A stretch of 64,000 bases of DNA, taken from Xylogone sp. PMI_703 (lineage: Eukaryota; Ascomycota; Leotiomycetes). Made by a program: the position numbers and the translations under genes. Where the stretch lies: assembly GCA_021399445.1 (NCBI GenBank), contig JAJTUQ010000003.1, forward strand, positions 372,001 to 436,000, read 5' to 3'. A model generated the notes under the pieces. It saw nothing but the letters and a program-made list of their open reading frames with translations, did not search any database and was not told the origin of the DNA. Shown here piece by piece: positions 1-64,000 of this stretch; positions within the stretch are counted from its first letter, which is position 1, and the number at the start of each line of letters is the position of its first letter.

Positions 1-3000
1 TAGTAACACGGATACCAAGGATCACTTGAATCTCCCCCAGGTTCTTGGTATGGAATCGATCTGCCAATGTCTTTCCAAACCATTCCAATTCTTGCACTCT
101 TGGTGCAGCAGCAGCGATGTCATCCACGTGAACGAGTAATATGATCTTGCGTTCTTTGTGGATATAAAGGCAAGGGTCAGCTAAGCTTTGGACAAATCCA
201 ATCTTAACGAGATAACTCTTGCAGAGTAGGTTCCAGTCCCGCGCGGACTGCTTTAGCCCATACAAACTCCGTAGGACACGTAATGCGTACCCGTTCTTTA
301 ACTTGGGTACTCCGTCTGGTTGAGACAGGAAGATTCGTTCTCGTAGGTGTGATTCGGTGAAAGCATTCTTCACGTCATACGAGTGGCATTCAAGGTTTTC
401 CGCTGCAACAATGGCCATGAATATCCGAAGAGTATCCATTCTAACCGTAGGTGCAAACGTCTCAGTGAAATCCTGCCCATATTTCTGAGAGAAGCCTCGA
501 GCAACCAGTCTTGCCTTGAACCTGTTTAATGTCCCGTCGGGGTTCGTCTTGATAGTGAATACCCATTTGGTGGAGACCAAGTTCGCTCCTTCCGGGGGTA
601 TTTCTTCTTCCCATGTGCCGTTTTGCTGTAATGATGCGATCTCTTCGTCAATTGCCTCCTTCCATTTCTGACCATATCTATGATCTGAAATGGCCTCTTT
701 GTACGTCATTGGGATGACAATATCTAGATCTGTTACTAAACTGGCCAGAGCTATCTCGTCTGGGTCTTGGTAATCTTGATCTTCCAGCATTGCAAGCATG
801 GCTTTAACTATCTTGGTAGGACGGTCTTCATCATCAGAGTCATCGAGTCTCTGTCGCTTTCGAAGATCGTACCTCGCTTCCACGGGTTCTGGTGGTGCTT
901 GATTTTCCCCGCCGGACGGGTGAAATTCGATAGGTGATGCTATATTAGCACCAGGTGGTGAATCATGGTTCTCGGCTTGGGCCTGAGATTGATCCCTAAT
1001 TTTATTTTCCTCATCTCCCTCATCTCCTCCTGGATGGGACACATTCACGCTTGGATCGCTTGCATTTTCCTGATCATGTTGACGGCCGGCTGGGCTGGTT
1101 GGATCGTTACGTGTTACCACTGGATTCGCAATGGACGGGATCACAATTTCGAAGTTATTCAAGTCTTTCGGATCTGGGAATGGCATAGACTCGATGACTT
1201 CATTTTGTGGTCGACCTCTTGGTTTACGAATTGCCAGCTCGTTCCTTGTTCCTTGAGGATCACCTGTCCGAAGTTTCAAATCAACTGTTCCGCCTTGGAT
1301 GTCTTCATAAAAGCTGACGCGGCTTGATTTGATGACACAGCCTCTGTCTGGCGCATAGACCTTATATTGTTTGGTCGTGTTTGGATTGTATCCTACAAAC
1401 ACTGCAACCCGTCCATGGTCCATAAGCTTGTCTTTTCTTGATTCCTTCGGGTGCTCCTTTCGGTTGACGTATGACACGCATTTACATCCAAAAACTCTGA
1501 TGTGATCAATGCTTGGGATCTCTCCGGTGAATGCCTGGTACGGGCTAACAACTTTCCCATCAATTGTCGGGCCAGATGCTGTTCGGTTTCTCAGGTATGC
1601 ATCCGTTTCAACAGCGTAGTTCCAGAATTCAAGCGGTAAGCTAGCTTCCTTCAGCAATGCCCGAGCATCTGCTGTAGTTGTCTGGATTGCTCGCTCAGCT
1701 GGACCGTTCTGGTTTGACTTGTACCCTGCTGTTGTTTCTGCCCGAATCCCGATCGAAGTGCTCCATTCGTCTAGTAGTGATAGTAGTTCCGAGGCATTGT
1801 CAGTTCTAATGGCCTTGACTTTCTCCTCCGTCTCGTACTCTACTTGGATCTTCCATGTCCTGAGCTTCTCGACCAAATGTGCTCTTGTCTTTGCAGGAAT
1901 GTTCCAAATGTAACGAGTGGCGCTATCAACAATTTGAGCAAAGTATCGGTCTTCCTTTATTGATGGTGGGAACGGTCCACATGCATCCACGTAGATCAGT
2001 GCAAGCCTCTTACTCTCCCACTCACTCAACGCTTTATTAACACGATCTTTCATCTTGGTGAAGTCGCAGACTTCACAAGGTTCCTTAGTTATGGGTTTTC
2101 GTATTGGCCTGCTTAAGGTGGTAACCTTGTGTAAGTTACAGATTTTCTTTACTCCAAGATGAGCGAATCGTCTATGCCATAAATTATAGCGTTGTGTGAC
2201 TTTCTCCACTGACTTTGGTGCCAGTGTGGGTGAGGTTTCAGTGTCACTGTCAGAATTTTGATTTTCCCCGCCGGGCGGGTTAAATCGCGATTGTCCCTCC
2301 TCCGTTTTAACATCACCAACCAAAGCTGTTTCCTTTGGCCCATTCACGATAGAACTCACAATGTACACTCCTCCGCGTTGCTTGGCTTTAATGTACTGGT
2401 TCTTTTGATTCTTTCGAGTAAAATACATTGCATGTGGATCAAAAGAGCCATCAAAACCTTTTTCGCAAACGCGTCGAGCAGAGAGGAGATTAGCCCCAAG
2501 GTTCGGAACAAGTAAAGTATCAGACAACAATGCAGTACTTCCATCCTTCAATTTCATTTCAGCGGTCCCCTTCTTCCATGCATATAACCTTCCTCCTCCA
2601 ACCTTTATTCCACGACGTCTAATATCGACCATCGGTTGTTTAAAGAGCTGGGGGTTGTCAGTCATGTGAGAAGAAGCGCCTGTGTCTGCAATCCAGACGG
2701 AAGGTTTAACCATACGCATTGCTTCCTTTGAAACTCCTGCAACTTCGTCCTCCTCCTCGGATGAGTCATCAAAACTTGACTCCGTCTCCGACGTCGAATT
2801 AGACTCGGAGGAGTGACCGGCCATGTGACCATGGGCATGACGTTTGGACTTGTTGCTTTTGCGGTGACTCTTGCGCTCGTCATCTCTTATTGCCTTTGGA
2901 GAGTGTCGTGATTTGTTATCCTTGGATTTGAGACCAAGAACATATTTTCTCGCATCACGCCTGAGTTTACAATATTTGATGGAGTGGTTTCCGTCACACA

Positions 3001-3859
3001 AATAGCATTTAACGTCCTTTCGGTCGGGCGAGCTGCTTTCATGTCCGCTCCGTCGACTTGAGCTTCTGCTCCCTTTATCTTGTGATCTTCGTGCTCTCTT
3101 GTCTCTAGCAGCGAGGGCTGTTGAGTTGGTGACCTTTTCTTCGTGTCTTTGGAGGATATCGATCTTGTCCACGATTTCAAGTGTCGGTTGTGCGTCGATC
3201 ACAGTTGTAACTGTCGAGTATTCCTCTGGGAGTCCTGCAAGAAAGAATTCGAATATTTGCTTTGTGCTAAAGCCATCCTTGAGTTCAGGGGTTGCCTTCA
3301 CAACTCTCCTCCTCAACTCTTGTACTCGGATCCATCCCTCTTCGATTGTCATGCCCTGCTCTAACTTGAATGAGGTGAGTTGAGCCATTTCACTTCGAGC
3401 AGCATGAGGTAGTAACTTGCTATACTTGGAGTATAGCTTTGTCCATGCCAGTTGAGCTTCAGACTCGTCGCGGATCAGTTCATTGTCCATGGCATCGATA
3501 CAGATTGAAATCATATATAAAACCTTCGCAGACGCGGCTTCATATTTCTCTTGCTTTTCAATATTCCATATGCCATCCTTTGATCCACTTTGTAGTCCAT
3601 CCTCCACCTTCAAGCTCTCCAGTTGTTTTGCTACACCTTCAATAGTGATCTCGGGTGTTTTCGTGCTTGCTGGTGTAACAGGGGTATTGATCGATGATGG
3701 GGTTCTCTGAATCCAGGCGTATTCTGTGATTGTCTTGTTTAGCACAAATTCTAGCGATTCTCCCTTGAAATAGAGTCTCATCAGTTTAAACCATTCTTGC
3801 CAATTCGCTCTGCTAAGGATGCCAGCAGGGCGTTTGCGTGCAAGGTGATCGGTGTCCAT
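1..3859 (-). CDS. copia Gag-Pol polyprotein, partial (first ~1,286 codons)
   Basis: The ATG is at 3,859-3,857 and the frame runs open to the window edge. Seen in order: a retrotrans_gag-type N-terminus, a CX2CX3HX4C zinc knuckle, the DTGA aspartic-protease motif, the HHCC/GAG-pre-integrase region, the D-D-E integrase core, and reverse transcriptase up to and past the VDD active site (about nt 124). The sequence matches the intact copy at 38,334-43,112, and the incidental antisense reading frames are the same in both copies, so the frame appears undamaged. The product would be processed to capsid, protease, integrase and RT/RNase H for cytoplasmic VLP replication. The absence of a stop cannot be extended beyond position 1. 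Confidence 0.93.
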   Translation of the reverse strand, partial: MDTDHLARKRPAGILSRANWQEWFKLMRLYFKGESLEFVLNKTITEYAWIQRTPSSINTPVTPASTKTPEITIEGVAKQLESLKVEDGLQSGSKDGIWNIEKQEKYEAASAKVLYMISICIDAMDNELIRDESEAQLAWTKLYSKYSKLLPHAARSEMAQLTSFKLEQGMTIEEGWIRVQELRRRVVKATPELKDGFSTKQIFEFFLAGLPEEYSTVTTVIDAQPTLEIVDKIDILQRHEEKVTNSTALAARDKRARRSQDKGSRSSSRRSGHESSSPDRKDVKCYLCDGNHSIKYCKLRRDARKYVLGLKSKDNKSRHSPKAIRDDERKSHRKSNKSKRHAHGHMAGHSSESNSTSETESSFDDSSEEEDEVAGVSKEAMRMVKPSVWIADTGASSHMTDNPQLFKQPMVDIRRRGIKVGGGRLYAWKKGTAEMKLKDGSTALLSDTLLVPNLGANLLSARRVCEKGFDGSFDPHAMYFTRKNQKNQYIKAKQRGGVYIVSSIVNGPKETALVGDVKTEEGQSRFNPPGGENQNSDSDTETSPTLAPKSVEKVTQRYNLWHRRFAHLGVKKICNLHKVTTLSRPIRKPITKEPCEVCDFTKMKDRVNKALSEWESKRLALIYVDACGPFPPSIKEDRYFAQIVDSATRYIWNIPAKTRAHLVEKLRTWKIQVEYETEEKVKAIRTDNASELLSLLDEWSTSIGIRAETTAGYKSNQNGPAERAIQTTTADARALLKEASLPLEFWNYAVETDAYLRNRTASGPTIDGKVVSPYQAFTGEIPSIDHIRVFGCKCVSYVNRKEHPKESRKDKLMDHGRVAVFVGYNPNTTKQYKVYAPDRGCVIKSSRVSFYEDIQGGTVDLKLRTGDPQGTRNELAIRKPRGRPQNEVIESMPFPDPKDLNNFEIVIPSIANPVVTRNDPTSPAGRQHDQENASDPSVNVSHPGGDEGDEENKIRDQSQAQAENHDSPPGANIASPIEFHPSGGENQAPPEPVEARYDLRKRQRLDDSDDEDRPTKIVKAMLAMLEDQDYQDPDEIALASLVTDLDIVIPMTYKEAISDHRYGQKWKEAIDEEIASLQQNGTWEEEIPPEGANLVSTKWVFTIKTNPDGTLNRFKARLVARGFSQKYGQDFTETFAPTVRMDTLRIFMAIVAAENLECHSYDVKNAFTESHLRERIFLSQPDGVPKLKNGYALRVLRSLYGLKQSARDWNLLCKSYLVKIGFVQSLADPCLYIHKERKIILLVHVDDIAAAAPRVQELEWFGKTLADRFHTKNLGEIQVILGIRVT

Positions 3860-4244
3860 CTTCTCAAATGTCGGTGAGATAAGGATGATGAAGATTTTGT
3901 CGTCTTTTGAGCTGTCGTATCGTAACTCAAGGTTAGAGAGACCTATAATTGACTGTTGGGTTTAGATAAATAGGTAAGTATCACGCCAAGGTGCCCGATA
4001 CCGATTAAGGGGCCGTGATCTTCAAGTACTTGCTGTAGACCGACAATTCGTCGCACGTCTACCCGTTTCAAGACTTGGAACCGATCGGTCTGCGTTTCAA
4101 CCGATGCTCTGCAGACTTCTTTCTTCTACAAAGACTTGTGCAGCAACGTGTGTTTTGGCTATCCTTGGTGATAGACTTACGGTGAACACGTCCCAACTGC
4201 TATTCTTCCTAGTGACGCCTCAACATGCGTCCGGGCTCATAACC

Positions 4245-4474
4245 TGTGAAGATTATGATCGTTATGCTCATATTATGGAAGTGTTGGTTCACTAGGCACT
4301 ACCGTATTGTAGGGTTGAATAGGCTTATATTGGCTTATACATTGTATGCTTATTCTTATATCTAGTATTTAAGGGGTTGCACCCTTAAATACTCTCTTAC
4401 CGGATTATTAGTCGTTCCACTCCGATCGCATAACTACCGAGCGCCAGTATGCTCTGCTCCCATAATTCCTAACA
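4245..4474 (-). repeat. copia 5' LTR (230 bp), left copy
   Basis: A 230-bp TG...CA repeat, read on the minus strand. It is nearly identical to the LTRs at 37,719-37,948 and 43,189-43,418, with three substitutions within about seven bases near its inner end. The tRNA primer-binding site analogous to 37,949 lies immediately inside it (about 4,231-4,244). Confidence 0.95.
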
Positions 4475-4996
4475 GTAATTAGACTTGTACTTAAGTAGTA
4501 TGATGAAAAGAAAAGAAAGTTTAATTCCCGGGAAAAAGTTTATAACTATAGTTTTAAGTGTCAAGATGACGTTAAACTAGGAAAAGGATAGTATCATAAC
4601 TTCGCAAAGTTGTAATAAATGACTGGATTATAAAGCTTTTATAATTGTCACTTTAATTAAATAAGTATAAATTAAGACAATTATTAAGGACCTGGTTATA
4701 ATATTATTAGTATTATTACATTATTAATATTAACGAAAAGATAGTATAAGTTCAACATTAGTATTATAAAAAAGGTTATACAAATTAAAGGATAATATTA
4801 TCGAAATTGTAGTACTAACCTTTTGGTTATATTAATTAAGTAATAATATTATCAGGAAATTAGTATTACTTTTCTACTTGTACTAGTTATTTACTTGTAT
4901 GTATAAATAGTTAGTACTAACAAATAAACAATCACATAAAGTATATATCTTATATATTTAGTATATTGAGTATAAGGTATAACTAATATACTCAAT
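4475..4996 (+). mobile_element. RIP-decayed 3' end of a second gypsy-A-type element
   Basis: 4,475-4,591 resembles the last internal bases of gypsy A (compare 36,160-36,266, including the purine-rich run just before the LTR). From 4,592 (TATCATAAC, a RIP form of TGTCA...) it follows the A-type LTR until the homology fades near 4,920. The fragment is cut on the left by the copia insertion and on the right by the LTR beginning at 4,997. No coding potential is seen. Confidence 0.65.
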
Positions 4997-5602
4997 TGTC
5001 ACGACCCCACAGGGTTGTGACAAGCGACTTAAGTACAGGGCCTCTATAGCCATCACCTTAGTTAAATAAATATTAGATAAGACAGCTATCAGGGTCCTGG
5101 TTATAGTATCGCTAGTATTATTGCATTACTAATATTAACGAAAGAATAATACAAGTTTAACATTAATACTATAAAAAGGGTCATACAAGCTAAAGAATAG
5201 TATTATCAGAATTATAGTATTAATCCTTTGGTTGTATTAATTAAGTAATAATATTATCAGAGAAATAGTATTACCTTTCCGTTTATATTAATGATTTGCT
5301 TGTACGTACAAAAACTAATATTAGTAATTAAGTGAGTACCTGGATTAAATAAGTGGATCCCATAGATCTTATGGATCCTAGGAGGATTAATAAAATCAAT
5401 GAGACTCAAAGGAAATTCACTCTTTATATAAGTAAATAAAACTTACAGTAAATAAAAGCTTTATGCTTAACTTAATTAATTTATAGTATACTTGTATTTT
5501 ATAATAATGACCCTAAGTCTTATGAAGATATTCTCTTACTTTTTACTTTTATTTATCATTTGAGTAATAAATAACCTTAAACCTCTTGTAAGAATATTAC
5601 AC
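4997..5602 (+). repeat. 5' LTR of gypsy A (606 bp)
   Basis: Begins TGTCACGACC and ends TTACA. It is the same length as 36,267-36,872 and clearly less mutated: where this copy has C or G the other frequently has T or A (for example CACGACCCCACAGG here against CATAACTTTATAAGG there). Confidence 0.85.
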
Positions 5603-8600
5603 TTTAAGTACTTTGAAACTCGAAAGTACTATAGCCAGAGAATCATCAGCATCCCTAGTTCCTGGAGCAGACCAGAACTAGTAACTTAGTTTTGTGGAAA
5701 AGAAACTTGAGTTAAGAAAGATCAAAAAGTATTATAACAAAAGGATTAAGCTAAAGATATTTCTGTTTCAGGTCTACTTTTACTTATCTTTACATAAATA
5801 AACATTCAAGAATAACTTCGAAAAGATCATTTAGATAATTTTTTATTTTGACAGTAAAATATTATAATAAATCCTTCTGTACACTGAGAATATAAAAAAA
5901 TATCCACCGGGACATAAGGATAAATAACAAAATATTATTAATATTTTCAAATCTATTAACAACTTTGAAGAAGAATTGAAAAGAGTTTTTAGTGATTCTC
6001 ATGAAACGGATAAGGTAGAATAACAATTATATATCCTTAAGTAAACTGGATTTATAATGATATATAACATTAGATTCAGGTAATTAAATAATCTAATTAA
6101 TTAAAAGGATAAAGTTCTTATGTTTTAGTATCACAAAGGATTTAAAGAAATGATCAAGGACAAATTAGCTCAAATTAAACCCTGCCCAGACATTTTGTTA
6201 AAATAAATGAAGGAGGCTAAAGAAATTAATAATTTTTAATATAAACAGTATATAAAAAAGAAAAGAAGAATTCTTTACTCCTTATAAATAAATAAATGAA
6301 AAAGTTATATTAATGATCAAAAGGATTTGATAGACCTTGATAAGATCATAGGAGGAAGAAAATAAGGTCTCAAGAACTATAACAAAGGATTACTCAAAGG
6401 AAAAAACAAGTATAATCTGACTTTTGAATAATATAAAGAAAAGAGAGAAAAGAAACTCTGTTATAAGTATAGATAAACCAGACATACTGCCTAAGAATAT
6501 AATAACAAGGACAAAAGAAAGCTAAAGGAGGTCAGGACTGTGTTTATAGTATTCTTGGCCGAAAATAATGAATCTTACAGTTTAGAGGATATCTTATTAG
6601 TAGGAAGGAGTAACTCTGATGAGTTATCAGAAGATGTTAGGGATTAGTCTGTAGACTAGATTTTATGAATTTTTCTTATAGAAGACTTTACGATAAAAGT
6701 CTATTATAATGTTAGGAATACAACGTTTTTAGGAGTCTTCTCTTTAACTATGAGTAAGCTAGATATCTTGATATTAACTACAAAAGAAGTGAAGTGACAA
6801 AACTTAGAAATTACTTGTCCTGACAATTTCTTCCTTAAAGAATACTAAGATATAGTTGACTTATTAGATCTCTTTTTCCTAAGGACTATAGGAGGAATGT
6901 TAATGACTCGGGAAGAAACCAGGCCTGGATTCTTTAATATATTAAACTTAAAAAATATATTTTATTAAGTACAAATTAAGGAAACCTTAATCAAAATAGA
7001 CATTAATGAATTAACGTTTGGTGTTATGTTGTAGAATTTACTGAAAAGAAAAAAACATATTAAGATTTTATTAGTATATTTTTTATATATAATATTCAAG
7101 GTATTAGAACTTAACCAAAGAATAATAAAGGAATCTTTTCGGAAAGTTTTCTGAGATTCTGAACTTTTTAACTATATAAAACGAGAAGATTTCATTATTT
7201 AACCTTATTAAACAAACGAGTTATAAGTAAGTAAAAGAATGATATTGGTTAAAATAGCTTTTTACTTTGAAGGAAGTTGTATAAAAATCTAAAGATTAAT
7301 TAAAAGAAATATTCTTTAGAATATATTACTTTAGTGAGATAAACTTCTTTAGTACAGAATATGGAAATTAAGAATAATAATTAAAGTTATATAATTTAAC
7401 TTTAAAAAAATCGTTATCAGTAGACTATATTATAATGACTTAGTACCTTATTCTCTGGAAGAAAATATATAATTACTTCGACAAGACTCTTATGCTTAGG
7501 TTATATATTATAAAGACTAAGAGAAGATATATTAAGCCAAGAAAGAAGTATATCAAGAAATAATTTTTCATATAGAACTTTAAGAATAATATTATAGTTA
7601 TAAGATAAATTATTATTATGAGTTTAATGATAAATGAATACTTTTTAAGAAGTATATCGATAATCTGTTTAACCTGAGAAAGCTTAGAACAAGGAAAGTA
7701 CTGTTTTAGATAACTTAAAAAGAAGAATTTAATATAAAATTTGTTTCTGATATATTTATGGCTGGCGAAGGAGAAGTTATCTGGTTGGATGTTAAGTTTA
7801 GTAATAGAAACCTTAAAGTTTTAGTAAATTCGGGAAGCCAGATTAACTTAATCTCGTCATAAACTATTAGGACGATAGATGTACAGACTGAAGTTTATAA
7901 TCAGCTTTTGTGAATGGTCAATAGCTTATTAACAAAGGAAGGAGTATTCGCCAGAACTAAACCTTTTATTATAAAGATTAGAAATTACCAAGAACAAATC
8001 TAGTTTAAAGTCTTTTTTTTTAAAAAAGAAAATATTATCCTAGAACAACCTTGGTTAAAATTCTATAATTTAAACGTTAATTAGAAAACAAAGAAATTAA
8101 TATTTAAATGTTATTGTAGTACTGGACTAAAGGAATGGCTTATGTAAGATGTTTTTGTTGTTGAACTTGCTTAAGATGATTTTTAGAATAAATTAAACAT
8201 TTTTCCAGAAGAATATTAAGACTGTTGTAAGTTATTTATTCTACGACCAAAAGATATAATTTTATTCTTATATAAAGAATAAGATTATGAAATTATTCTC
8301 TAAGAAGGTGTAACCTTTTTTTATGGACTTATTTATAGAATAAATCTTGTTAAAGATAAAATCTTGAAGGAATGATTAGATGAATAGATTGTAAAAAGTT
8401 TTTATAAAGAGTTAAACTTTTCGTGGAGAGTGTTATTGATATGGGCACTAAAGCCAGATGATCTCCGGGGAAGATTATGTGGAGATTATAGAAATTTAAA
8501 TAGTAAAACTATAAAAAACAGATATTTATTATTTTATATTAATAGTATATAGGATATATTTATTAAAGTTAAATATTTTACGAAATTAGACTTTATTGTG

Positions 8601-8720
8601 AGATTTAACTTGATAAGGATTAAGGAGGAACATAAGTAATATATTATTATTTGAACTAAATATGGATTTTATAAATTATTAGTTATATCTTTTGGTTTAA
8701 CAAATATATTAATAATTATA
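5603..8720 (+). pseudogene. gypsy A gag, protease and start of RT (dead)
   Basis: This is the first internal segment of element A, riddled with stops. A zinc knuckle lies at 6,459-6,500, but its second and third cysteines now read Tyr and the glycines read Arg, all single G-to-A changes. The protease motif is at about 7,821-7,850 and reads NSGS instead of DSGS (GAT to AAT at 7,827), which removes the catalytic aspartate. RT begins near 8,280 and shows the DYR-LN segment and the FTKLDF block, ending at 8,720 in the middle of the conserved loop where B1 inserted. The product would have been Gag and Pol; nothing translatable remains. Confidence 0.8.
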
Positions 8721-9082
8721 TATTACGAACCTAAGCCTTTTCTTGGTCCTGTAGAGTGTACAGATATATACTAGGTCATAAAGGGGTTGGTGAGAATTCG
8801 GGGATCAATGTAATATAGTATATAATCATAACTATAATTATATAAGTAATAATTTGTATTATAAGTTAAGTATATGGCTTTTATCTAAGTAATTATCTGG
8901 TTTATATATTTAATGAAATATATCAGGACTCCTTAGACTTCTTAGGTCCTCTAGGTCCATGGACTTCTTGGACTCCCTAGGTTTTCTAGGTCTATCATGT
9001 GATTTAGGGTAGTGTCAGGTTCTTTGTATAACCTCTGCTACTGAGCCTCAGGCCTGTCCTTATCTGTGTGTGGTTTATGACA
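8721..9082 (-). repeat. LTR of gypsy B1 (3' LTR in element orientation)
   Basis: 362 bp; read on the minus strand it starts TGTCATAAACC and ends CGTAATA (from an original ...ACA). It contains a stretch of repeated CCTAGG/CTAGGTCC-like motifs (about 8,930-9,000), also present in the other B-family LTRs. Confidence 0.88.
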
Positions 9083-12000
9083 TTATCTTTCTTTTAGTTT
9101 AACTTTGTCTTGAAGTTTAAAGTTAAAGTAAAAATAATTTTATTATTCTTTAGACTTTTTTTCCTTTTTATCATATTACTTAAATGTCCATATTCTGAAG
9201 AGGGCGAAATAGTAAAAAGAAAAAAATTATGAAAATATTAAAAAGTTATAAATCTTTTTGTTTATATCTGGACTTATAAAGTTAAAATGTCTTTTTGTAT
9301 ATTTTATGTCTATAATAGTAAGATTTGTAAGATGATTCTTGAGTTGAATCGTTGTAATAAATATGTTTTGTGTTAGTAAATATATAATAATAAAAGTATT
9401 CTTATAATTTCCTAGGACATTTTAGATCAGGAAAAAGCTTGCCTCGAGGTCAAGAAGGAGAAAGTTATTTAGGCCATGGCCGAAAACGTTACTTGCCTTG
9501 TTTGTTTAAGGAAGTAAAGAAAGTTTTTGCAGAAATGTACTGAAAAGATAATTCGTTATAGTTTAAAAATTTTAAATGAGTTAAATATTACTGAAGAGAA
9601 AGAATATGCTGAATAAGAAACTTCTAACTATATAGTTATAATTTCTTTGGATAACCTTGTCTTTTTGAACTCCTAGATTAACGATCTTTTTAAAGTCTTT
9701 GATCAGATTTCTTATTCTAGTAACTTAACATTAGACAATTTAATTTAATATGTCTGACTTTAAATTCTTGAACTTTTTACTGAATGTTCTTGAATTCTTC
9801 TGCTAATTCTTAAGTATTTTCTGATTCTGGGTATCTTTTCCATTTGATCAAATATTAAACTTTTTTCCTGAAGATCCTTTGTCCTTTTATACTTTTCACT
9901 TTATATTCCTTTTCTGGGTTAAGATTTTCTGCTTCTAGGTGTATAATTACTAATGTTTCTGGTAATGTTTGTTTTAGTATGACAACATGGAATATTAAGT
10001 GTATTTTAGTGTTCTTGGATAGTTTTAACTTATATATTACTTGTCTTAATACTTTATCAATTTTTAGTGATTTTATCTTCTTAAAATCTAATAATTTGCT
10101 TAATTTTTTAGTTTTGATGAATTTTTGTAGAAAATATACTTTATCCCTCTTTTTAAATATAGATTTTATTTTATGTTATTTGTTGTAATATTTTCTTATT
10201 CTTTCTTTGACTTCTTCCAGGTTCTGTTACATTATTACTTATATTTCTTTGATAAACTTAATTTTTTCTTCTATTAATATTATTATATTAAATATCTTTT
10301 TCCATAAATATATTATACTTATTTCTTTTCCGAAATTTGTATAATAAGATGATATTTATGTATTATTATACTTTACTTTATTATATATATACTATATCAT
10401 TAGTAATAATTTAACTTAATTATTTTGTAAATAATTGATATATACTCTGAGGTATTACTTAAGTGTTTAGATTAACCTTTTTGTGCCTTTGTCAGTTTAT
10501 ATTTATTCTTTAGTGATTATCTTAGTTTTGGTTTTCATCATTACTATAAGTACTTATCAAAATTTCGAAACAAATAATTTGTCTTTGTTAAAGATGATTT
10601 CTTTCGGAAATCTAAATATTATGAATATTTTACTTATAAATATATTTATTAATTATTTTGTCGTATAAATACCTTTCCATAGTATAAAGACTTTGTACTT
10701 AGTTAATTTATTTATGATTATTAGTACTTTATTGTATATTTCATTATTTATGCTTAATGACAGTGATAAGTTTACTATAAAGTCTATAGTTATTGATTCC
10801 TATGGTCTTTCTGGTACCTTTAATGGTTATAATAATCTATGCATAATTTTTCATATTAACTTTATTCTATGGTATATGTTGTATACTTTAACGACTTCCT
10901 ATATTGTCCTTCATAGCTTAAGTATATAGAACTCTGGGCTGAAAAGTTCATATATTTTTGTAATCTCTTGATACTTATACAGTGATGAGTTATATATGTA
11001 TTTGACAAACTTTTTAGTTAAAGATTATGGTATATAGATTTTTTTATTACAAAATCATATTCCTGGTTCTTTAATAGATTCTTCTTACTTGTTGTCCGGG
11101 TCTAGTTCTTGGAATAGCACCTTAGTTTCCTTGATCTTATGCTTGATAATCTTAGTTATCTTTTTTGTCCATTCTGCGTCAAATTCTTAATCTTTAGTCC
11201 CTTGGGTTAAGTAATTATATATTAATGTTTTATTTTCTTCTTCTTTAAGAATAATTTTGACTTCTAGTTTGGCTTTTTCTATATAATCTAGTTTTTTATT
11301 GAGTATATTAACTTTAACATTCTCTATTCCTTTAATATACTTTATTTTGAAGTTATATTACATAAGTTCTTCTGATTATTTAGCTTGTTTAACGTTCAAG
11401 ATTTTAATATTGGTAAAGTATTTTAAGTTATAATAATCTGTAAGCATTTTTACTTTTAATCTTAGGAAGTATATTTTCCAGGTTTTGAATATATTTATTA
11501 TGGTTAATAACTTTTTGTTATAGATGTTATAGTTTTTTTCTGTAAAGGAAAATTTCCTTGAGTAAAAGGTTATTAGTCTTCATCTCCCATTAAAGTACAG
11601 TTAACTTAGGGCTGTCCCTAAGGCCTTGTTTGATATGTTTACTTTGACTTTAGTTAATAGTCTTACTTAGAATATTGTTAAGATTATTCTTTTATCGAAT
11701 TAGTCCTTAAGTTTTTATTATACTTTTTGTTCTTTACTTTTAAATTTAAATTCTTGATTTTTCTTGGTTAAATTGTCTAATAGTACAACAATATCCGAGA
11801 ATTTGTAAACATATTTTCAATAGAAGTTATATATTCTCTTGAATACTTGAATATCTTTGATGTTCTTTGGATCAGGTTATTCTTTTATACTGGTTATTTT
11901 TTGTAGGTTTATTCGAAAGTCTTTTCTTGAAATTATATATTTTAGGAATTTTACTTTTGTCTGGTAGAATATATACTTCCAGGATTAATATTATATGTTA

Positions 12001-15000
12001 TTATTCAGTAAGATTTGCAAAACTTTCTTTATATGTTTTTGGTGTTCTTCTAGTGTCTTAAAGTAAATTAGTAAATTATTAATGTAAATTATGACAAATA
12101 TATCTAAGTATAACATAAGTATATAGTTCATTATTCTTTAAAATGTTATAAGTAAATTAGTGAATTTTATTAACAAGATTAGATATTTGAATAGTTTATA
12201 ATATGTACTAAATATTATCTTTTATTTATTATCCTTTATAATTCTGACTAAGTGAAATCTGGTCTAAAAGTTTAACTTCGTGAAATATTTAATATCTGTT
12301 AGTCTTTCTTATAAATCTGAAATGAGTAATATTAAATATTAATCTTTAATAATGATATTATTTAATTTTCGGTAGTTTATAATTATTCTCCATTTCTTTG
12401 GTCCTTTCTTTAGGATATATATTATTAACATTTTATATAATACTTCTGAAAGTCTAATATGTCCTTTTGTTAATAACCGATCTAGTTCTTCTTGTAAGAC
12501 TTGTTATTACTCTTTGTTCATTATGTATAGTTAATAATGTAGTAAGTAAGTTCTTTTCTTCAGGTATATATGATAGTCTTAAGGTTTTTGTGGTAATAAT
12601 ACTTCTGTATCTAGTAATTCTTCGAATAATTTTTAATATTTCTAATATTCCTCAGGTAACATTAGTGTTGTTTCTGTATTATTTACTTATGTTAATGAGT
12701 TAACTAATTATAAGTTATTTGTCTTATTAAATCTCATTATCTGGCCTATTTCTTAATTTATTTATAAGTTATAATTTTTGAATTATAACATCTTTATGAT
12801 TACTTCATATTTATTTAGATATAATATATTAAACATAATTTCTGTTTTTTCTCCGGATATCTTTATTATTAATAACTCAGTCTTTACTTCTACTTAAAAA
12901 GAGATACTCAATCTGTTTACTATTCTGATAAAGTAACTCCTTCTTTTAACTTTAGTATTCAGTCTTAGTCAAGTGATTACTTTAGGCATAATAAGGTTAA
13001 TTATATTACTGTTATCGAATATTACTGTTAAATCTTGTCTTTTTAGCTTAATGAACATTATTAAAAAAGAATTTCCAAAAATTATATTAATTTCAATATA
13101 TTCTTCTTTGTCATCGTCCTTGTGCTAAAGGTCAACTGTTTCGTTAAACTTGTAGTATTTTTTTATCTTATAACCTTAATGTAATATATATTACTCATGA
13201 TAAAACTTCTCTTTATTAAGTATAACCTTAGTCTATATAGTCTTAAGTTCTGTTTTTATCTACATTATCTATATATCCGGGAAATTCTTCTATGTTAGTG
13301 ACTTTATAGTCAGTAGTATAGTAGTATATAATACTTTTGATTATAATAAGTTTAAACTTAAATAGTAATAAGATTTAGATACAATCTCCATGATTATTCT
13401 GAAGTTTGTAATCTTGTCCTTGGCTGAATATAATTCTATTTATTACTATTAATGTTTTATTATAGACTATATTCTGTATTAACTTTTCAGGATTTTCTTG
13501 ATTTTTTTGAATATTACTCTTTTGCCTATTTCTGGGGCTCTAGTATACTCATTGATTTTCCATAAACCTTGTGATTCCTTAATCATAAATATTAACTCAG
13601 GCTTCTTGTTTTTACTGACTTGGCTAAGACCTGGTTCTGACAATGTTTTAAATTATTCTTTTACTTTTTTCAGTATATTTCTTGTAATATCTTTCAGTAC
13701 TTTTACTAATGTCTTTGATATCTGTTCTTATCTGAATGTCTCTTGAATGAATTCTGGAGTTGAGGTCATTTCGTTATCTGGATTTTTTTCTCTGATTAAG
13801 TCTTCTTTGATTTATACTTTGAAAAATACTTCCTTGAAGTTTAATATATTAAAAAATAATAATTTAATCTTTTTTGTTAAAATATCGTTATACATCTCTA
13901 AGTTATTATCTTCTTATTTTTTTTTTAAGTCATTCTTCGTAAAAACTTTTTTTTTTGTTTTATACATAAAATACTTGTACAGGATTTGGCTTACTGATAA
14001 GTTTTTGTCATTTTCTGATTAAGCTTCTGAGTTGTTAAAGGATACAGCCTTCTTCATTACTCGTCATTCTACTTCAGCCTTTACTTCAGCCTTTGCTTTT
14101 GTAAACATCTTTTCTTCTTCTGGAGTAATTATTATATTAACCTCTGTGAATACTACTTCTTTATCTTTTCCTTTATATTTAGACTTTTACTTTATTTCTT
14201 CTGTATTATTGGTTTGTCTGTCCTTGAGCTTACTGTCTTTACTATGCTCATGAGCCATATGATTAGGTAAATGACATTTGAAATATAAGTTCTTTTCTTT
14301 ATGTTTTTTTCTTTGTTTTAATGTCAAGTTATATCTTCCTCCTTTTTTGGAATCTTTCTTGGAGATTACATTTGTTTCTCAATTTATGGTATCAAGGTCT
14401 TTCTTAGATCTTTTTTCTTTTCCTTCAGAACTTCACTTCTTGTTGTTCTAGTTTATTGCTTTATCCTTTTTTATCTAATGTCTTTCTTACTGATAATCAT
14501 TTATTTCAGTAACTTCTTTCATGAATTTCTTTAAGTTTCCTGGGACTAATCTTAGTTAAGTTATCTTGTTTATTATTGTATCCTTAAAGCTTTCCTTGTA
14601 ATAATACATCAAGATTTTGTTGTCTTAGTCTGCTTGAAGGATTAGTATACAGAACTTTATATTATAATTCTATACTAATCTTGTTTGTTTAAGTTTATTT
14701 AACTATCTGGAAACTTTTTATTTCTTGTTGGTATTATCGAATAGTTAATCTATTTTGTCCTAGAAATTGTTTAAACTTCTAAATAAGTTAGTTATTTCTT
14801 GTTATTTGTTTTTTTTCTTTTTGATAATATTGTAGAAATTCTTTATATATAACAATAGAAGTTTGAATATGTCTTTTTTTAAGTATATAATGACCCAGAA
14901 TATATAATCTTGTTTATTTCTGAATATAACTTTGTTGAATTTCAGGAATAAATAAGTTTATATCTTGAAAACTTTATACTTAGATCTGTCTTTGTTAAAT

Positions 15001-15223
15001 TTGGTTAATGTTATTATTTTGAGTAATTTAAGTAATAAGATAATTTGTAAGAATTCTTGTTCTTCATCGTTATCATTATCTGATAAAGATAAGTTTGGTG
15101 TTAATATAAGGCTTAGTACAGGGTTTGGCATTGTATGTTCTATCCTTGATATAAGGTTTACTTGTTAACTTATTATAACGTTTGGGGTATTCGATTCTAA
15201 TCTCTTTAAGATAGTACTTAAAG
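9083..15223 (-). pseudogene. gypsy B1 gag-pol remnant
   Basis: Minus-strand internal region between the B1 LTRs, related to the plus-strand internal region of B2. The RT block that is continuous here (near 12,400) shows what the uninterrupted B2 site looked like before element C inserted. Every frame is closed by frequent stops and the base composition is extremely AT-rich, so the open stretches on the opposite strand, up to about 90 codons, are by-products of composition rather than genes. Confidence 0.78.
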
Positions 15224-15585
15224 TGTTATAAACTTAAGTCTTTTTTTAGTCTTATAGAATATACAAATATATATTAAATTGTAAAAAGGTTAATGAGAAC
15301 TCAAAGATCAGTATAATATAATATATAATTATAATTATAATTATATAAATAATAATTTATATTATAAGTTAAGTATATAACTTTTATCTAAGTAATTATT
15401 TAGTTTATATATTTAATGAAATATATCAAGACTTTTTGAACTTCCCAGGTCCTCTAGGTCCATGGACTTCTTGGACTTCTTAGGTCCTCTGGGTCTATCA
15501 CATAACTTAAAGTAGTGTTAAGTTCTTTGTGTAACCTCTGTTACCGAGCCTTAGGCTTATCTTTATCTGTGTGTAATTTATGATA
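15224..15585 (-). repeat. LTR of gypsy B1 (5' LTR in element orientation), heavily RIPed
   Basis: 362 bp, aligned without gaps to 8,721-9,082; most differences are additional T or A in this copy. It is followed directly by the TTATA target duplication. Confidence 0.88.
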
Positions 15586-16978
15586 TTATACAGAAAATAA
15601 GTAATATAATTTTGAGATTATATTTAGATTATTTTATAATAATGTATTTGAATAACATTTTGATTTATTCTAAGACATTAAAAGAACATAAATAATATAT
15701 CTGTATTATATTTAAAATATTAATTAATAATGACATAAAGTATAAACTGGCTAAGTATTAGTTTAATACAACAAAAGTGAAGTTTCTAAGTAAAATAGTT
15801 TTAAATAAAAGATTCTGAATAAACCTAAAGAAAGTAAAAGTTATTAAAGAATAACTTATTCTAAAAATAATCAAAGAAGTTTAATAATTTAACAGATTTA
15901 TTAATTATTATAAATGTTATATAATAACTTATTCGAAGATAATTAGTCTATTGACGAAATTAACGAAGAAAGATATACCTTTTGTTTGGGAAGAGAAGTA
16001 AGAAAGAGTTTTCCAAGAGGTTAAAGATTAGTTTGATGAAGACTGAATATTAGCTTATGTTAATCCCAAGAAATTATACTTGCTAAAAATAAATACTTTA
16101 AGTAAGGCATTAAGTAGAGTTTTGTCATAAAAGGATAACAAAGGACGTTAGAGGTCAGTAGTCTTTTATTCTCAAAAGTTTATTTTAGTAAAGTTAAACT
16201 ATGATATCTACGAGAAAGAACTTTTAGTTATTATAAATTATTATAAATATTAGAAGATTTATTTATGTAATATTAAACATTTATTTAAGATTTTATCAGA
16301 TTACAAGAATTTAATAATTTTTATAATTATTAAAGATTTTAATAATAAACAAATATATTAATACGAAATGTTAGTATAATATAATTTCAGGATTCGTTAT
16401 ATCTAAAGATCAAAGAATACTAAGGCTGATACTTTAAATAAATAACTAAATTACATGGAAAGAAGTTCTAAACAAGAATTTACCATGTTTAAGAAAGAAG
16501 ACAATATCCTACACCTTAATCATGTATAAGTATTAATAGTTATATAAATTATTGACGAAGAATGACTAGAAAAGATTAAGTTAGTTATTGTAGAAAAGAA
16601 AGAAATCTCTAAGGATCCCGAGGCTGGTTGGCTTAAGGATCAGGAATTTCTGGGCATTTGGTTAAAGAACAGAAGAGTATTTATTTTATCAGTAATTACT
16701 CAGGAGTTTGTGAAAGAATAACATGAATTACTTATGTATAATCACCAAAGAATTACAAAGACTAAGAACTGACTATAATAAGAATTCTTTATCTTAAAAC
16801 TTTAGCAAGAAGTTACCAAAGTCGTTAATAACTATAATATTTGTCATAAGGCTAAAACATTAAGAAAAAAGCTTATAAAACAATTAATGCCTTTTTAGAT
16901 ACTAAAGAAACCTTAGACTTTTATTTCATGGGATTTTATCATAAGATTATTTTTATCAAGAAATGTTAACAAACCGGA
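15586..16978 (+). pseudogene. gypsy A RT, RNase H and start of integrase (dead)
   Basis: The RT frame of element A resumes exactly after the B1 target duplication. The catalytic pair that should be DD reads NN (AAT AAC at 15,651-15,656), two G-to-A changes. The thumb region (PLTKLTKKD-like), RNase H (about 16,030-16,440) and the zinc-binding start of integrase (about 16,560 on) follow, with many stops. The segment is cut at 16,978 by B2. Confidence 0.78.
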
Positions 16979-17340
16979 TGTCACAAACCATACACAGATG
17001 AGGACAGGCCTAAGGCTCGGTAGCAGAGGCTACACAGAGAACCTGACACTACCCTAAGTTATGTGATAGACCTGGGGGACCTAGGGGGTCCAAGGGGTCC
17101 ATGGACCTGGAGGACTTGGGAGGTCCAAGAAGTCCTGATATATTTCATTAAATATATAAACTAAATAATTATTTAGATAAAAGTTATATATTTAACTTAT
17201 AATATAAATTATTATTTATATAATTATAATTATAATTATATATTATATTATATTGATCCTTGAACTTTTATTAATCCTTTTATGACTTAATATATACTTG
17301 TATATTCTACAAGACCAAGAAAAAGCTTAAGTTCATAATA
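16979..17340 (+). repeat. 5' LTR of gypsy B2
   Basis: Starts TGTCACAAACC and ends GTTCATAATA. The stretch of GGACC/GGGGTCC-like repeats at about 17,068-17,135 is among the least RIPed sequence in the AT-rich block. Confidence 0.87.
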
Positions 17341-20147
17341 CTTTAAGTATTATCTTAAAAAGATTAGGATTAAGTGTCTTAAATATTATAATAAGTCAGT
17401 AAGTAAGTTTTATGTCAGGGATAAAGTATATAACGCCAGACTCTGTACTAGGCCCTGTATTAGTATTAAATTTACCTTTATCGGACAGTAATAACAATAA
17501 AGAGTAAGAATTCTTATAAATTATCTTATTACTTAAATTATTTAAAGTAATAACATTAGTCAAATTCAACAGAGATAAATCTAAGTACAAAGTCTTTAAG
17601 ATGTAAGTTTGTTTATTCTTGAAGTTCAACAAAACTATATTTAAAAATAAATAAGATTATGTATTTTGGGTTATTATATACTTAGAAAAAAATATATTCA
17701 AACTTTTGTTATTATATATAAAGAATTTCTATAATATTATTAAGAAGAAAAAAGATAGATAACAAGAAATGACTAATCTATTTAAAAGTCTAAATAATTT
17801 CTGGGACAAAATAAATTAATTATTCAATAATATTAACGAGAAACAAAAAATTTCTAGATAGTTAGATAAACTTAAATAAGTAAGATTAGTATAAAATTAT
17901 AATATAAAGTTCTATATATTAATTTTTCAAACAGATTAAGATAACAAAGTCTTAATATATTATTACAAGAAAAGCTTTAAAAATATAATAATAAACGAGA
18001 TAACTTAACTGAGACTAGCCCTAAGAAGTCTAAAAGAACTTATGAAAAAAGTTATTAAGATAGATGATTATTAATGAAAAAGACATCAAATAAAAAGGGG
18101 TAGAATAATAAACTAGAATAACAAAAATGAAGCTTTAAAAAAAAGGAAAAAGATCTAAAAAAGATTTTAATGTTATAGACTGAGAAACAAATATAACCTC
18201 CAAAAAAGACTTTAAGAAAAGAGGAAAGTATAACTTAATACTAAAACAAAGAAAGAAATACAGAAAAAAGAACTTATATTTCAAATACCACTTACTTAGT
18301 TATATGGCTCATGAGTATAGTAAAAACAACAAACTCAAGGACAGACAAACTAATAATACAGAAGAAACAAAGTAAAAGTCTGAGTATAAAAGAAAAGGTA
18401 AGGAAGTAATGTTTATAGAAGTTAATATGATAATTATCTCAGAAGAAAAAAAGATATTTGTAAAAACAGAGGCTAAAGTAAAGGCTAAAGCAGAATAACG
18501 AGTGATAAGGAAGGTTATATCCTTTAATAGCTCAGAAGTTTGGCCAAAAAACAATAAAGATTTGTTAATAAGTCAAATCTTGTATAAGTATTCTGTATAT
18601 GAAATAAAAGGAGAAGTTTTTACAAAGGATAACTTAGAAGAAAAACAGAAGAGTAATAACTTAAAGGTATATAATAATATTTTAACAAAAAAGATTAAAC
18701 TATTATTCTTTAATATATTAGACTTCAAGGAAATATTTTTTAGAGTATAAATCGAGGAAGACTTAATCAGAGAAGAAAATCTAAACAACGAAATAACCTT
18801 AACTTTAGAATTCATTCAAGAAATATTCAGATAAGAATAGATACTAAAAATGTTAATAAAAATACTAAAAAATATTATAAGAAATATATTGAAGAAAATA
18901 GAAGAATAATTTAAAACATTATTAGAACTAAGTCTTAATCAAGTTAACAAAGGCAAAAAGTTTAAGTCAGTATTTATGATTAAAAAATCATAAGGTTTAT
19001 AGAAGATTAATGAGTATACTAAAGCCTTAAAGGCAAGTAAAAAAATAATATTCAGAGAAATCAAGAAAACTCTAAAAAGTTAATACAGAATATAATCTAT
19101 AGTAAAACGTCAATAATAATGGATAAAACCATATCTAGCCGAGGACAAGATTATAAACTTCAGAATAATCATGGAAATTATGTCCAAATCCTATTATTAC
19201 CTAAGTTTAAACTTATTACAGTTAGGAACATTATATAATATTATATTACTGACTATAAAACTACTAACATAGAAGAATTTCCTGGACGTATGAATAGTAT
19301 AGATGGAAACAGAACTCGAGATTATATAGACTAAGGTTATACTTAATAAAAAAAAGTTTTATTATGAGTAATGTATATTATGTTAAGGTTATGGAGTAGG
19401 AAAATATTATAAGTTTGACGAAACAGTTGACCTTTGGCACAAGGACGACGATAAGGAAGAATATACTAAAATTAATATAATTTTTGGAAATTCTTTTTTG
19501 ATGATGCTCATCAAGCTAAAAGGACAAGACTTAACAATAATGTTTGATAACAATAACATAATTAACTTTATTATACCTGAAGTAGTTACTTAACTAAGAC
19601 TAAATACTAGAGTTAAAAGAAGGAGTTACCTTATCAGAATAATAAACAAATCAAATATCTTTTTTCAAGTAGAAATAAAGACTAAGTCATTAATAATGAA
19701 GATATCCAGAGAAAAAACGGAAATCGTATTTAATATATTATATTTAAGTAAATATAAGGTAATCATAAAGATGTTGTAATTCAAAAACTATAACCTACAA
19801 ATAAATTAAGAAATAGGCCAGATAATAGGATTCAGTAAAATAAATAGTTTATGATTAGTTAACTTGTCAGTATAAGCAAACAATATAGAAATAATATTAA
19901 TATTATTTGAGGAATATCAGAAATATCAGAAATTATTCGAAAAACCATTAAATACAGAGGTATTACTGTTACAAAAACCTTAAGACTATTACATATACCT
20001 GAAAGAAGGAACTCACTTATTATATTGCTGATTATATACAATGAACAAAGAGTAATGACAAGTCTTATGAGAAGAACTGGATTAGTTGTTAACAAAGGGA
20101 CACATTAGACCTTCAGAAGTATTATATAGAACATCAATAATATATAT
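17341..20147 (+). pseudogene. gypsy B2 gag, protease and start of RT (dead)
   Basis: Plus-strand internal sequence corresponding to the reverse complement of the B1 gag/protease region. No frame stays open for long; the longest plus-strand stretch is about 82 codons at 18,502-18,750. It ends at the ATAT target site of element C. Confidence 0.72.
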
Positions 20148-20430
20148 TGTGAAAGGGAAGGGGTGAGTGCTATGGGAGGCACGTGATCTCTGGCAGCCGG
20201 CATGTAGGTATGCAACGAACAACAACAACAACACCATACAATACGATCACCAATATCGCGATATCGTAGCAATCGTAGCAATCGTAAGGGAGCCAATCAG
20301 AGCTCGTATATCTGTAAAATAGGAGTGCAAATCGCTGTCTATTACAATACCGTACGAACCACTCTATATATAAAATTCGGAGATTTTGGCGGTAGAACTA
20401 CTATTACCCGCACGCGGATTCCTTACTACA
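20148..20430 (-). repeat. 3' LTR of gypsy C, little RIPed
   Basis: 283 bp, bounded by TGTGAAAGG and CTACA on the plus strand. It retains many CpG and CpA sites. Compared with 30,619-30,901 the differences inspected are directional: C or G here is T or A there. Confidence 0.85.
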
Positions 20431-20775
20431 TCCGTCCTTTTCGATATTATAGCTTATGAAGCAATAATATCGATATTAACAACAACGTAAAGAATCCATC
20501 AAATATCATCAAAAGCAAAACATCAAAACGAAGAGCTAAACTATCGCCACAATCTGAAATAAGGTAAGACGTCCTACTCCTTCCCAATATCTGGATATTA
20601 CACCCTCAACTTCACACATTACATCTCTCAATATTGACATGGATATAGGCTATATACTTACTTATTCCGATATATCAATTTTGCCCTCATCCACTAACTT
20701 CTGAATATACGAATTCTTTTTAAATAACTGTAACTCCAACCGTACTTTCCGCCACCACTCATCATAGAATATATT

Positions 20776-21585
20776 CTATATCTTTCTTCTCCAAGAGCTT
20801 AAGTATTCTAACTGCTCTACGCTCATCCTATAGAGCACGATTTCAAGGTCAGCCAGAACATCATTATCGTCATATCTTTGTTGTACCAACATAACTCGGG
20901 ACAACAGAGTTATGATTTTGAGATTTATATCGAATGGCACTCTTCGGTCTGACAATCTTGCCGCTCCAAACATTAAAAAATGATGATACCCTGCCGTTAT
21001 CAATTCTTTATAGCAATCCGAAACCTTCTTCCATCGAGTTTTCGGGATATTAACCAAATATTGATAATATTTATTAGTGGTTCCGAACCATGGCTCAACC
21101 GTAAATCGCATAACCTCTACTTTCTCGGGATTGTACGATATCAAGTGATGTTTCGTAAATAAAGCCTCTTCTCTCTCCATGTGGCTATCCTTTAGTTTTC
21201 CCACTTCCGGCATCAACTCTTTTATTATATCTTCGGTAATAGTAAATAAGTCTTCCATTAGCCCACGATCAACGATCATATTGATATTCCGATGGCTTTT
21301 TGTGAATAACTTTGCGGTTCCGGCTCTATCCTCCCCCGTTATAAACACAGTGCTATCGACGACGTCCGCTACCATATAATCCAAAGCCGACCACCCTGTT
21401 TTGCGATCCTTGAAGCTCACCCTTCCCAAGTGACCAACCTGATTATATTTGACTTCAGGGAGCAATATATTAGTGTTACATGACTGAGATATCAATCGAT
21501 ATTCGTCATTTCTCCTTAAGTATACATAAACCAGATATAAAGCGGAGTTTTGTCGAATCATTTGTTGAGTTAACGAGAAATTCAT
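20776..21585 (-). CDS. unrecognised 269-aa ORF at the 3' end of gypsy C
   Basis: A complete ATG-to-stop frame of 269 codons in RIP-spared sequence, 346 bp inside the 3' LTR. I do not recognise the family. The protein looks soluble and has no signal peptide or membrane segment. It has mixed charge, a VADVVDSTVFITGEDRAG block near the first third and a leucine-rich C-terminus. It follows the 234-aa ORF on the same strand with a 120-bp gap, so both may be accessory ORFs of element C expressed downstream of pol. Alternatives are a captured host gene or a chance survivor. It is intact, unlike the pol upstream, which argues that it has either escaped RIP or been under selection. Confidence 0.5.
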   Translation of the reverse strand: MNFSLTQQMIRQNSALYLVYVYLRRNDEYRLISQSCNTNILLPEVKYNQVGHLGRVSFKDRKTGWSALDYMVADVVDSTVFITGEDRAGTAKLFTKSHRNINMIVDRGLMEDLFTITEDIIKELMPEVGKLKDSHMEREEALFTKHHLISYNPEKVEVMRFTVEPWFGTTNKYYQYLVNIPKTRWKKVSDCYKELITAGYHHFLMFGAARLSDRRVPFDINLKIITLLSRVMLVQQRYDDNDVLADLEIVLYRMSVEQLEYLSSWRRKI

Positions 21586-21705
21586 GATCTCTACTTATTC
21601 GTTATTATCTTCCGACAACGTCTTTATGTGATATAAATACATTTCTATCTCATATTCAATCAATTCTGTAATCTTAAATTCGTTATCTTTCGGGATAGGT
21701 TTATC

Positions 21706-22410
21706 CTACCAATCGAATAAAGATCTTTTGCCAAAATCGTTAGAATTCCATGACGTAATATCCACAAATTCTATATTAGCTAATATTACTTTTCTCTCGA
21801 TATCTCCCAATATTCTCTCCATTTCTTCGTCATCTGAATCGTCAGAGATTTTGTCCTGTGGTAAGTTTATCGGTTCTGGTACATATTTAAACAGGTCCCC
21901 GTTTTCCACTTTCTTTTCCTTCTGTCTGGCTTTCAATTTGTATAACCTGATAATATTAACCATATTCTTCTTGTCAATCTTTGGCTTTTTATTAGCACCC
22001 TTCGTCTTCTTATTCTTCTTCTTCCTCTTCTTTTTGCTGTCAGAATCGTCATATTCTGAATCATCATCGTCGTCCTCTTCCTCTTCAGTTTTCACTTCCT
22101 CTATACGCAGTATGTCTTCCTCCTTATCACTTTCGTCAAATAACAGATCCCATTGGCTTTGGTCGTCAGTTAGCATCCTGTATTTATTGAAACCTATGTC
22201 TAATATGTTTACATCAGCCAGTGCTACTCGTTCAGAGTCTTTATCCATGAGACTGGCTTTCGTCAAGTCAGCAGGAAGAACTTGTCGTTGTAGAAGGTGC
22301 CCTTGAATTCTCCTCCTGGGCCCTAGTAACTTTGCCTTTATTCTAGCCATTGCTGCTGAGTTCGTCCTTCTTGAAATGTTCTTGAGACTTAATTTCATAG
22401 TACTGGCCAT
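21706..22410 (-). CDS. unrecognised 234-aa acidic/basic ORF in gypsy C
   Basis: An intact 234-codon frame on the element strand. The centre (about residues 100-150) is low complexity: a Glu/Asp run followed by a Lys-rich run (DSDSKKKRKKKNKKTKG), resembling a nuclear or nucleic-acid-binding linker. The flanks look globular. It lies between the decayed post-integrase region and the 269-aa ORF. I cannot assign a function; gag-like, chaperone-like or nuclear-localising accessory roles are only possibilities. The opposite strand also has a long open stretch here (21,728-22,306), but that mirrors the GAA/GAT-rich low-complexity sequence. Confidence 0.45.
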   Translation of the reverse strand: MASTMKLSLKNISRRTNSAAMARIKAKLLGPRRRIQGHLLQRQVLPADLTKASLMDKDSERVALADVNILDIGFNKYRMLTDDQSQWDLLFDESDKEEDILRIEEVKTEEEEDDDDDSEYDDSDSKKKRKKKNKKTKGANKKPKIDKKNMVNIIRLYKLKARQKEKKVENGDLFKYVPEPINLPQDKISDDSDDEEMERILGDIERKVILANIEFVDITSWNSNDFGKRSLFDW

Positions 22411-22440
22411 CTTTCTTACTATATTAACAGCTTCACTTGA

Positions 22441-25400
22441 CTAGCTCAGAAAGTTCTGCTATCATTCGAGTATTAAAGGGTTATTTACTCATGCTCTTCT
22501 AATCTTATCGTATACCTCTTGAGTCTTGTTTCGCTATTTCGTATTTATTTCAATTATAATATTAATCATCCTTTTGAATATAACTTTAACTTCAACTTCA
22601 CTTAGTCCGTAGTCAATATACTACTTTTTCTTTATTATAGTCTTGAAAGCTATCTGAGCCACGTCTCTTGTTATCATATTCCGGTGTATAGCTGACTGTA
22701 TAAAGTCTTTGACGTATTTGTATTGTTCAACATTGTTCATTGTAATTACTTTAGCTTCTAGAGCTTCTTTCGTAATAAGTTGAACTTGTTATTATACTAC
22801 AAGTACAGTGGGTATTCCAAGAGCAATATTTATCTTGTCGGATTTAATATTAATAAGTTTTTCGTAGTTTTGCACAAAATTTCGAGTTATCAATCAATAT
22901 TAGCTATCTTTAAAAGGTTTTCATATATTACTTAAGTTTGAGGTATAAATTTGAGTAATCTCGTCCCTTTATATAACATTATTCAACTTAAATCAGTGTT
23001 CAAAAGTGAATCTTTTACGTAAATCCTCCGGTAGATTTCTTTGATCAAATATAACTCTAAATATCAAATTTTTGAATATTCTATATTGTCCCTTTTTCTT
23101 TTTCAACTGTATTTTTGAAAAAGAAAACTATTAAATGTAATCCTTTAGTTAATGTGATAAAGGTTTTGGTCTAAAAATATAATTAGGATCATAATCATGG
23201 CAAAGGTTCTTTTCCCCTGAATATCTTTTGAATTATTAATAAATTAAGTCTTTTCGTATTTAAGTTATAACCAAAGAATATCCTAGGTATTCTATATTAA
23301 TCTGATAATCTTTTGCTAATATTCAAGTATAACTTCCAACGAAAGTAATATTAAACTCTATAATCCTGAACCTAGAGTCATAATTTTTCAAGATCTCACC
23401 ACCGATCTTTCTCTCTATTCGAAGTGTCTTTCTGATTATTACGTTAGTCTCTTGTTAATACAGGCTCTTTATAGTATATCATATCGGTTCTTGTCACAAT
23501 TTGATTATGATTTCACTAAAAATAATATAATTTGAGTCTCCTGAGTCTTTGATAAACATCCTTTTTGTAGACCTGATCATGAAATTCTTGTTATTCCTCG
23601 TTATTATTCGTGTACTTCCCCTTTTGCTCAAAGCTTCATTATCTTTTTTGACAAGACCAATACTCAATCTTACTTTAACCTCACGATTGCTCAACTTTAC
23701 AATGACGATAACTACTGATAATAATTTAACTTTATACAATATAACGAGAAAAAGGCTTTTTACACATTCCTTCCAGACCACTCCTAATATTACTTCCTTG
23801 AGAACCTGGTAAACAACCATAAAGCTATGTATAACTTCTGTTTCTTAACATAACTCTAAGATCTGAATCTTGATAATGTTCCAAAAGTCTTAGAATCAAT
23901 AACTATTATCTATGACCTTTTCTCTGATTAAGTTCTTGATTTATGGATATATGATCAGGATTTCAATCCTTTCAGTCTCCAAGGTCATCAAAACTATTTC
24001 TGCAAACATATTCGTATGTCCTTTACTAAAGACAAATAACAACATATTTATTCTTTCTGTATCCATAGGCTAGGACATCCCATGGCCTTTGGATATCCGG
24101 TTTGACTATTGTCTTTGTCTTAGTTTCTCGGTATTGATAGTAATACTACTGCAAATCTTTGTTCTTCGGGAATATATTATTAGTCTTCTTGTTATTATTA
24201 CTCTTATAGTCATTTTTGTACTATTTGATGGGTTTGTATTAGTAACTCTAGATCCTCTGAATTTATAGATTCGACGTCGTTTTCAGACATATTCTCTTCA
24301 AACTTTATTGGCTTAAGTTCTTCTACTCACTCTCCTTCTTCGTTGACTAGTATCATGGCCCTTTCATTCTCCTGATCGCTCTGAATAAGGTTATCTCTTG
24401 ATTCTTTAACTTGTCCATCTTCGATTTGTTCTTCGTAAAATCCTCTCCTTCGTACGAAGACCTTTAACCGATTACCAGCAAACGTTCTAGCAAGCTGAGT
24501 TTTATCGAACTCCTTTAGTATATACTAGCCTTTCTCAGTATTAACCTTTTTGACTCTAAAAAGGCTTCTTTACCTGTATTTTAACTTGGATTCTCGGGAT
24601 TTGTCGATTGATCATTTGACGTTGTATACTAATATTATACTGTTTTTCGGAATAAACTTAGTTCTAACTCAGGAATTATTATTAAACTACTCTTTCCTTT
24701 TAATTCATCAGCAATAGAGCTTGTTTTTCGTGTCTGTGATAATATCTTTCTTTAAATCGATTTGTTAAGCCTTTATAACTAATAACTTGCTCGTTGACTA
24801 TACTTTTTCCTATTCTAATACCCTCTAAGTCTTATACTTGATTTCCACCAGTAATACCATCTCTGATCTGTATACTAGGCTCGCCAGTAATTAACTTATA
24901 AATGTCTTTACTGTTGCTCAGTCTACTATAAGGACTCCTGATAATCACGACACCCATTTCCTTGATCCTCCACCTGTGATCTTCGATAGAGTATCCATAA
25001 TCTGTTTATGACTACATTCAATTATATTATTATTATATAAGTTATAGGCTGACGACAGAACTCTGTCAATGCTATAGCTTTCAGCCAGAACCTCCACGTG
25101 TTTCTTGTTTTCAAGACTATTATCTATTATAAGTCTTCCGAACATATTATACCAGTAAATAATGTCTTCTTATATGAATTGTCGTATACTTGAAGAATTG
25201 GTTTTCTGGAATGCTCTTCCTTCTGGCTATCTAGAAAAATATTCTCTTGCTATAACCAAGTAATTAAATCCCTTATCAGACGGCATATACACGATATTCA
25301 AGTTGACTGTTTGCCAAAAGTAAGCTAAGAGCGTTGGATATAGTAAATCAGAGGTTCTCTCCCCTGCCCTCCTTTGGCATTCCTCATACAAAGTACAATA

Positions 25401-28400
25401 CTTTCTCACTTGTATGTATAACCATGATTACTAATATCTTCTTGAAACCTTGTAATAAGTGCTATCACGTCCTCTGTGCTCACTCTCCTCATGTAGTTCT
25501 TTCATGATTTTCTACTGTTTTTCGGTGAAATCAATCACTCTAGTCCTTGGAATGTTCTTGCTGGCTTGTTGGTATAATATTCGATCAATAACTTCGAATT
25601 TGAGTACTTTTCGCTTAAATAGTCAGAAATCCTGTCTACTTATATTTTCAGGTCTGATCAATATTAACAAATACTGTACAATCGCATGGAATTCTTCTCT
25701 GTATTCGTCTTCCAATAACCCTTCGGGTTCAACTGACATAGCCATTACTCGTATAGTATACAGATCCATGTTAATATAGTCTTTGATAGCTTGATCATCT
25801 TCGATTTCTTTATTTTTGGTCAGTGACCTCCGGGATAAGCCATCCACTGCTCCATTCTTCTTTCCTGGAACATACTTGACATCAAAATCAAACAATCAAA
25901 TCCACGCAAACCATCTAGTCAACAAAACACCTAGGACATCAGAAGTTACTTCATTTAATTAAGCTACAAGCATATTAATGTCAGTTTCTACCATGAACTT
26001 AATTCCATACAAATCTGAACAGAATTTCTTGAGAACTTTTAATAACGCTTTACACTCTCGTTTCGTAACATCGTACTTTTGCTCAACGTCTGACTATATA
26101 CCATTTTCATACTAGTTCAAGTATTTTTCACCAGTTTCTCCAACTTGTATGATAACTCTTCCCCACCCAAGTAAAGAGATGTCTACTACTAATATAATCA
26201 TCCTTCCTGACTCGTAATCCAACTTCTTGAGCACTAGTAGTAATACTAAGACCATTTTCAGTTTATTCATAACCTCTTCTTGCTCAAGATTCCAAGACCA
26301 TTCTGTACCTTTCTATAATAATCTATATATTAATACAGTTACTACAACAAAGTCCTTGATCCAAATATAATAATAAACATATATCCCTAAGAAAGCTCTA
26401 ACTTCTCGCTTATTCCTATAAACTGACCAATCCAATATCTTCAGAACCTTCATGCTGTCAGGATACCTCCCATCAATATCATATATATACCTTACGATCT
26501 TAATTCCCGGTATTCCGAACTGAGATTTCGGTCTTATAATAGTGCCCAATCATTCTATATTGTACAACACTTTGTCGAAGTTCTGAATATACTCTAGAAC
26601 ATACTTTTGGATTCCCGGCGCTACTTCTTAGTTGTCGTATATTGAATAAAGTCTTTTCATCAGTACATCGTCCAAAAACAGTTTACAAATATAAAAGATA
26701 AGGTCTTTTAATATTCAAGTAACAATCCACATAAACTGAACCACTAAATTGGTCACTCTTTAAGGTAACCTCGTATACCACAAAAAACCTATAAAAGTCA
26801 CGAATCCTGTCATATCTCAGCTTTCCATAACTAATTTGATTTAATCATATCCTGAAAAAAAGTCAACCAACGAAACAATAATACACCCAGCGAATTCCTC
26901 CGCAAAAGTGTCTACTGAAAGTAATAAGTTAACATCTTATATCATATACTTATTCATTATAATGACCACATTTATCAACCAGTAAATCTTCTTAACCTTC
27001 TTTTCGACTAAGAACCACTTGTTCTTATAAAGCCTATAGCTCTGCTCTAGCACTCCTTGATCGATACATTCTTGTAACATTTATATAACCATTAGTACTA
27101 AGACTTTTGACAACAGTATATTCACCTCTTGTCATACATCATACTTGATCGTTCGTATAACTTACAGTAATGCCACTTCTAGTCTAATCGTTCTCACATA
27201 TGAAAAATCAAAAGTAATCACTTCTTCCTGGTTATACAACAATTCAACGAATAACTCACACTCCTCCAGTATTAACTAATCACCAAAAATCAACTTATTT
27301 ATCTTTTCCAGCGTCAAACGCTCTCCTTTCTTGATCTTCGAGAACTTCGGCATAATCCAGTAATCATACTTCCTGGGGATTACCAGTAACATTTCTAATA
27401 CCTTTAATTCCTCTTTCCAATTGTCGATTCCGCCTAGTTTACTCTTATCCGAAACTCCTAAATCTACTGATTATATCTTTTAAGCCTTTCTCTTGTATAT
27501 CATCAACAAATAAGTTTCCGTAAAAGTTTTGACACTTTCCCAGGGGTCCTATCCTATATATCTTGTTGTCTACATTATCTTAAACACCTTTATCTTTTTT
27601 TCATCTATATATTTCATATATCATAAGACATCTCTCGATCTGATAGCTTATAATCCTTACATTTTCACTTTTCATGTTCTACCTCCTACCTTTCTACTAC
27701 AATATTCAGAAACTCACCTTCCGTCAACATTCGACCTCTAAGAAATGTTAATTATTCGTTTCCTGATTAATCTGTTTATTATTGAATATAACTATATTCC
27801 AGAGATAAAAAAATATGTATAATCATTCTTTTGTTCATATCTTTACTATATATTATAGTATACATTTTATCCTCTTTGGGCTTAAACTTTATCCAAGCTC
27901 TTTATATAAACAAGGTCCTTAGTATCAGTTCTGATGACATTTTATTTGTGATGAATATATACATAATTATCGATATTAAACCGATTCTGACTTCCATATC
28001 ATCATACATATTATCAAATTGTTTCTTCTCTTCAGTTACTAATACTATCATCATCTCCGGGTTTGTTCACACTGACAAACCAAACTCATTGGTTAGCCGA
28101 CTGGTTATAACATTAATCTTTACTCTAGTATCGAGAAAAGTTTTCCATTTAACAACGTCCTTTAACCATATCTTGACTTTAAATATTCTAACTGTATAAA
28201 GGTAATCTTCTTTTTTCGTGACATATTAAACTTTCACCTCCTTTTTAGCTGCCAGTTTTCTATGCCTAAATATAAGTTTTTAGAATAAATTCAATGACGA
28301 CAAAATCTCCTTAACTGTTAATTCTACCTTTTGCTTCAAAACCTTGTCCAAAACTCAGTCCTGACTTAGGTTACTCTTCAGTTTCTCCAGAAGTGATAGT

Positions 28401-30618
28401 TCTTGCTCTACCAAGATCTTAAAATCCACAAATCTGACTATCTTATTTTATTTATTATTGTTTATTATATCAATAACTATATCTTCTGGCTCAAAGTCAT
28501 CGTCAACCTTCACTAACTTCTAATTGCCCAACTTTGGCAACTTCAAGATAATTAACTTTTTCTCGTCTTCCACTCACTACTTTAATATTCTGTTCTCCGA
28601 TTATTACTTATTCTCTTTCTTTAACCCATTAACTTTCGCTGTATTTACTTCAACGAATACTTCAACTGTCATAAAGTCTTCAAAGTCAAATTCGTCATCG
28701 GATAGTTTTACTATCAACGATTATACACCTCTGGTAAGTACAGACCTTCTACTAACTTGCGAATTCCCCCTCCACCGTAGAATAATCTCACGTTGAAAAG
28801 TGTTACAATAAAATTAAGCTTCAAGAGCACCGGGACTCTTTTGTCTATGATAAACCTGACTATTCTTCTTGTGACAAAGCCTATTAACCACATCACTTGC
28901 AAAAATATCATAATGTAATCATATATAATCTTCTTCACCATAATAATAACAAGTTATAAAACTCCTTTCAGTCACTTATACCCCGGCTTCTCCTTGACCC
29001 TGTAGTTTTCTGTTTCCGGTAACTACTCTACTATCCTTACTTAGGTTTCTGCTCACTTTGATAATGCCCTCTAAAGCCTTTATTGTTAAAGTTAATGCCT
29101 TAAACATCTTCGTCATATTGTCAACAGTCTTGTCTTCTTTTATTATAACGTTATTAACTCCCGATATCTATGGATTAAGGACTGCCAGTAGTCAAAACTT
29201 CAGGTTTTCAGAGATCTTGACTTCTTAATTAAAATATTCTATAACTTTATTTATATTTTCCCTTTTTTTATAGTTTTGAACCTCTTTTATTATATTATAA
29301 TTATCATCTTACTCTTTGAAGCTCTTAGTTAACTTATTAAAGTCTATCATTGTTTTATCCTTTGTGTCCATTTTATACTTCTCGATTATCTTCTTACTTA
29401 CCTAATTCAGGAACCCTTGGAGATAATATAAACTTAATTCCTAGCTTAAAGCCTTTTTCTTCATTAATAACATCTAGGCTATTTATATGAACTTCTTGGT
29501 ATATACTCTCAGGTTATCTTTCTTGGTTTTAAGTTTACTCTTGAACATAATTAAATAATCTAACATCATTTGTTATTATTGTATATCTTGGTCTCTGAAC
29601 TTTTTAAGCAAAACTATTTTAAAGGTTTCTTAGTCCCCTTTCTTCTAAACCTTAAGATTCTTAATAACAAACCTGACTTTCAAGTTATAACACTAAATAA
29701 ACCTTATCTTTTTCATCTTATCATTTGTCCCTTTTCCAGTCAATTTAAACTTATCCTTAAGTAAATTAAAGAAGTTTATAATGTTCTGTCCCTCGAAATA
29801 AGGTAGTATACTTAGGGGGTATAAAGCTTTATAGAATAAAGAGCTTTTATACAGTTAAAGTTAGGACATCTTAAGAGTTTTTTAAGTTTGGGTTATATTC
29901 TTTTCTGTATTTGACATATTATTTGTTGAATCTGTTGATAGAGTTTTTTTGGCTAACCTGTTAATCATATATAAACTCTTTAGTCTTTGATTATCCCAAC
30001 TTTTTTGGTCTTAGGACATAAAGATACTCTGAAATAGTAGAATAATATTGAATAACAATAAAATAAAGTACTTTACTGTTCTTAACACTTTTTATGTTAT
30101 CTGTTTATATATCTTCTTCTTGTCAAAGAATTAACTCTCTTGAAGTTTTTCTTCGGTTTTTAACTTATTTATCTCTGAATTAATTGATCAAGTTTTTCTT
30201 GTCTTTTCATGTCAATTAATAATGTTATTAGTAAAACTAACCTAAAAGTTTTCTTCTTCTTGTACTGATAATGTTTCAGATTCCTGGTGCTCTTGCTTTA
30301 CCTCCAAAATAAAGATTCTTTTCCTTGAATTCTCTTTATAATTATACTATCTCAACATGGTATTGTTATTAGCTTTTTTAGTTAATTCATGTTATATATC
30401 TCTAATGTCTTTGTTGTCTCTGAATGGCATCTCCATAATCAATTGATTATATACACCTTTCTAGTCTCTGGATTCTGTTTATTGTAAAGTTTTCAGGGTC
30501 TTTCGGCATGTCTACTCTGAGTAGCACTTTCTTCAAGTATTTACTATTTCCTCTATTGTTATACTTATCCTTTAGCTTCAAAAGATTAATTTTCAGTTTT
30601 CCTTAGATTATGTCTTAA
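22441..30618 (-). pseudogene. gypsy C gag-pol remnant
   Basis: Minus-strand pol with frequent stops but readable blocks. The protease motif lies near 28,140-28,100 (Asp-Thr kept, the Gly mutated). RT spans about 27,300-26,350 and includes FLDDV at the active site and the PKSQFGIPGIKIV block at 26,549 and below. RNase H ends in FDFDVKYVPGKKNGAVDGL near 25,895. Integrase shows a CX2C finger (YCTLYEEC, second Cys mutated) near 25,400 and the end of the core (SSAYNLYNNNIIE) near 25,050. The pol was a standard Ty3/gypsy enzyme set; only fragments under 110 codons stay open, so it is inactive. Confidence 0.78.
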
Positions 30619-30901
30619 TGTGAAAAAAAAGAGGTGAGTGTTATAAGAAGTATATGATCTCTGGCAGCCGGTATGTAAATATATAACGAATAACAACAAT
30701 AATATTATATAATATAATCACTAATATCATAATATTATAATAATTATAATAATCATAAAGAAGCTAATCAGAGTTTATATATCTATAAAATAAAAGTACA
30801 AATCATTGTCTATTGTAATATTGTACAAACCACTCTATATATAAAATTTAAAAGTTTCGGCGATAAAATTACTATTACCCATATACAAATTCTTTACTAT
30901 A
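30619..30901 (-). repeat. 5' LTR of gypsy C, heavily RIPed
   Basis: 283 bp, the same length as 20,148-20,430. It shows one-directional loss of C and G relative to that copy, for example TGTGAAAAAAAAGAGG against TGTGAAAGGGAAGGGG. Confidence 0.85.
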
Positions 30902-33900
30902 ATATCCTAAAGAAAAGACTAAAGAAATGGAGAATAGTTATAGACTACCGAAAACTAAACAATATTATTATCAAGGATCAGTACTTGATACCACTTATCT
31001 TGGACTTACAAGAAAGATTAATAAACATTAAATATTTCACAAAGTTAGACTTTTGAACTAAATTTTACTTAGTTAGAATTACAGAAAGTAATAAATAAAA
31101 GACAACATTCAGTATATATTATAAACTATTCGAATACCTAGTCTTGTTAATAGAATTTATTAATTTATCTGTAATATTCTAAAGAATAATGAACTACATA
31201 CTTATACTATACTTAAACATATTTGTTATAACTTATATTAATGACTTACTAATTTACTCTAAGACATTAAAAGAACACCGAGGACATATAAAGAAAGTTT
31301 TATAAATCTTACTGAATAATAATATATAATATTAACTTTAGAAGTATATATTCTATTAGACAAAGATAAAATTCTTGGAATATATAATTTCAGGAAAAGG
31401 CTTTCGAATAGATTTATAAAAAATAGTCAACATAAAAGAATAACCTGATCCAAAGAACGTTAAAGATATTTAAGTATTCAAAGGAATATATAACTTTTAT
31501 CGAAAATATATTTATAAATTCTCAGATATTACTATACTATTAGATGACTTAACCAAGAAAAATCAAGAATTTAAATTTGAAAGTAAAGAATAAAAAGTAT
31601 AACAGAAGCTTAAAGATTAATTCGATAAAGGAATAATTTTAACAATATTTTAAGTAGGACTATTGACTAAAGTCAAAACAGATACATCGAACGAGGCCTT
31701 AAGGGTAGCCTTAAGTTAATTATATTTCAATAAAAGATAAAGACTAATAGCCTTTTACTCAAAGAAGTTTTTTTCTACAGAAAGAAATTATGATATTTAC
31801 GACAAAGAGTTATTAGTTATAATAAACATATTCAAAACTTGGAAAGTATACTTTCTAAAATTAAAAGTAAAAGTACTTACAGATTATTATAACTTAAGAT
31901 ATTTCGTTAATACTAAGATCTTAAATATTAAATAAGCTAGATAATCAGAAGAATTCATATAATATAACTTCAAAATAAAGTATATCAAAAGAATGGAGAA
32001 TGCTAGAACTAATACGTTTAGCAGAAAACTAGATTATATAGAAAAAGCCAAACCAGAAACCAAAATCATTTTTAAAGAAAAAGAAGATAAAACATTAATA
32101 TATAATTATTTAGCCTAAAAGACTGAAGATTAAAAATTCAACACAAAATAAACAAAGAAAATAACTAAGGTCATTAAGTATAAGATCAAAGAAGCTAAGA
32201 TATCATTCCAAGAACTAAACCTAGACAATAAGTAGAAAGAATTTATTAAAGAACCAAAAATGTAGTTTTGCAATAAAAGAATTTATATATTACAATCCTT
32301 AACTAAGAAGTTTATCAAATATATATATAACTTATTATTATATAAATATCAGGGAATTATAAAAATACATGAACTTCTTAGCCTGAAGTTCTATATACTT
32401 AAGTTATAAAGAACAATATAAGAAGTCATCAAGGTATATAACATATATCATAAAACAAAGTCAACACAAAGAATTATACATAAATTATTGTAATTATTAG
32501 AAGTACTAAAAAGACTATAAAAATCAATAGCTATAAACTTTATAATAAACTTACCATTATTATTAAACATAAACAACAAAGTATACAATAAAGTACTAAT
32601 AATCATAAACAGACTAACCAAGTATAAAGTCTTTATACTATAGAAAAGTACTTATACAACAAAATAATTAATGAATATACTCATGAGCAGAATATTTACA
32701 ATATTCGGATTTCCGAAAAAAATCATCTTTGACAAAAACAAATTGTTTATTTTGAAATTTTAATAAATACTTACAGTAATGATGAAAACCAAAACTAAGA
32801 TAACTACTAAAAAATAAACATAAACTGACAGAAGTATAGAAAAGTTAATCTAAACACTTAAACAATATTTCAGAATATATGTTAATTATTTGTAAAATAA
32901 TTAAGTTAAGCTGTTATTAACAATACAGTATATATACAATAGAGTAAAGTATAACAATATATAAATATTACTTTATTATACAAATTTCGGAAAAGAAATA
33001 AGTATAACATATTTGTGGAAAAAGACATTTAACATAATAATGTTAATAAAAGAAAAAGTCAAGCTTATCAAAGAAACATAGGCAGTAATATAACAGAACC
33101 TAGAAGAAGTCAGAAAAAGGATAAGAAAATATTATAACAAATAATATAGAATAAAACTTATGTTTAAGAAAGAGGATAAAGTATACTTTCTATGAAAATT
33201 CATTAAAACTAAAAGACCAAATAAATCACTGAATTTCAAGAAGATAAGATTATTAAAAATTAACGAAATGTTAGAATAAATAATGTATAAACTAAAATTA
33301 TCTAAAGACATTAAAATGTACTTAGTATTTTATGTTATTATACTAAAACAAACATTACCAAAAACATTAATAATTATATACTTAAAAGTAAAAAATCTTA
33401 ACCCAGAAAAGGAATACAAAGTGGAAAATGTAGAAAGACAGAGAATTTTTAGGAAAAAAGTTTAATATTTAATTAAATGGAAAAAATACCCAAAATCAGA
33501 AAATACTTAAGAATTAGCAGAAGAACTCAAGAACATTTAGTGAAGAGTTTAGGAATTTGAAGCCAGACATATTAAACTAGATCATTCAGTATTAGGTCAC
33601 CAGAATAAGAAATCTGATCAGAAGTCTTAAGGAGATCATCAATCTAGGAGTTCAAGAAGACAGAATTATCCGAAGAAGTTATAACTATATAATCAAAAGT
33701 TTTTCGCTTAATATACTTTTTCTTTTTAATAATGTTTAACTTATTTAAAGTTTTTAAACTATGACGAATTATCTTTTTAGTACATTTCTGCAGAAACTTT
33801 CTTTGTTTTTTTAAATGAATAAGGTAAGTAACGTTTTTAGTTATAACTTAAGTAACTTTCTCTTCCTTGGCCTCAAGGTAGGTTTTCTCCTGATCTAAAG

Positions 33901-34237
33901 TGTCCCAGGAAGTCACAAGAATATTCTTATTATCATATATCTATTAGTATAAGACATATTTGTTATAACGATTTGACTTAGGAACTATCTTATAAACTTT
34001 ATTATTGTGAGTACAAAACGTACAAAAAAACATTTTGACTTTATAAATCCAGATATGGACAAAAAAATTTATGGTTTTTTGGTATTTTTATGATTTCTTT
34101 CTTTTTACTGTTTTATTTTCTTCAGAATGTGGACATTTAGGTAGTATGATAAAAAGGAAGAAAGGTCTAAAGGATAATGAGATTGTTCTTACTTTAGTTT
34201 TAAGTTTCGGGACGAAGTTAGACTAAAAGAGGGATAG
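30902..34237 (+). pseudogene. gypsy B2 RT, RNase H, integrase and chromodomain (dead)
   Basis: The second internal half of B2. RT resumes with a VIDYRKLN block near 30,930; the active site reads YIND instead of YxDD near 31,233 (one Asp to Asn by G-to-A). RNase H (about 31,700-32,040) and integrase (about 32,200-33,150) follow. Around 33,415-33,560 a chromodomain is recognisable (YKVENVERQRIF, then LIKWKKYPKSENT), where the second conserved Trp codon is now TAA. A chromodomain after integrase identifies a chromovirus, whose integrase targets methylated-H3 chromatin. Confidence 0.78.
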
Positions 34238-34597
34238 TGTCATAAACCACATATAGATAAGGACAAGCTTGAGGCTTGGTAATAAAGGTTATACAGAGAA
34301 CCTAATACTACCTTAAGTTATGTGATAGACCTGGAGGACCTGGGGAGTCCAAGGGGTCCATGGACCTAGAGGACCTGGAGAGTCCAAGAAGTCTTGATGT
34401 ATTTCATTAAATATATAAACCAGATAATTACTTAAATAAAAGTTATATATTTAACTTATAATACGAATTATTATCTATATAATTATAGTTATGATTATAT
34501 ACTATATTACACTGATCCCCGAGCTCTTATTAACTCCTTTATGACCTAGTATACTTGTACACTTTACAGGACCAAGAAAAGGCTTAGGTTCATAACA
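34238..34597 (+). repeat. 3' LTR of gypsy B2
   Basis: 360 bp, beginning TGTCATAAACC and ending GTTCATAACA. It aligns with 16,979-17,340 and is followed by CTAGA, the RIPed target duplication. Confidence 0.87.
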
Positions 34598-36266
34598 CTA
34601 GATGAAGATCATTATAACTCAATTTTCATTATAATAAATAAACTTATAAAGTACTTTATTATATTATTATAAAAGGAAACATGGACAATTAAGGATTTAG
34701 TAAAAATCATAATTTCTAAAGTTATAATAGATTATAATATTTTAGTAAAAATTATTTCGGACAAAGATAAACTTTTTACGTCGAAATTTTAAGAAATAAT
34801 TTATAAAAGATTAAACATTAAAAGAAAAATCACCATGAAAAGATAAACTCAGACAAATAATTAAATTAAGTAAGTAAACCAGATTATAAGAATTTATCTT
34901 CATTATTATATAGATTATAAGTAATTAAATTAGAAAAATCTTTTATTAATAATATAATTAGTATATAATAGCATAAAGAGTGAAATTACTAAAATTATAC
35001 CTTTCTTTACGAATTATAATTATGAAGTTTAAACCTACTTTATAAAAGCAGAAGTAAGAAATATTTTTAAGATAATTAAACAATGAATAAACAAATTAGA
35101 AAAAATCTATAATCATTTGAAGTACAATATTAAATTTGTACAAGAACATATAAAGAAATACTATGATCAAAAACATAATATAGAACCTGAGCTTGAAAAA
35201 AAGGATAAAGTTTATATTATCCACAGATTTATCAAAATAACAAGATTAAACGATAAATTAGACTAAAAAAAGATTAACTTATATAAAATCAAAAAAAAAC
35301 TAAGAAATCTGATATATAAATTAAAACTTTTTAACATTATACGAATATATCTAGTATTTTATATAACTATATTAAAAAAGATATTATTAAGATTGTTACT
35401 AACTTTGGACTTAAAGTTAGAATAAGATCTAAATATGGAATAGGAAGTCAAAGAAATCTTAAACAATAAATTAATAAAGAACAAGAAACAATACTTGGTC
35501 AGATAGAAAGAATAAGAAGAATATAGATAGTTAGACACTTAAGAACCAAAAAAATACTTTACCAACTTTAGTAAATTCTTGGAAAAATACAAACAGGTAA
35601 AATAAGCCAGGACAGATCGAACAGAACATCGGTATAAATAAAGAAATCAGCATTAGAGAAGAAAACCTCGAAAGGCTTAACCTTTACTGACTGAGTAATT
35701 TCTGATTATTATAATATTTCCTTTTCCTTCTTTTTCTTAAACCTCTCTTTCTTCTCAACAGTATTCAGTTTGTCTATACTTTTTAAACTACAATATAACA
35801 TTTCCATAACTCGAAAACGAAACTGTTTTTTTTGACAGTTTAATTTTAATAGTTTTGTTTATATCTCTAAAGCCTTTTTCTGAGTCTTTTCTTACTTCTG
35901 AGAAAGTTTCTGTTCTTTAGTTATTAAAATCTCTTAGTCTATTAAAAAAGAACCATAAACATCATACTTTGTGCTATTCTTAGCTTTGATACATTCTTTA
36001 CATTATAAAGAATCCGGAGTCATGAAATACATCAGTTTCTTCTTTTTATAACGACTACAAGAAAACATTTTAATATTAGAAGTTTAAACTCTTGAAATCA
36101 GCTCAAGATAGACTTCCTTCTTTCTTTTTCATATTACTTCATTATAACTTTGTTCAAGACTATGTTTAAAGGGCATGGTAGAAAGGAAAAAAGAATTAAA
36201 TTATTACAAAGACTTTTATATCTTAATTATAAACTTCGAGACAAAGCTAGACTAAGAAAGGGATAA
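34598..36266 (+). pseudogene. gypsy A integrase end and chromodomain (dead)
   Basis: The integrase of element A continues after B2. The C-terminal SH3-like region is near 35,190-35,360, and a chromodomain (about 35,445-35,580) shows EVKEILNNKLIKNKKQYLV and TxEP residues, with TAG replacing the first conserved Trp (W to stop, G-to-A). 35,600-36,266 is the non-coding tail up to the LTR, ending in a purine-rich run that would be the polypurine tract. Everything is interrupted by stops. Confidence 0.72.
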
Positions 36267-36872
36267 TGTCATAACTTTATAAGGTTATAACAAATAACTT
36301 AAGTATAAGGCTTCTATAACTGTTACCTTAGTTAAATAAGTATTAAATAAGACAACTATCAGAGTCTTAGTTATAATATCGTTAATATTATTATATTATT
36401 AATATTAACAAAAAGATAATATAAGTTTAATATTAATATTATAAAAAGAGTTATACAAGCTAAAGAATAATATTATTAGAATTATAATATTAATTCTTTA
36501 GTTGTACTAATTAAATAGTAGTACTATTGGAGAAATAGTATTACTTTTCTGTTTGTACTAATGATTTGTTTATACGTACAAAAAACTAATACTAGCAATT
36601 AAGCAAGTACTTAGATTAGATAAACGGATCTTATAAATCCTATGGATCCCAGGAGGATCAATAGAATTAATAGGACTCAAAGGAAATTCACTCTCTATAT
36701 AAGTAGATAAAATTCACAGTAAATAAGAACTTTATACTTAACTTAATTGATTTACAGTATACTTACATTTCATAATAACGACCCTAAGCTTTGTAAAGAT
36801 ATTCTCTTGCCTTTTACCTTCATTTATCATTTGAATAATAGATAACCCTAAACCCTTTGTAGGAACATTATA
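36267..36872 (+). repeat. 3' LTR of gypsy A (606 bp), more RIPed copy
   Basis: Begins TGTCATAAC and ends ATTATA (ACA changed to ATA). The length equals the 5' LTR. It is directly followed by decayed copia RT sequence starting CTTGTTAAG. Confidence 0.85.
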
Positions 36873-37718
36873 CTTGTTAAGATTAGATTTGTTTAAAGTT
36901 TAATTGACTCTTACTTTTATATTCACAAAAAACATAAAATCATATTACTTATTTATATAAATAATATTATTGTTATTATACCAAGAGTATAAGAATTAGA
37001 ATAGTTTGGAAAAATATTAACAAATTAATTTTATACCAAAAACTTAAAAGAAATTTAAATAATCCTTGATATCTATATTATTAAAAATCAAAAAGAAAAA
37101 ACATTATTCTTAGATCAAGAATAATATTTAGACAATATTTTAAATTAATATAAAATAACTCAAGAAAAGTATAAACTAAAATCAATATTAATCTTTAGTT
37201 ATAATAAATTATGCCTGACTTCAGACTCTGACAAAAAAACTAATCTGACTAAATATCAAGAGTATATTAAAAATTTGATATATATAATAATAAACATTAA
37301 ACTAAACATTATATTCGTTTTAAGAAAGCTTAACTAATACATAAATAACCTTGGAGAATATTATATTAATATTATAAAAAAATTCTTAAAATATGTTAGA
37401 TCAACAATCAAACAATGTATTTATTATAAACTTACTTTAATTTAAGTTAACTAATTATTATACTAAAGTAATAATAACAATAAATAAACTAATAACCTTA
37501 TACTAATTATGTATTCAAATATAGACTAAGTAAAAGACAAAACTGACCAGAAGAATATTTCAAGAAATATAGCCATATTTTACAGAAGACTTGTTTCCTA
37601 GGAGAATAAGAAACAATATTCAGTAACAACTTCAAGCACTGAATCAGAATATATTACAATATCAATGTATACCAAGTAGAACTAATAAATCGTTTAAATA
37701 TTTTATAATATAAAATTC
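36873..37718 (+). pseudogene. RIPed copia relic, RT/RNase H part, left of the new insertion
   Basis: This follows the intact copia from about 41,980 to its 3' part, but with dense C-to-T/G-to-A changes and stops. It is recognisable through the segment matching the RT C-terminus and the SSTESEYI block of RNase H (about 37,620-37,660). It ends at AATTC (37,714-37,718), which is the left target duplication of the fresh copia. The relic continues at 43,419. Confidence 0.88.
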
Positions 37719-37948
37719 TGTTAGGAATTATGGGAGCAGAGCATACTGGCGCTCGGTAGTTATGCGATCGGAGTGGAACGACTAATAATCCGGTAAGAGA
37801 GTATTTAAGGGTGCAACCCCTTAAATACTAGATATAAGAATAAGCATACAATGTATAAGCCAATATAAGCCTATTCAACCCTACAATACGGTAGTGCCTA
37901 GTGAACCAACACTTCCATAATATGAGCCTAATGGTCATAATCTTCACA
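37719..37948 (+). repeat. copia 5' LTR
   Basis: TGTTAGGAATT ... TCTTCACA, 230 bp. It contains a TATTTAAGGG promoter-like box (about 37,801) beside a short inverted repeat (AAGGGTGCAACCCCTTAAATA). Confidence 0.96.
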
Positions 37949-37963
37949 GGTTATGAGCCCGGA
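37949..37963 (+). promoter_or_regulatory. copia primer-binding site (half initiator-tRNA-Met type)
   Basis: GGTTATGAGCCCGG directly follows the LTR. Its complement matches the anticodon-loop region of initiator tRNA-Met (CTCATAACC), the internal tRNA-fragment priming known for Drosophila copia and relatives. This is from family knowledge; the tRNA gene itself is not in the window. Confidence 0.7.
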
Positions 37964-38333
37964 CGCATGTTGAGGCGTCACTAGGAAGAATAGCAGTTGG
38001 GACGTGTTCACCGTAAGTCTATCACCAAGGATAGCCAAAACACACGTTGCTGCACAAGTCTTTGTAGAAGAAAGAAGTCTGCAGAGCATCGGTTGAAACG
38101 CAGACCGATCGGTTCCAAGTCTTGAAACGGGTAGACGTGCGACGAATTGTCGGTCTACAGCAAGTACTTGAAGATCACGGCCCCTTAATCGGTATCGGGC
38201 ACCTTGGCGTGATACTTACCTATTTATCTAAACCCAACAGTCAATTATAGGTCTCTCTAACCTTGAGTTACGATACGACAGCTCAAAAGACGACAAAATC
38301 TTCATCATCCTTATCTCACCGACATTTGAGAAG

Positions 38334-41300
38334 ATGGACACCGATCACCTTGCACGCAAACGCCCTGCTGGCATCCTTAGCAGAGCGAATTGGCAAGAAT
38401 GGTTTAAACTGATGAGACTCTATTTCAAGGGAGAATCGCTAGAATTTGTGCTAAACAAGACAATCACAGAATACGCCTGGATTCAGAGAACCCCATCATC
38501 GATCAATACCCCTGTTACACCAGCAAGCACGAAAACACCCGAGATCACTATTGAAGGTGTAGCAAAACAACTGGAGAGCTTGAAGGTGGAGGATGGACTA
38601 CAAAGTGGATCAAAGGATGGCATATGGAATATTGAAAAGCAAGAGAAATATGAAGCCGCGTCTGCGAAGGTTTTATATATGATTTCAATCTGTATCGATG
38701 CCATGGACAATGAACTGATCCGCGACGAGTCTGAAGCTCAACTGGCATGGACAAAGCTATACTCCAAGTATAGCAAGTTACTACCTCATGCTGCTCGAAG
38801 TGAAATGGCTCAACTCACCTCATTCAAGTTAGAGCAGGGCATGACAATCGAAGAGGGATGGATCCGAGTACAAGAGTTGAGGAGGAGAGTTGTGAAGGCA
38901 ACCCCTGAACTCAAGGATGGCTTTAGCACAAAGCAAATATTCGAATTCTTTCTTGCAGGACTCCCAGAGGAATACTCGACAGTTACAACTGTGATCGACG
39001 CACAACCGACACTTGAAATCGTGGACAAGATCGATATCCTCCAAAGACACGAAGAAAAGGTCACCAACTCAACAGCCCTCGCTGCTAGAGACAAGAGAGC
39101 ACGAAGATCACAAGATAAAGGGAGCAGAAGCTCAAGTCGACGGAGCGGACATGAAAGCAGCTCGCCCGACCGAAAGGACGTTAAATGCTATTTGTGTGAC
39201 GGAAACCACTCCATCAAATATTGTAAACTCAGGCGTGATGCGAGAAAATATGTTCTTGGTCTCAAATCCAAGGATAACAAATCACGACACTCTCCAAAGG
39301 CAATAAGAGATGACGAGCGCAAGAGTCACCGCAAAAGCAACAAGTCCAAACGTCATGCCCATGGTCACATGGCCGGTCACTCCTCCGAGTCTAATTCGAC
39401 GTCGGAGACGGAGTCAAGTTTTGATGACTCATCCGAGGAGGAGGACGAAGTTGCAGGAGTTTCAAAGGAAGCAATGCGTATGGTTAAACCTTCCGTCTGG
39501 ATTGCAGACACAGGCGCTTCTTCTCACATGACTGACAACCCCCAGCTCTTTAAACAACCGATGGTCGATATTAGACGTCGTGGAATAAAGGTTGGAGGAG
39601 GAAGGTTATATGCATGGAAGAAGGGGACCGCTGAAATGAAATTGAAGGATGGAAGTACTGCATTGTTGTCTGATACTTTACTTGTTCCGAACCTTGGGGC
39701 TAATCTCCTCTCTGCTCGACGCGTTTGCGAAAAAGGTTTTGATGGCTCTTTTGATCCACATGCAATGTATTTTACTCGAAAGAATCAAAAGAACCAGTAC
39801 ATTAAAGCCAAGCAACGCGGAGGAGTGTACATTGTGAGTTCTATCGTGAATGGGCCAAAGGAAACAGCTTTGGTTGGTGATGTTAAAACGGAGGAGGGAC
39901 AATCGCGATTTAACCCGCCCGGCGGGGAAAATCAAAATTCTGACAGTGACACTGAAACCTCACCCACACTGGCACCAAAGTCAGTGGAGAAAGTCACACA
40001 ACGCTATAATTTATGGCATAGACGATTCGCTCATCTTGGAGTAAAGAAAATCTGTAACTTACACAAGGTTACCACCTTAAGCAGGCCAATACGAAAACCC
40101 ATAACTAAGGAACCTTGTGAAGTCTGCGACTTCACCAAGATGAAAGATCGTGTTAATAAAGCGTTGAGTGAGTGGGAGAGTAAGAGGCTTGCACTGATCT
40201 ACGTGGATGCATGTGGACCGTTCCCACCATCAATAAAGGAAGACCGATACTTTGCTCAAATTGTTGATAGCGCCACTCGTTACATTTGGAACATTCCTGC
40301 AAAGACAAGAGCACATTTGGTCGAGAAGCTCAGGACATGGAAGATCCAAGTAGAGTACGAGACGGAGGAGAAAGTCAAGGCCATTAGAACTGACAATGCC
40401 TCGGAACTACTATCACTACTAGACGAATGGAGCACTTCGATCGGGATTCGGGCAGAAACAACAGCAGGGTACAAGTCAAACCAGAACGGTCCAGCTGAGC
40501 GAGCAATCCAGACAACTACAGCAGATGCTCGGGCATTGCTGAAGGAAGCTAGCTTACCGCTTGAATTCTGGAACTACGCTGTTGAAACGGATGCATACCT
40601 GAGAAACCGAACAGCATCTGGCCCGACAATTGATGGGAAAGTTGTTAGCCCGTACCAGGCATTCACCGGAGAGATCCCAAGCATTGATCACATCAGAGTT
40701 TTTGGATGTAAATGCGTGTCATACGTCAACCGAAAGGAGCACCCGAAGGAATCAAGAAAAGACAAGCTTATGGACCATGGACGGGTTGCAGTGTTTGTAG
40801 GATACAATCCAAACACGACCAAACAATATAAGGTCTATGCGCCAGACAGAGGCTGTGTCATCAAATCAAGCCGCGTCAGCTTTTATGAAGACATCCAAGG
40901 CGGAACAGTTGATTTGAAACTTCGGACAGGTGATCCTCAAGGAACAAGGAACGAGCTGGCAATTCGTAAACCAAGAGGTCGACCACAAAATGAAGTCATC
41001 GAGTCTATGCCATTCCCAGATCCGAAAGACTTGAATAACTTCGAAATTGTGATCCCGTCCATTGCGAATCCAGTGGTAACACGTAACGATCCAACCAGCC
41101 CAGCCGGCCGTCAACATGATCAGGAAAATGCAAGCGATCCAAGCGTGAATGTGTCCCATCCAGGAGGAGATGAGGGAGATGAGGAAAATAAAATTAGGGA
41201 TCAATCTCAGGCCCAAGCCGAGAACCATGATTCACCACCTGGTGCTAATATAGCATCACCTATCGAATTTCACCCGTCCGGCGGGGAAAATCAAGCACCA

Positions 41301-43112
41301 CCAGAACCCGTGGAAGCGAGGTACGATCTTCGAAAGCGACAGAGACTCGATGACTCTGATGATGAAGACCGTCCTACCAAGATAGTTAAAGCCATGCTTG
41401 CAATGCTGGAAGATCAAGATTACCAAGACCCAGACGAGATAGCTCTGGCCAGTTTAGTAACAGATCTAGATATTGTCATCCCAATGACGTACAAAGAGGC
41501 CATTTCAGATCATAGATATGGTCAGAAATGGAAGGAGGCAATTGACGAAGAGATCGCATCATTACAGCAAAACGGCACATGGGAAGAAGAAATACCCCCG
41601 GAAGGAGCGAACTTGGTCTCCACCAAATGGGTATTCACTATCAAGACGAACCCCGACGGGACATTAAACAGGTTCAAGGCAAGACTGGTTGCTCGAGGCT
41701 TCTCTCAGAAATATGGGCAGGATTTCACTGAGACGTTTGCACCTACGGTTAGAATGGATACTCTTCGGATATTCATGGCCATTGTTGCAGCGGAAAACCT
41801 TGAATGCCACTCGTATGACGTGAAGAATGCTTTCACCGAATCACACCTACGAGAACGAATCTTCCTGTCTCAACCAGACGGAGTACCCAAGTTAAAGAAC
41901 GGGTACGCATTACGTGTCCTACGGAGTTTGTATGGGCTAAAGCAGTCCGCGCGGGACTGGAACCTACTCTGCAAGAGTTATCTCGTTAAGATTGGATTTG
42001 TCCAAAGCTTAGCTGACCCTTGCCTTTATATCCACAAAGAACGCAAGATCATATTACTCGTTCACGTGGATGACATCGCTGCTGCTGCACCAAGAGTGCA
42101 AGAATTGGAATGGTTTGGAAAGACATTGGCAGATCGATTCCATACCAAGAACCTGGGGGAGATTCAAGTGATCCTTGGTATCCGTGTTACTAGGAATCGA
42201 AAAGAGAAAACACTATTCTTAGATCAAGAACAATACCTGGATAACATTTTGAACCGATATGGAATAACTCAAGAGAAGCACAGGCCAAAGTCAGTGCCAA
42301 TCTCTAGTTATGACAAGCTACGCCCGACTTCAGACTTTGACAAGAAGGCAAACCTGACCGAGTATCAAGAGCGCATAGGAAGCCTGATGTACGCGATGAT
42401 AAACACCAGACCAGACATCGCGTTCGCTCTAGGCAAGCTTAGCCAGTACATGAGTAATCCTGGAGAGCACCATGCCAGTGCCGTAAAGGAACTCTTGAGA
42501 TATGCCAGATCAACGATCAAACAGCGAGTCCGTTATGGGCCAACTCCAATTCAAGCCAACCAATCGTCACGCCAAAGTAATGACGACAACAGACAAGCCG
42601 GTAGCTCTACACTAGTCATGTATTCAGATGCAGACTGGGCAGGAGACAAGACCGACCGGAAGAGCACTTCAGGAAACGTAGCCATGCTTTACGGAGGGCC
42701 TGTTTCCTGGGGGAGTAAGAAGCAACGTTCAGTGGCAACTTCAAGCACTGAATCAGAATACATTGCAATGTCAATGTGTGTCAAGCAGAGCCAATGGATC
42801 GCTCAAATACTCCGTGATATGGGATTCCCTCAATATATTGGGTCAGACCCGATGACTGTACAAATATTGGGAGATAATCAAGGCGCACTCGCGTTGGTAA
42901 AGAACCCACACCTTCACGAGCGATCAAAGCATATTGATATCTGTTACCACTACATCCGCGACCTAGAAGAGCGTAAACGCATTATCGTCAGCTACGTTCC
43001 CACAGCAGATATGGTAGCCGATGGCATGACAAAGCCGTTGCAGAAGACAATGTTCATGCGGTTCAAGGAACTACTTGGTCTGGCAACAGTAGGAGCAATT
43101 AAGAGACAGTAG
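38334..43112 (+). CDS. copia Gag-Pol polyprotein, intact (1,592 aa)
   Basis: A single frame encodes all retrotransposon functions. Seen along the protein: gag (about residues 15-240); zinc knuckle CX2CX3HX4C from Cys285; aspartic protease DTGA at Asp392; GAG-pre-integrase H/C residues near 560-600; integrase catalytic triad Asp625, Asp687 and Glu722 (34 residues between the last two); RT with STKWVF, LVARGFSQ and the VDD active site at 1246-1247; RNase H with Asp1432 and SSTESEYIA. All catalytic residues are present. Gag and Pol share one frame without a visible frameshift, as in many copia elements, so their ratio must be set by RNA or protein processing. The ATG lies 385 bp beyond the LTR, after a leader. 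Confidence 0.97.
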   Translation: MDTDHLARKRPAGILSRANWQEWFKLMRLYFKGESLEFVLNKTITEYAWIQRTPSSINTPVTPASTKTPEITIEGVAKQLESLKVEDGLQSGSKDGIWNIEKQEKYEAASAKVLYMISICIDAMDNELIRDESEAQLAWTKLYSKYSKLLPHAARSEMAQLTSFKLEQGMTIEEGWIRVQELRRRVVKATPELKDGFSTKQIFEFFLAGLPEEYSTVTTVIDAQPTLEIVDKIDILQRHEEKVTNSTALAARDKRARRSQDKGSRSSSRRSGHESSSPDRKDVKCYLCDGNHSIKYCKLRRDARKYVLGLKSKDNKSRHSPKAIRDDERKSHRKSNKSKRHAHGHMAGHSSESNSTSETESSFDDSSEEEDEVAGVSKEAMRMVKPSVWIADTGASSHMTDNPQLFKQPMVDIRRRGIKVGGGRLYAWKKGTAEMKLKDGSTALLSDTLLVPNLGANLLSARRVCEKGFDGSFDPHAMYFTRKNQKNQYIKAKQRGGVYIVSSIVNGPKETALVGDVKTEEGQSRFNPPGGENQNSDSDTETSPTLAPKSVEKVTQRYNLWHRRFAHLGVKKICNLHKVTTLSRPIRKPITKEPCEVCDFTKMKDRVNKALSEWESKRLALIYVDACGPFPPSIKEDRYFAQIVDSATRYIWNIPAKTRAHLVEKLRTWKIQVEYETEEKVKAIRTDNASELLSLLDEWSTSIGIRAETTAGYKSNQNGPAERAIQTTTADARALLKEASLPLEFWNYAVETDAYLRNRTASGPTIDGKVVSPYQAFTGEIPSIDHIRVFGCKCVSYVNRKEHPKESRKDKLMDHGRVAVFVGYNPNTTKQYKVYAPDRGCVIKSSRVSFYEDIQGGTVDLKLRTGDPQGTRNELAIRKPRGRPQNEVIESMPFPDPKDLNNFEIVIPSIANPVVTRNDPTSPAGRQHDQENASDPSVNVSHPGGDEGDEENKIRDQSQAQAENHDSPPGANIASPIEFHPSGGENQAPPEPVEARYDLRKRQRLDDSDDEDRPTKIVKAMLAMLEDQDYQDPDEIALASLVTDLDIVIPMTYKEAISDHRYGQKWKEAIDEEIASLQQNGTWEEEIPPEGANLVSTKWVFTIKTNPDGTLNRFKARLVARGFSQKYGQDFTETFAPTVRMDTLRIFMAIVAAENLECHSYDVKNAFTESHLRERIFLSQPDGVPKLKNGYALRVLRSLYGLKQSARDWNLLCKSYLVKIGFVQSLADPCLYIHKERKIILLVHVDDIAAAAPRVQELEWFGKTLADRFHTKNLGEIQVILGIRVTRNRKEKTLFLDQEQYLDNILNRYGITQEKHRPKSVPISSYDKLRPTSDFDKKANLTEYQERIGSLMYAMINTRPDIAFALGKLSQYMSNPGEHHASAVKELLRYARSTIKQRVRYGPTPIQANQSSRQSNDDNRQAGSSTLVMYSDADWAGDKTDRKSTSGNVAMLYGGPVSWGSKKQRSVATSSTESEYIAMSMCVKQSQWIAQILRDMGFPQYIGSDPMTVQILGDNQGALALVKNPHLHERSKHIDICYHYIRDLEERKRIIVSYVPTADMVADGMTKPLQKTMFMRFKELLGLATVGAIKRQ

Positions 43113-43180
43113 GAGCGGTCAGAGGTGATACTGACAAGATGAGACTGACACAGGCTACATCATAGCACCTGTATGATCTG

Positions 43181-43188
43181 AGTAGGAG
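43181..43188 (+). promoter_or_regulatory. copia polypurine tract
   Basis: A short purine-rich run (AGTAGGAG) immediately 5' of the 3' LTR, in the position where plus-strand DNA synthesis is primed. Confidence 0.6.
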
Positions 43189-43418
43189 TGTTAGGAATTA
43201 TGGGAGCAGAGCATACTGGCGCTCGGTAGTTATGCGATCGGAGTGGAACGACTAATAATCCGGTAAGAGAGTATTTAAGGGTGCAACCCCTTAAATACTA
43301 GATATAAGAATAAGCATACAATGTATAAGCCAATATAAGCCTATTCAACCCTACAATACGGTAGTGCCTAGTGAACCAACACTTCCATAATATGAGCCTA
43401 ATGGTCATAATCTTCACA
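43189..43418 (+). repeat. copia 3' LTR
   Basis: 230 bp, identical by eye to 37,719-37,948, followed by the AATTC target duplication. Confidence 0.96.
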
Positions 43419-44015
43419 AATTCCTTTAATATATTAAGCCAGACTTAATGATTATACAAATATTAAGGGACAACCAAAACATATTCACGTTAATAAAGAA
43501 TTTATACTTTCACGAATAATCAAAGTATATTAATATTTGTTACTATTACATTTATAACTTAGAGAAATATAAATATATTAAGATAAATTATGTTCTTACA
43601 GCAGACATAATAATTAATAGTATGACAAAGTTGTTACAGAAGATGATATTCACGTAGTTCAAGGAATTATTTAGTCTAGTAACAATAAGAATAGTTAAGA
43701 GACAGTAAGAGTGGCTGAAAAATGATGTTGACGAGGTGAAACTGACATAAACTACATTATAACACTTGTATGATCTGAGTAAGAGTATTAAGAATTATGA
43801 GAACAGAGTATACTGGCACTCAGTAGTTATGTGATCAGAATAGAACAATTAATAATCTAGTAAGAAAGTATTTAAGGGTACAGCTCCTTAAATACTGAAT
43901 ATAAGTATAAGCATACAATACATAAGCCAATATAAGCCTATTCAACCCTACAATACAGTAGTACCTAGTGAACCAACACTTCTATAATATGAGCCTAATA
44001 GTCATAATCTTAACA
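43419..44015 (+). pseudogene. RIPed copia relic, RNase H end and 3' LTR
   Basis: Continuation of the relic at 36,873-37,718. 43,424-43,715 follows the end of the intact polyprotein and trailer with transitions (for example TTAATATATTAAGCCAGAC against CTCAATATATTGGGTCAGAC). 43,786-44,015 is its 230-bp 3' LTR, beginning TATTAAGAATTATG (RIP form of TGTTAGGAATTATG) and ending TTAACA. Confidence 0.9.
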
Positions 44016-44430
44016 ATAATCTTCTTTTTGTGACATTTCACAAAATCTCTTACTTAGTTTTTCTTTACAGACTCTTGTATTATCTTTTTCGCTAAATTAT
44101 GAATAATCTGACTAATTGATGATATTCCTCGGTCGGTAAAGTAGTTAATATACTTGATTAGAATACTTTCTTGAGTATTATTGAGTCGTTATCTATGGAT
44201 AGACATAGCAGTCTTCATGGAGGTGTATTAACCGTTGTATCGGTTTACAAGGATAGTATGCTCAAGGCCATACTTTTTAGCTATAACACTAAAATTAGGC
44301 TTCTTTTGCGATTTCAAATCTGCAATCGCCTCTTGAATTAAGGCTTCGTTGACTTTCATATTGGCGGTTGAAGTGTGGTGGTCAGGGGTAAAAAAGTGGG
44401 AAAGTTGCCGGAGTGGGAAAGTTGCCGGGA
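44016..44430 (-). mobile_element. pogo/Fot1-like DNA transposon, 5' stub
   Basis: On the minus strand an ATG at 44,359 opens a frame starting MKVNEALIQEAIADLKSQKK, followed by NFSVIAKKYGLEHTILVNRY and, after stops, further helix-turn-helix-like blocks. This is the CENP-B/psq-type DNA-binding N-terminus of fungal pogo/Tc1-mariner transposases. Two stop codons (TAG and TAA) fall where Gln or Arg would be expected, matching RIP. The copia relic truncates the reading at 44,016. Upstream of the ATG, 44,384-44,427 holds a terminal-repeat-like sequence with GTGGGAAAGTTGCCGG written twice in tandem. The catalytic DDE domain is absent, so it is inactive. Confidence 0.75.
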
Positions 44431-44738
44431 ATACGCGTACATGAGGCTATAATGAATAGGTGTAAGCTAAATAATTGGGTTCCGGTAGAAGACCAGGCCC
44501 ACTAAACAGCTAGCTTGGCGCTTTGACTGATAAATCTCATTCGGTGTAGGACATGTGCGACAATTTGAGCGAACAGTGCACTGGAGCTATAGCCTACAGT
44601 TACAGTCAGACGTTATACACAAAATTTCCTAAGGAGATGTCTGTAGTTTAGGCAATATACGATATCGATTACGGGAAAGGGAAGTAGGATGGGGAGTGGG
44701 GCGTAGAATTTGGTTGGGACAGTGTTATTCATCTATAT

Positions 44739-45101
44739 CTAGTTCTTATAGGTTCCATATGCACCACTGGCAATGAGTGGGTTATCCGTTTCTGCTTCTC
44801 TTTTATATGTCCCATATGCTCCACCGGCAATCAGTGGATTGTCGGTCTTAGCCTTAGCTTCCCTCTTATAAGTTCCGTAGGCTCCGCTTGCAATGAGAGG
44901 GTTAACTGTCTCTGCTTCTCGTTTATATGTACCGTATGCTCCACTAGCAATGAGAGGGTTGTCTATATAGCGTTTGATAATAAAGTTAGTAGTTGGTCAT
45001 GTATGGCTTTCCATTTAGAAGATCCTCATACCGACTGGAGCGGCATACACAACTGCGACAAGCTGCAGTAAAGCAACAGCTACTGGAGTGATTGCCTTCA
45101 T
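44739..45101 (-). CDS. RiPP precursor with four kexin-excised core repeats (dikaritin/cyclic peptide type)
   Basis: Two exons, 45,101-45,032 and 44,962-44,739, joined across a 69-nt intron with GTATGA donor, CTAAC branch site and TAG acceptor (the split codon reads GAC, Asp). The product is 97 aa. Residues 1-20 form a signal peptide ending VVYA before APV. Four copies of NPLIASGAYGTY follow (the third has Gly for Ser), separated by KREAETV, KREAKAKTD and KREAETD. KR is the kexin cleavage signal, and EA/ET dipeptides suit Ste13-like trimming. The last copy ends KN-stop without KR. This is the architecture of UstA, AprA and GigA precursors, and two UstYa-like oxidase genes lie next door. The mature product would be a secreted peptide, probably macrocyclised through tyrosine. 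The core is not one I recognise. Confidence 0.92.
44745..44962 (-). repeat. in-frame core/spacer repeats of the precursor
   Basis: Four 36-bp core units spaced by 21, 27 and 21 bp of spacer codons. The cores differ at most third codon positions (Ala, Ser, Gly, Thr, Tyr, Lys and Arg codons vary) while the peptide stays constant apart from one Ser/Gly change. The spacer of the second interval carries two extra codons (AK inserted). Confidence 0.9.
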
Positions 45102-45213
45102 GGTGTATAAAAACTTTCCTAAGAAAAGATACAGAAATTTAGAAGCTAAGCAAAAGTTGACAGGTAGAATTAAGTGATAACGAAGGAGTTTACCTTTGGA
45201 TACGGCTTGGCGT

Positions 45214-45221
45214 CTTATATA
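45214..45221 (-). promoter_or_regulatory. TATA box of the precursor gene
   Basis: TATATAAG on the minus strand, 113 nt upstream of the precursor ATG, in a 471-bp gap between this gene and the stop of the 264-aa UstYa-like gene. The position fits a core promoter, so the precursor appears to have its own promoter rather than being read through. Confidence 0.5.
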
Positions 45222-45572
45222 CACTGGATATGTCTGTATCCCAATCATTCGCATACTTTCCTAAGCTGGAAGGTTCTGAAACTATCAACGGTCGTATTGC
45301 TCTAGCCTTTCTAGGCAGGAAGATAAGCATAAGTAACGTATGACTGCATGTACTTCGGTGAAGCTACTCCGCATCCACATATAAGCTAGACCCCGGATGT
45401 ATGGATTCTTTAGCCCTCACCCACTTGTTCAATGGTATACAAAATTCAAGCAGCTAACGCAAGTTCGAGTTTGAAAGCTCAGAAGGCTTATCTTGGTGAA
45501 TTATCATAGTCCTAATGCAAAAGGTGGTAAAGCCGCTAGTGGCATACCTTTTTAGTTGACATTATCAGAATT

Positions 45573-46631
45573 CTAACCAGATACTAGTCCTATATCATCC
45601 CACATAACGGCTCGCTCACTTTTGTAATTCCACTCCAGTATACTATCAAACTTTCTACACATCTGTACAGTATTAAAATCTGGAAAAGGAAGTGGCTGAC
45701 TAGGATTATTATAGAACACGACGGGAACTACATCGCTATTACACATGAGATGTTGCCGGAGAATGTCAATACAATGATCTGGTCACTGAATTAGCTCCTG
45801 GTATACATATCTGCGATGTATCAGTACCTGAATGTATCTGCCGATTCGTTGCGTTTTCGCTCATGTAGATTTCTGCGTAGTAGTCTTTGTGAATAAGTTT
45901 ACGTAGTGAATCCTGTTGCAGAATTAGCTACGGAATATCCCACTGAGTTGTATAATCGCTTGGATGAGCGTGGGATCTTACCAGGCAGTGTAACAGGTGG
46001 AATACTTCTATCATAGCCAGATACCCACCACCACCCTCTTCTGGTAGTTTATAATATTCCTTCGTCTCAATTGGCAAGCTCAGCAGTTTTAGCTCATGTT
46101 CGTATAACCTTATTGCCGGTACACCTATCAAAAAGAATAATAATATCAGTTTCACCAGCTCTGTTTAGATGGCATAGTGAGAAAATTACCCATGGAGATG
46201 CGTCTCCAAGCTTCATCAATCTCTGGACCAGGCGGCCCCCGATATTCATTCCTACCATTGATCTCGCCGTCCATGGTTTTTTTGACATACTCAACTATAT
46301 GCAGGGCAGGCGCTAAAACAAACGCTGACCGTTAGCTCTCATTCATTCTAAGACGGTAGGTGCTAGTATAGTAATCATGAGAGAAAGTCTTATGAGATTT
46401 CTACTCACACCATGTAGACAGTTGTTGGATACATGTCTCAGCTGTTTGTATATAATAAATATGCACGGCTACAGAATAACAGGCAAATATCAAAATATGA
46501 CAGAGGCAGATCAGCGAATTCCAGCTTATGAAGCGACAGGTATTTCCAGCCTTCCGCTCTGACTTCTCTTCATCGATATGAATTCGTCTGTCATTTTGCG
46601 CGACAGCAACGTACTTTGATCCAAATTTCAT
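45573..46631 (-). CDS. UstYa-like (DUF3328) oxidase, 264 aa
   Basis: Five exons: 46,631-46,409; 46,312-46,190; 46,124-45,982; 45,927-45,828; 45,778-45,573. All four introns (96, 65, 54 and 49 nt) are GT-AG and all phases agree. Order in the protein: short basic N-terminus, one membrane segment (about 39-61), the YRGPPGPEIDEAW block, then two HxxHC motifs (H158-L-L-H161-C162 and H195-S-D-H198-C199), followed by DILRQHLMCNSD and PDF...CRKFDS. These motifs define the UstYa family, membrane-anchored oxidases that cyclise or hydroxylate core peptides in ustiloxin, phomopsin and asperipin pathways. It lies 471 bp upstream of the precursor on the same strand, so it is the prime candidate for acting on its cores. 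It looks intact; the start was chosen at the ATG giving a usual-length cytosolic tail. Confidence 0.9.
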
Positions 46632-47239
46632 ATCGATAGAAGCGAATATGGGTAGAAAGCTTGTCGAAATATCGTAAAGGTACTGAGGAGCGGCGAGATT
46701 CACCTCGAGTATGGCTAAACTTTATCCAGTAACTTCCAGAAGTTGCTCGCAACTAATTGTATGGTTAGTGAATAGCTTCCTATAGAGGCTACCGTCCTGC
46801 AGACATACGTATTGTGATTACTGTTGATGTTGTACTTTCATTCTATCTATCCGAACAACCTTCTACTCTGGTCTTAGTTCCGGGCGAACATAACGTGCAT
46901 AATGCAGCTACAAGCACACACAGAGCAGGTGTTGTCAGATTGGACATACTGTAGCGGAGTTCTTCGGTGTCAGGGAGCAAAGAAACCTGCCGCTAGGGGA
47001 AAGGCTAACAGTCGTTCACTAGGCTCTGTACTGCAACGGTCGCTCGGCAATGCGGTATCCAATTATACGTATTCAGAAGTCTTGTCACTTAGCATCCCAC
47101 TTATGCATGTACCCCCATATGGAACGCAGTTGATGGTAACCATCAGAAACTCTAGGTATCTTACAGAAGCTTATCATTCATGTAACTTGATTGATACATC
47201 ACCCTTTCCAAACCTTCAGATTGGAATTTGTTATTCTCC
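46632..47239. promoter_or_regulatory. divergent promoter between the two UstYa-like genes
   Basis: A 608-bp gap separates the two start codons, so both oxidase genes are probably controlled from a shared region. I see no convincing TATA box or known operator. A CGGGCG/CCGGGC-containing patch near 46,878-46,890 could serve a zinc-cluster regulator, but this is speculative. The 161-codon plus-strand frame at 46,902-47,387 overlaps exon 1 of the right gene and looks accidental. Confidence 0.5.
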
Positions 47240-48196
47240 ATGTATTCCAAGGCTCAGCGATACCTGCCATTACCAGTCGGTGAATTTGGCGAAGTATCCA
47301 AGAAATTTCAATACAGGAAATCAGATATCGTGGCATGCATTCATAAGTTGTATTCTATTATTATTTCTGTCCTTGCAATCAGCTTGATAATATTGCTTGT
47401 CCGTTCACATCGATCCCAAAGTAGACTGCCGTGCGGCCTATTGCCTTCTGAGATACGTATGGAAACAATATAATTGGCAAAAGAGGAAGCACTATTAATC
47501 AAATTCTAGCTTTTGCTCAAGATGCTGTGCACTACAGGGAGGTAACTTTTGATCCAAGTGGATTTTGGGAAGACCCCTTGATGTCAACCCCCTATGAAGG
47601 AGAACCCTCGCCAGAAACAGACGCAATGTGGAAGCGACTTACAAATGGTATGATTATAACGTTATAAAATACATAATGCGGAAAATCAAGTGGGAACTAA
47701 TCGATTTAGTTGGAATGTACTCACTCACTAAGGAGGAGTACGATCAACTGCCTTTAGAGACAACTGAAGTTCCCGGGCAACCAGGCCAATATCTAGTTAC
47801 GATCGAAGTTTTCCATCAACTACATTGCTTGGTATGATGTCAGATATATACAAAGTCAATGATTCTAACAAAACTAGAACTATATCCGTAAAGCAGCATA
47901 TGGAGTATACCAAGATATCGAGTCTCGGCATTCTAGGGAAATGCATCTGAGTAAGTTTCTCTACCCGTAGATCATGGGTATTCCTTACGGCTAAACTTCA
48001 CTTAGCTCACTGTGTGGACTACTTGCGTCAGGTTCTCATGTGTCATAGCGATCTATCATTAATCACTTTACGGCGTGACGATGACCGGTTACCGCCGGTC
48101 ATGCCAGATTTCAGAATTCGGCATACTTGTAGAAACTTTGAAAGTGTCTGGGAATTTGCGGCAAAAAGAAATTTGTCTGGTATAACGGTTGAATGA
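47240..48196 (+). CDS. UstYa-like (DUF3328) oxidase, 246 aa
   Basis: Five exons: 47,240-47,456; 47,510-47,647; 47,710-47,831; 47,878-47,950; 48,006-48,196. The GT-AG introns are 53, 62, 46 and 55 nt, and all phases join cleanly. Protein: short N-terminal tail, membrane segment at about 37-54, YEGEPSPETDAMW block, first HxxHC (H154-Q-L-H157-C158) in IEVFHQLHCL, second HxxHC (H182-L-T-H185-C186) leading into VDYLRQVLMCHSD, then PDFRIRHTCRNF and a short tail. The length and both motifs match the UstYa family. Known clusters often use two such enzymes, acting on different bonds or as a complex; here the two are clearly diverged paralogues. An upstream in-frame TTG exists, but the first ATG is at 47,240. 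Confidence 0.9.
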
Positions 48197-49664
48197 TATG
48201 GCCCGCAGTGTATTGAGACCTCGGTGTGAATAATCAAGTAAAAATGAGCAAATTTTATCAGACAACTCAGATATCAATATTGTTTGGGCCGCTAGTCCTG
48301 TTCCAGCAAATGTATCAGAAGCAAAGTTCAGGTAATAATTTAATTAAGGATCAAGACTCGATTGTCAAAGATTAGAAAAAAATTCTGTCTGGCTCATTTC
48401 CCAATTGCCCAGCTTATAGCTCAATACTTCTCATTGATGAACTGGCTGTCACATTGAATAATGAACCAGTTTAGCCTATGGTATGGAACTGATTCATGCA
48501 AAATAGGGTGACTATGATAGTAGCCTAACCGCTACAAACTTGATTATCTGTTAGGTGCTCAACGAAATTATGAATTATTTCCCTTTCAAATTGGCCGATT
48601 TTACAACTTTCACTGGATGCGAAGATATTTGGTATTTAATTATCCTTCTAAGTGTGTTTTGTTCAACATTTACAATGAGAGTGAGCTCTGTGAAAGGGTA
48701 TGTTGACGCGTGATGACGATAATAGGTCTAACTGCAGTATTTATTAGAGGCATGTCGGCATTATGCAAGGATTTTCTGGGTGTTAACTCCTATTGTTGTC
48801 AGTGTTGATGCTATTGCGACAAGAGTATGTAACCGGTCTTGGAAAGTAGTATTCACGTCTAGTAACGGTACTACGATCTTAATGATAGGACAGAAATGGA
48901 GCGATTGTATTCATCAATGATAGAGCTTTGATGGCCCAGTTCGGCAAAAATTCAGGAGTTCCAATAAAGCTTCAGCTCCACCAGTATTTATCGGTCAACC
49001 CGGGCAATTCCCTCAGCTAGACACTGCGTTCGTCGACGTCTTACGGTCATTCCGTGCCGGAACATTTATTACGGTCCGTTCGGATCTGACCGAGTTAGAT
49101 TTCTAGGCAAGCCCGAGTGGGATACGAGTTGACGGATTGCATTGGACCACAAGTTCAAAAGATTCGTCACTATGTGTAGATCGATTCGAATCCGTCGAGT
49201 TCGAACACACCCATCTACACCCAATTACTTGTAATCAATGGGAACTGCAAGTTCAGATTTGAGCACATATTCTGTTAAAAAGCTATTACCAGCTACTAAA
49301 TAAAAGCATATCAAGTCACAAGAAGCAAGCTAAATGTCCTGGTGATGGTCTTTCGGATTCAAGCTTTCTGATTTCTGGTTCCGACCATTCTATTTCCTTC
49401 TAAATACATTAATTTGGCTTAGTCCGTTCCAGGGTTAGGAACCCCCATATCCTCGGCGCCTGCCTAAGCAAGTCTTCATGTAGCTGTGAACTTCTTTCAT
49501 CTACCTACTGGCATCTTGTAATCTCGTAGCGTAACATAGTCTCTAAAAACTATGAGTTGAGTAGCCACATCTGCTGGAGTACCACTGCCATTATAAACTG
49601 CTTTTAAGCAGTAGCAGCTGTTCTCTCCTGAGAGCAAAGAACAGGCAGGTATACTGCTTCAACA
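48197..49664. other. gene-free stretch
   Basis: No frame with family features was found on either strand. Composition is normal and not RIP-like. About 49,010-49,110 is a local CpG-rich patch (TCGTCGACGTC, CGGTCATTCCG) with no recognisable repeat or gene. Confidence 0.5.
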
Positions 49665-50074
49665 TTACTCCGACTTTTCAGCCCATTCGTCCTCGGCGCA
49701 AGCGCCCTCTCCAAATTGTTTGAGGCCAACGTCGTCTGGCAACGTCTCCTTCCCCAGAAATTGGTCGAACCGGCACCCCGCACATGGCTGTCTTATATAC
49801 AGCTTCTTCGAGACGCTCCAGGCCAGACCTGGGCGATTGCGCCATGGGGTGCTGGCACTGGTGCTCTCAACAAGGTTGGTCACGACGGCCGCGGATTCAT
49901 ATATGGAGTAGTCCGCTGGTTTATGGTCTCCAGGGGCAATTCCAGGGCGGCTCTCTCCTCATTTCTCATACTTTTAAGCTTAGCCAGCATTTCTCTCCTT
50001 GCTGTGGCGTAAACTTTGTGAACATCCCCCCATCCCGCATCCTTAAAGAATTGCACGGTCAATCCTACCCCCAA
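49665..50074 (-). pseudogene. unrecognised two-exon gene fragment
   Basis: Reading on the minus strand, an open stretch to 49,972 (ending ARREMLAKLK) can be joined to 49,915-49,665 across a 56-nt intron with a good GTATGA donor and CCAG acceptor. The phase agrees, giving TDYSIYESAAVVTNLVEST ... and a stop at 49,665. Without the intron the first frame ends at 49,880 in an unlikely tail. No ATG precedes the first part in frame (a TGA lies just upstream at about 50,086), so either further upstream exons exist or this is a truncated gene. I do not recognise the family. Confidence 0.35.
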
Positions 50075-50086
50075 ACCGCCATTTGA

Positions 50087-51722
50087 TCATTCCATTGAAA
50101 ATGTTTCCCTTTTCGGTCACATCTCTATTCTTGATAACTAACTCATGGGATTTGAATGGATCAATAAATCCTGGCCATACCTAAAGTACATAACGAAACT
50201 GTCTTTATCTAACAGCTGCTTACAGCAGGCTTCCATGGCCGTGTGCCAATTCTCCACTGGTCAAAACAATGGGCGCTGTAATACAAGATTAGTCAGGTAT
50301 ATATAGGAGTTAATATCTTTGGCTTACATCTTTTTGGATAGGGTCTATGAATCCTGCTTCATAGAAGTAGGTGCATCCATGACAAGTGGCCTCCCTTTGG
50401 CCGAACAAATTAACATCTTACTCTCATCTCATGCGAGCCTATGTACCCCATTGTCTCCAATTGTAAATTGTTGCAAGCGTCTATTGGACTAGAGGATTAC
50501 TTTGAAAGTAAAGGCGGTACACAGACCGGCATAGTTTCCATACGCATTTTTCATGCGTACTTCATCGCTCGGTATGTCAGCGATTCCAAGCTGGTTCAAC
50601 TTCCTTCTTTCATCTTTCGATCTCATCACATGTGACAAATCGAGGATGTTTAAATCTATTATCCCATAGCGCGTAGCGCGACGTAATACATATAATTACG
50701 GTATGCTGGTTGCATTGTGTTGCGAGATGGACAGTTGTATATTGTAAGTGACGTACTCCGTACAGAAGCTTGAGAGAGGTAGGCGTGGTGGGGATAGCTA
50801 ATTCACTTCCACCTAATTAGGCCTAGCGTACATGTGACCCACAACCACGTGATAATGGGAGCAAAGTTGCCGTCATGGATTAAACGCAACGGTTAAGCTG
50901 AAGTGAATATAAGATGTATTATCAATTAATTGTGATGATCCATGATACCACAATATCTAGGGTAGAAATGGTGAAGGAGTGGACCACAAATACCTGAGAT
51001 TAGGATTACTGAAACGCTGGGCTTTCATTAGCGATAGAAGCCAGAAACTGCTGTGGTTATGGCGACTTTCAGACTATCATTCACTGTAATACAGCTAGAA
51101 ATTTAGTGAGCATTAGTTATTGGATTCACTGGAATGCCTGAAGTATTCAACCCTTATACAGAAGAATAGCTAACAGTACCATACCTAGAAGGAAGGTGGT
51201 AGCTGCGGAGCCTTTGTTTTGCCCGAGACATCAATTGGCCCAATTTTGCATTTTGCTTATTAGATCAGACCCTCAAAATATCTGCTCCGCTAGCCTCTTA
51301 ATGGTCATTACATACGCACCATTTCCTGACAGCGGTCTGCAGACGACCCCGGCAAGAAAATGAGATTTAACGATACGTGCAAAGGAACAAATAATGATCT
51401 GATACCACTTTAACACACATTACTGGGTGAGGAGTCTCTCGCCTCTCCGTGTCTTAATCTGACTTGATCTCATTGAAATCGGTGTAGCGGTACTTGTCTG
51501 AATATAATCGATTTTAAATCACAGCCCCGTTCGGTAACATAAATTTATTTGTCTAGAAACCACCAAGCCAATGATAAAAGAGCGCCTCATCGCCCTCAAT
51601 AAGTATTTGTATACAAGTTTTTTATTCACGCTTATCCTTTGAAATGATCAATAAAGCCCGCTCATGACTGACCCCTATATCTAGTTATGAACTACCGATA
51701 AATCAATACTACTTTGTTAAAA
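50087..51722. other. intergenic, no gene seen
   Basis: Only short frames below 65 codons without recognisable features. Includes the 3' flank of the bZIP gene that ends at 51,723. Confidence 0.5.
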
Positions 51723-53348
51723 CTAGCTAATAGAAGCTTTTTGTATTGCGAGCTGGACATCTGTGAAACGAAACCCAGGGCTTTGTCCCAGGCACATCGA
51801 ATATTCGATGAGAAGATCAGCAAGTCTGTCTATATCGACCCTCGGCTGAATTATATACGCAGATAAATCAGTCGCGTTTAATGCTGGCTCGTTTTGCAAA
51901 GGGATCTCTTGTGTTATTTTGTCTTCAGTTGGGTATATGTCCTCAGGAAACCCAGTCGGGAGTGAGTCTAGGGAGAGCGGGAATTTGGCAGAATATGACT
52001 CTCCAGCGGTCCAGGAAGCTTTTGAAAGAGAATAATCAGAACTGGAGCCTCCGTCTTTGAAAATATCAACGCCATGTCCGATTTGGGAGCCAGCAATGGA
52101 TGGCGGTCTTGACCTGAAAATGCAGGATGAAATCTCAGCTCTCTTGAAGTCGGTAGAGGGACAGATACTCACGGTGCATCAGAAGATAATATGCCAGTTT
52201 CGTAAAGATACTGCTCAACTTCATAAGGGTTATACCATTCATCCCCATTCAATGGTATGCCCGGAGGCGCTCTATGTTGAAGTAGTTTGAACTCCTCACT
52301 GCCCCGAGTATCGATGTTCGGAAGATTTTTCTCGTCATAATAGTGTAGCTGTGACATATGCGGAGCCGGCACATCGTCGAACCATAGTGAATCAGCAGTG
52401 CTTCTGGCCAGAAGTTGTTGCGCCCTATCCAAAAGCTGCTTTCGAGTGTTAAATTTGAGGGAGATTCCCAGTTTTTGGTTCAGCTGCTCAGGAGACGCAT
52501 TCGGCGAAGTGAGAAGGTAAAAGCAAAGCTCAGTACATGCACGGTGGAGGCGTCGAGCAAAGGTTACCTCCTGGAAACTATATGTCCACGCTGCACTGAG
52601 CGAGAGCTCATTCCAGGGCTGTAGAGCAGTATTCGACAAATCTCCCATAATTCGATCGTGCTTCTCATCGACTATTATATGCTCACCTCCCAGCTGAAGA
52701 GCATTTTCATGTACCAAGCTATGCTCCAACGGTTGCTGTACCGCGCTATGGATGATTTCAGGTGATTGCACATTACGAGCAGAGCTGAATGACGGGTTAT
52801 CATGCAAAGAATTCTGGGAGGTGGAGTCGTCTGGCCGATCCAAACTGTCGACGCCTTGTCTCTGACCATCATTATCCTTTCTCAACAGCGTATTCTGATA
52901 CACGCTTTGTATACTCAGCGCCATTTTCAGTATTCCTCTACTTGACACTGGAACTTTTTCCATAATATCGTTAGATACAACATGGTGCACCAATGATGAG
53001 CTCAGAGCATTTATTTGACTAAGTGCTTCCTCAAGGGCGAGCACCCTTTGTTTCAATTCCGCGACTTTAGTAGCATTTCTCAAATGAAATGATTTTTGAG
53101 CAGCGCGTACTTGTGCTCTTCGTCTCTGCAAAGTAAGGAATCGATAATTAATGATCTTGGACGGATGTACTTACATCCGATTGCTCATTACTATTTGAAG
53201 GTTCCAATCTTGGCCTTCCACGTTTCGGCCGCTCGTTTGGAGTACTGTGTGAAGAGACGGGCTCAAGAGGCTCCTCCTTCGCTTTCTTCTGGCTGTGCGG
53301 TACCCGGCGGCCTTCTGACTTCGCCATAGGCTGTGGAGTGTCTTCCAT
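51723..53348 (-). CDS. bZIP transcription factor, 505 aa
   Basis: Three exons: 53,348-53,175; 53,125-52,173; 52,113-51,723, with introns of 49 and 59 nt, GT-AG, and matching phases. Exon 1 ends in a basic, proline-rich region containing an AT-hook-like RPKRGRPRLE (about 40-49). From residue 59 the basic region RRRAQVRAAQKSFHLRN follows, then a coiled coil (VAELKQRVLALEEALSQI). This is the fungal AP-1/Yap-like RxxAQxxF signature with His in place of the usual Arg after the Phe. The remaining 400 residues resemble the regulatory region of fungal bZIP proteins but carry no motif I can name. It is likely a nuclear regulator. It is divergent from a second bZIP gene 495 bp away; targets are unknown, and the RiPP genes 4 kb away are only a possibility. 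Confidence 0.88.
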
Positions 53349-53843
53349 GCTTTTTTATCTAACAGTTGTAATTTTGTCTCATATTTTAGATGAAGTGGCC
53401 AGCTCTTTGCTCATTGCATTGCCTTCTGCTTGCGTGAAATGGTATCGAGCTCCTTTGGATCCAAGATGTCCTGTGCCTACATACTAATTTTGATCGTACG
53501 GTAACTCCAGAATCATGCAGGATTACAAAGCGCAGCTAGCTTATATAATAAACCTACGTCCCACACTTACTAAGAACCAATAGCAGAATTGATCAAGAGC
53601 CGTTAAGAAGGGGAAATGCCATTTACGTTATAGTGTTAACGATTAAGAGACTGTATTTGTTGATTCCTCATCATTTTTAGCTGTGGTCAGAATTTAGCGG
53701 GGTTTTACTGGGGCGGCTTTCTGACCCTTTTCTGACTCTCAAAAGCTTCGACTCTATGGATAATACGGCATCCATTTTCAACCATCTCCGGCTTTGGCGC
53801 ACGCGGTATGCATAGGAAAGAGTAGAATAATCTTGAAATCGTG
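53349..53843. promoter_or_regulatory. shared intergenic region of two divergent bZIP genes
   Basis: 495 bp between the two ATGs, with GC-poor and pyrimidine-rich tracts. No specific operator was identified; bZIP half-sites of the TTAC/TGAC type occur but are too short to weigh. Confidence 0.4.
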
Positions 53844-54975
53844 ATGGATCCAGTGTGGTCTCCTTTCATCCAGTCCTCGGAGCAAGACGACTGGACGCTG
53901 GTTGATGATAGTAGAATGCGAAAGCGAATTCAGAACAGGCTTGCGCAGAGGGCACACCGTGAGCAGCTCCCTAGATCTTCTTGTAATCACTCTCATCTTT
54001 GTTTGAAAGGAATGAAATACGGACGAGCCCCACGCCGCAAAGATGCGACTTCGACAGCAAAACCACGTGATCCTAAGAGAAAGGGGCGACCCATTACTAG
54101 GAAGGCTGACCAAGTTGCTAGCCGCCAAGAAAAGAAAAAGAGCCATGAATCAATAAATATTCCACCTGATGACGTTGACCAGCTTGATTTCACCCTTCCG
54201 GATCATTCTTTGTCAGCTTCGGGTGATAGGACTCTCGAAATTCTAGCCTCCGATCTGCGTCTCCTTGATGCGTCAATAACACCACTGGATAACGTTATAT
54301 CTCCCGAGGAGGAGCATGGTGAACTTGAGACGTATGATGCAAGCTGTGTTTCGCAAAATCAAGCTCCCTATCCGTCTCTTGAAGATGATATGAACTGTAC
54401 GGAGATGTCCCAATCCTCTCTCGATTCGCCGATTACTTATCCTACGTTCTCCCGGTCTCTGAAATAACTTGAGGTGCAATAAAGCTAATCAGAATATATT
54501 AGACCTCCTTCTCCGAGCCACAAGCACCATAAGTGCTCTGCTGGCTAACGCTGCGGTCCTCCACATCGATTGCTCTCGTCGTCTGGGACCCGGCATTTTC
54601 GTCCAGCCCCATCTCCTGGTCCCGCCATCACTAACGCCATTAACACTTCAGAGCACCGTTCCCCACCATCCTTATGTAGATCTAATTCCGATTCCACCAT
54701 TGCGGGAGCGACTTCTTGTTGCGAGTGATGCAGTTGACGGTCGGGAAATCTGGAATGACATGTACCTGGGGGACGTGAAGGTCTGGGGTAGTATTCCTTG
54801 GGAAGGAGATAGCTGGGAGATTAGCGAAAGATTTGCAATTAAATGGTGGTTCTTAATGAGCGACGAAGTATTGATGGGTACCAATTTCTGGAGGCGCGTC
54901 AGGGGAGAAGAACAGTTAACTATGGAGGGGATTAAGGGCAGCTTCAGAAAACGATTGCCTTCAATCACGGCTTAA
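53844..54975 (+). CDS. bZIP/DUF3425-type transcription factor, 324 aa
   Basis: Three exons: 53,844-53,958; 54,010-54,396; 54,503-54,975. Intron 1 (51 nt) is within the basic region, and skipping it keeps the frame open. Intron 2 (106 nt) has a GTACGG donor and a TTAG acceptor after a CTAAT branch. N-terminus: DDWTLVDDSRMRKRIQNRLA, the N31-x2-A34-Q35-x3-R39 basic-region pattern of fungal bZIPs, then a basic GRP segment. The leucine zipper is weak. The C-terminus (HPYVDLIPIPPLRERLL ... WGSIPWEGDSWEISERFAIKWW ... GTNFWRRVRGEE) matches the DUF3425 domain of fungal bZIP-like regulators. If intron 2 were not removed the protein would stop at 54,467 without DUF3425. The GTG before the ATG is not used. 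Confidence 0.8.
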
Positions 54976-55185
54976 TGAACGGCTTCCGTATCTGATCTCT
55001 TTCATATGCTTCGGATCGCCGTGTTGGGAATATATTAAAAACGATAAACGATAAACGTCACAAAGATCTGCTGCCACCTATTGGAATGTGTACTCATGAA
55101 CATCTTGAATTGAACTGCTCCATTAACTACTGTAAAGGAATGAGTGCTTAGGTATATTTCTTGTACATCTTATAATATTCGATAT

Positions 55186-58100
55186 TTATTGTTGTTGTCC
55201 AAGACAGAAATCATTTGATCCGTCAACAATACAATTGAAGAACGGCTCTACTGCAAAAGTGTCACCATTAACAGTACATCCATTTGATGCTCTATTTTGA
55301 CGCTCGCAAAGAATATGCGCGCTTCCTACATTACCGGCTGTAAAAGAATTAACTTCAACTTTTCCTCATTGGCATATAAAGAAGAGGTGATGATAAACTT
55401 ACTAAAGGCTAGGTCCGAACCCGTAAGGGTAATGTCTTCATTGAATCCACAAGCACGTCTTAATGTGAAACTGTTAGCACCAGGAATGAAAGTATTGAAA
55501 TTTATAGGTTGGATGGTGTTGCCACTGGGATCAATCAGTGTCATCTCGGTATCACTGTTGACAACTTGCTCGCAGCTCCAGCTTTGTGGCCAAGCCAATG
55601 AGAAAAATTGCTGGTCTGCACCAAATCCTTCTGTCCCAATACCGATGAAGAAGAAACTGCTCAGAGTTGGAGATGGAGCAGAACTTGTTGCGGTGGAAAC
55701 TCTACTTGCAGACACTGAAGTCGAAATTGCGGAGACCGAAGTTGTAACTGATGGAATCGAAGGTGGAGTAGGTCCAAGATCCCCCGGACCTAGAGTTACA
55801 ATATCACCAGGAGAGGGGATACTGATTACAGGGTTCGGGTCGGGATCCTCCCAGCTTTGAGCATCATGTTCTTCAAGAACAATTAAGTAGTAGGCGTCCT
55901 CATCCTCGTCATCTGGTATCTCATCTAGCGGAGGTGCCACAAGAGGCGGTCCGACGGGGGGCACGGGGATCCAGCCGACGGGGATGATAATAGGGAATTC
56001 GGGCGTATGAGTTGGATCGTAAGTGTTGATTGTGGGACTTCCAGTTGGATCGACTCCTGGTACCGTGAATGTGGCAGCAGGAGGGAACCCCTGAGTGATG
56101 GGGAACGGCGCCGGCACATCCTGACCCGGAGGTATTTCGATACTGAAACATGTTGAACCACCTGTACCACAGCAGGTCCCCGTGATAAGCCGATATATGT
56201 CGCATGTCTCAAGGCAGTTATCTGACCCTGGGGGATTGTTATTTGTGCCAACCGTCGGCAGGGCCACAATGGCGCTTGCACACGTGGGCGAGAGAGTGAG
56301 AGTTTGTCCACAGGTGATTTGACCGCAAGGGCCATTGAGACTATCGACTGCGACCAGTCCATCTGGGGTTGGATTGTTCTGCGCGCTAACAATACCACCG
56401 ATGTTGGCTCCAGTCAAGGCAAGAGGCAGCCAGGCACTGATAGCAGTAAGGAAGCCGTTTCGATTGTCAGCCTGCTGTACGGCGGTGATGCCACCAAGGG
56501 GGGAGACACACTCAGTCGCTCCTTTGGTATATTGGCTGTACATCCAGATGCCTTGCGAAAAGTCGGTCTGTACGAGACGCGACTGGCAGCCCTCGGTACC
56601 AAGACAGTCCTGTGAATAGCTCGAGAAGAAGCTGTAAAAACCAGCACCATAGATAAAGATATCGGTGGAGTCTCGGATAATCAGAGCCCAAGCCGTAAGA
56701 CATTGGGGATCACTAGGGTTGCAGTCGTCAAAGGTTGGATCACTGTCCCAAACACCAATTGGAAAGAGATTAATAGCATCGGGCGTAGGTTGATAGTACG
56801 GCGTCTCGGTCTGCATATGGCCGATGAAGATGTTGGATGCGTTGGAGAACTGGTACTGATATAGAGAGGAGTGCTCACTGGCACTGCCCCAGAACCAGGT
56901 TGGCCCATCGCTCTCAACAAGAAGACCACGTCCTACAAGAACACTGACCATAGGCTGGGCTGGATTGTCTATCTCATGATCCGCGACCCAGAGCCAGTTG
57001 TTCTCGAAGTATCCTGACGCGCCTGAGGTGACATGCATCAGCATCGAGGCTGCTTTGCAGTCTGTATTTATTCCACCCATTTGAGGACATTCCGCATCTT
57101 GCAGCAGAGTACCCGTAGCACCACCTACTCGCACATAGCAATCCCACATTCCAGCGCTACCCTGGCTGCTTGCTTTGATATTCCATTCAACAAGAACAGC
57201 GCCTCCAGTACCTCCGCCCTGAGCAGTAAACATCAAATCGGAGAACTCAACATCACCCACATCCCCAGGATTGCCAACACGGACTACTGGCACCGGGTTG
57301 GTCGTGTCACTAAATGTTTCGCCAAAGCCCATGAGCTGAGACCAGGCTTCCCCAACAATGCGAGATCCAGGGGGTACGAACAAGGTGTTGGCAATCATGT
57401 AGATGCCTGCTGGAATGAACACTACTGCACCGTTGGCTGCAGCAAATGCTGCATTAAGAGCAGCGCTTTGGTCCCTTGCATTAGGATCTCCAACAGCACC
57501 AAAAGAGGCAACGTTAATGACGGATCCGGCGGAAATCGTTTCATACTGTGGTTTAGACCTCGTAAACCACTTCCCAGTCCCATCAAGCAATGCGGCTGGT
57601 TTGTTGGGAGCAGGATCAAGATTACCGGCGGTGCTTGTGCCAGAATCGTCAGTGGAAATATATCGGCGACCCATTGCCCACGACTGTATAGTCGTGGCAG
57701 GGCCAGTCGTCCCTTCGAGGATGGTTGCCCCTCCAGAAACCAAAACTACAGAAGGGGTATTTCCCTCAATCAGAAGGTTATCAATAGTTATAGCAGGTTG
57801 AATGTCTGCTGTGACGGTGATTGCAAACGGCACGGCATTGAAGTGGGAGTCGATAACCGTCAGACTACCAGTCCCCTGTTTGTCAAGACCACCAAAATTG
57901 GTGCAATCAAATGCAATGAAGGCAGAGTTGACAAAAATATTCTGCCATGTCCAACCCCAATCCCATATCATACTGACAGCTACAGATGGTAGGGTGATAG
58001 TGATATCCCTGGCCGTGAATTGCTGGCTCCCAACTCGCATGGCGATATTACCGCCAAAGAATGTCAGGTCACTCATAAAGCCGCCAGAGCCATTCTCTGT

Positions 58101-59103
58101 AAAGAGTCCCACGGCTGTGGTCCCACCACCTAGGGACATAACAAAGTCGATGTTTTGCAGTGATGTCGACTGGGCCACCTGCCAGTGAATGCCTGTAGGA
58201 ACAAACGTTTGGTCACCGGATTGGTTCTCATTGGGCATCGCTGTGACATCGATAACAAAATTACGAATTTGACGATAGAATTGGTTCTGGTTGATATACC
58301 ACTCACTACCATTGCCTCCTGGAATATAGACATCAGTGTCAATAAGGGCAATTCCTTTGAAGCTAGCCAAGCCCTTAATTGTTGGCTTAGTGTTTGGATC
58401 ACCAATAAACTGAGTGTAATAATACTGGATAATTGGCGAAGAGACCATGTAAGTGCCGGGTGGGAAGAAGACGATAGCTCCTAGGGTAGTGGTTGAGCCA
58501 CAGGATAATCCACATCGGTTCCCGTCTTGGACAGCTCGATTTATGGCATCAGTGTCTATCCTCTAGTTAGTTATACTCAAACCAAAGTCGAATGAGATGA
58601 AAGGCTCCTACCATCCGTAACTCCATCGCCTTTTGCACCATAATCCATTACATTCCTCCATACCGGATACCCAGCTGGTGCAAATGGCATCTGTAGTAGA
58701 GAATTTATGTTAGAAGGTAGCCCTGTCTCTCAAATCTTGTGGGAGTGAGGATGCCACTGGAGGTTTTATATGCGAAACAACGTACCTGGCCGTGTTGCAT
58801 GTTTGCAAGCCAATATGAACTTCCTGCGGTTTGTCTCTTGGTAATAGTATTAGCATATGAGGCGGAAGATCCAGCATAACTCATGGCGGCGGTGGAGGGC
58901 AGAAGTTGTTCAATCTTTGCTTCATACTGATCAGGAGCAACATAGAAGTAATTGTTCTAGTTATTAACCATATATTTTGGTATAAGCCTGGGTGGACCTG
59001 GAGCAGTAAAGTTCTTGGGCAATGAAGTAGGTCGAGGCAACGATGCTGCCATGCATTGCACCAGCCCTCCAAGAAGGAAGCACGATACTCGTAGAAACAG
59101 CAT
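55186..59103 (-). pseudogene. secreted GH55 exo-beta-1,3-glucanase-like gene with one in-frame TAG
   Basis: Four exons: 59,103-58,786; 58,690-58,612; 58,555-55,403; 55,337-55,186 (introns of 95, 56 and 65 nt, phases consistent), 1,233 codons. Signal peptide about 1-20; a propeptide ends at a kexin site TITKR (about 90). The first pectate-lyase-3-type beta-helix starts at VWRNVMDYGAKGDGVTDDTD (116-135), the second at VINVASFGAVGDPN (about 478). The VEWN motif near 589 is where the GH55 catalytic Glu is expected. An acidic/Pro linker lies around 990-1,010, then a Ser/Thr-rich stretch and a Cys-containing tail. GH55 enzymes release glucose or short units from fungal beta-1,3-glucan. Codon 49 (58,959-58,957) is TAG; CAG-to-TAG or TGG-to-TAG would be a RIP-type change. 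The rest is undamaged, so the loss is recent, or an unusual start or splice avoids it. Confidence 0.85.
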
Positions 59104-59933
59104 ATCGAGCGCTCTGAAAAGCCCGTCGATATGGAAAGAGTTTCGGAGAACCCTAACTCGAGCTCTAGTATATAAGTAGAACCGGACTCACTATTCCACG
59201 TCACAAGATAGGTCTAATTACATAGTCTTGTTTTAACCCATGGGCATAGAAAAAAGTCTTCTGCTCCCCTGTTTGTCCTACAGCGTGTAATAAATTTCTC
59301 AATTTGACTAGTAAATGCATGAGTGAGTATAAGTTCATTGCAATAAATTTCACCAATATCTATCTCAGATAAGCCCTAAGAGGAACTACTGTACAATACT
59401 ACCGAACCTAGGCACTTACGATTAAAAACCTCGGGGTTTTTAATTATTCATTATAGAATGATTTGGTCGAGGCCCATAAGTAAACTATCAATAGTATAGT
59501 GAAGTGCAAGATTCATGCTCTTTAGGGTTAAATAATAATCGCTTAAACAAAGGGATCGAACCATCCATATTGCATCTTCTTCTAAATAAATATATACTAC
59601 GCTATATTTCCACTACAGTAGACTTTAGTCTTACGTAATCGATACATCATTCCCATAACCTATTACTTTTGTTCCTTAGACTAGCTGTATTGACAGGGAT
59701 CTAAATACTTTCCTAACATGTATAGTAGGATTAGTCTTCTCTGATTTCTACAGAATTCAATACAGATGCTCTACTTAAGGAGCAGGTCATATCTCTGATA
59801 GTTTTCTTTTGCCACTTCTATAAGTACGTTCTGTTGACATATACTTTGGGGTAAAGGATAAAGTTGTCTGATCTGCCACTCTAAGCGTTTTTTTACCAAA
59901 TTTCCAGAAGTATTATCTCAGACAGCTGCTCCA
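59104..59933. other. intergenic between GH55 and metallopeptidase remnant
   Basis: Holds the two presumed divergent promoters; a TATATA element at about 59,167-59,176 lies some 65-70 nt upstream of the GH55 ATG. A short palindrome-like AAAACCTCGGGGTTTTTAAT occurs at 59,424-59,443. No gene seen. Confidence 0.45.
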
Positions 59934-61000
59934 ATGGCAAAATATTCAAGGCCGATATTCTTACTCCTCTTCATATATTTTACCAATTTCTGTCACTGTG
60001 CTAGTCTTTCTATCAACCGTTCGTACAACGTTCCCGTCCCGGGTCGGGCTTCAATCCCTGTTGAGGATTATTCAGCAGCGTTCGCTCCTAATATTATTCA
60101 AGCTGTTACAGAGACCCTTCAGTTAACATCTGATACATCCGATGCACTTAATGACCCCAATAGACCAGCTCATGTTACGAACTGGTACAATATTCTTTTC
60201 CAGAATATAAGTACTAATAGACCAAGAGTGCCCACCCCCCACAGCACCATCGGTATGCTCAAAATAGTTCGAACTATACCAGTCCGAAAAGCTAATAACT
60301 GAATAACAAAGTTCAATAACATGAAAAATGCAAGGGATTTTCCTGAAGAAATCATCTTCCACTATGACCAAGGATGGCTCGATCAATTAGTGAGTCGGAG
60401 GTCTACGAAAGGCCGGAAAGTAACTAGATTAGAGTATGGCAGTAACACCCAGTAAGTTACGATCCGCCGGTGCCACCGTATATTAATCTAGAAAATATAC
60501 TTACATTAGCCTAAAGCAATTGCTCGGAAAATTCAGGCTTCATCTTTAACTAGCAAAGACCCTCAGAAGACTAGTGACTACAGCACCCCAAATGAAGCAT
60601 TTCGATCTGAGTAGCATATATTTCTCTGCCCTAGTTTCCAAGCCCTCCCACTATTTACCAGTTCAATCCCCGGTATACCAGCTCTCCCTGCGGCGCAAAA
60701 TAATACGCATATCGATGATCAAGAGACCATGGGGATGGTCATGCTGCATGAATTATTCCATATATATCGCACTGACATCTTAAGTAAGCAGTCGCCTTAT
60801 AAATTTAGTTTGTATGAGTTTTTAGCTAACATTGCAGATTCCGTCAAGACGGCGGCTACAGGTTTGGCGGTTGCATTAATGTAACAAGGGCTATATATCG
60901 GGAGCAGGAATATAATACAGTACCTCCATGGAAGAACACAAATACTTTTGCAGTTTTTGCTCTAGGTACATTGCCTAATTTTGGATTATATAAATCTTAA
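59934..61000 (+). pseudogene. secreted HExxH metallopeptidase-like gene, decayed
   Basis: A 5' exon (59,934-60,252) encodes a signal peptide (FLLLFIYFTNFCHC) and an N-terminal region with VTNWYNILF. Downstream pieces read EIIFHYDQGWLDQLV (after a probable intron ending 60,348), then KDPQKTSDYSTPNEAF, IFLCPSFQALPLF and MVMLHELFHIYR, with HELFH at 60,747-60,761, the zinc-binding HExxH motif. The CPSF ... HELxH spacing resembles fungal secreted aspzincin/M35-like or related uncharacterised metallopeptidases. Two lesions: a TAG (60,612-60,614) in the same frame as, and 45 codons before, HELFH; and the C-terminal part (GGYRFGGCINVTRA ... NTNTFAVFALG, stop 60,998-61,000) lies in a different frame that no splice I can find restores. 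Family assignment is moderate; decay is likely. Confidence 0.6.
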
Positions 61001-63488
61001 TTTGACATAGTAAAAGAAGTATCGTGATCCGCAGATATGAACCAGTAAGATTGGACTAGTGAATCTACAAGAGCCCCTCAATAATGATAGCCCTGGGAGC
61101 CTCGACATTACGTGTGTGTAGAGTGTGCTCATTTAAGGGACTTGAAGTTGTTCGAACGTTTATGTTATAAATTGTTGTAAAGAATTAAATCGCACTTGAA
61201 GCACTACGAAAGACATTTGAAGAACGGTCAATCAAGCCTAGAAGTATCAGTTCGAGATATCTAACTAGTAATATGAACTTAAACACCTTATACATCACTC
61301 TTATAGTAAAAGTATAACTTAGATTCTTGGACTTCGAAATGGCAAACAAGCTCCAAAAAATCAGTAGTAGCTTAACAGAGCACTCCCGCGTGATAATCTT
61401 AACCCTCACTCCTGCCGAAATCTCTATTTGCTAGCCCGATATCAGGACTACCTTTTATCTTACTAAATCTTGAATACATCTTCAAAACACTTTGCTACTA
61501 CGCTGTACTCTTTCCGCCCAATCAGTCAACTGGGACTCGTTTGCTAAAACGTAAAACCTATAACCATGAATCTAAGCACTGAACTACTTCACATCCAGAT
61601 TAAGAGCTTTTTCATTGATTATAATTTAGTAGATGGTAAGCTCCGGTGCATAATTATCACAAAGTAAAAAATACCGGGCGATAAAGCATTACACAGAACC
61701 CAGAGTCCCTCCTATCAACATCTATCGAGGGGCCTTGTGACTATCATGGTCCCGCTACATGGGTTGTTTAAACAGCCTCAGTAGCAAGTTGTCGAAAAGC
61801 ATAAGGAGCGTATGGGGAATAATAATCTAGCGCTTCAGCCTCCCTGCTCATAATCACAACAATCATATAAGACATACGGAGATGACAGTACTTTAACGTT
61901 TCAACCCCCCTAGACAAGTTAAAGATGCTAATAAATCTGACGTGAGGTTATTATAAGGCAAGGATGTCCAGACTTAATTAGCAGCGGGGCTAACAAATCT
62001 GTACAGTAGAGGCCGGCATTTCGAGTAGTATGATTCAATAAGCCAAGCGGGACAGCAGATTTACGCAGCCCCCGTGGCTTAACCAAACAACTTTACTGAT
62101 CAACAGGAACATATACTGTTTACGGAATATGTTCTCCAAAGCCCAGGCAGCATATACAAACATCAGTTCATCTCGAGATTCCTGCTTTGATACCAAGAAT
62201 CAATGGCCTACGGTGTCCACGTAATCCCTGCTTATTCTACTTGATATCTCATATTACGGCGTCAGTTCAACCGGCCGTTCAGACGAAGTCAGAAATGCGT
62301 TAAGAATAATTCCATCATCAACCTCTCCCGTTCATTCGTACTATATAGTGGCTATGAGATATGCGTCAAGATGTAACAGCATTATCGATCTTAGATTTAT
62401 GTACAGTATGCAGAGAACAAGACCTTCATAATGAAGTATCTCATGATACTCGTACCTGAACTAGCCCTGAATATTAGAAACTACAGAACTACCGTACTCT
62501 TTAGCTTGTTACGTGCATGGAACGTAACAAGGCGGGCTGGATTTCGCTGCATCCCCCTTCGCCAAATGTGATGCTGCCCGCTGATTTTAGACTAAACACA
62601 GCATGACCTTGGCTCTTCCCATCGGCTTCTCGATTTTACTCTTTCCGCACGAAGAGCAAAAATGAGAGTCTGATACTAACTGTATAGTAGTCATTTTACC
62701 CTACCATCAGAACATACTACAACGGGTCAAGCCGGTTTTGGGTAAGTAATTGCGCCCCTTGGCCAGTAGATTTTAGCTTCGGAGCTTATCGGCGGGACCC
62801 TGCTTACATTAGCACTACTTTCTTCATTCCATTACAGAATTCTAAGACTAACGGATAACTACCAATTATGGTAAAGCCTATTCAAATTAGTCTATAACTT
62901 TAAAAGTATACTTCGCAGAAGTTTCGTCATTTTCCTAGATAAGAAAGAGAATAATAGCGAAAATTCATTTTCAATGCTACAAACCAGGATTTCCAATAAA
63001 GCCTCTCTCTATAGAACAAAAAACGACCTAAAAAGAGTTAAGCTTTTGTCTATTTAAGCTAGAAATCTCCGTGTTCCTGATCATCTATAGTCTATAATAG
63101 TAATATCGCCTGCCAAATAACAACCCTCCAGCCGATATGGATGCATAACAGATCGTAGAATTAGCAGTCGGGTAAATACAAACCCCATCTTAAGAGTCTA
63201 AAGATATCCATCTAGACCATTAACGGCTCGAGTAATATAAGCCGCATAGACAGAACACATCCATCGGCCCGCAGCACAAGTCTCCAGTGAGCTTACGGCA
63301 GACTAAGTCAATATGTCAGACAGGAACGTAAGCCACAAAGTAGTTTTACTCAACAACTCCCAGTCTGCTAAACAACTTTTGTGTACAACGAGCATGTAAT
63401 AAGAAAGTAAACTTAGAGACTAAGAATAACTAACGTGGTTAATTTATTCAGTGAGATGATATTTGTTGACTACGATTCTGAATCTTGT
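61001..63488. other. gene-free stretch
   Basis: About 2.5 kb with normal composition and no frame above 75 codons bearing any recognisable feature on either strand. No repeats or RNA genes were recognised by eye. Confidence 0.5.
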
Positions 63489-63498
63489 CTATATAAGG
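63489..63498 (+). promoter_or_regulatory. TATA box upstream of the small secreted-protein ORF
   Basis: CTATATAAGG about 70 nt before the point where the ORF should start, followed by a pyrimidine-rich leader (ACACACCATCACCTCTC), the usual fungal core-promoter layout. Confidence 0.45.
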
Positions 63499-63564
63499 CT
63501 CTAGTGCTGCAGATCTTTTCTACACACCATCACCTCTCAAAGATTTTAGAGTAATTCGCTCACA

Positions 63565-63691
63565 ATACACTCATCCCTTCTCGCTTTTTCCACTCTCCTC
63601 CTCTTTGGCTCCACAGTATATGGTACCGCTGCTGAATGGAAATTAGTCAATGAGACTTCTACTTCTACTTTACTGGCGCACCAAGATGAAG
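63565..63691 (+). pseudogene. small secreted-protein ORF with lost start codon (5' exon)
   Basis: From 63,565 the frame reads xHSSLLAFSTLLLFGSTVYG, a textbook signal peptide, then TAAEWKLVNETSTSTLLAHQ up to a possible GTGTAA donor at 63,692. The codon where Met is expected is ATA (63,565-63,567) and no ATG occurs in frame after the preceding TAG. ATG-to-ATA is a RIP-type transition. A branch-like TCTAAC and a TTTAG acceptor follow at 63,735-63,760, after which the frame closes quickly, so the 3' part is uncertain. I do not recognise a family; the gene may continue past the window. Confidence 0.35.
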
Positions 63692-64000
63692 GTGTAAAAA
63701 AATCATAAGATTCCAAGTGATCATAATCTTACTTCTAACATCATGTTGAACTTGCTTTAGGTTTTAATTTGCACCAATACAAAATAGAGAAATTGCGGTT
63801 ACACTAAGCAGCCTTAAGATGAATATATTATCCTTACAAGTCCATGGTAATTCTGCACTCTACGCATTTCATCAAGTTGCCTAACAAGATGTAAAGATAG
63901 AAGTCTTAACGCTCTTGGCCCAGATTCAGGGAATACGATGGTTGTTTTCTCAGACCATAGCTACACCAGTTCAGACACAACCACTATTTAGTATGCAGAT

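Follow-up and report, generated by a model that had tools for sequence, protein, structure and literature searches.

A probable dikaritin-type RiPP cluster with a conserved core peptide in Xylogone sp. PMI_703

Do a short repeat-containing gene and two adjoining oxidase genes of Xylogone sp. PMI_703 (class Leotiomycetes) form one biosynthetic cluster, and what might such a cluster make? We analysed a stretch of 64,000 nucleotides, hereafter the window, which corresponds to C19:372001-436000 (assembly of 50.1 Mb in 25 contigs, contig C19 comprising 8,055,043 bases). From its sequence, the gene trio at 44739-48196 is probably a compact dikaritin-type RiPP cluster, a reading to which we give a probability of about 0.85. 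Its parts, in window coordinates, are as follows.

45101-44739, minus strand: precursor gene, two exons and one intron, 97 residues (98 codons with the stop)
45032..45101, minus strand: precursor exon 1, with the start codon and the hydrophobic leader MKAITPVAVALLQLVAVVYAAPV (hydropathy over 15 residues 2.44 on average)
44963..45031, minus strand: precursor intron, 69 nt, GTATGA...TACTAAC...TATATAG (from the sequence)
44739..44962, minus strand: precursor exon 2, four cores, KREAET/KREAKAKT spacers and stop (from the sequence)
44925..44960, minus strand: core 1, NPLIASGAYGTY (this and the other cores from precursor translation and column comparison)
44868..44903, minus strand: core 2, NPLIASGAYGTY
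44805..44840, minus strand: core 3, NPLIAGGAYGTY
44748..44783, minus strand: core 4, NPLIASGAYGTY, then KN and stop
45573..46631, minus strand: U1, UstYa-family oxidase, 259 aa (Pfam UstYa, 1.1e-52); exons of the gene model 46409-46631, 46190-46312, 45982-46124, 45828-45912 and 45573-45778
46632..47239, no strand: intergenic region between the divergent U1 and U2, 608 bp (from gene-model coordinates)
47240..48196, plus strand: U2, UstYa-family oxidase, 246 aa (Pfam UstYa, 2.6e-46); exons of the gene model 47240-47456, 47510-47647, 47710-47831, 47878-47950 and 48006-48196

The precursor leader has 23 residues and, as judged by hydropathy, a hydrophobic N-terminus, with an AxA-like end; KR follows three of the four NPLIA[S/G]GAYGTY cores. 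U1 and U2 lie head to head with five exons each, and PF11807 (DUF3328/UstYa), the family that defines the dikaritin class, scored above its cut-off for both. Each oxidase carries a pair of HxxHC motifs (HLLHC and HSDHC in U1, HQLHC and HLTHC in U2) and, by hydropathy, one hydrophobic N-terminal segment that is probably membrane-spanning. All nine introns of the three gene models (1+4+4) are GT-AG, and the intergenic region between the oxidases is perhaps a shared promoter region. An earlier note on this DNA had described a leader-bearing precursor with four kexin-spaced cores beside two UstYa-like oxidase genes with both HxxHC motifs and consistent introns, the whole being an apparently intact dikaritin-type set; each of these elements was found as described, the frames are open and the introns canonical, and its limits proved exact, the stop codons of the precursor and of U2 ending at 44739 and 48196. 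The dikaritin-type reading follows from the UstYa family matches, the double HxxHC motifs, the hydrophobic leader, the kexin-spaced Tyr-containing repeats and the direct adjacency of the genes, an anatomy that gives it good support as far as gene structure can.

Public annotation covers this trio unevenly. The GenBank protein F5884DRAFT_897231 is identical to our U2 model over 246 of 246 residues. F5884DRAFT_854037 (172 aa) coincides residue for residue with the C-terminal 172 positions of U1, so that this public model is 87 residues short at its N-terminus, where exon 1, which encodes the hydrophobic segment, and the first part of exon 2 are absent. Exon 1 of U1 is supported by the relative P0003, in which CVERLSSWSPGLPAVEY aligns with CIQQLSTWSPALHIVEY over the exon junction. 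Homologue searches returned three proteins for U1 and 56 for U2, in both cases including the gene's own GenBank model; the U2 homologues include proteins of Rhypophila, Pestalotiopsis, Tricladium, Lasiosphaeris and Phialocephala (P0007-P0010, P0013). The precursor search, which took proteins 0.55 to 1.75 times the query length, returned one relative and no public protein from the Xylogone sp. PMI_703 genome, and within that length range, which a strongly different public precursor model would escape, the expectation that annotation had overlooked the precursor was borne out. In practice, the protein collection searched yielded no model of this precursor, and the shortened U1 has lost its hydrophobic anchor.

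The cores themselves bear signs of constraint. Of their 36 nucleotide columns, 11 are variable, comprising 10 third positions and one first position (Ser to Gly); were variable columns random, this third-position excess would have P ~3e-6, a figure to be taken as a guide and not as an exact test because the core repeats are related by duplication. Such near-synonymous drift with a single Ser/Gly change counts for a dikaritin cluster and against decay. The one match of the precursor search, P0001 (among 77 candidates; a protein from a public contig of 1504 bases), resembles the window precursor in having four LIASGAYGTY cores, one in each of its four repeats, KREAE/KRAAE spacers and a similar leader, but it has Thr or Val after Asn where the window has Pro, and its spacers are longer. 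It also has 24 additional residues precisely at the position of the window precursor's intron, which may represent a retained intron. LIA[S/G]GAYGTY is thus kept in all eight repeats of the two precursors while the spacers differ, so the functional core is likely the Leu-to-Tyr stretch; the core of the earlier note, NPLIA[S/G]GAYGTY, holds in this part but not in its Pro, which is not conserved. What matters here is that a core sequence is kept in two sources while the remaining precursor drifts.

Neither NPLIAS nor LIASGAY was found in the texts of the open-access literature searched, and among the matches listed for the letters GAYGTY/GAYGSY the titles concerned assays, pathogens and epigenetics. 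Within that scope the core is as unfamiliar as had been supposed, and the product of the precursor is probably undescribed. The novelty lies in a probable new product and a conserved core; the kind of cluster is already known and its principle is not new.

Comparison with known dikaritins places the trio near, but apart from, each of them. The ustiloxin and phomopsin systems (UstA, PhomA; UstYa, UstYb) share with it a leader, kexin-spaced repeats and UstYa-family oxidases with two HxxHC motifs; the number of oxidases is two here and in ustiloxin, whereas phomopsin has five (PMC7329392). The EDYXI core motif given for ustiloxin and phomopsin in PMC6339444 does not fit NPLIA[S/G]GAYGTY. Core tyrosines are C-terminal here and N-terminal in ustiloxin and phomopsin, and no tyrosinase or peptidase was found here in the stretches scanned. 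Asperipin-2a (AprA, AprY), with the core FYYTGY, differs in core sequence and in having one oxidase against two here. Like the trio it has several tyrosines per core, and according to PMC12048977 it has no peptidase gene, just as none was found here in the stretches scanned. Epichloecyclin (GigA) likewise has Ile ahead of an internal Tyr, and an Ile-Tyr link is described for it in PMC9233826, but its cores are nonapeptides of other sequence with an N-terminal Ile.

The dikaritin route, as outlined in PMC9233826 and PMC7329392, comprises secretion, cleavage by Kex2 and trimming, with UstYa-family proteins cyclising the core. By analogy with that family, the Xylogone precursor would enter the secretory pathway and be cut by Kex2 after KR, a dipeptidase like Ste13 and a carboxypeptidase like Kex1 would trim its ends (the KREAE spacers being of the Kex2/Ste13 type), and U1 and U2 would introduce one oxidative cross-link, or two, into each core. 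The presence of two tyrosines in GAYGTY and of two oxidases suggests that a core may carry as many as two links; the phenol partners would likely be Tyr9 and Tyr12 of NPLIASGAYGTY, joined to Ile4, to Leu3 or to one of the residues that separate the two tyrosines. Tyr-Ile links are described in ustiloxins, phomopsins and epichloecyclins (PMC9233826). The predicted product is a secreted cyclic peptide with one ring or two, 10 to about 15 residues long. It is probably undescribed, and candidate masses can be given for it. The computed [M+H]+ values for the linear form, one link and two links are 1226.605, 1224.590 and 1222.574 for NPLIASGAYGTY; 1196.595, 1194.579 and 1192.563 for NPLIAGGAYGTY; 1555.764, 1553.748 and 1551.733 for ETVNPLIASGAYGTY; and 1571.722, 1569.707 and 1567.691 for ETDNPLIASGAYGTY. 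A three-gene set is, moreover, small enough for assigning bonds to individual UstYa proteins.

Some features fit this route less well. Since no action of Ste13 is predicted for ustiloxin and phomopsin precursors in PMC6339444, the KREAE spacers are a poorer fit to that pattern. When 48.2-52.8 kb was scanned with Pfam in all six frames, no family of peptidases, tyrosinases, methyltransferases or transporters scored above its cut-off, nor did any in the longer ORFs to 60.3 kb, longer ORFs being what was covered outside the six-frame stretch; Pfam matches below their cut-offs were left out of account. The absence of a peptidase has a precedent in PMC12048977. The predicted U2 model matched no solved fold, which leaves the mechanism without structural support. 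UstYa-family proteins also perform hydroxylation and chlorination, as described in PMC12048977, so that cross-linking by U1 and U2 is not certain. We consider it unlikely, however, that the two enzymes hydroxylate or halogenate the peptide with no cyclisation: UstYa-family proteins of cyclochlorotine clusters are reported to act in this way (PMC12048977), but each core here has two tyrosines, and the Tyr ring is the linked residue in ustiloxins, phomopsins and asperipin-2a (PMC7329392). We retain the dikaritin-type reading, and infer that U1 and U2 cross-link the core.

A more specific proposal, which we offer tentatively and with the odds somewhat against it, is that the LIASGAYGTY core represents a dikaritin subclass of its own, shared by at least two fungal species. 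In this subclass each of two dedicated UstYa oxidases would take one C-terminal tyrosine to give a bicycle, with release by an alpha-factor-like Kex2/Ste13 route and not by a cluster peptidase.

The surroundings raise the question of whether the cluster is still active. About 4-38 kb of the window is AT-rich (20-37% GC per kilobase), with TA/AT >1.1 and (CA+TG)/(AC+GT) <0.9 over most of its length and intermediate values at 20-29 kb, a bias that we read as repeat-induced mutation (RIP). Copia-type frames flank this long block on both sides. The other features recognised in the window are as follows.

2-3961, minus strand: Copia-type open reading frame, running off the left window edge
38232-43112, plus strand: Copia-type element whose single open frame spans 1626 codons
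54463-54972, plus strand: DUF3425 domain (Pfam scan of longer ORFs), which may belong to a regulator gene running from about 53.8 kb
55329-58562, minus strand: large open frame with two Pect-lyase_RHGA_epim (pectate-lyase-like) stretches (Pfam scan)

L051, about 20-23 kb to the right of U2, holds a regulator of the Zn2Cys6 type together with a sugar transporter.

Some 34 kb of AT-rich sequence lie upstream, followed by a Copia element, and the cluster might be decaying or silent, its genes looking intact but being unexpressed. The kilobase that holds the precursor (44001-45000) has TA/AT of 1.10 and (CA+TG)/(AC+GT) of 1.00, near the values of the AT-rich block, and a two-core NPLIANGAY remnant with neither an oxidase nor a recognisable leader is found on contig C24, ~15 kb from one contig end. 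Against this, the oxidase kilobases (46001-48000) are less biased (TA/AT 0.92 and 0.83), the frames are open, the nine introns canonical and the core drift synonymous, and we judge a silent or decaying cluster distinctly unlikely.

Is a cluster of this kind exceptional in the genome? A repeat precursor next to a DUF3328 gene is a known pattern: in the 2020 survey by Umemura (PMC7329392), 7878 kexin-processed repeat proteins were collected, 1758 of them with DUF3328 among the 15 nearest genes. PF11807 gave 108 matches in the Xylogone genome, which merge at 10 kb into 54 loci, seemingly a large repertoire for one genome. Chance neighbourhood with UstYa genes is possible given these 54 loci, which bears on a further explanation, namely that the precursor yields a secreted peptide that is cut by kexin but otherwise unmodified (a pheromone or signal) and the adjoining UstYa genes serve another pathway. 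Its KREAEA-type spacers are those of alpha-factor precursors, and a pattern search found no separate alpha-pheromone gene (one match against two in the control, the frame of the match having no kexin repeats). We nevertheless regard this explanation as very unlikely: the precursor has no Pfam family above its cut-off, its immediate neighbours are the two UstYa genes, its cores lack Cys where Leotiomycetes alpha pheromones have two conserved Cys (PMC6339444), and precursors annotated as mating factor or pheromone have, with three exceptions, no DUF3328 gene nearby (PMC7329392).

A detector of kexin-flanked repeats found precursors at at least 6 of the 54 UstYa loci, with some DNA covered for 45 loci and at least half of +-5 kb for 16, four of the six positive loci falling among these 16. 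The six precursors come from 11 detector rows after removal of window copies (L031, L032) and shadow frames (two at L034, one at L045). The detector gave no match in 1,813,125 bases of control sequence generated by a first-order Markov model, none in the rest of the window beyond 44-49 kb, and none in 39,075 bases from six loci of this genome that had been picked for reasons other than UstYa. With at least five further precursors at UstYa loci, the cluster in the window is one of several of its kind. Those five are the following.

L034 1105-1890 (C21:1747161-1747946), plus strand: 13 [AVE]PLLYGYGKRE units (detector)
L037 5615-6085 (C21:5.39 Mb), minus strand: 8 units like AETEILGDNDSYTLSPKR (detector)
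L045 567-842 (C20:1.61 Mb), minus strand: 7 units like DEDGIRAGDFKR (detector)
L035 5849-6340 (C19:2.2 Mb), plus strand: SSGTAVGPVAEEVVETYDKR units, 4 by detector and 5 by eye
L015 3129-3482 (C19:6.146 Mb), plus strand: at least 4 NNPKFDYPG units, reaching the locus end (detector)

The L034 precursor lies ~1.4 kb from UstYa-family matches at C21:1745062-1745783, and is not a blind find because it was brought in by the search with the window precursor; LLYGYG was absent from the open-access literature searched. The C24 remnant (L033 1471-1581, C24:15293-15403, plus strand) was weighed as a possible second precursor but not accepted, since it has two cores, no recognised leader and no UstYa match nearby, the only one on C24 being at 1.138 Mb. 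Upstream of this remnant lies a GWDPVTGLGTPN stretch, reminiscent of sedolisin peptidases.
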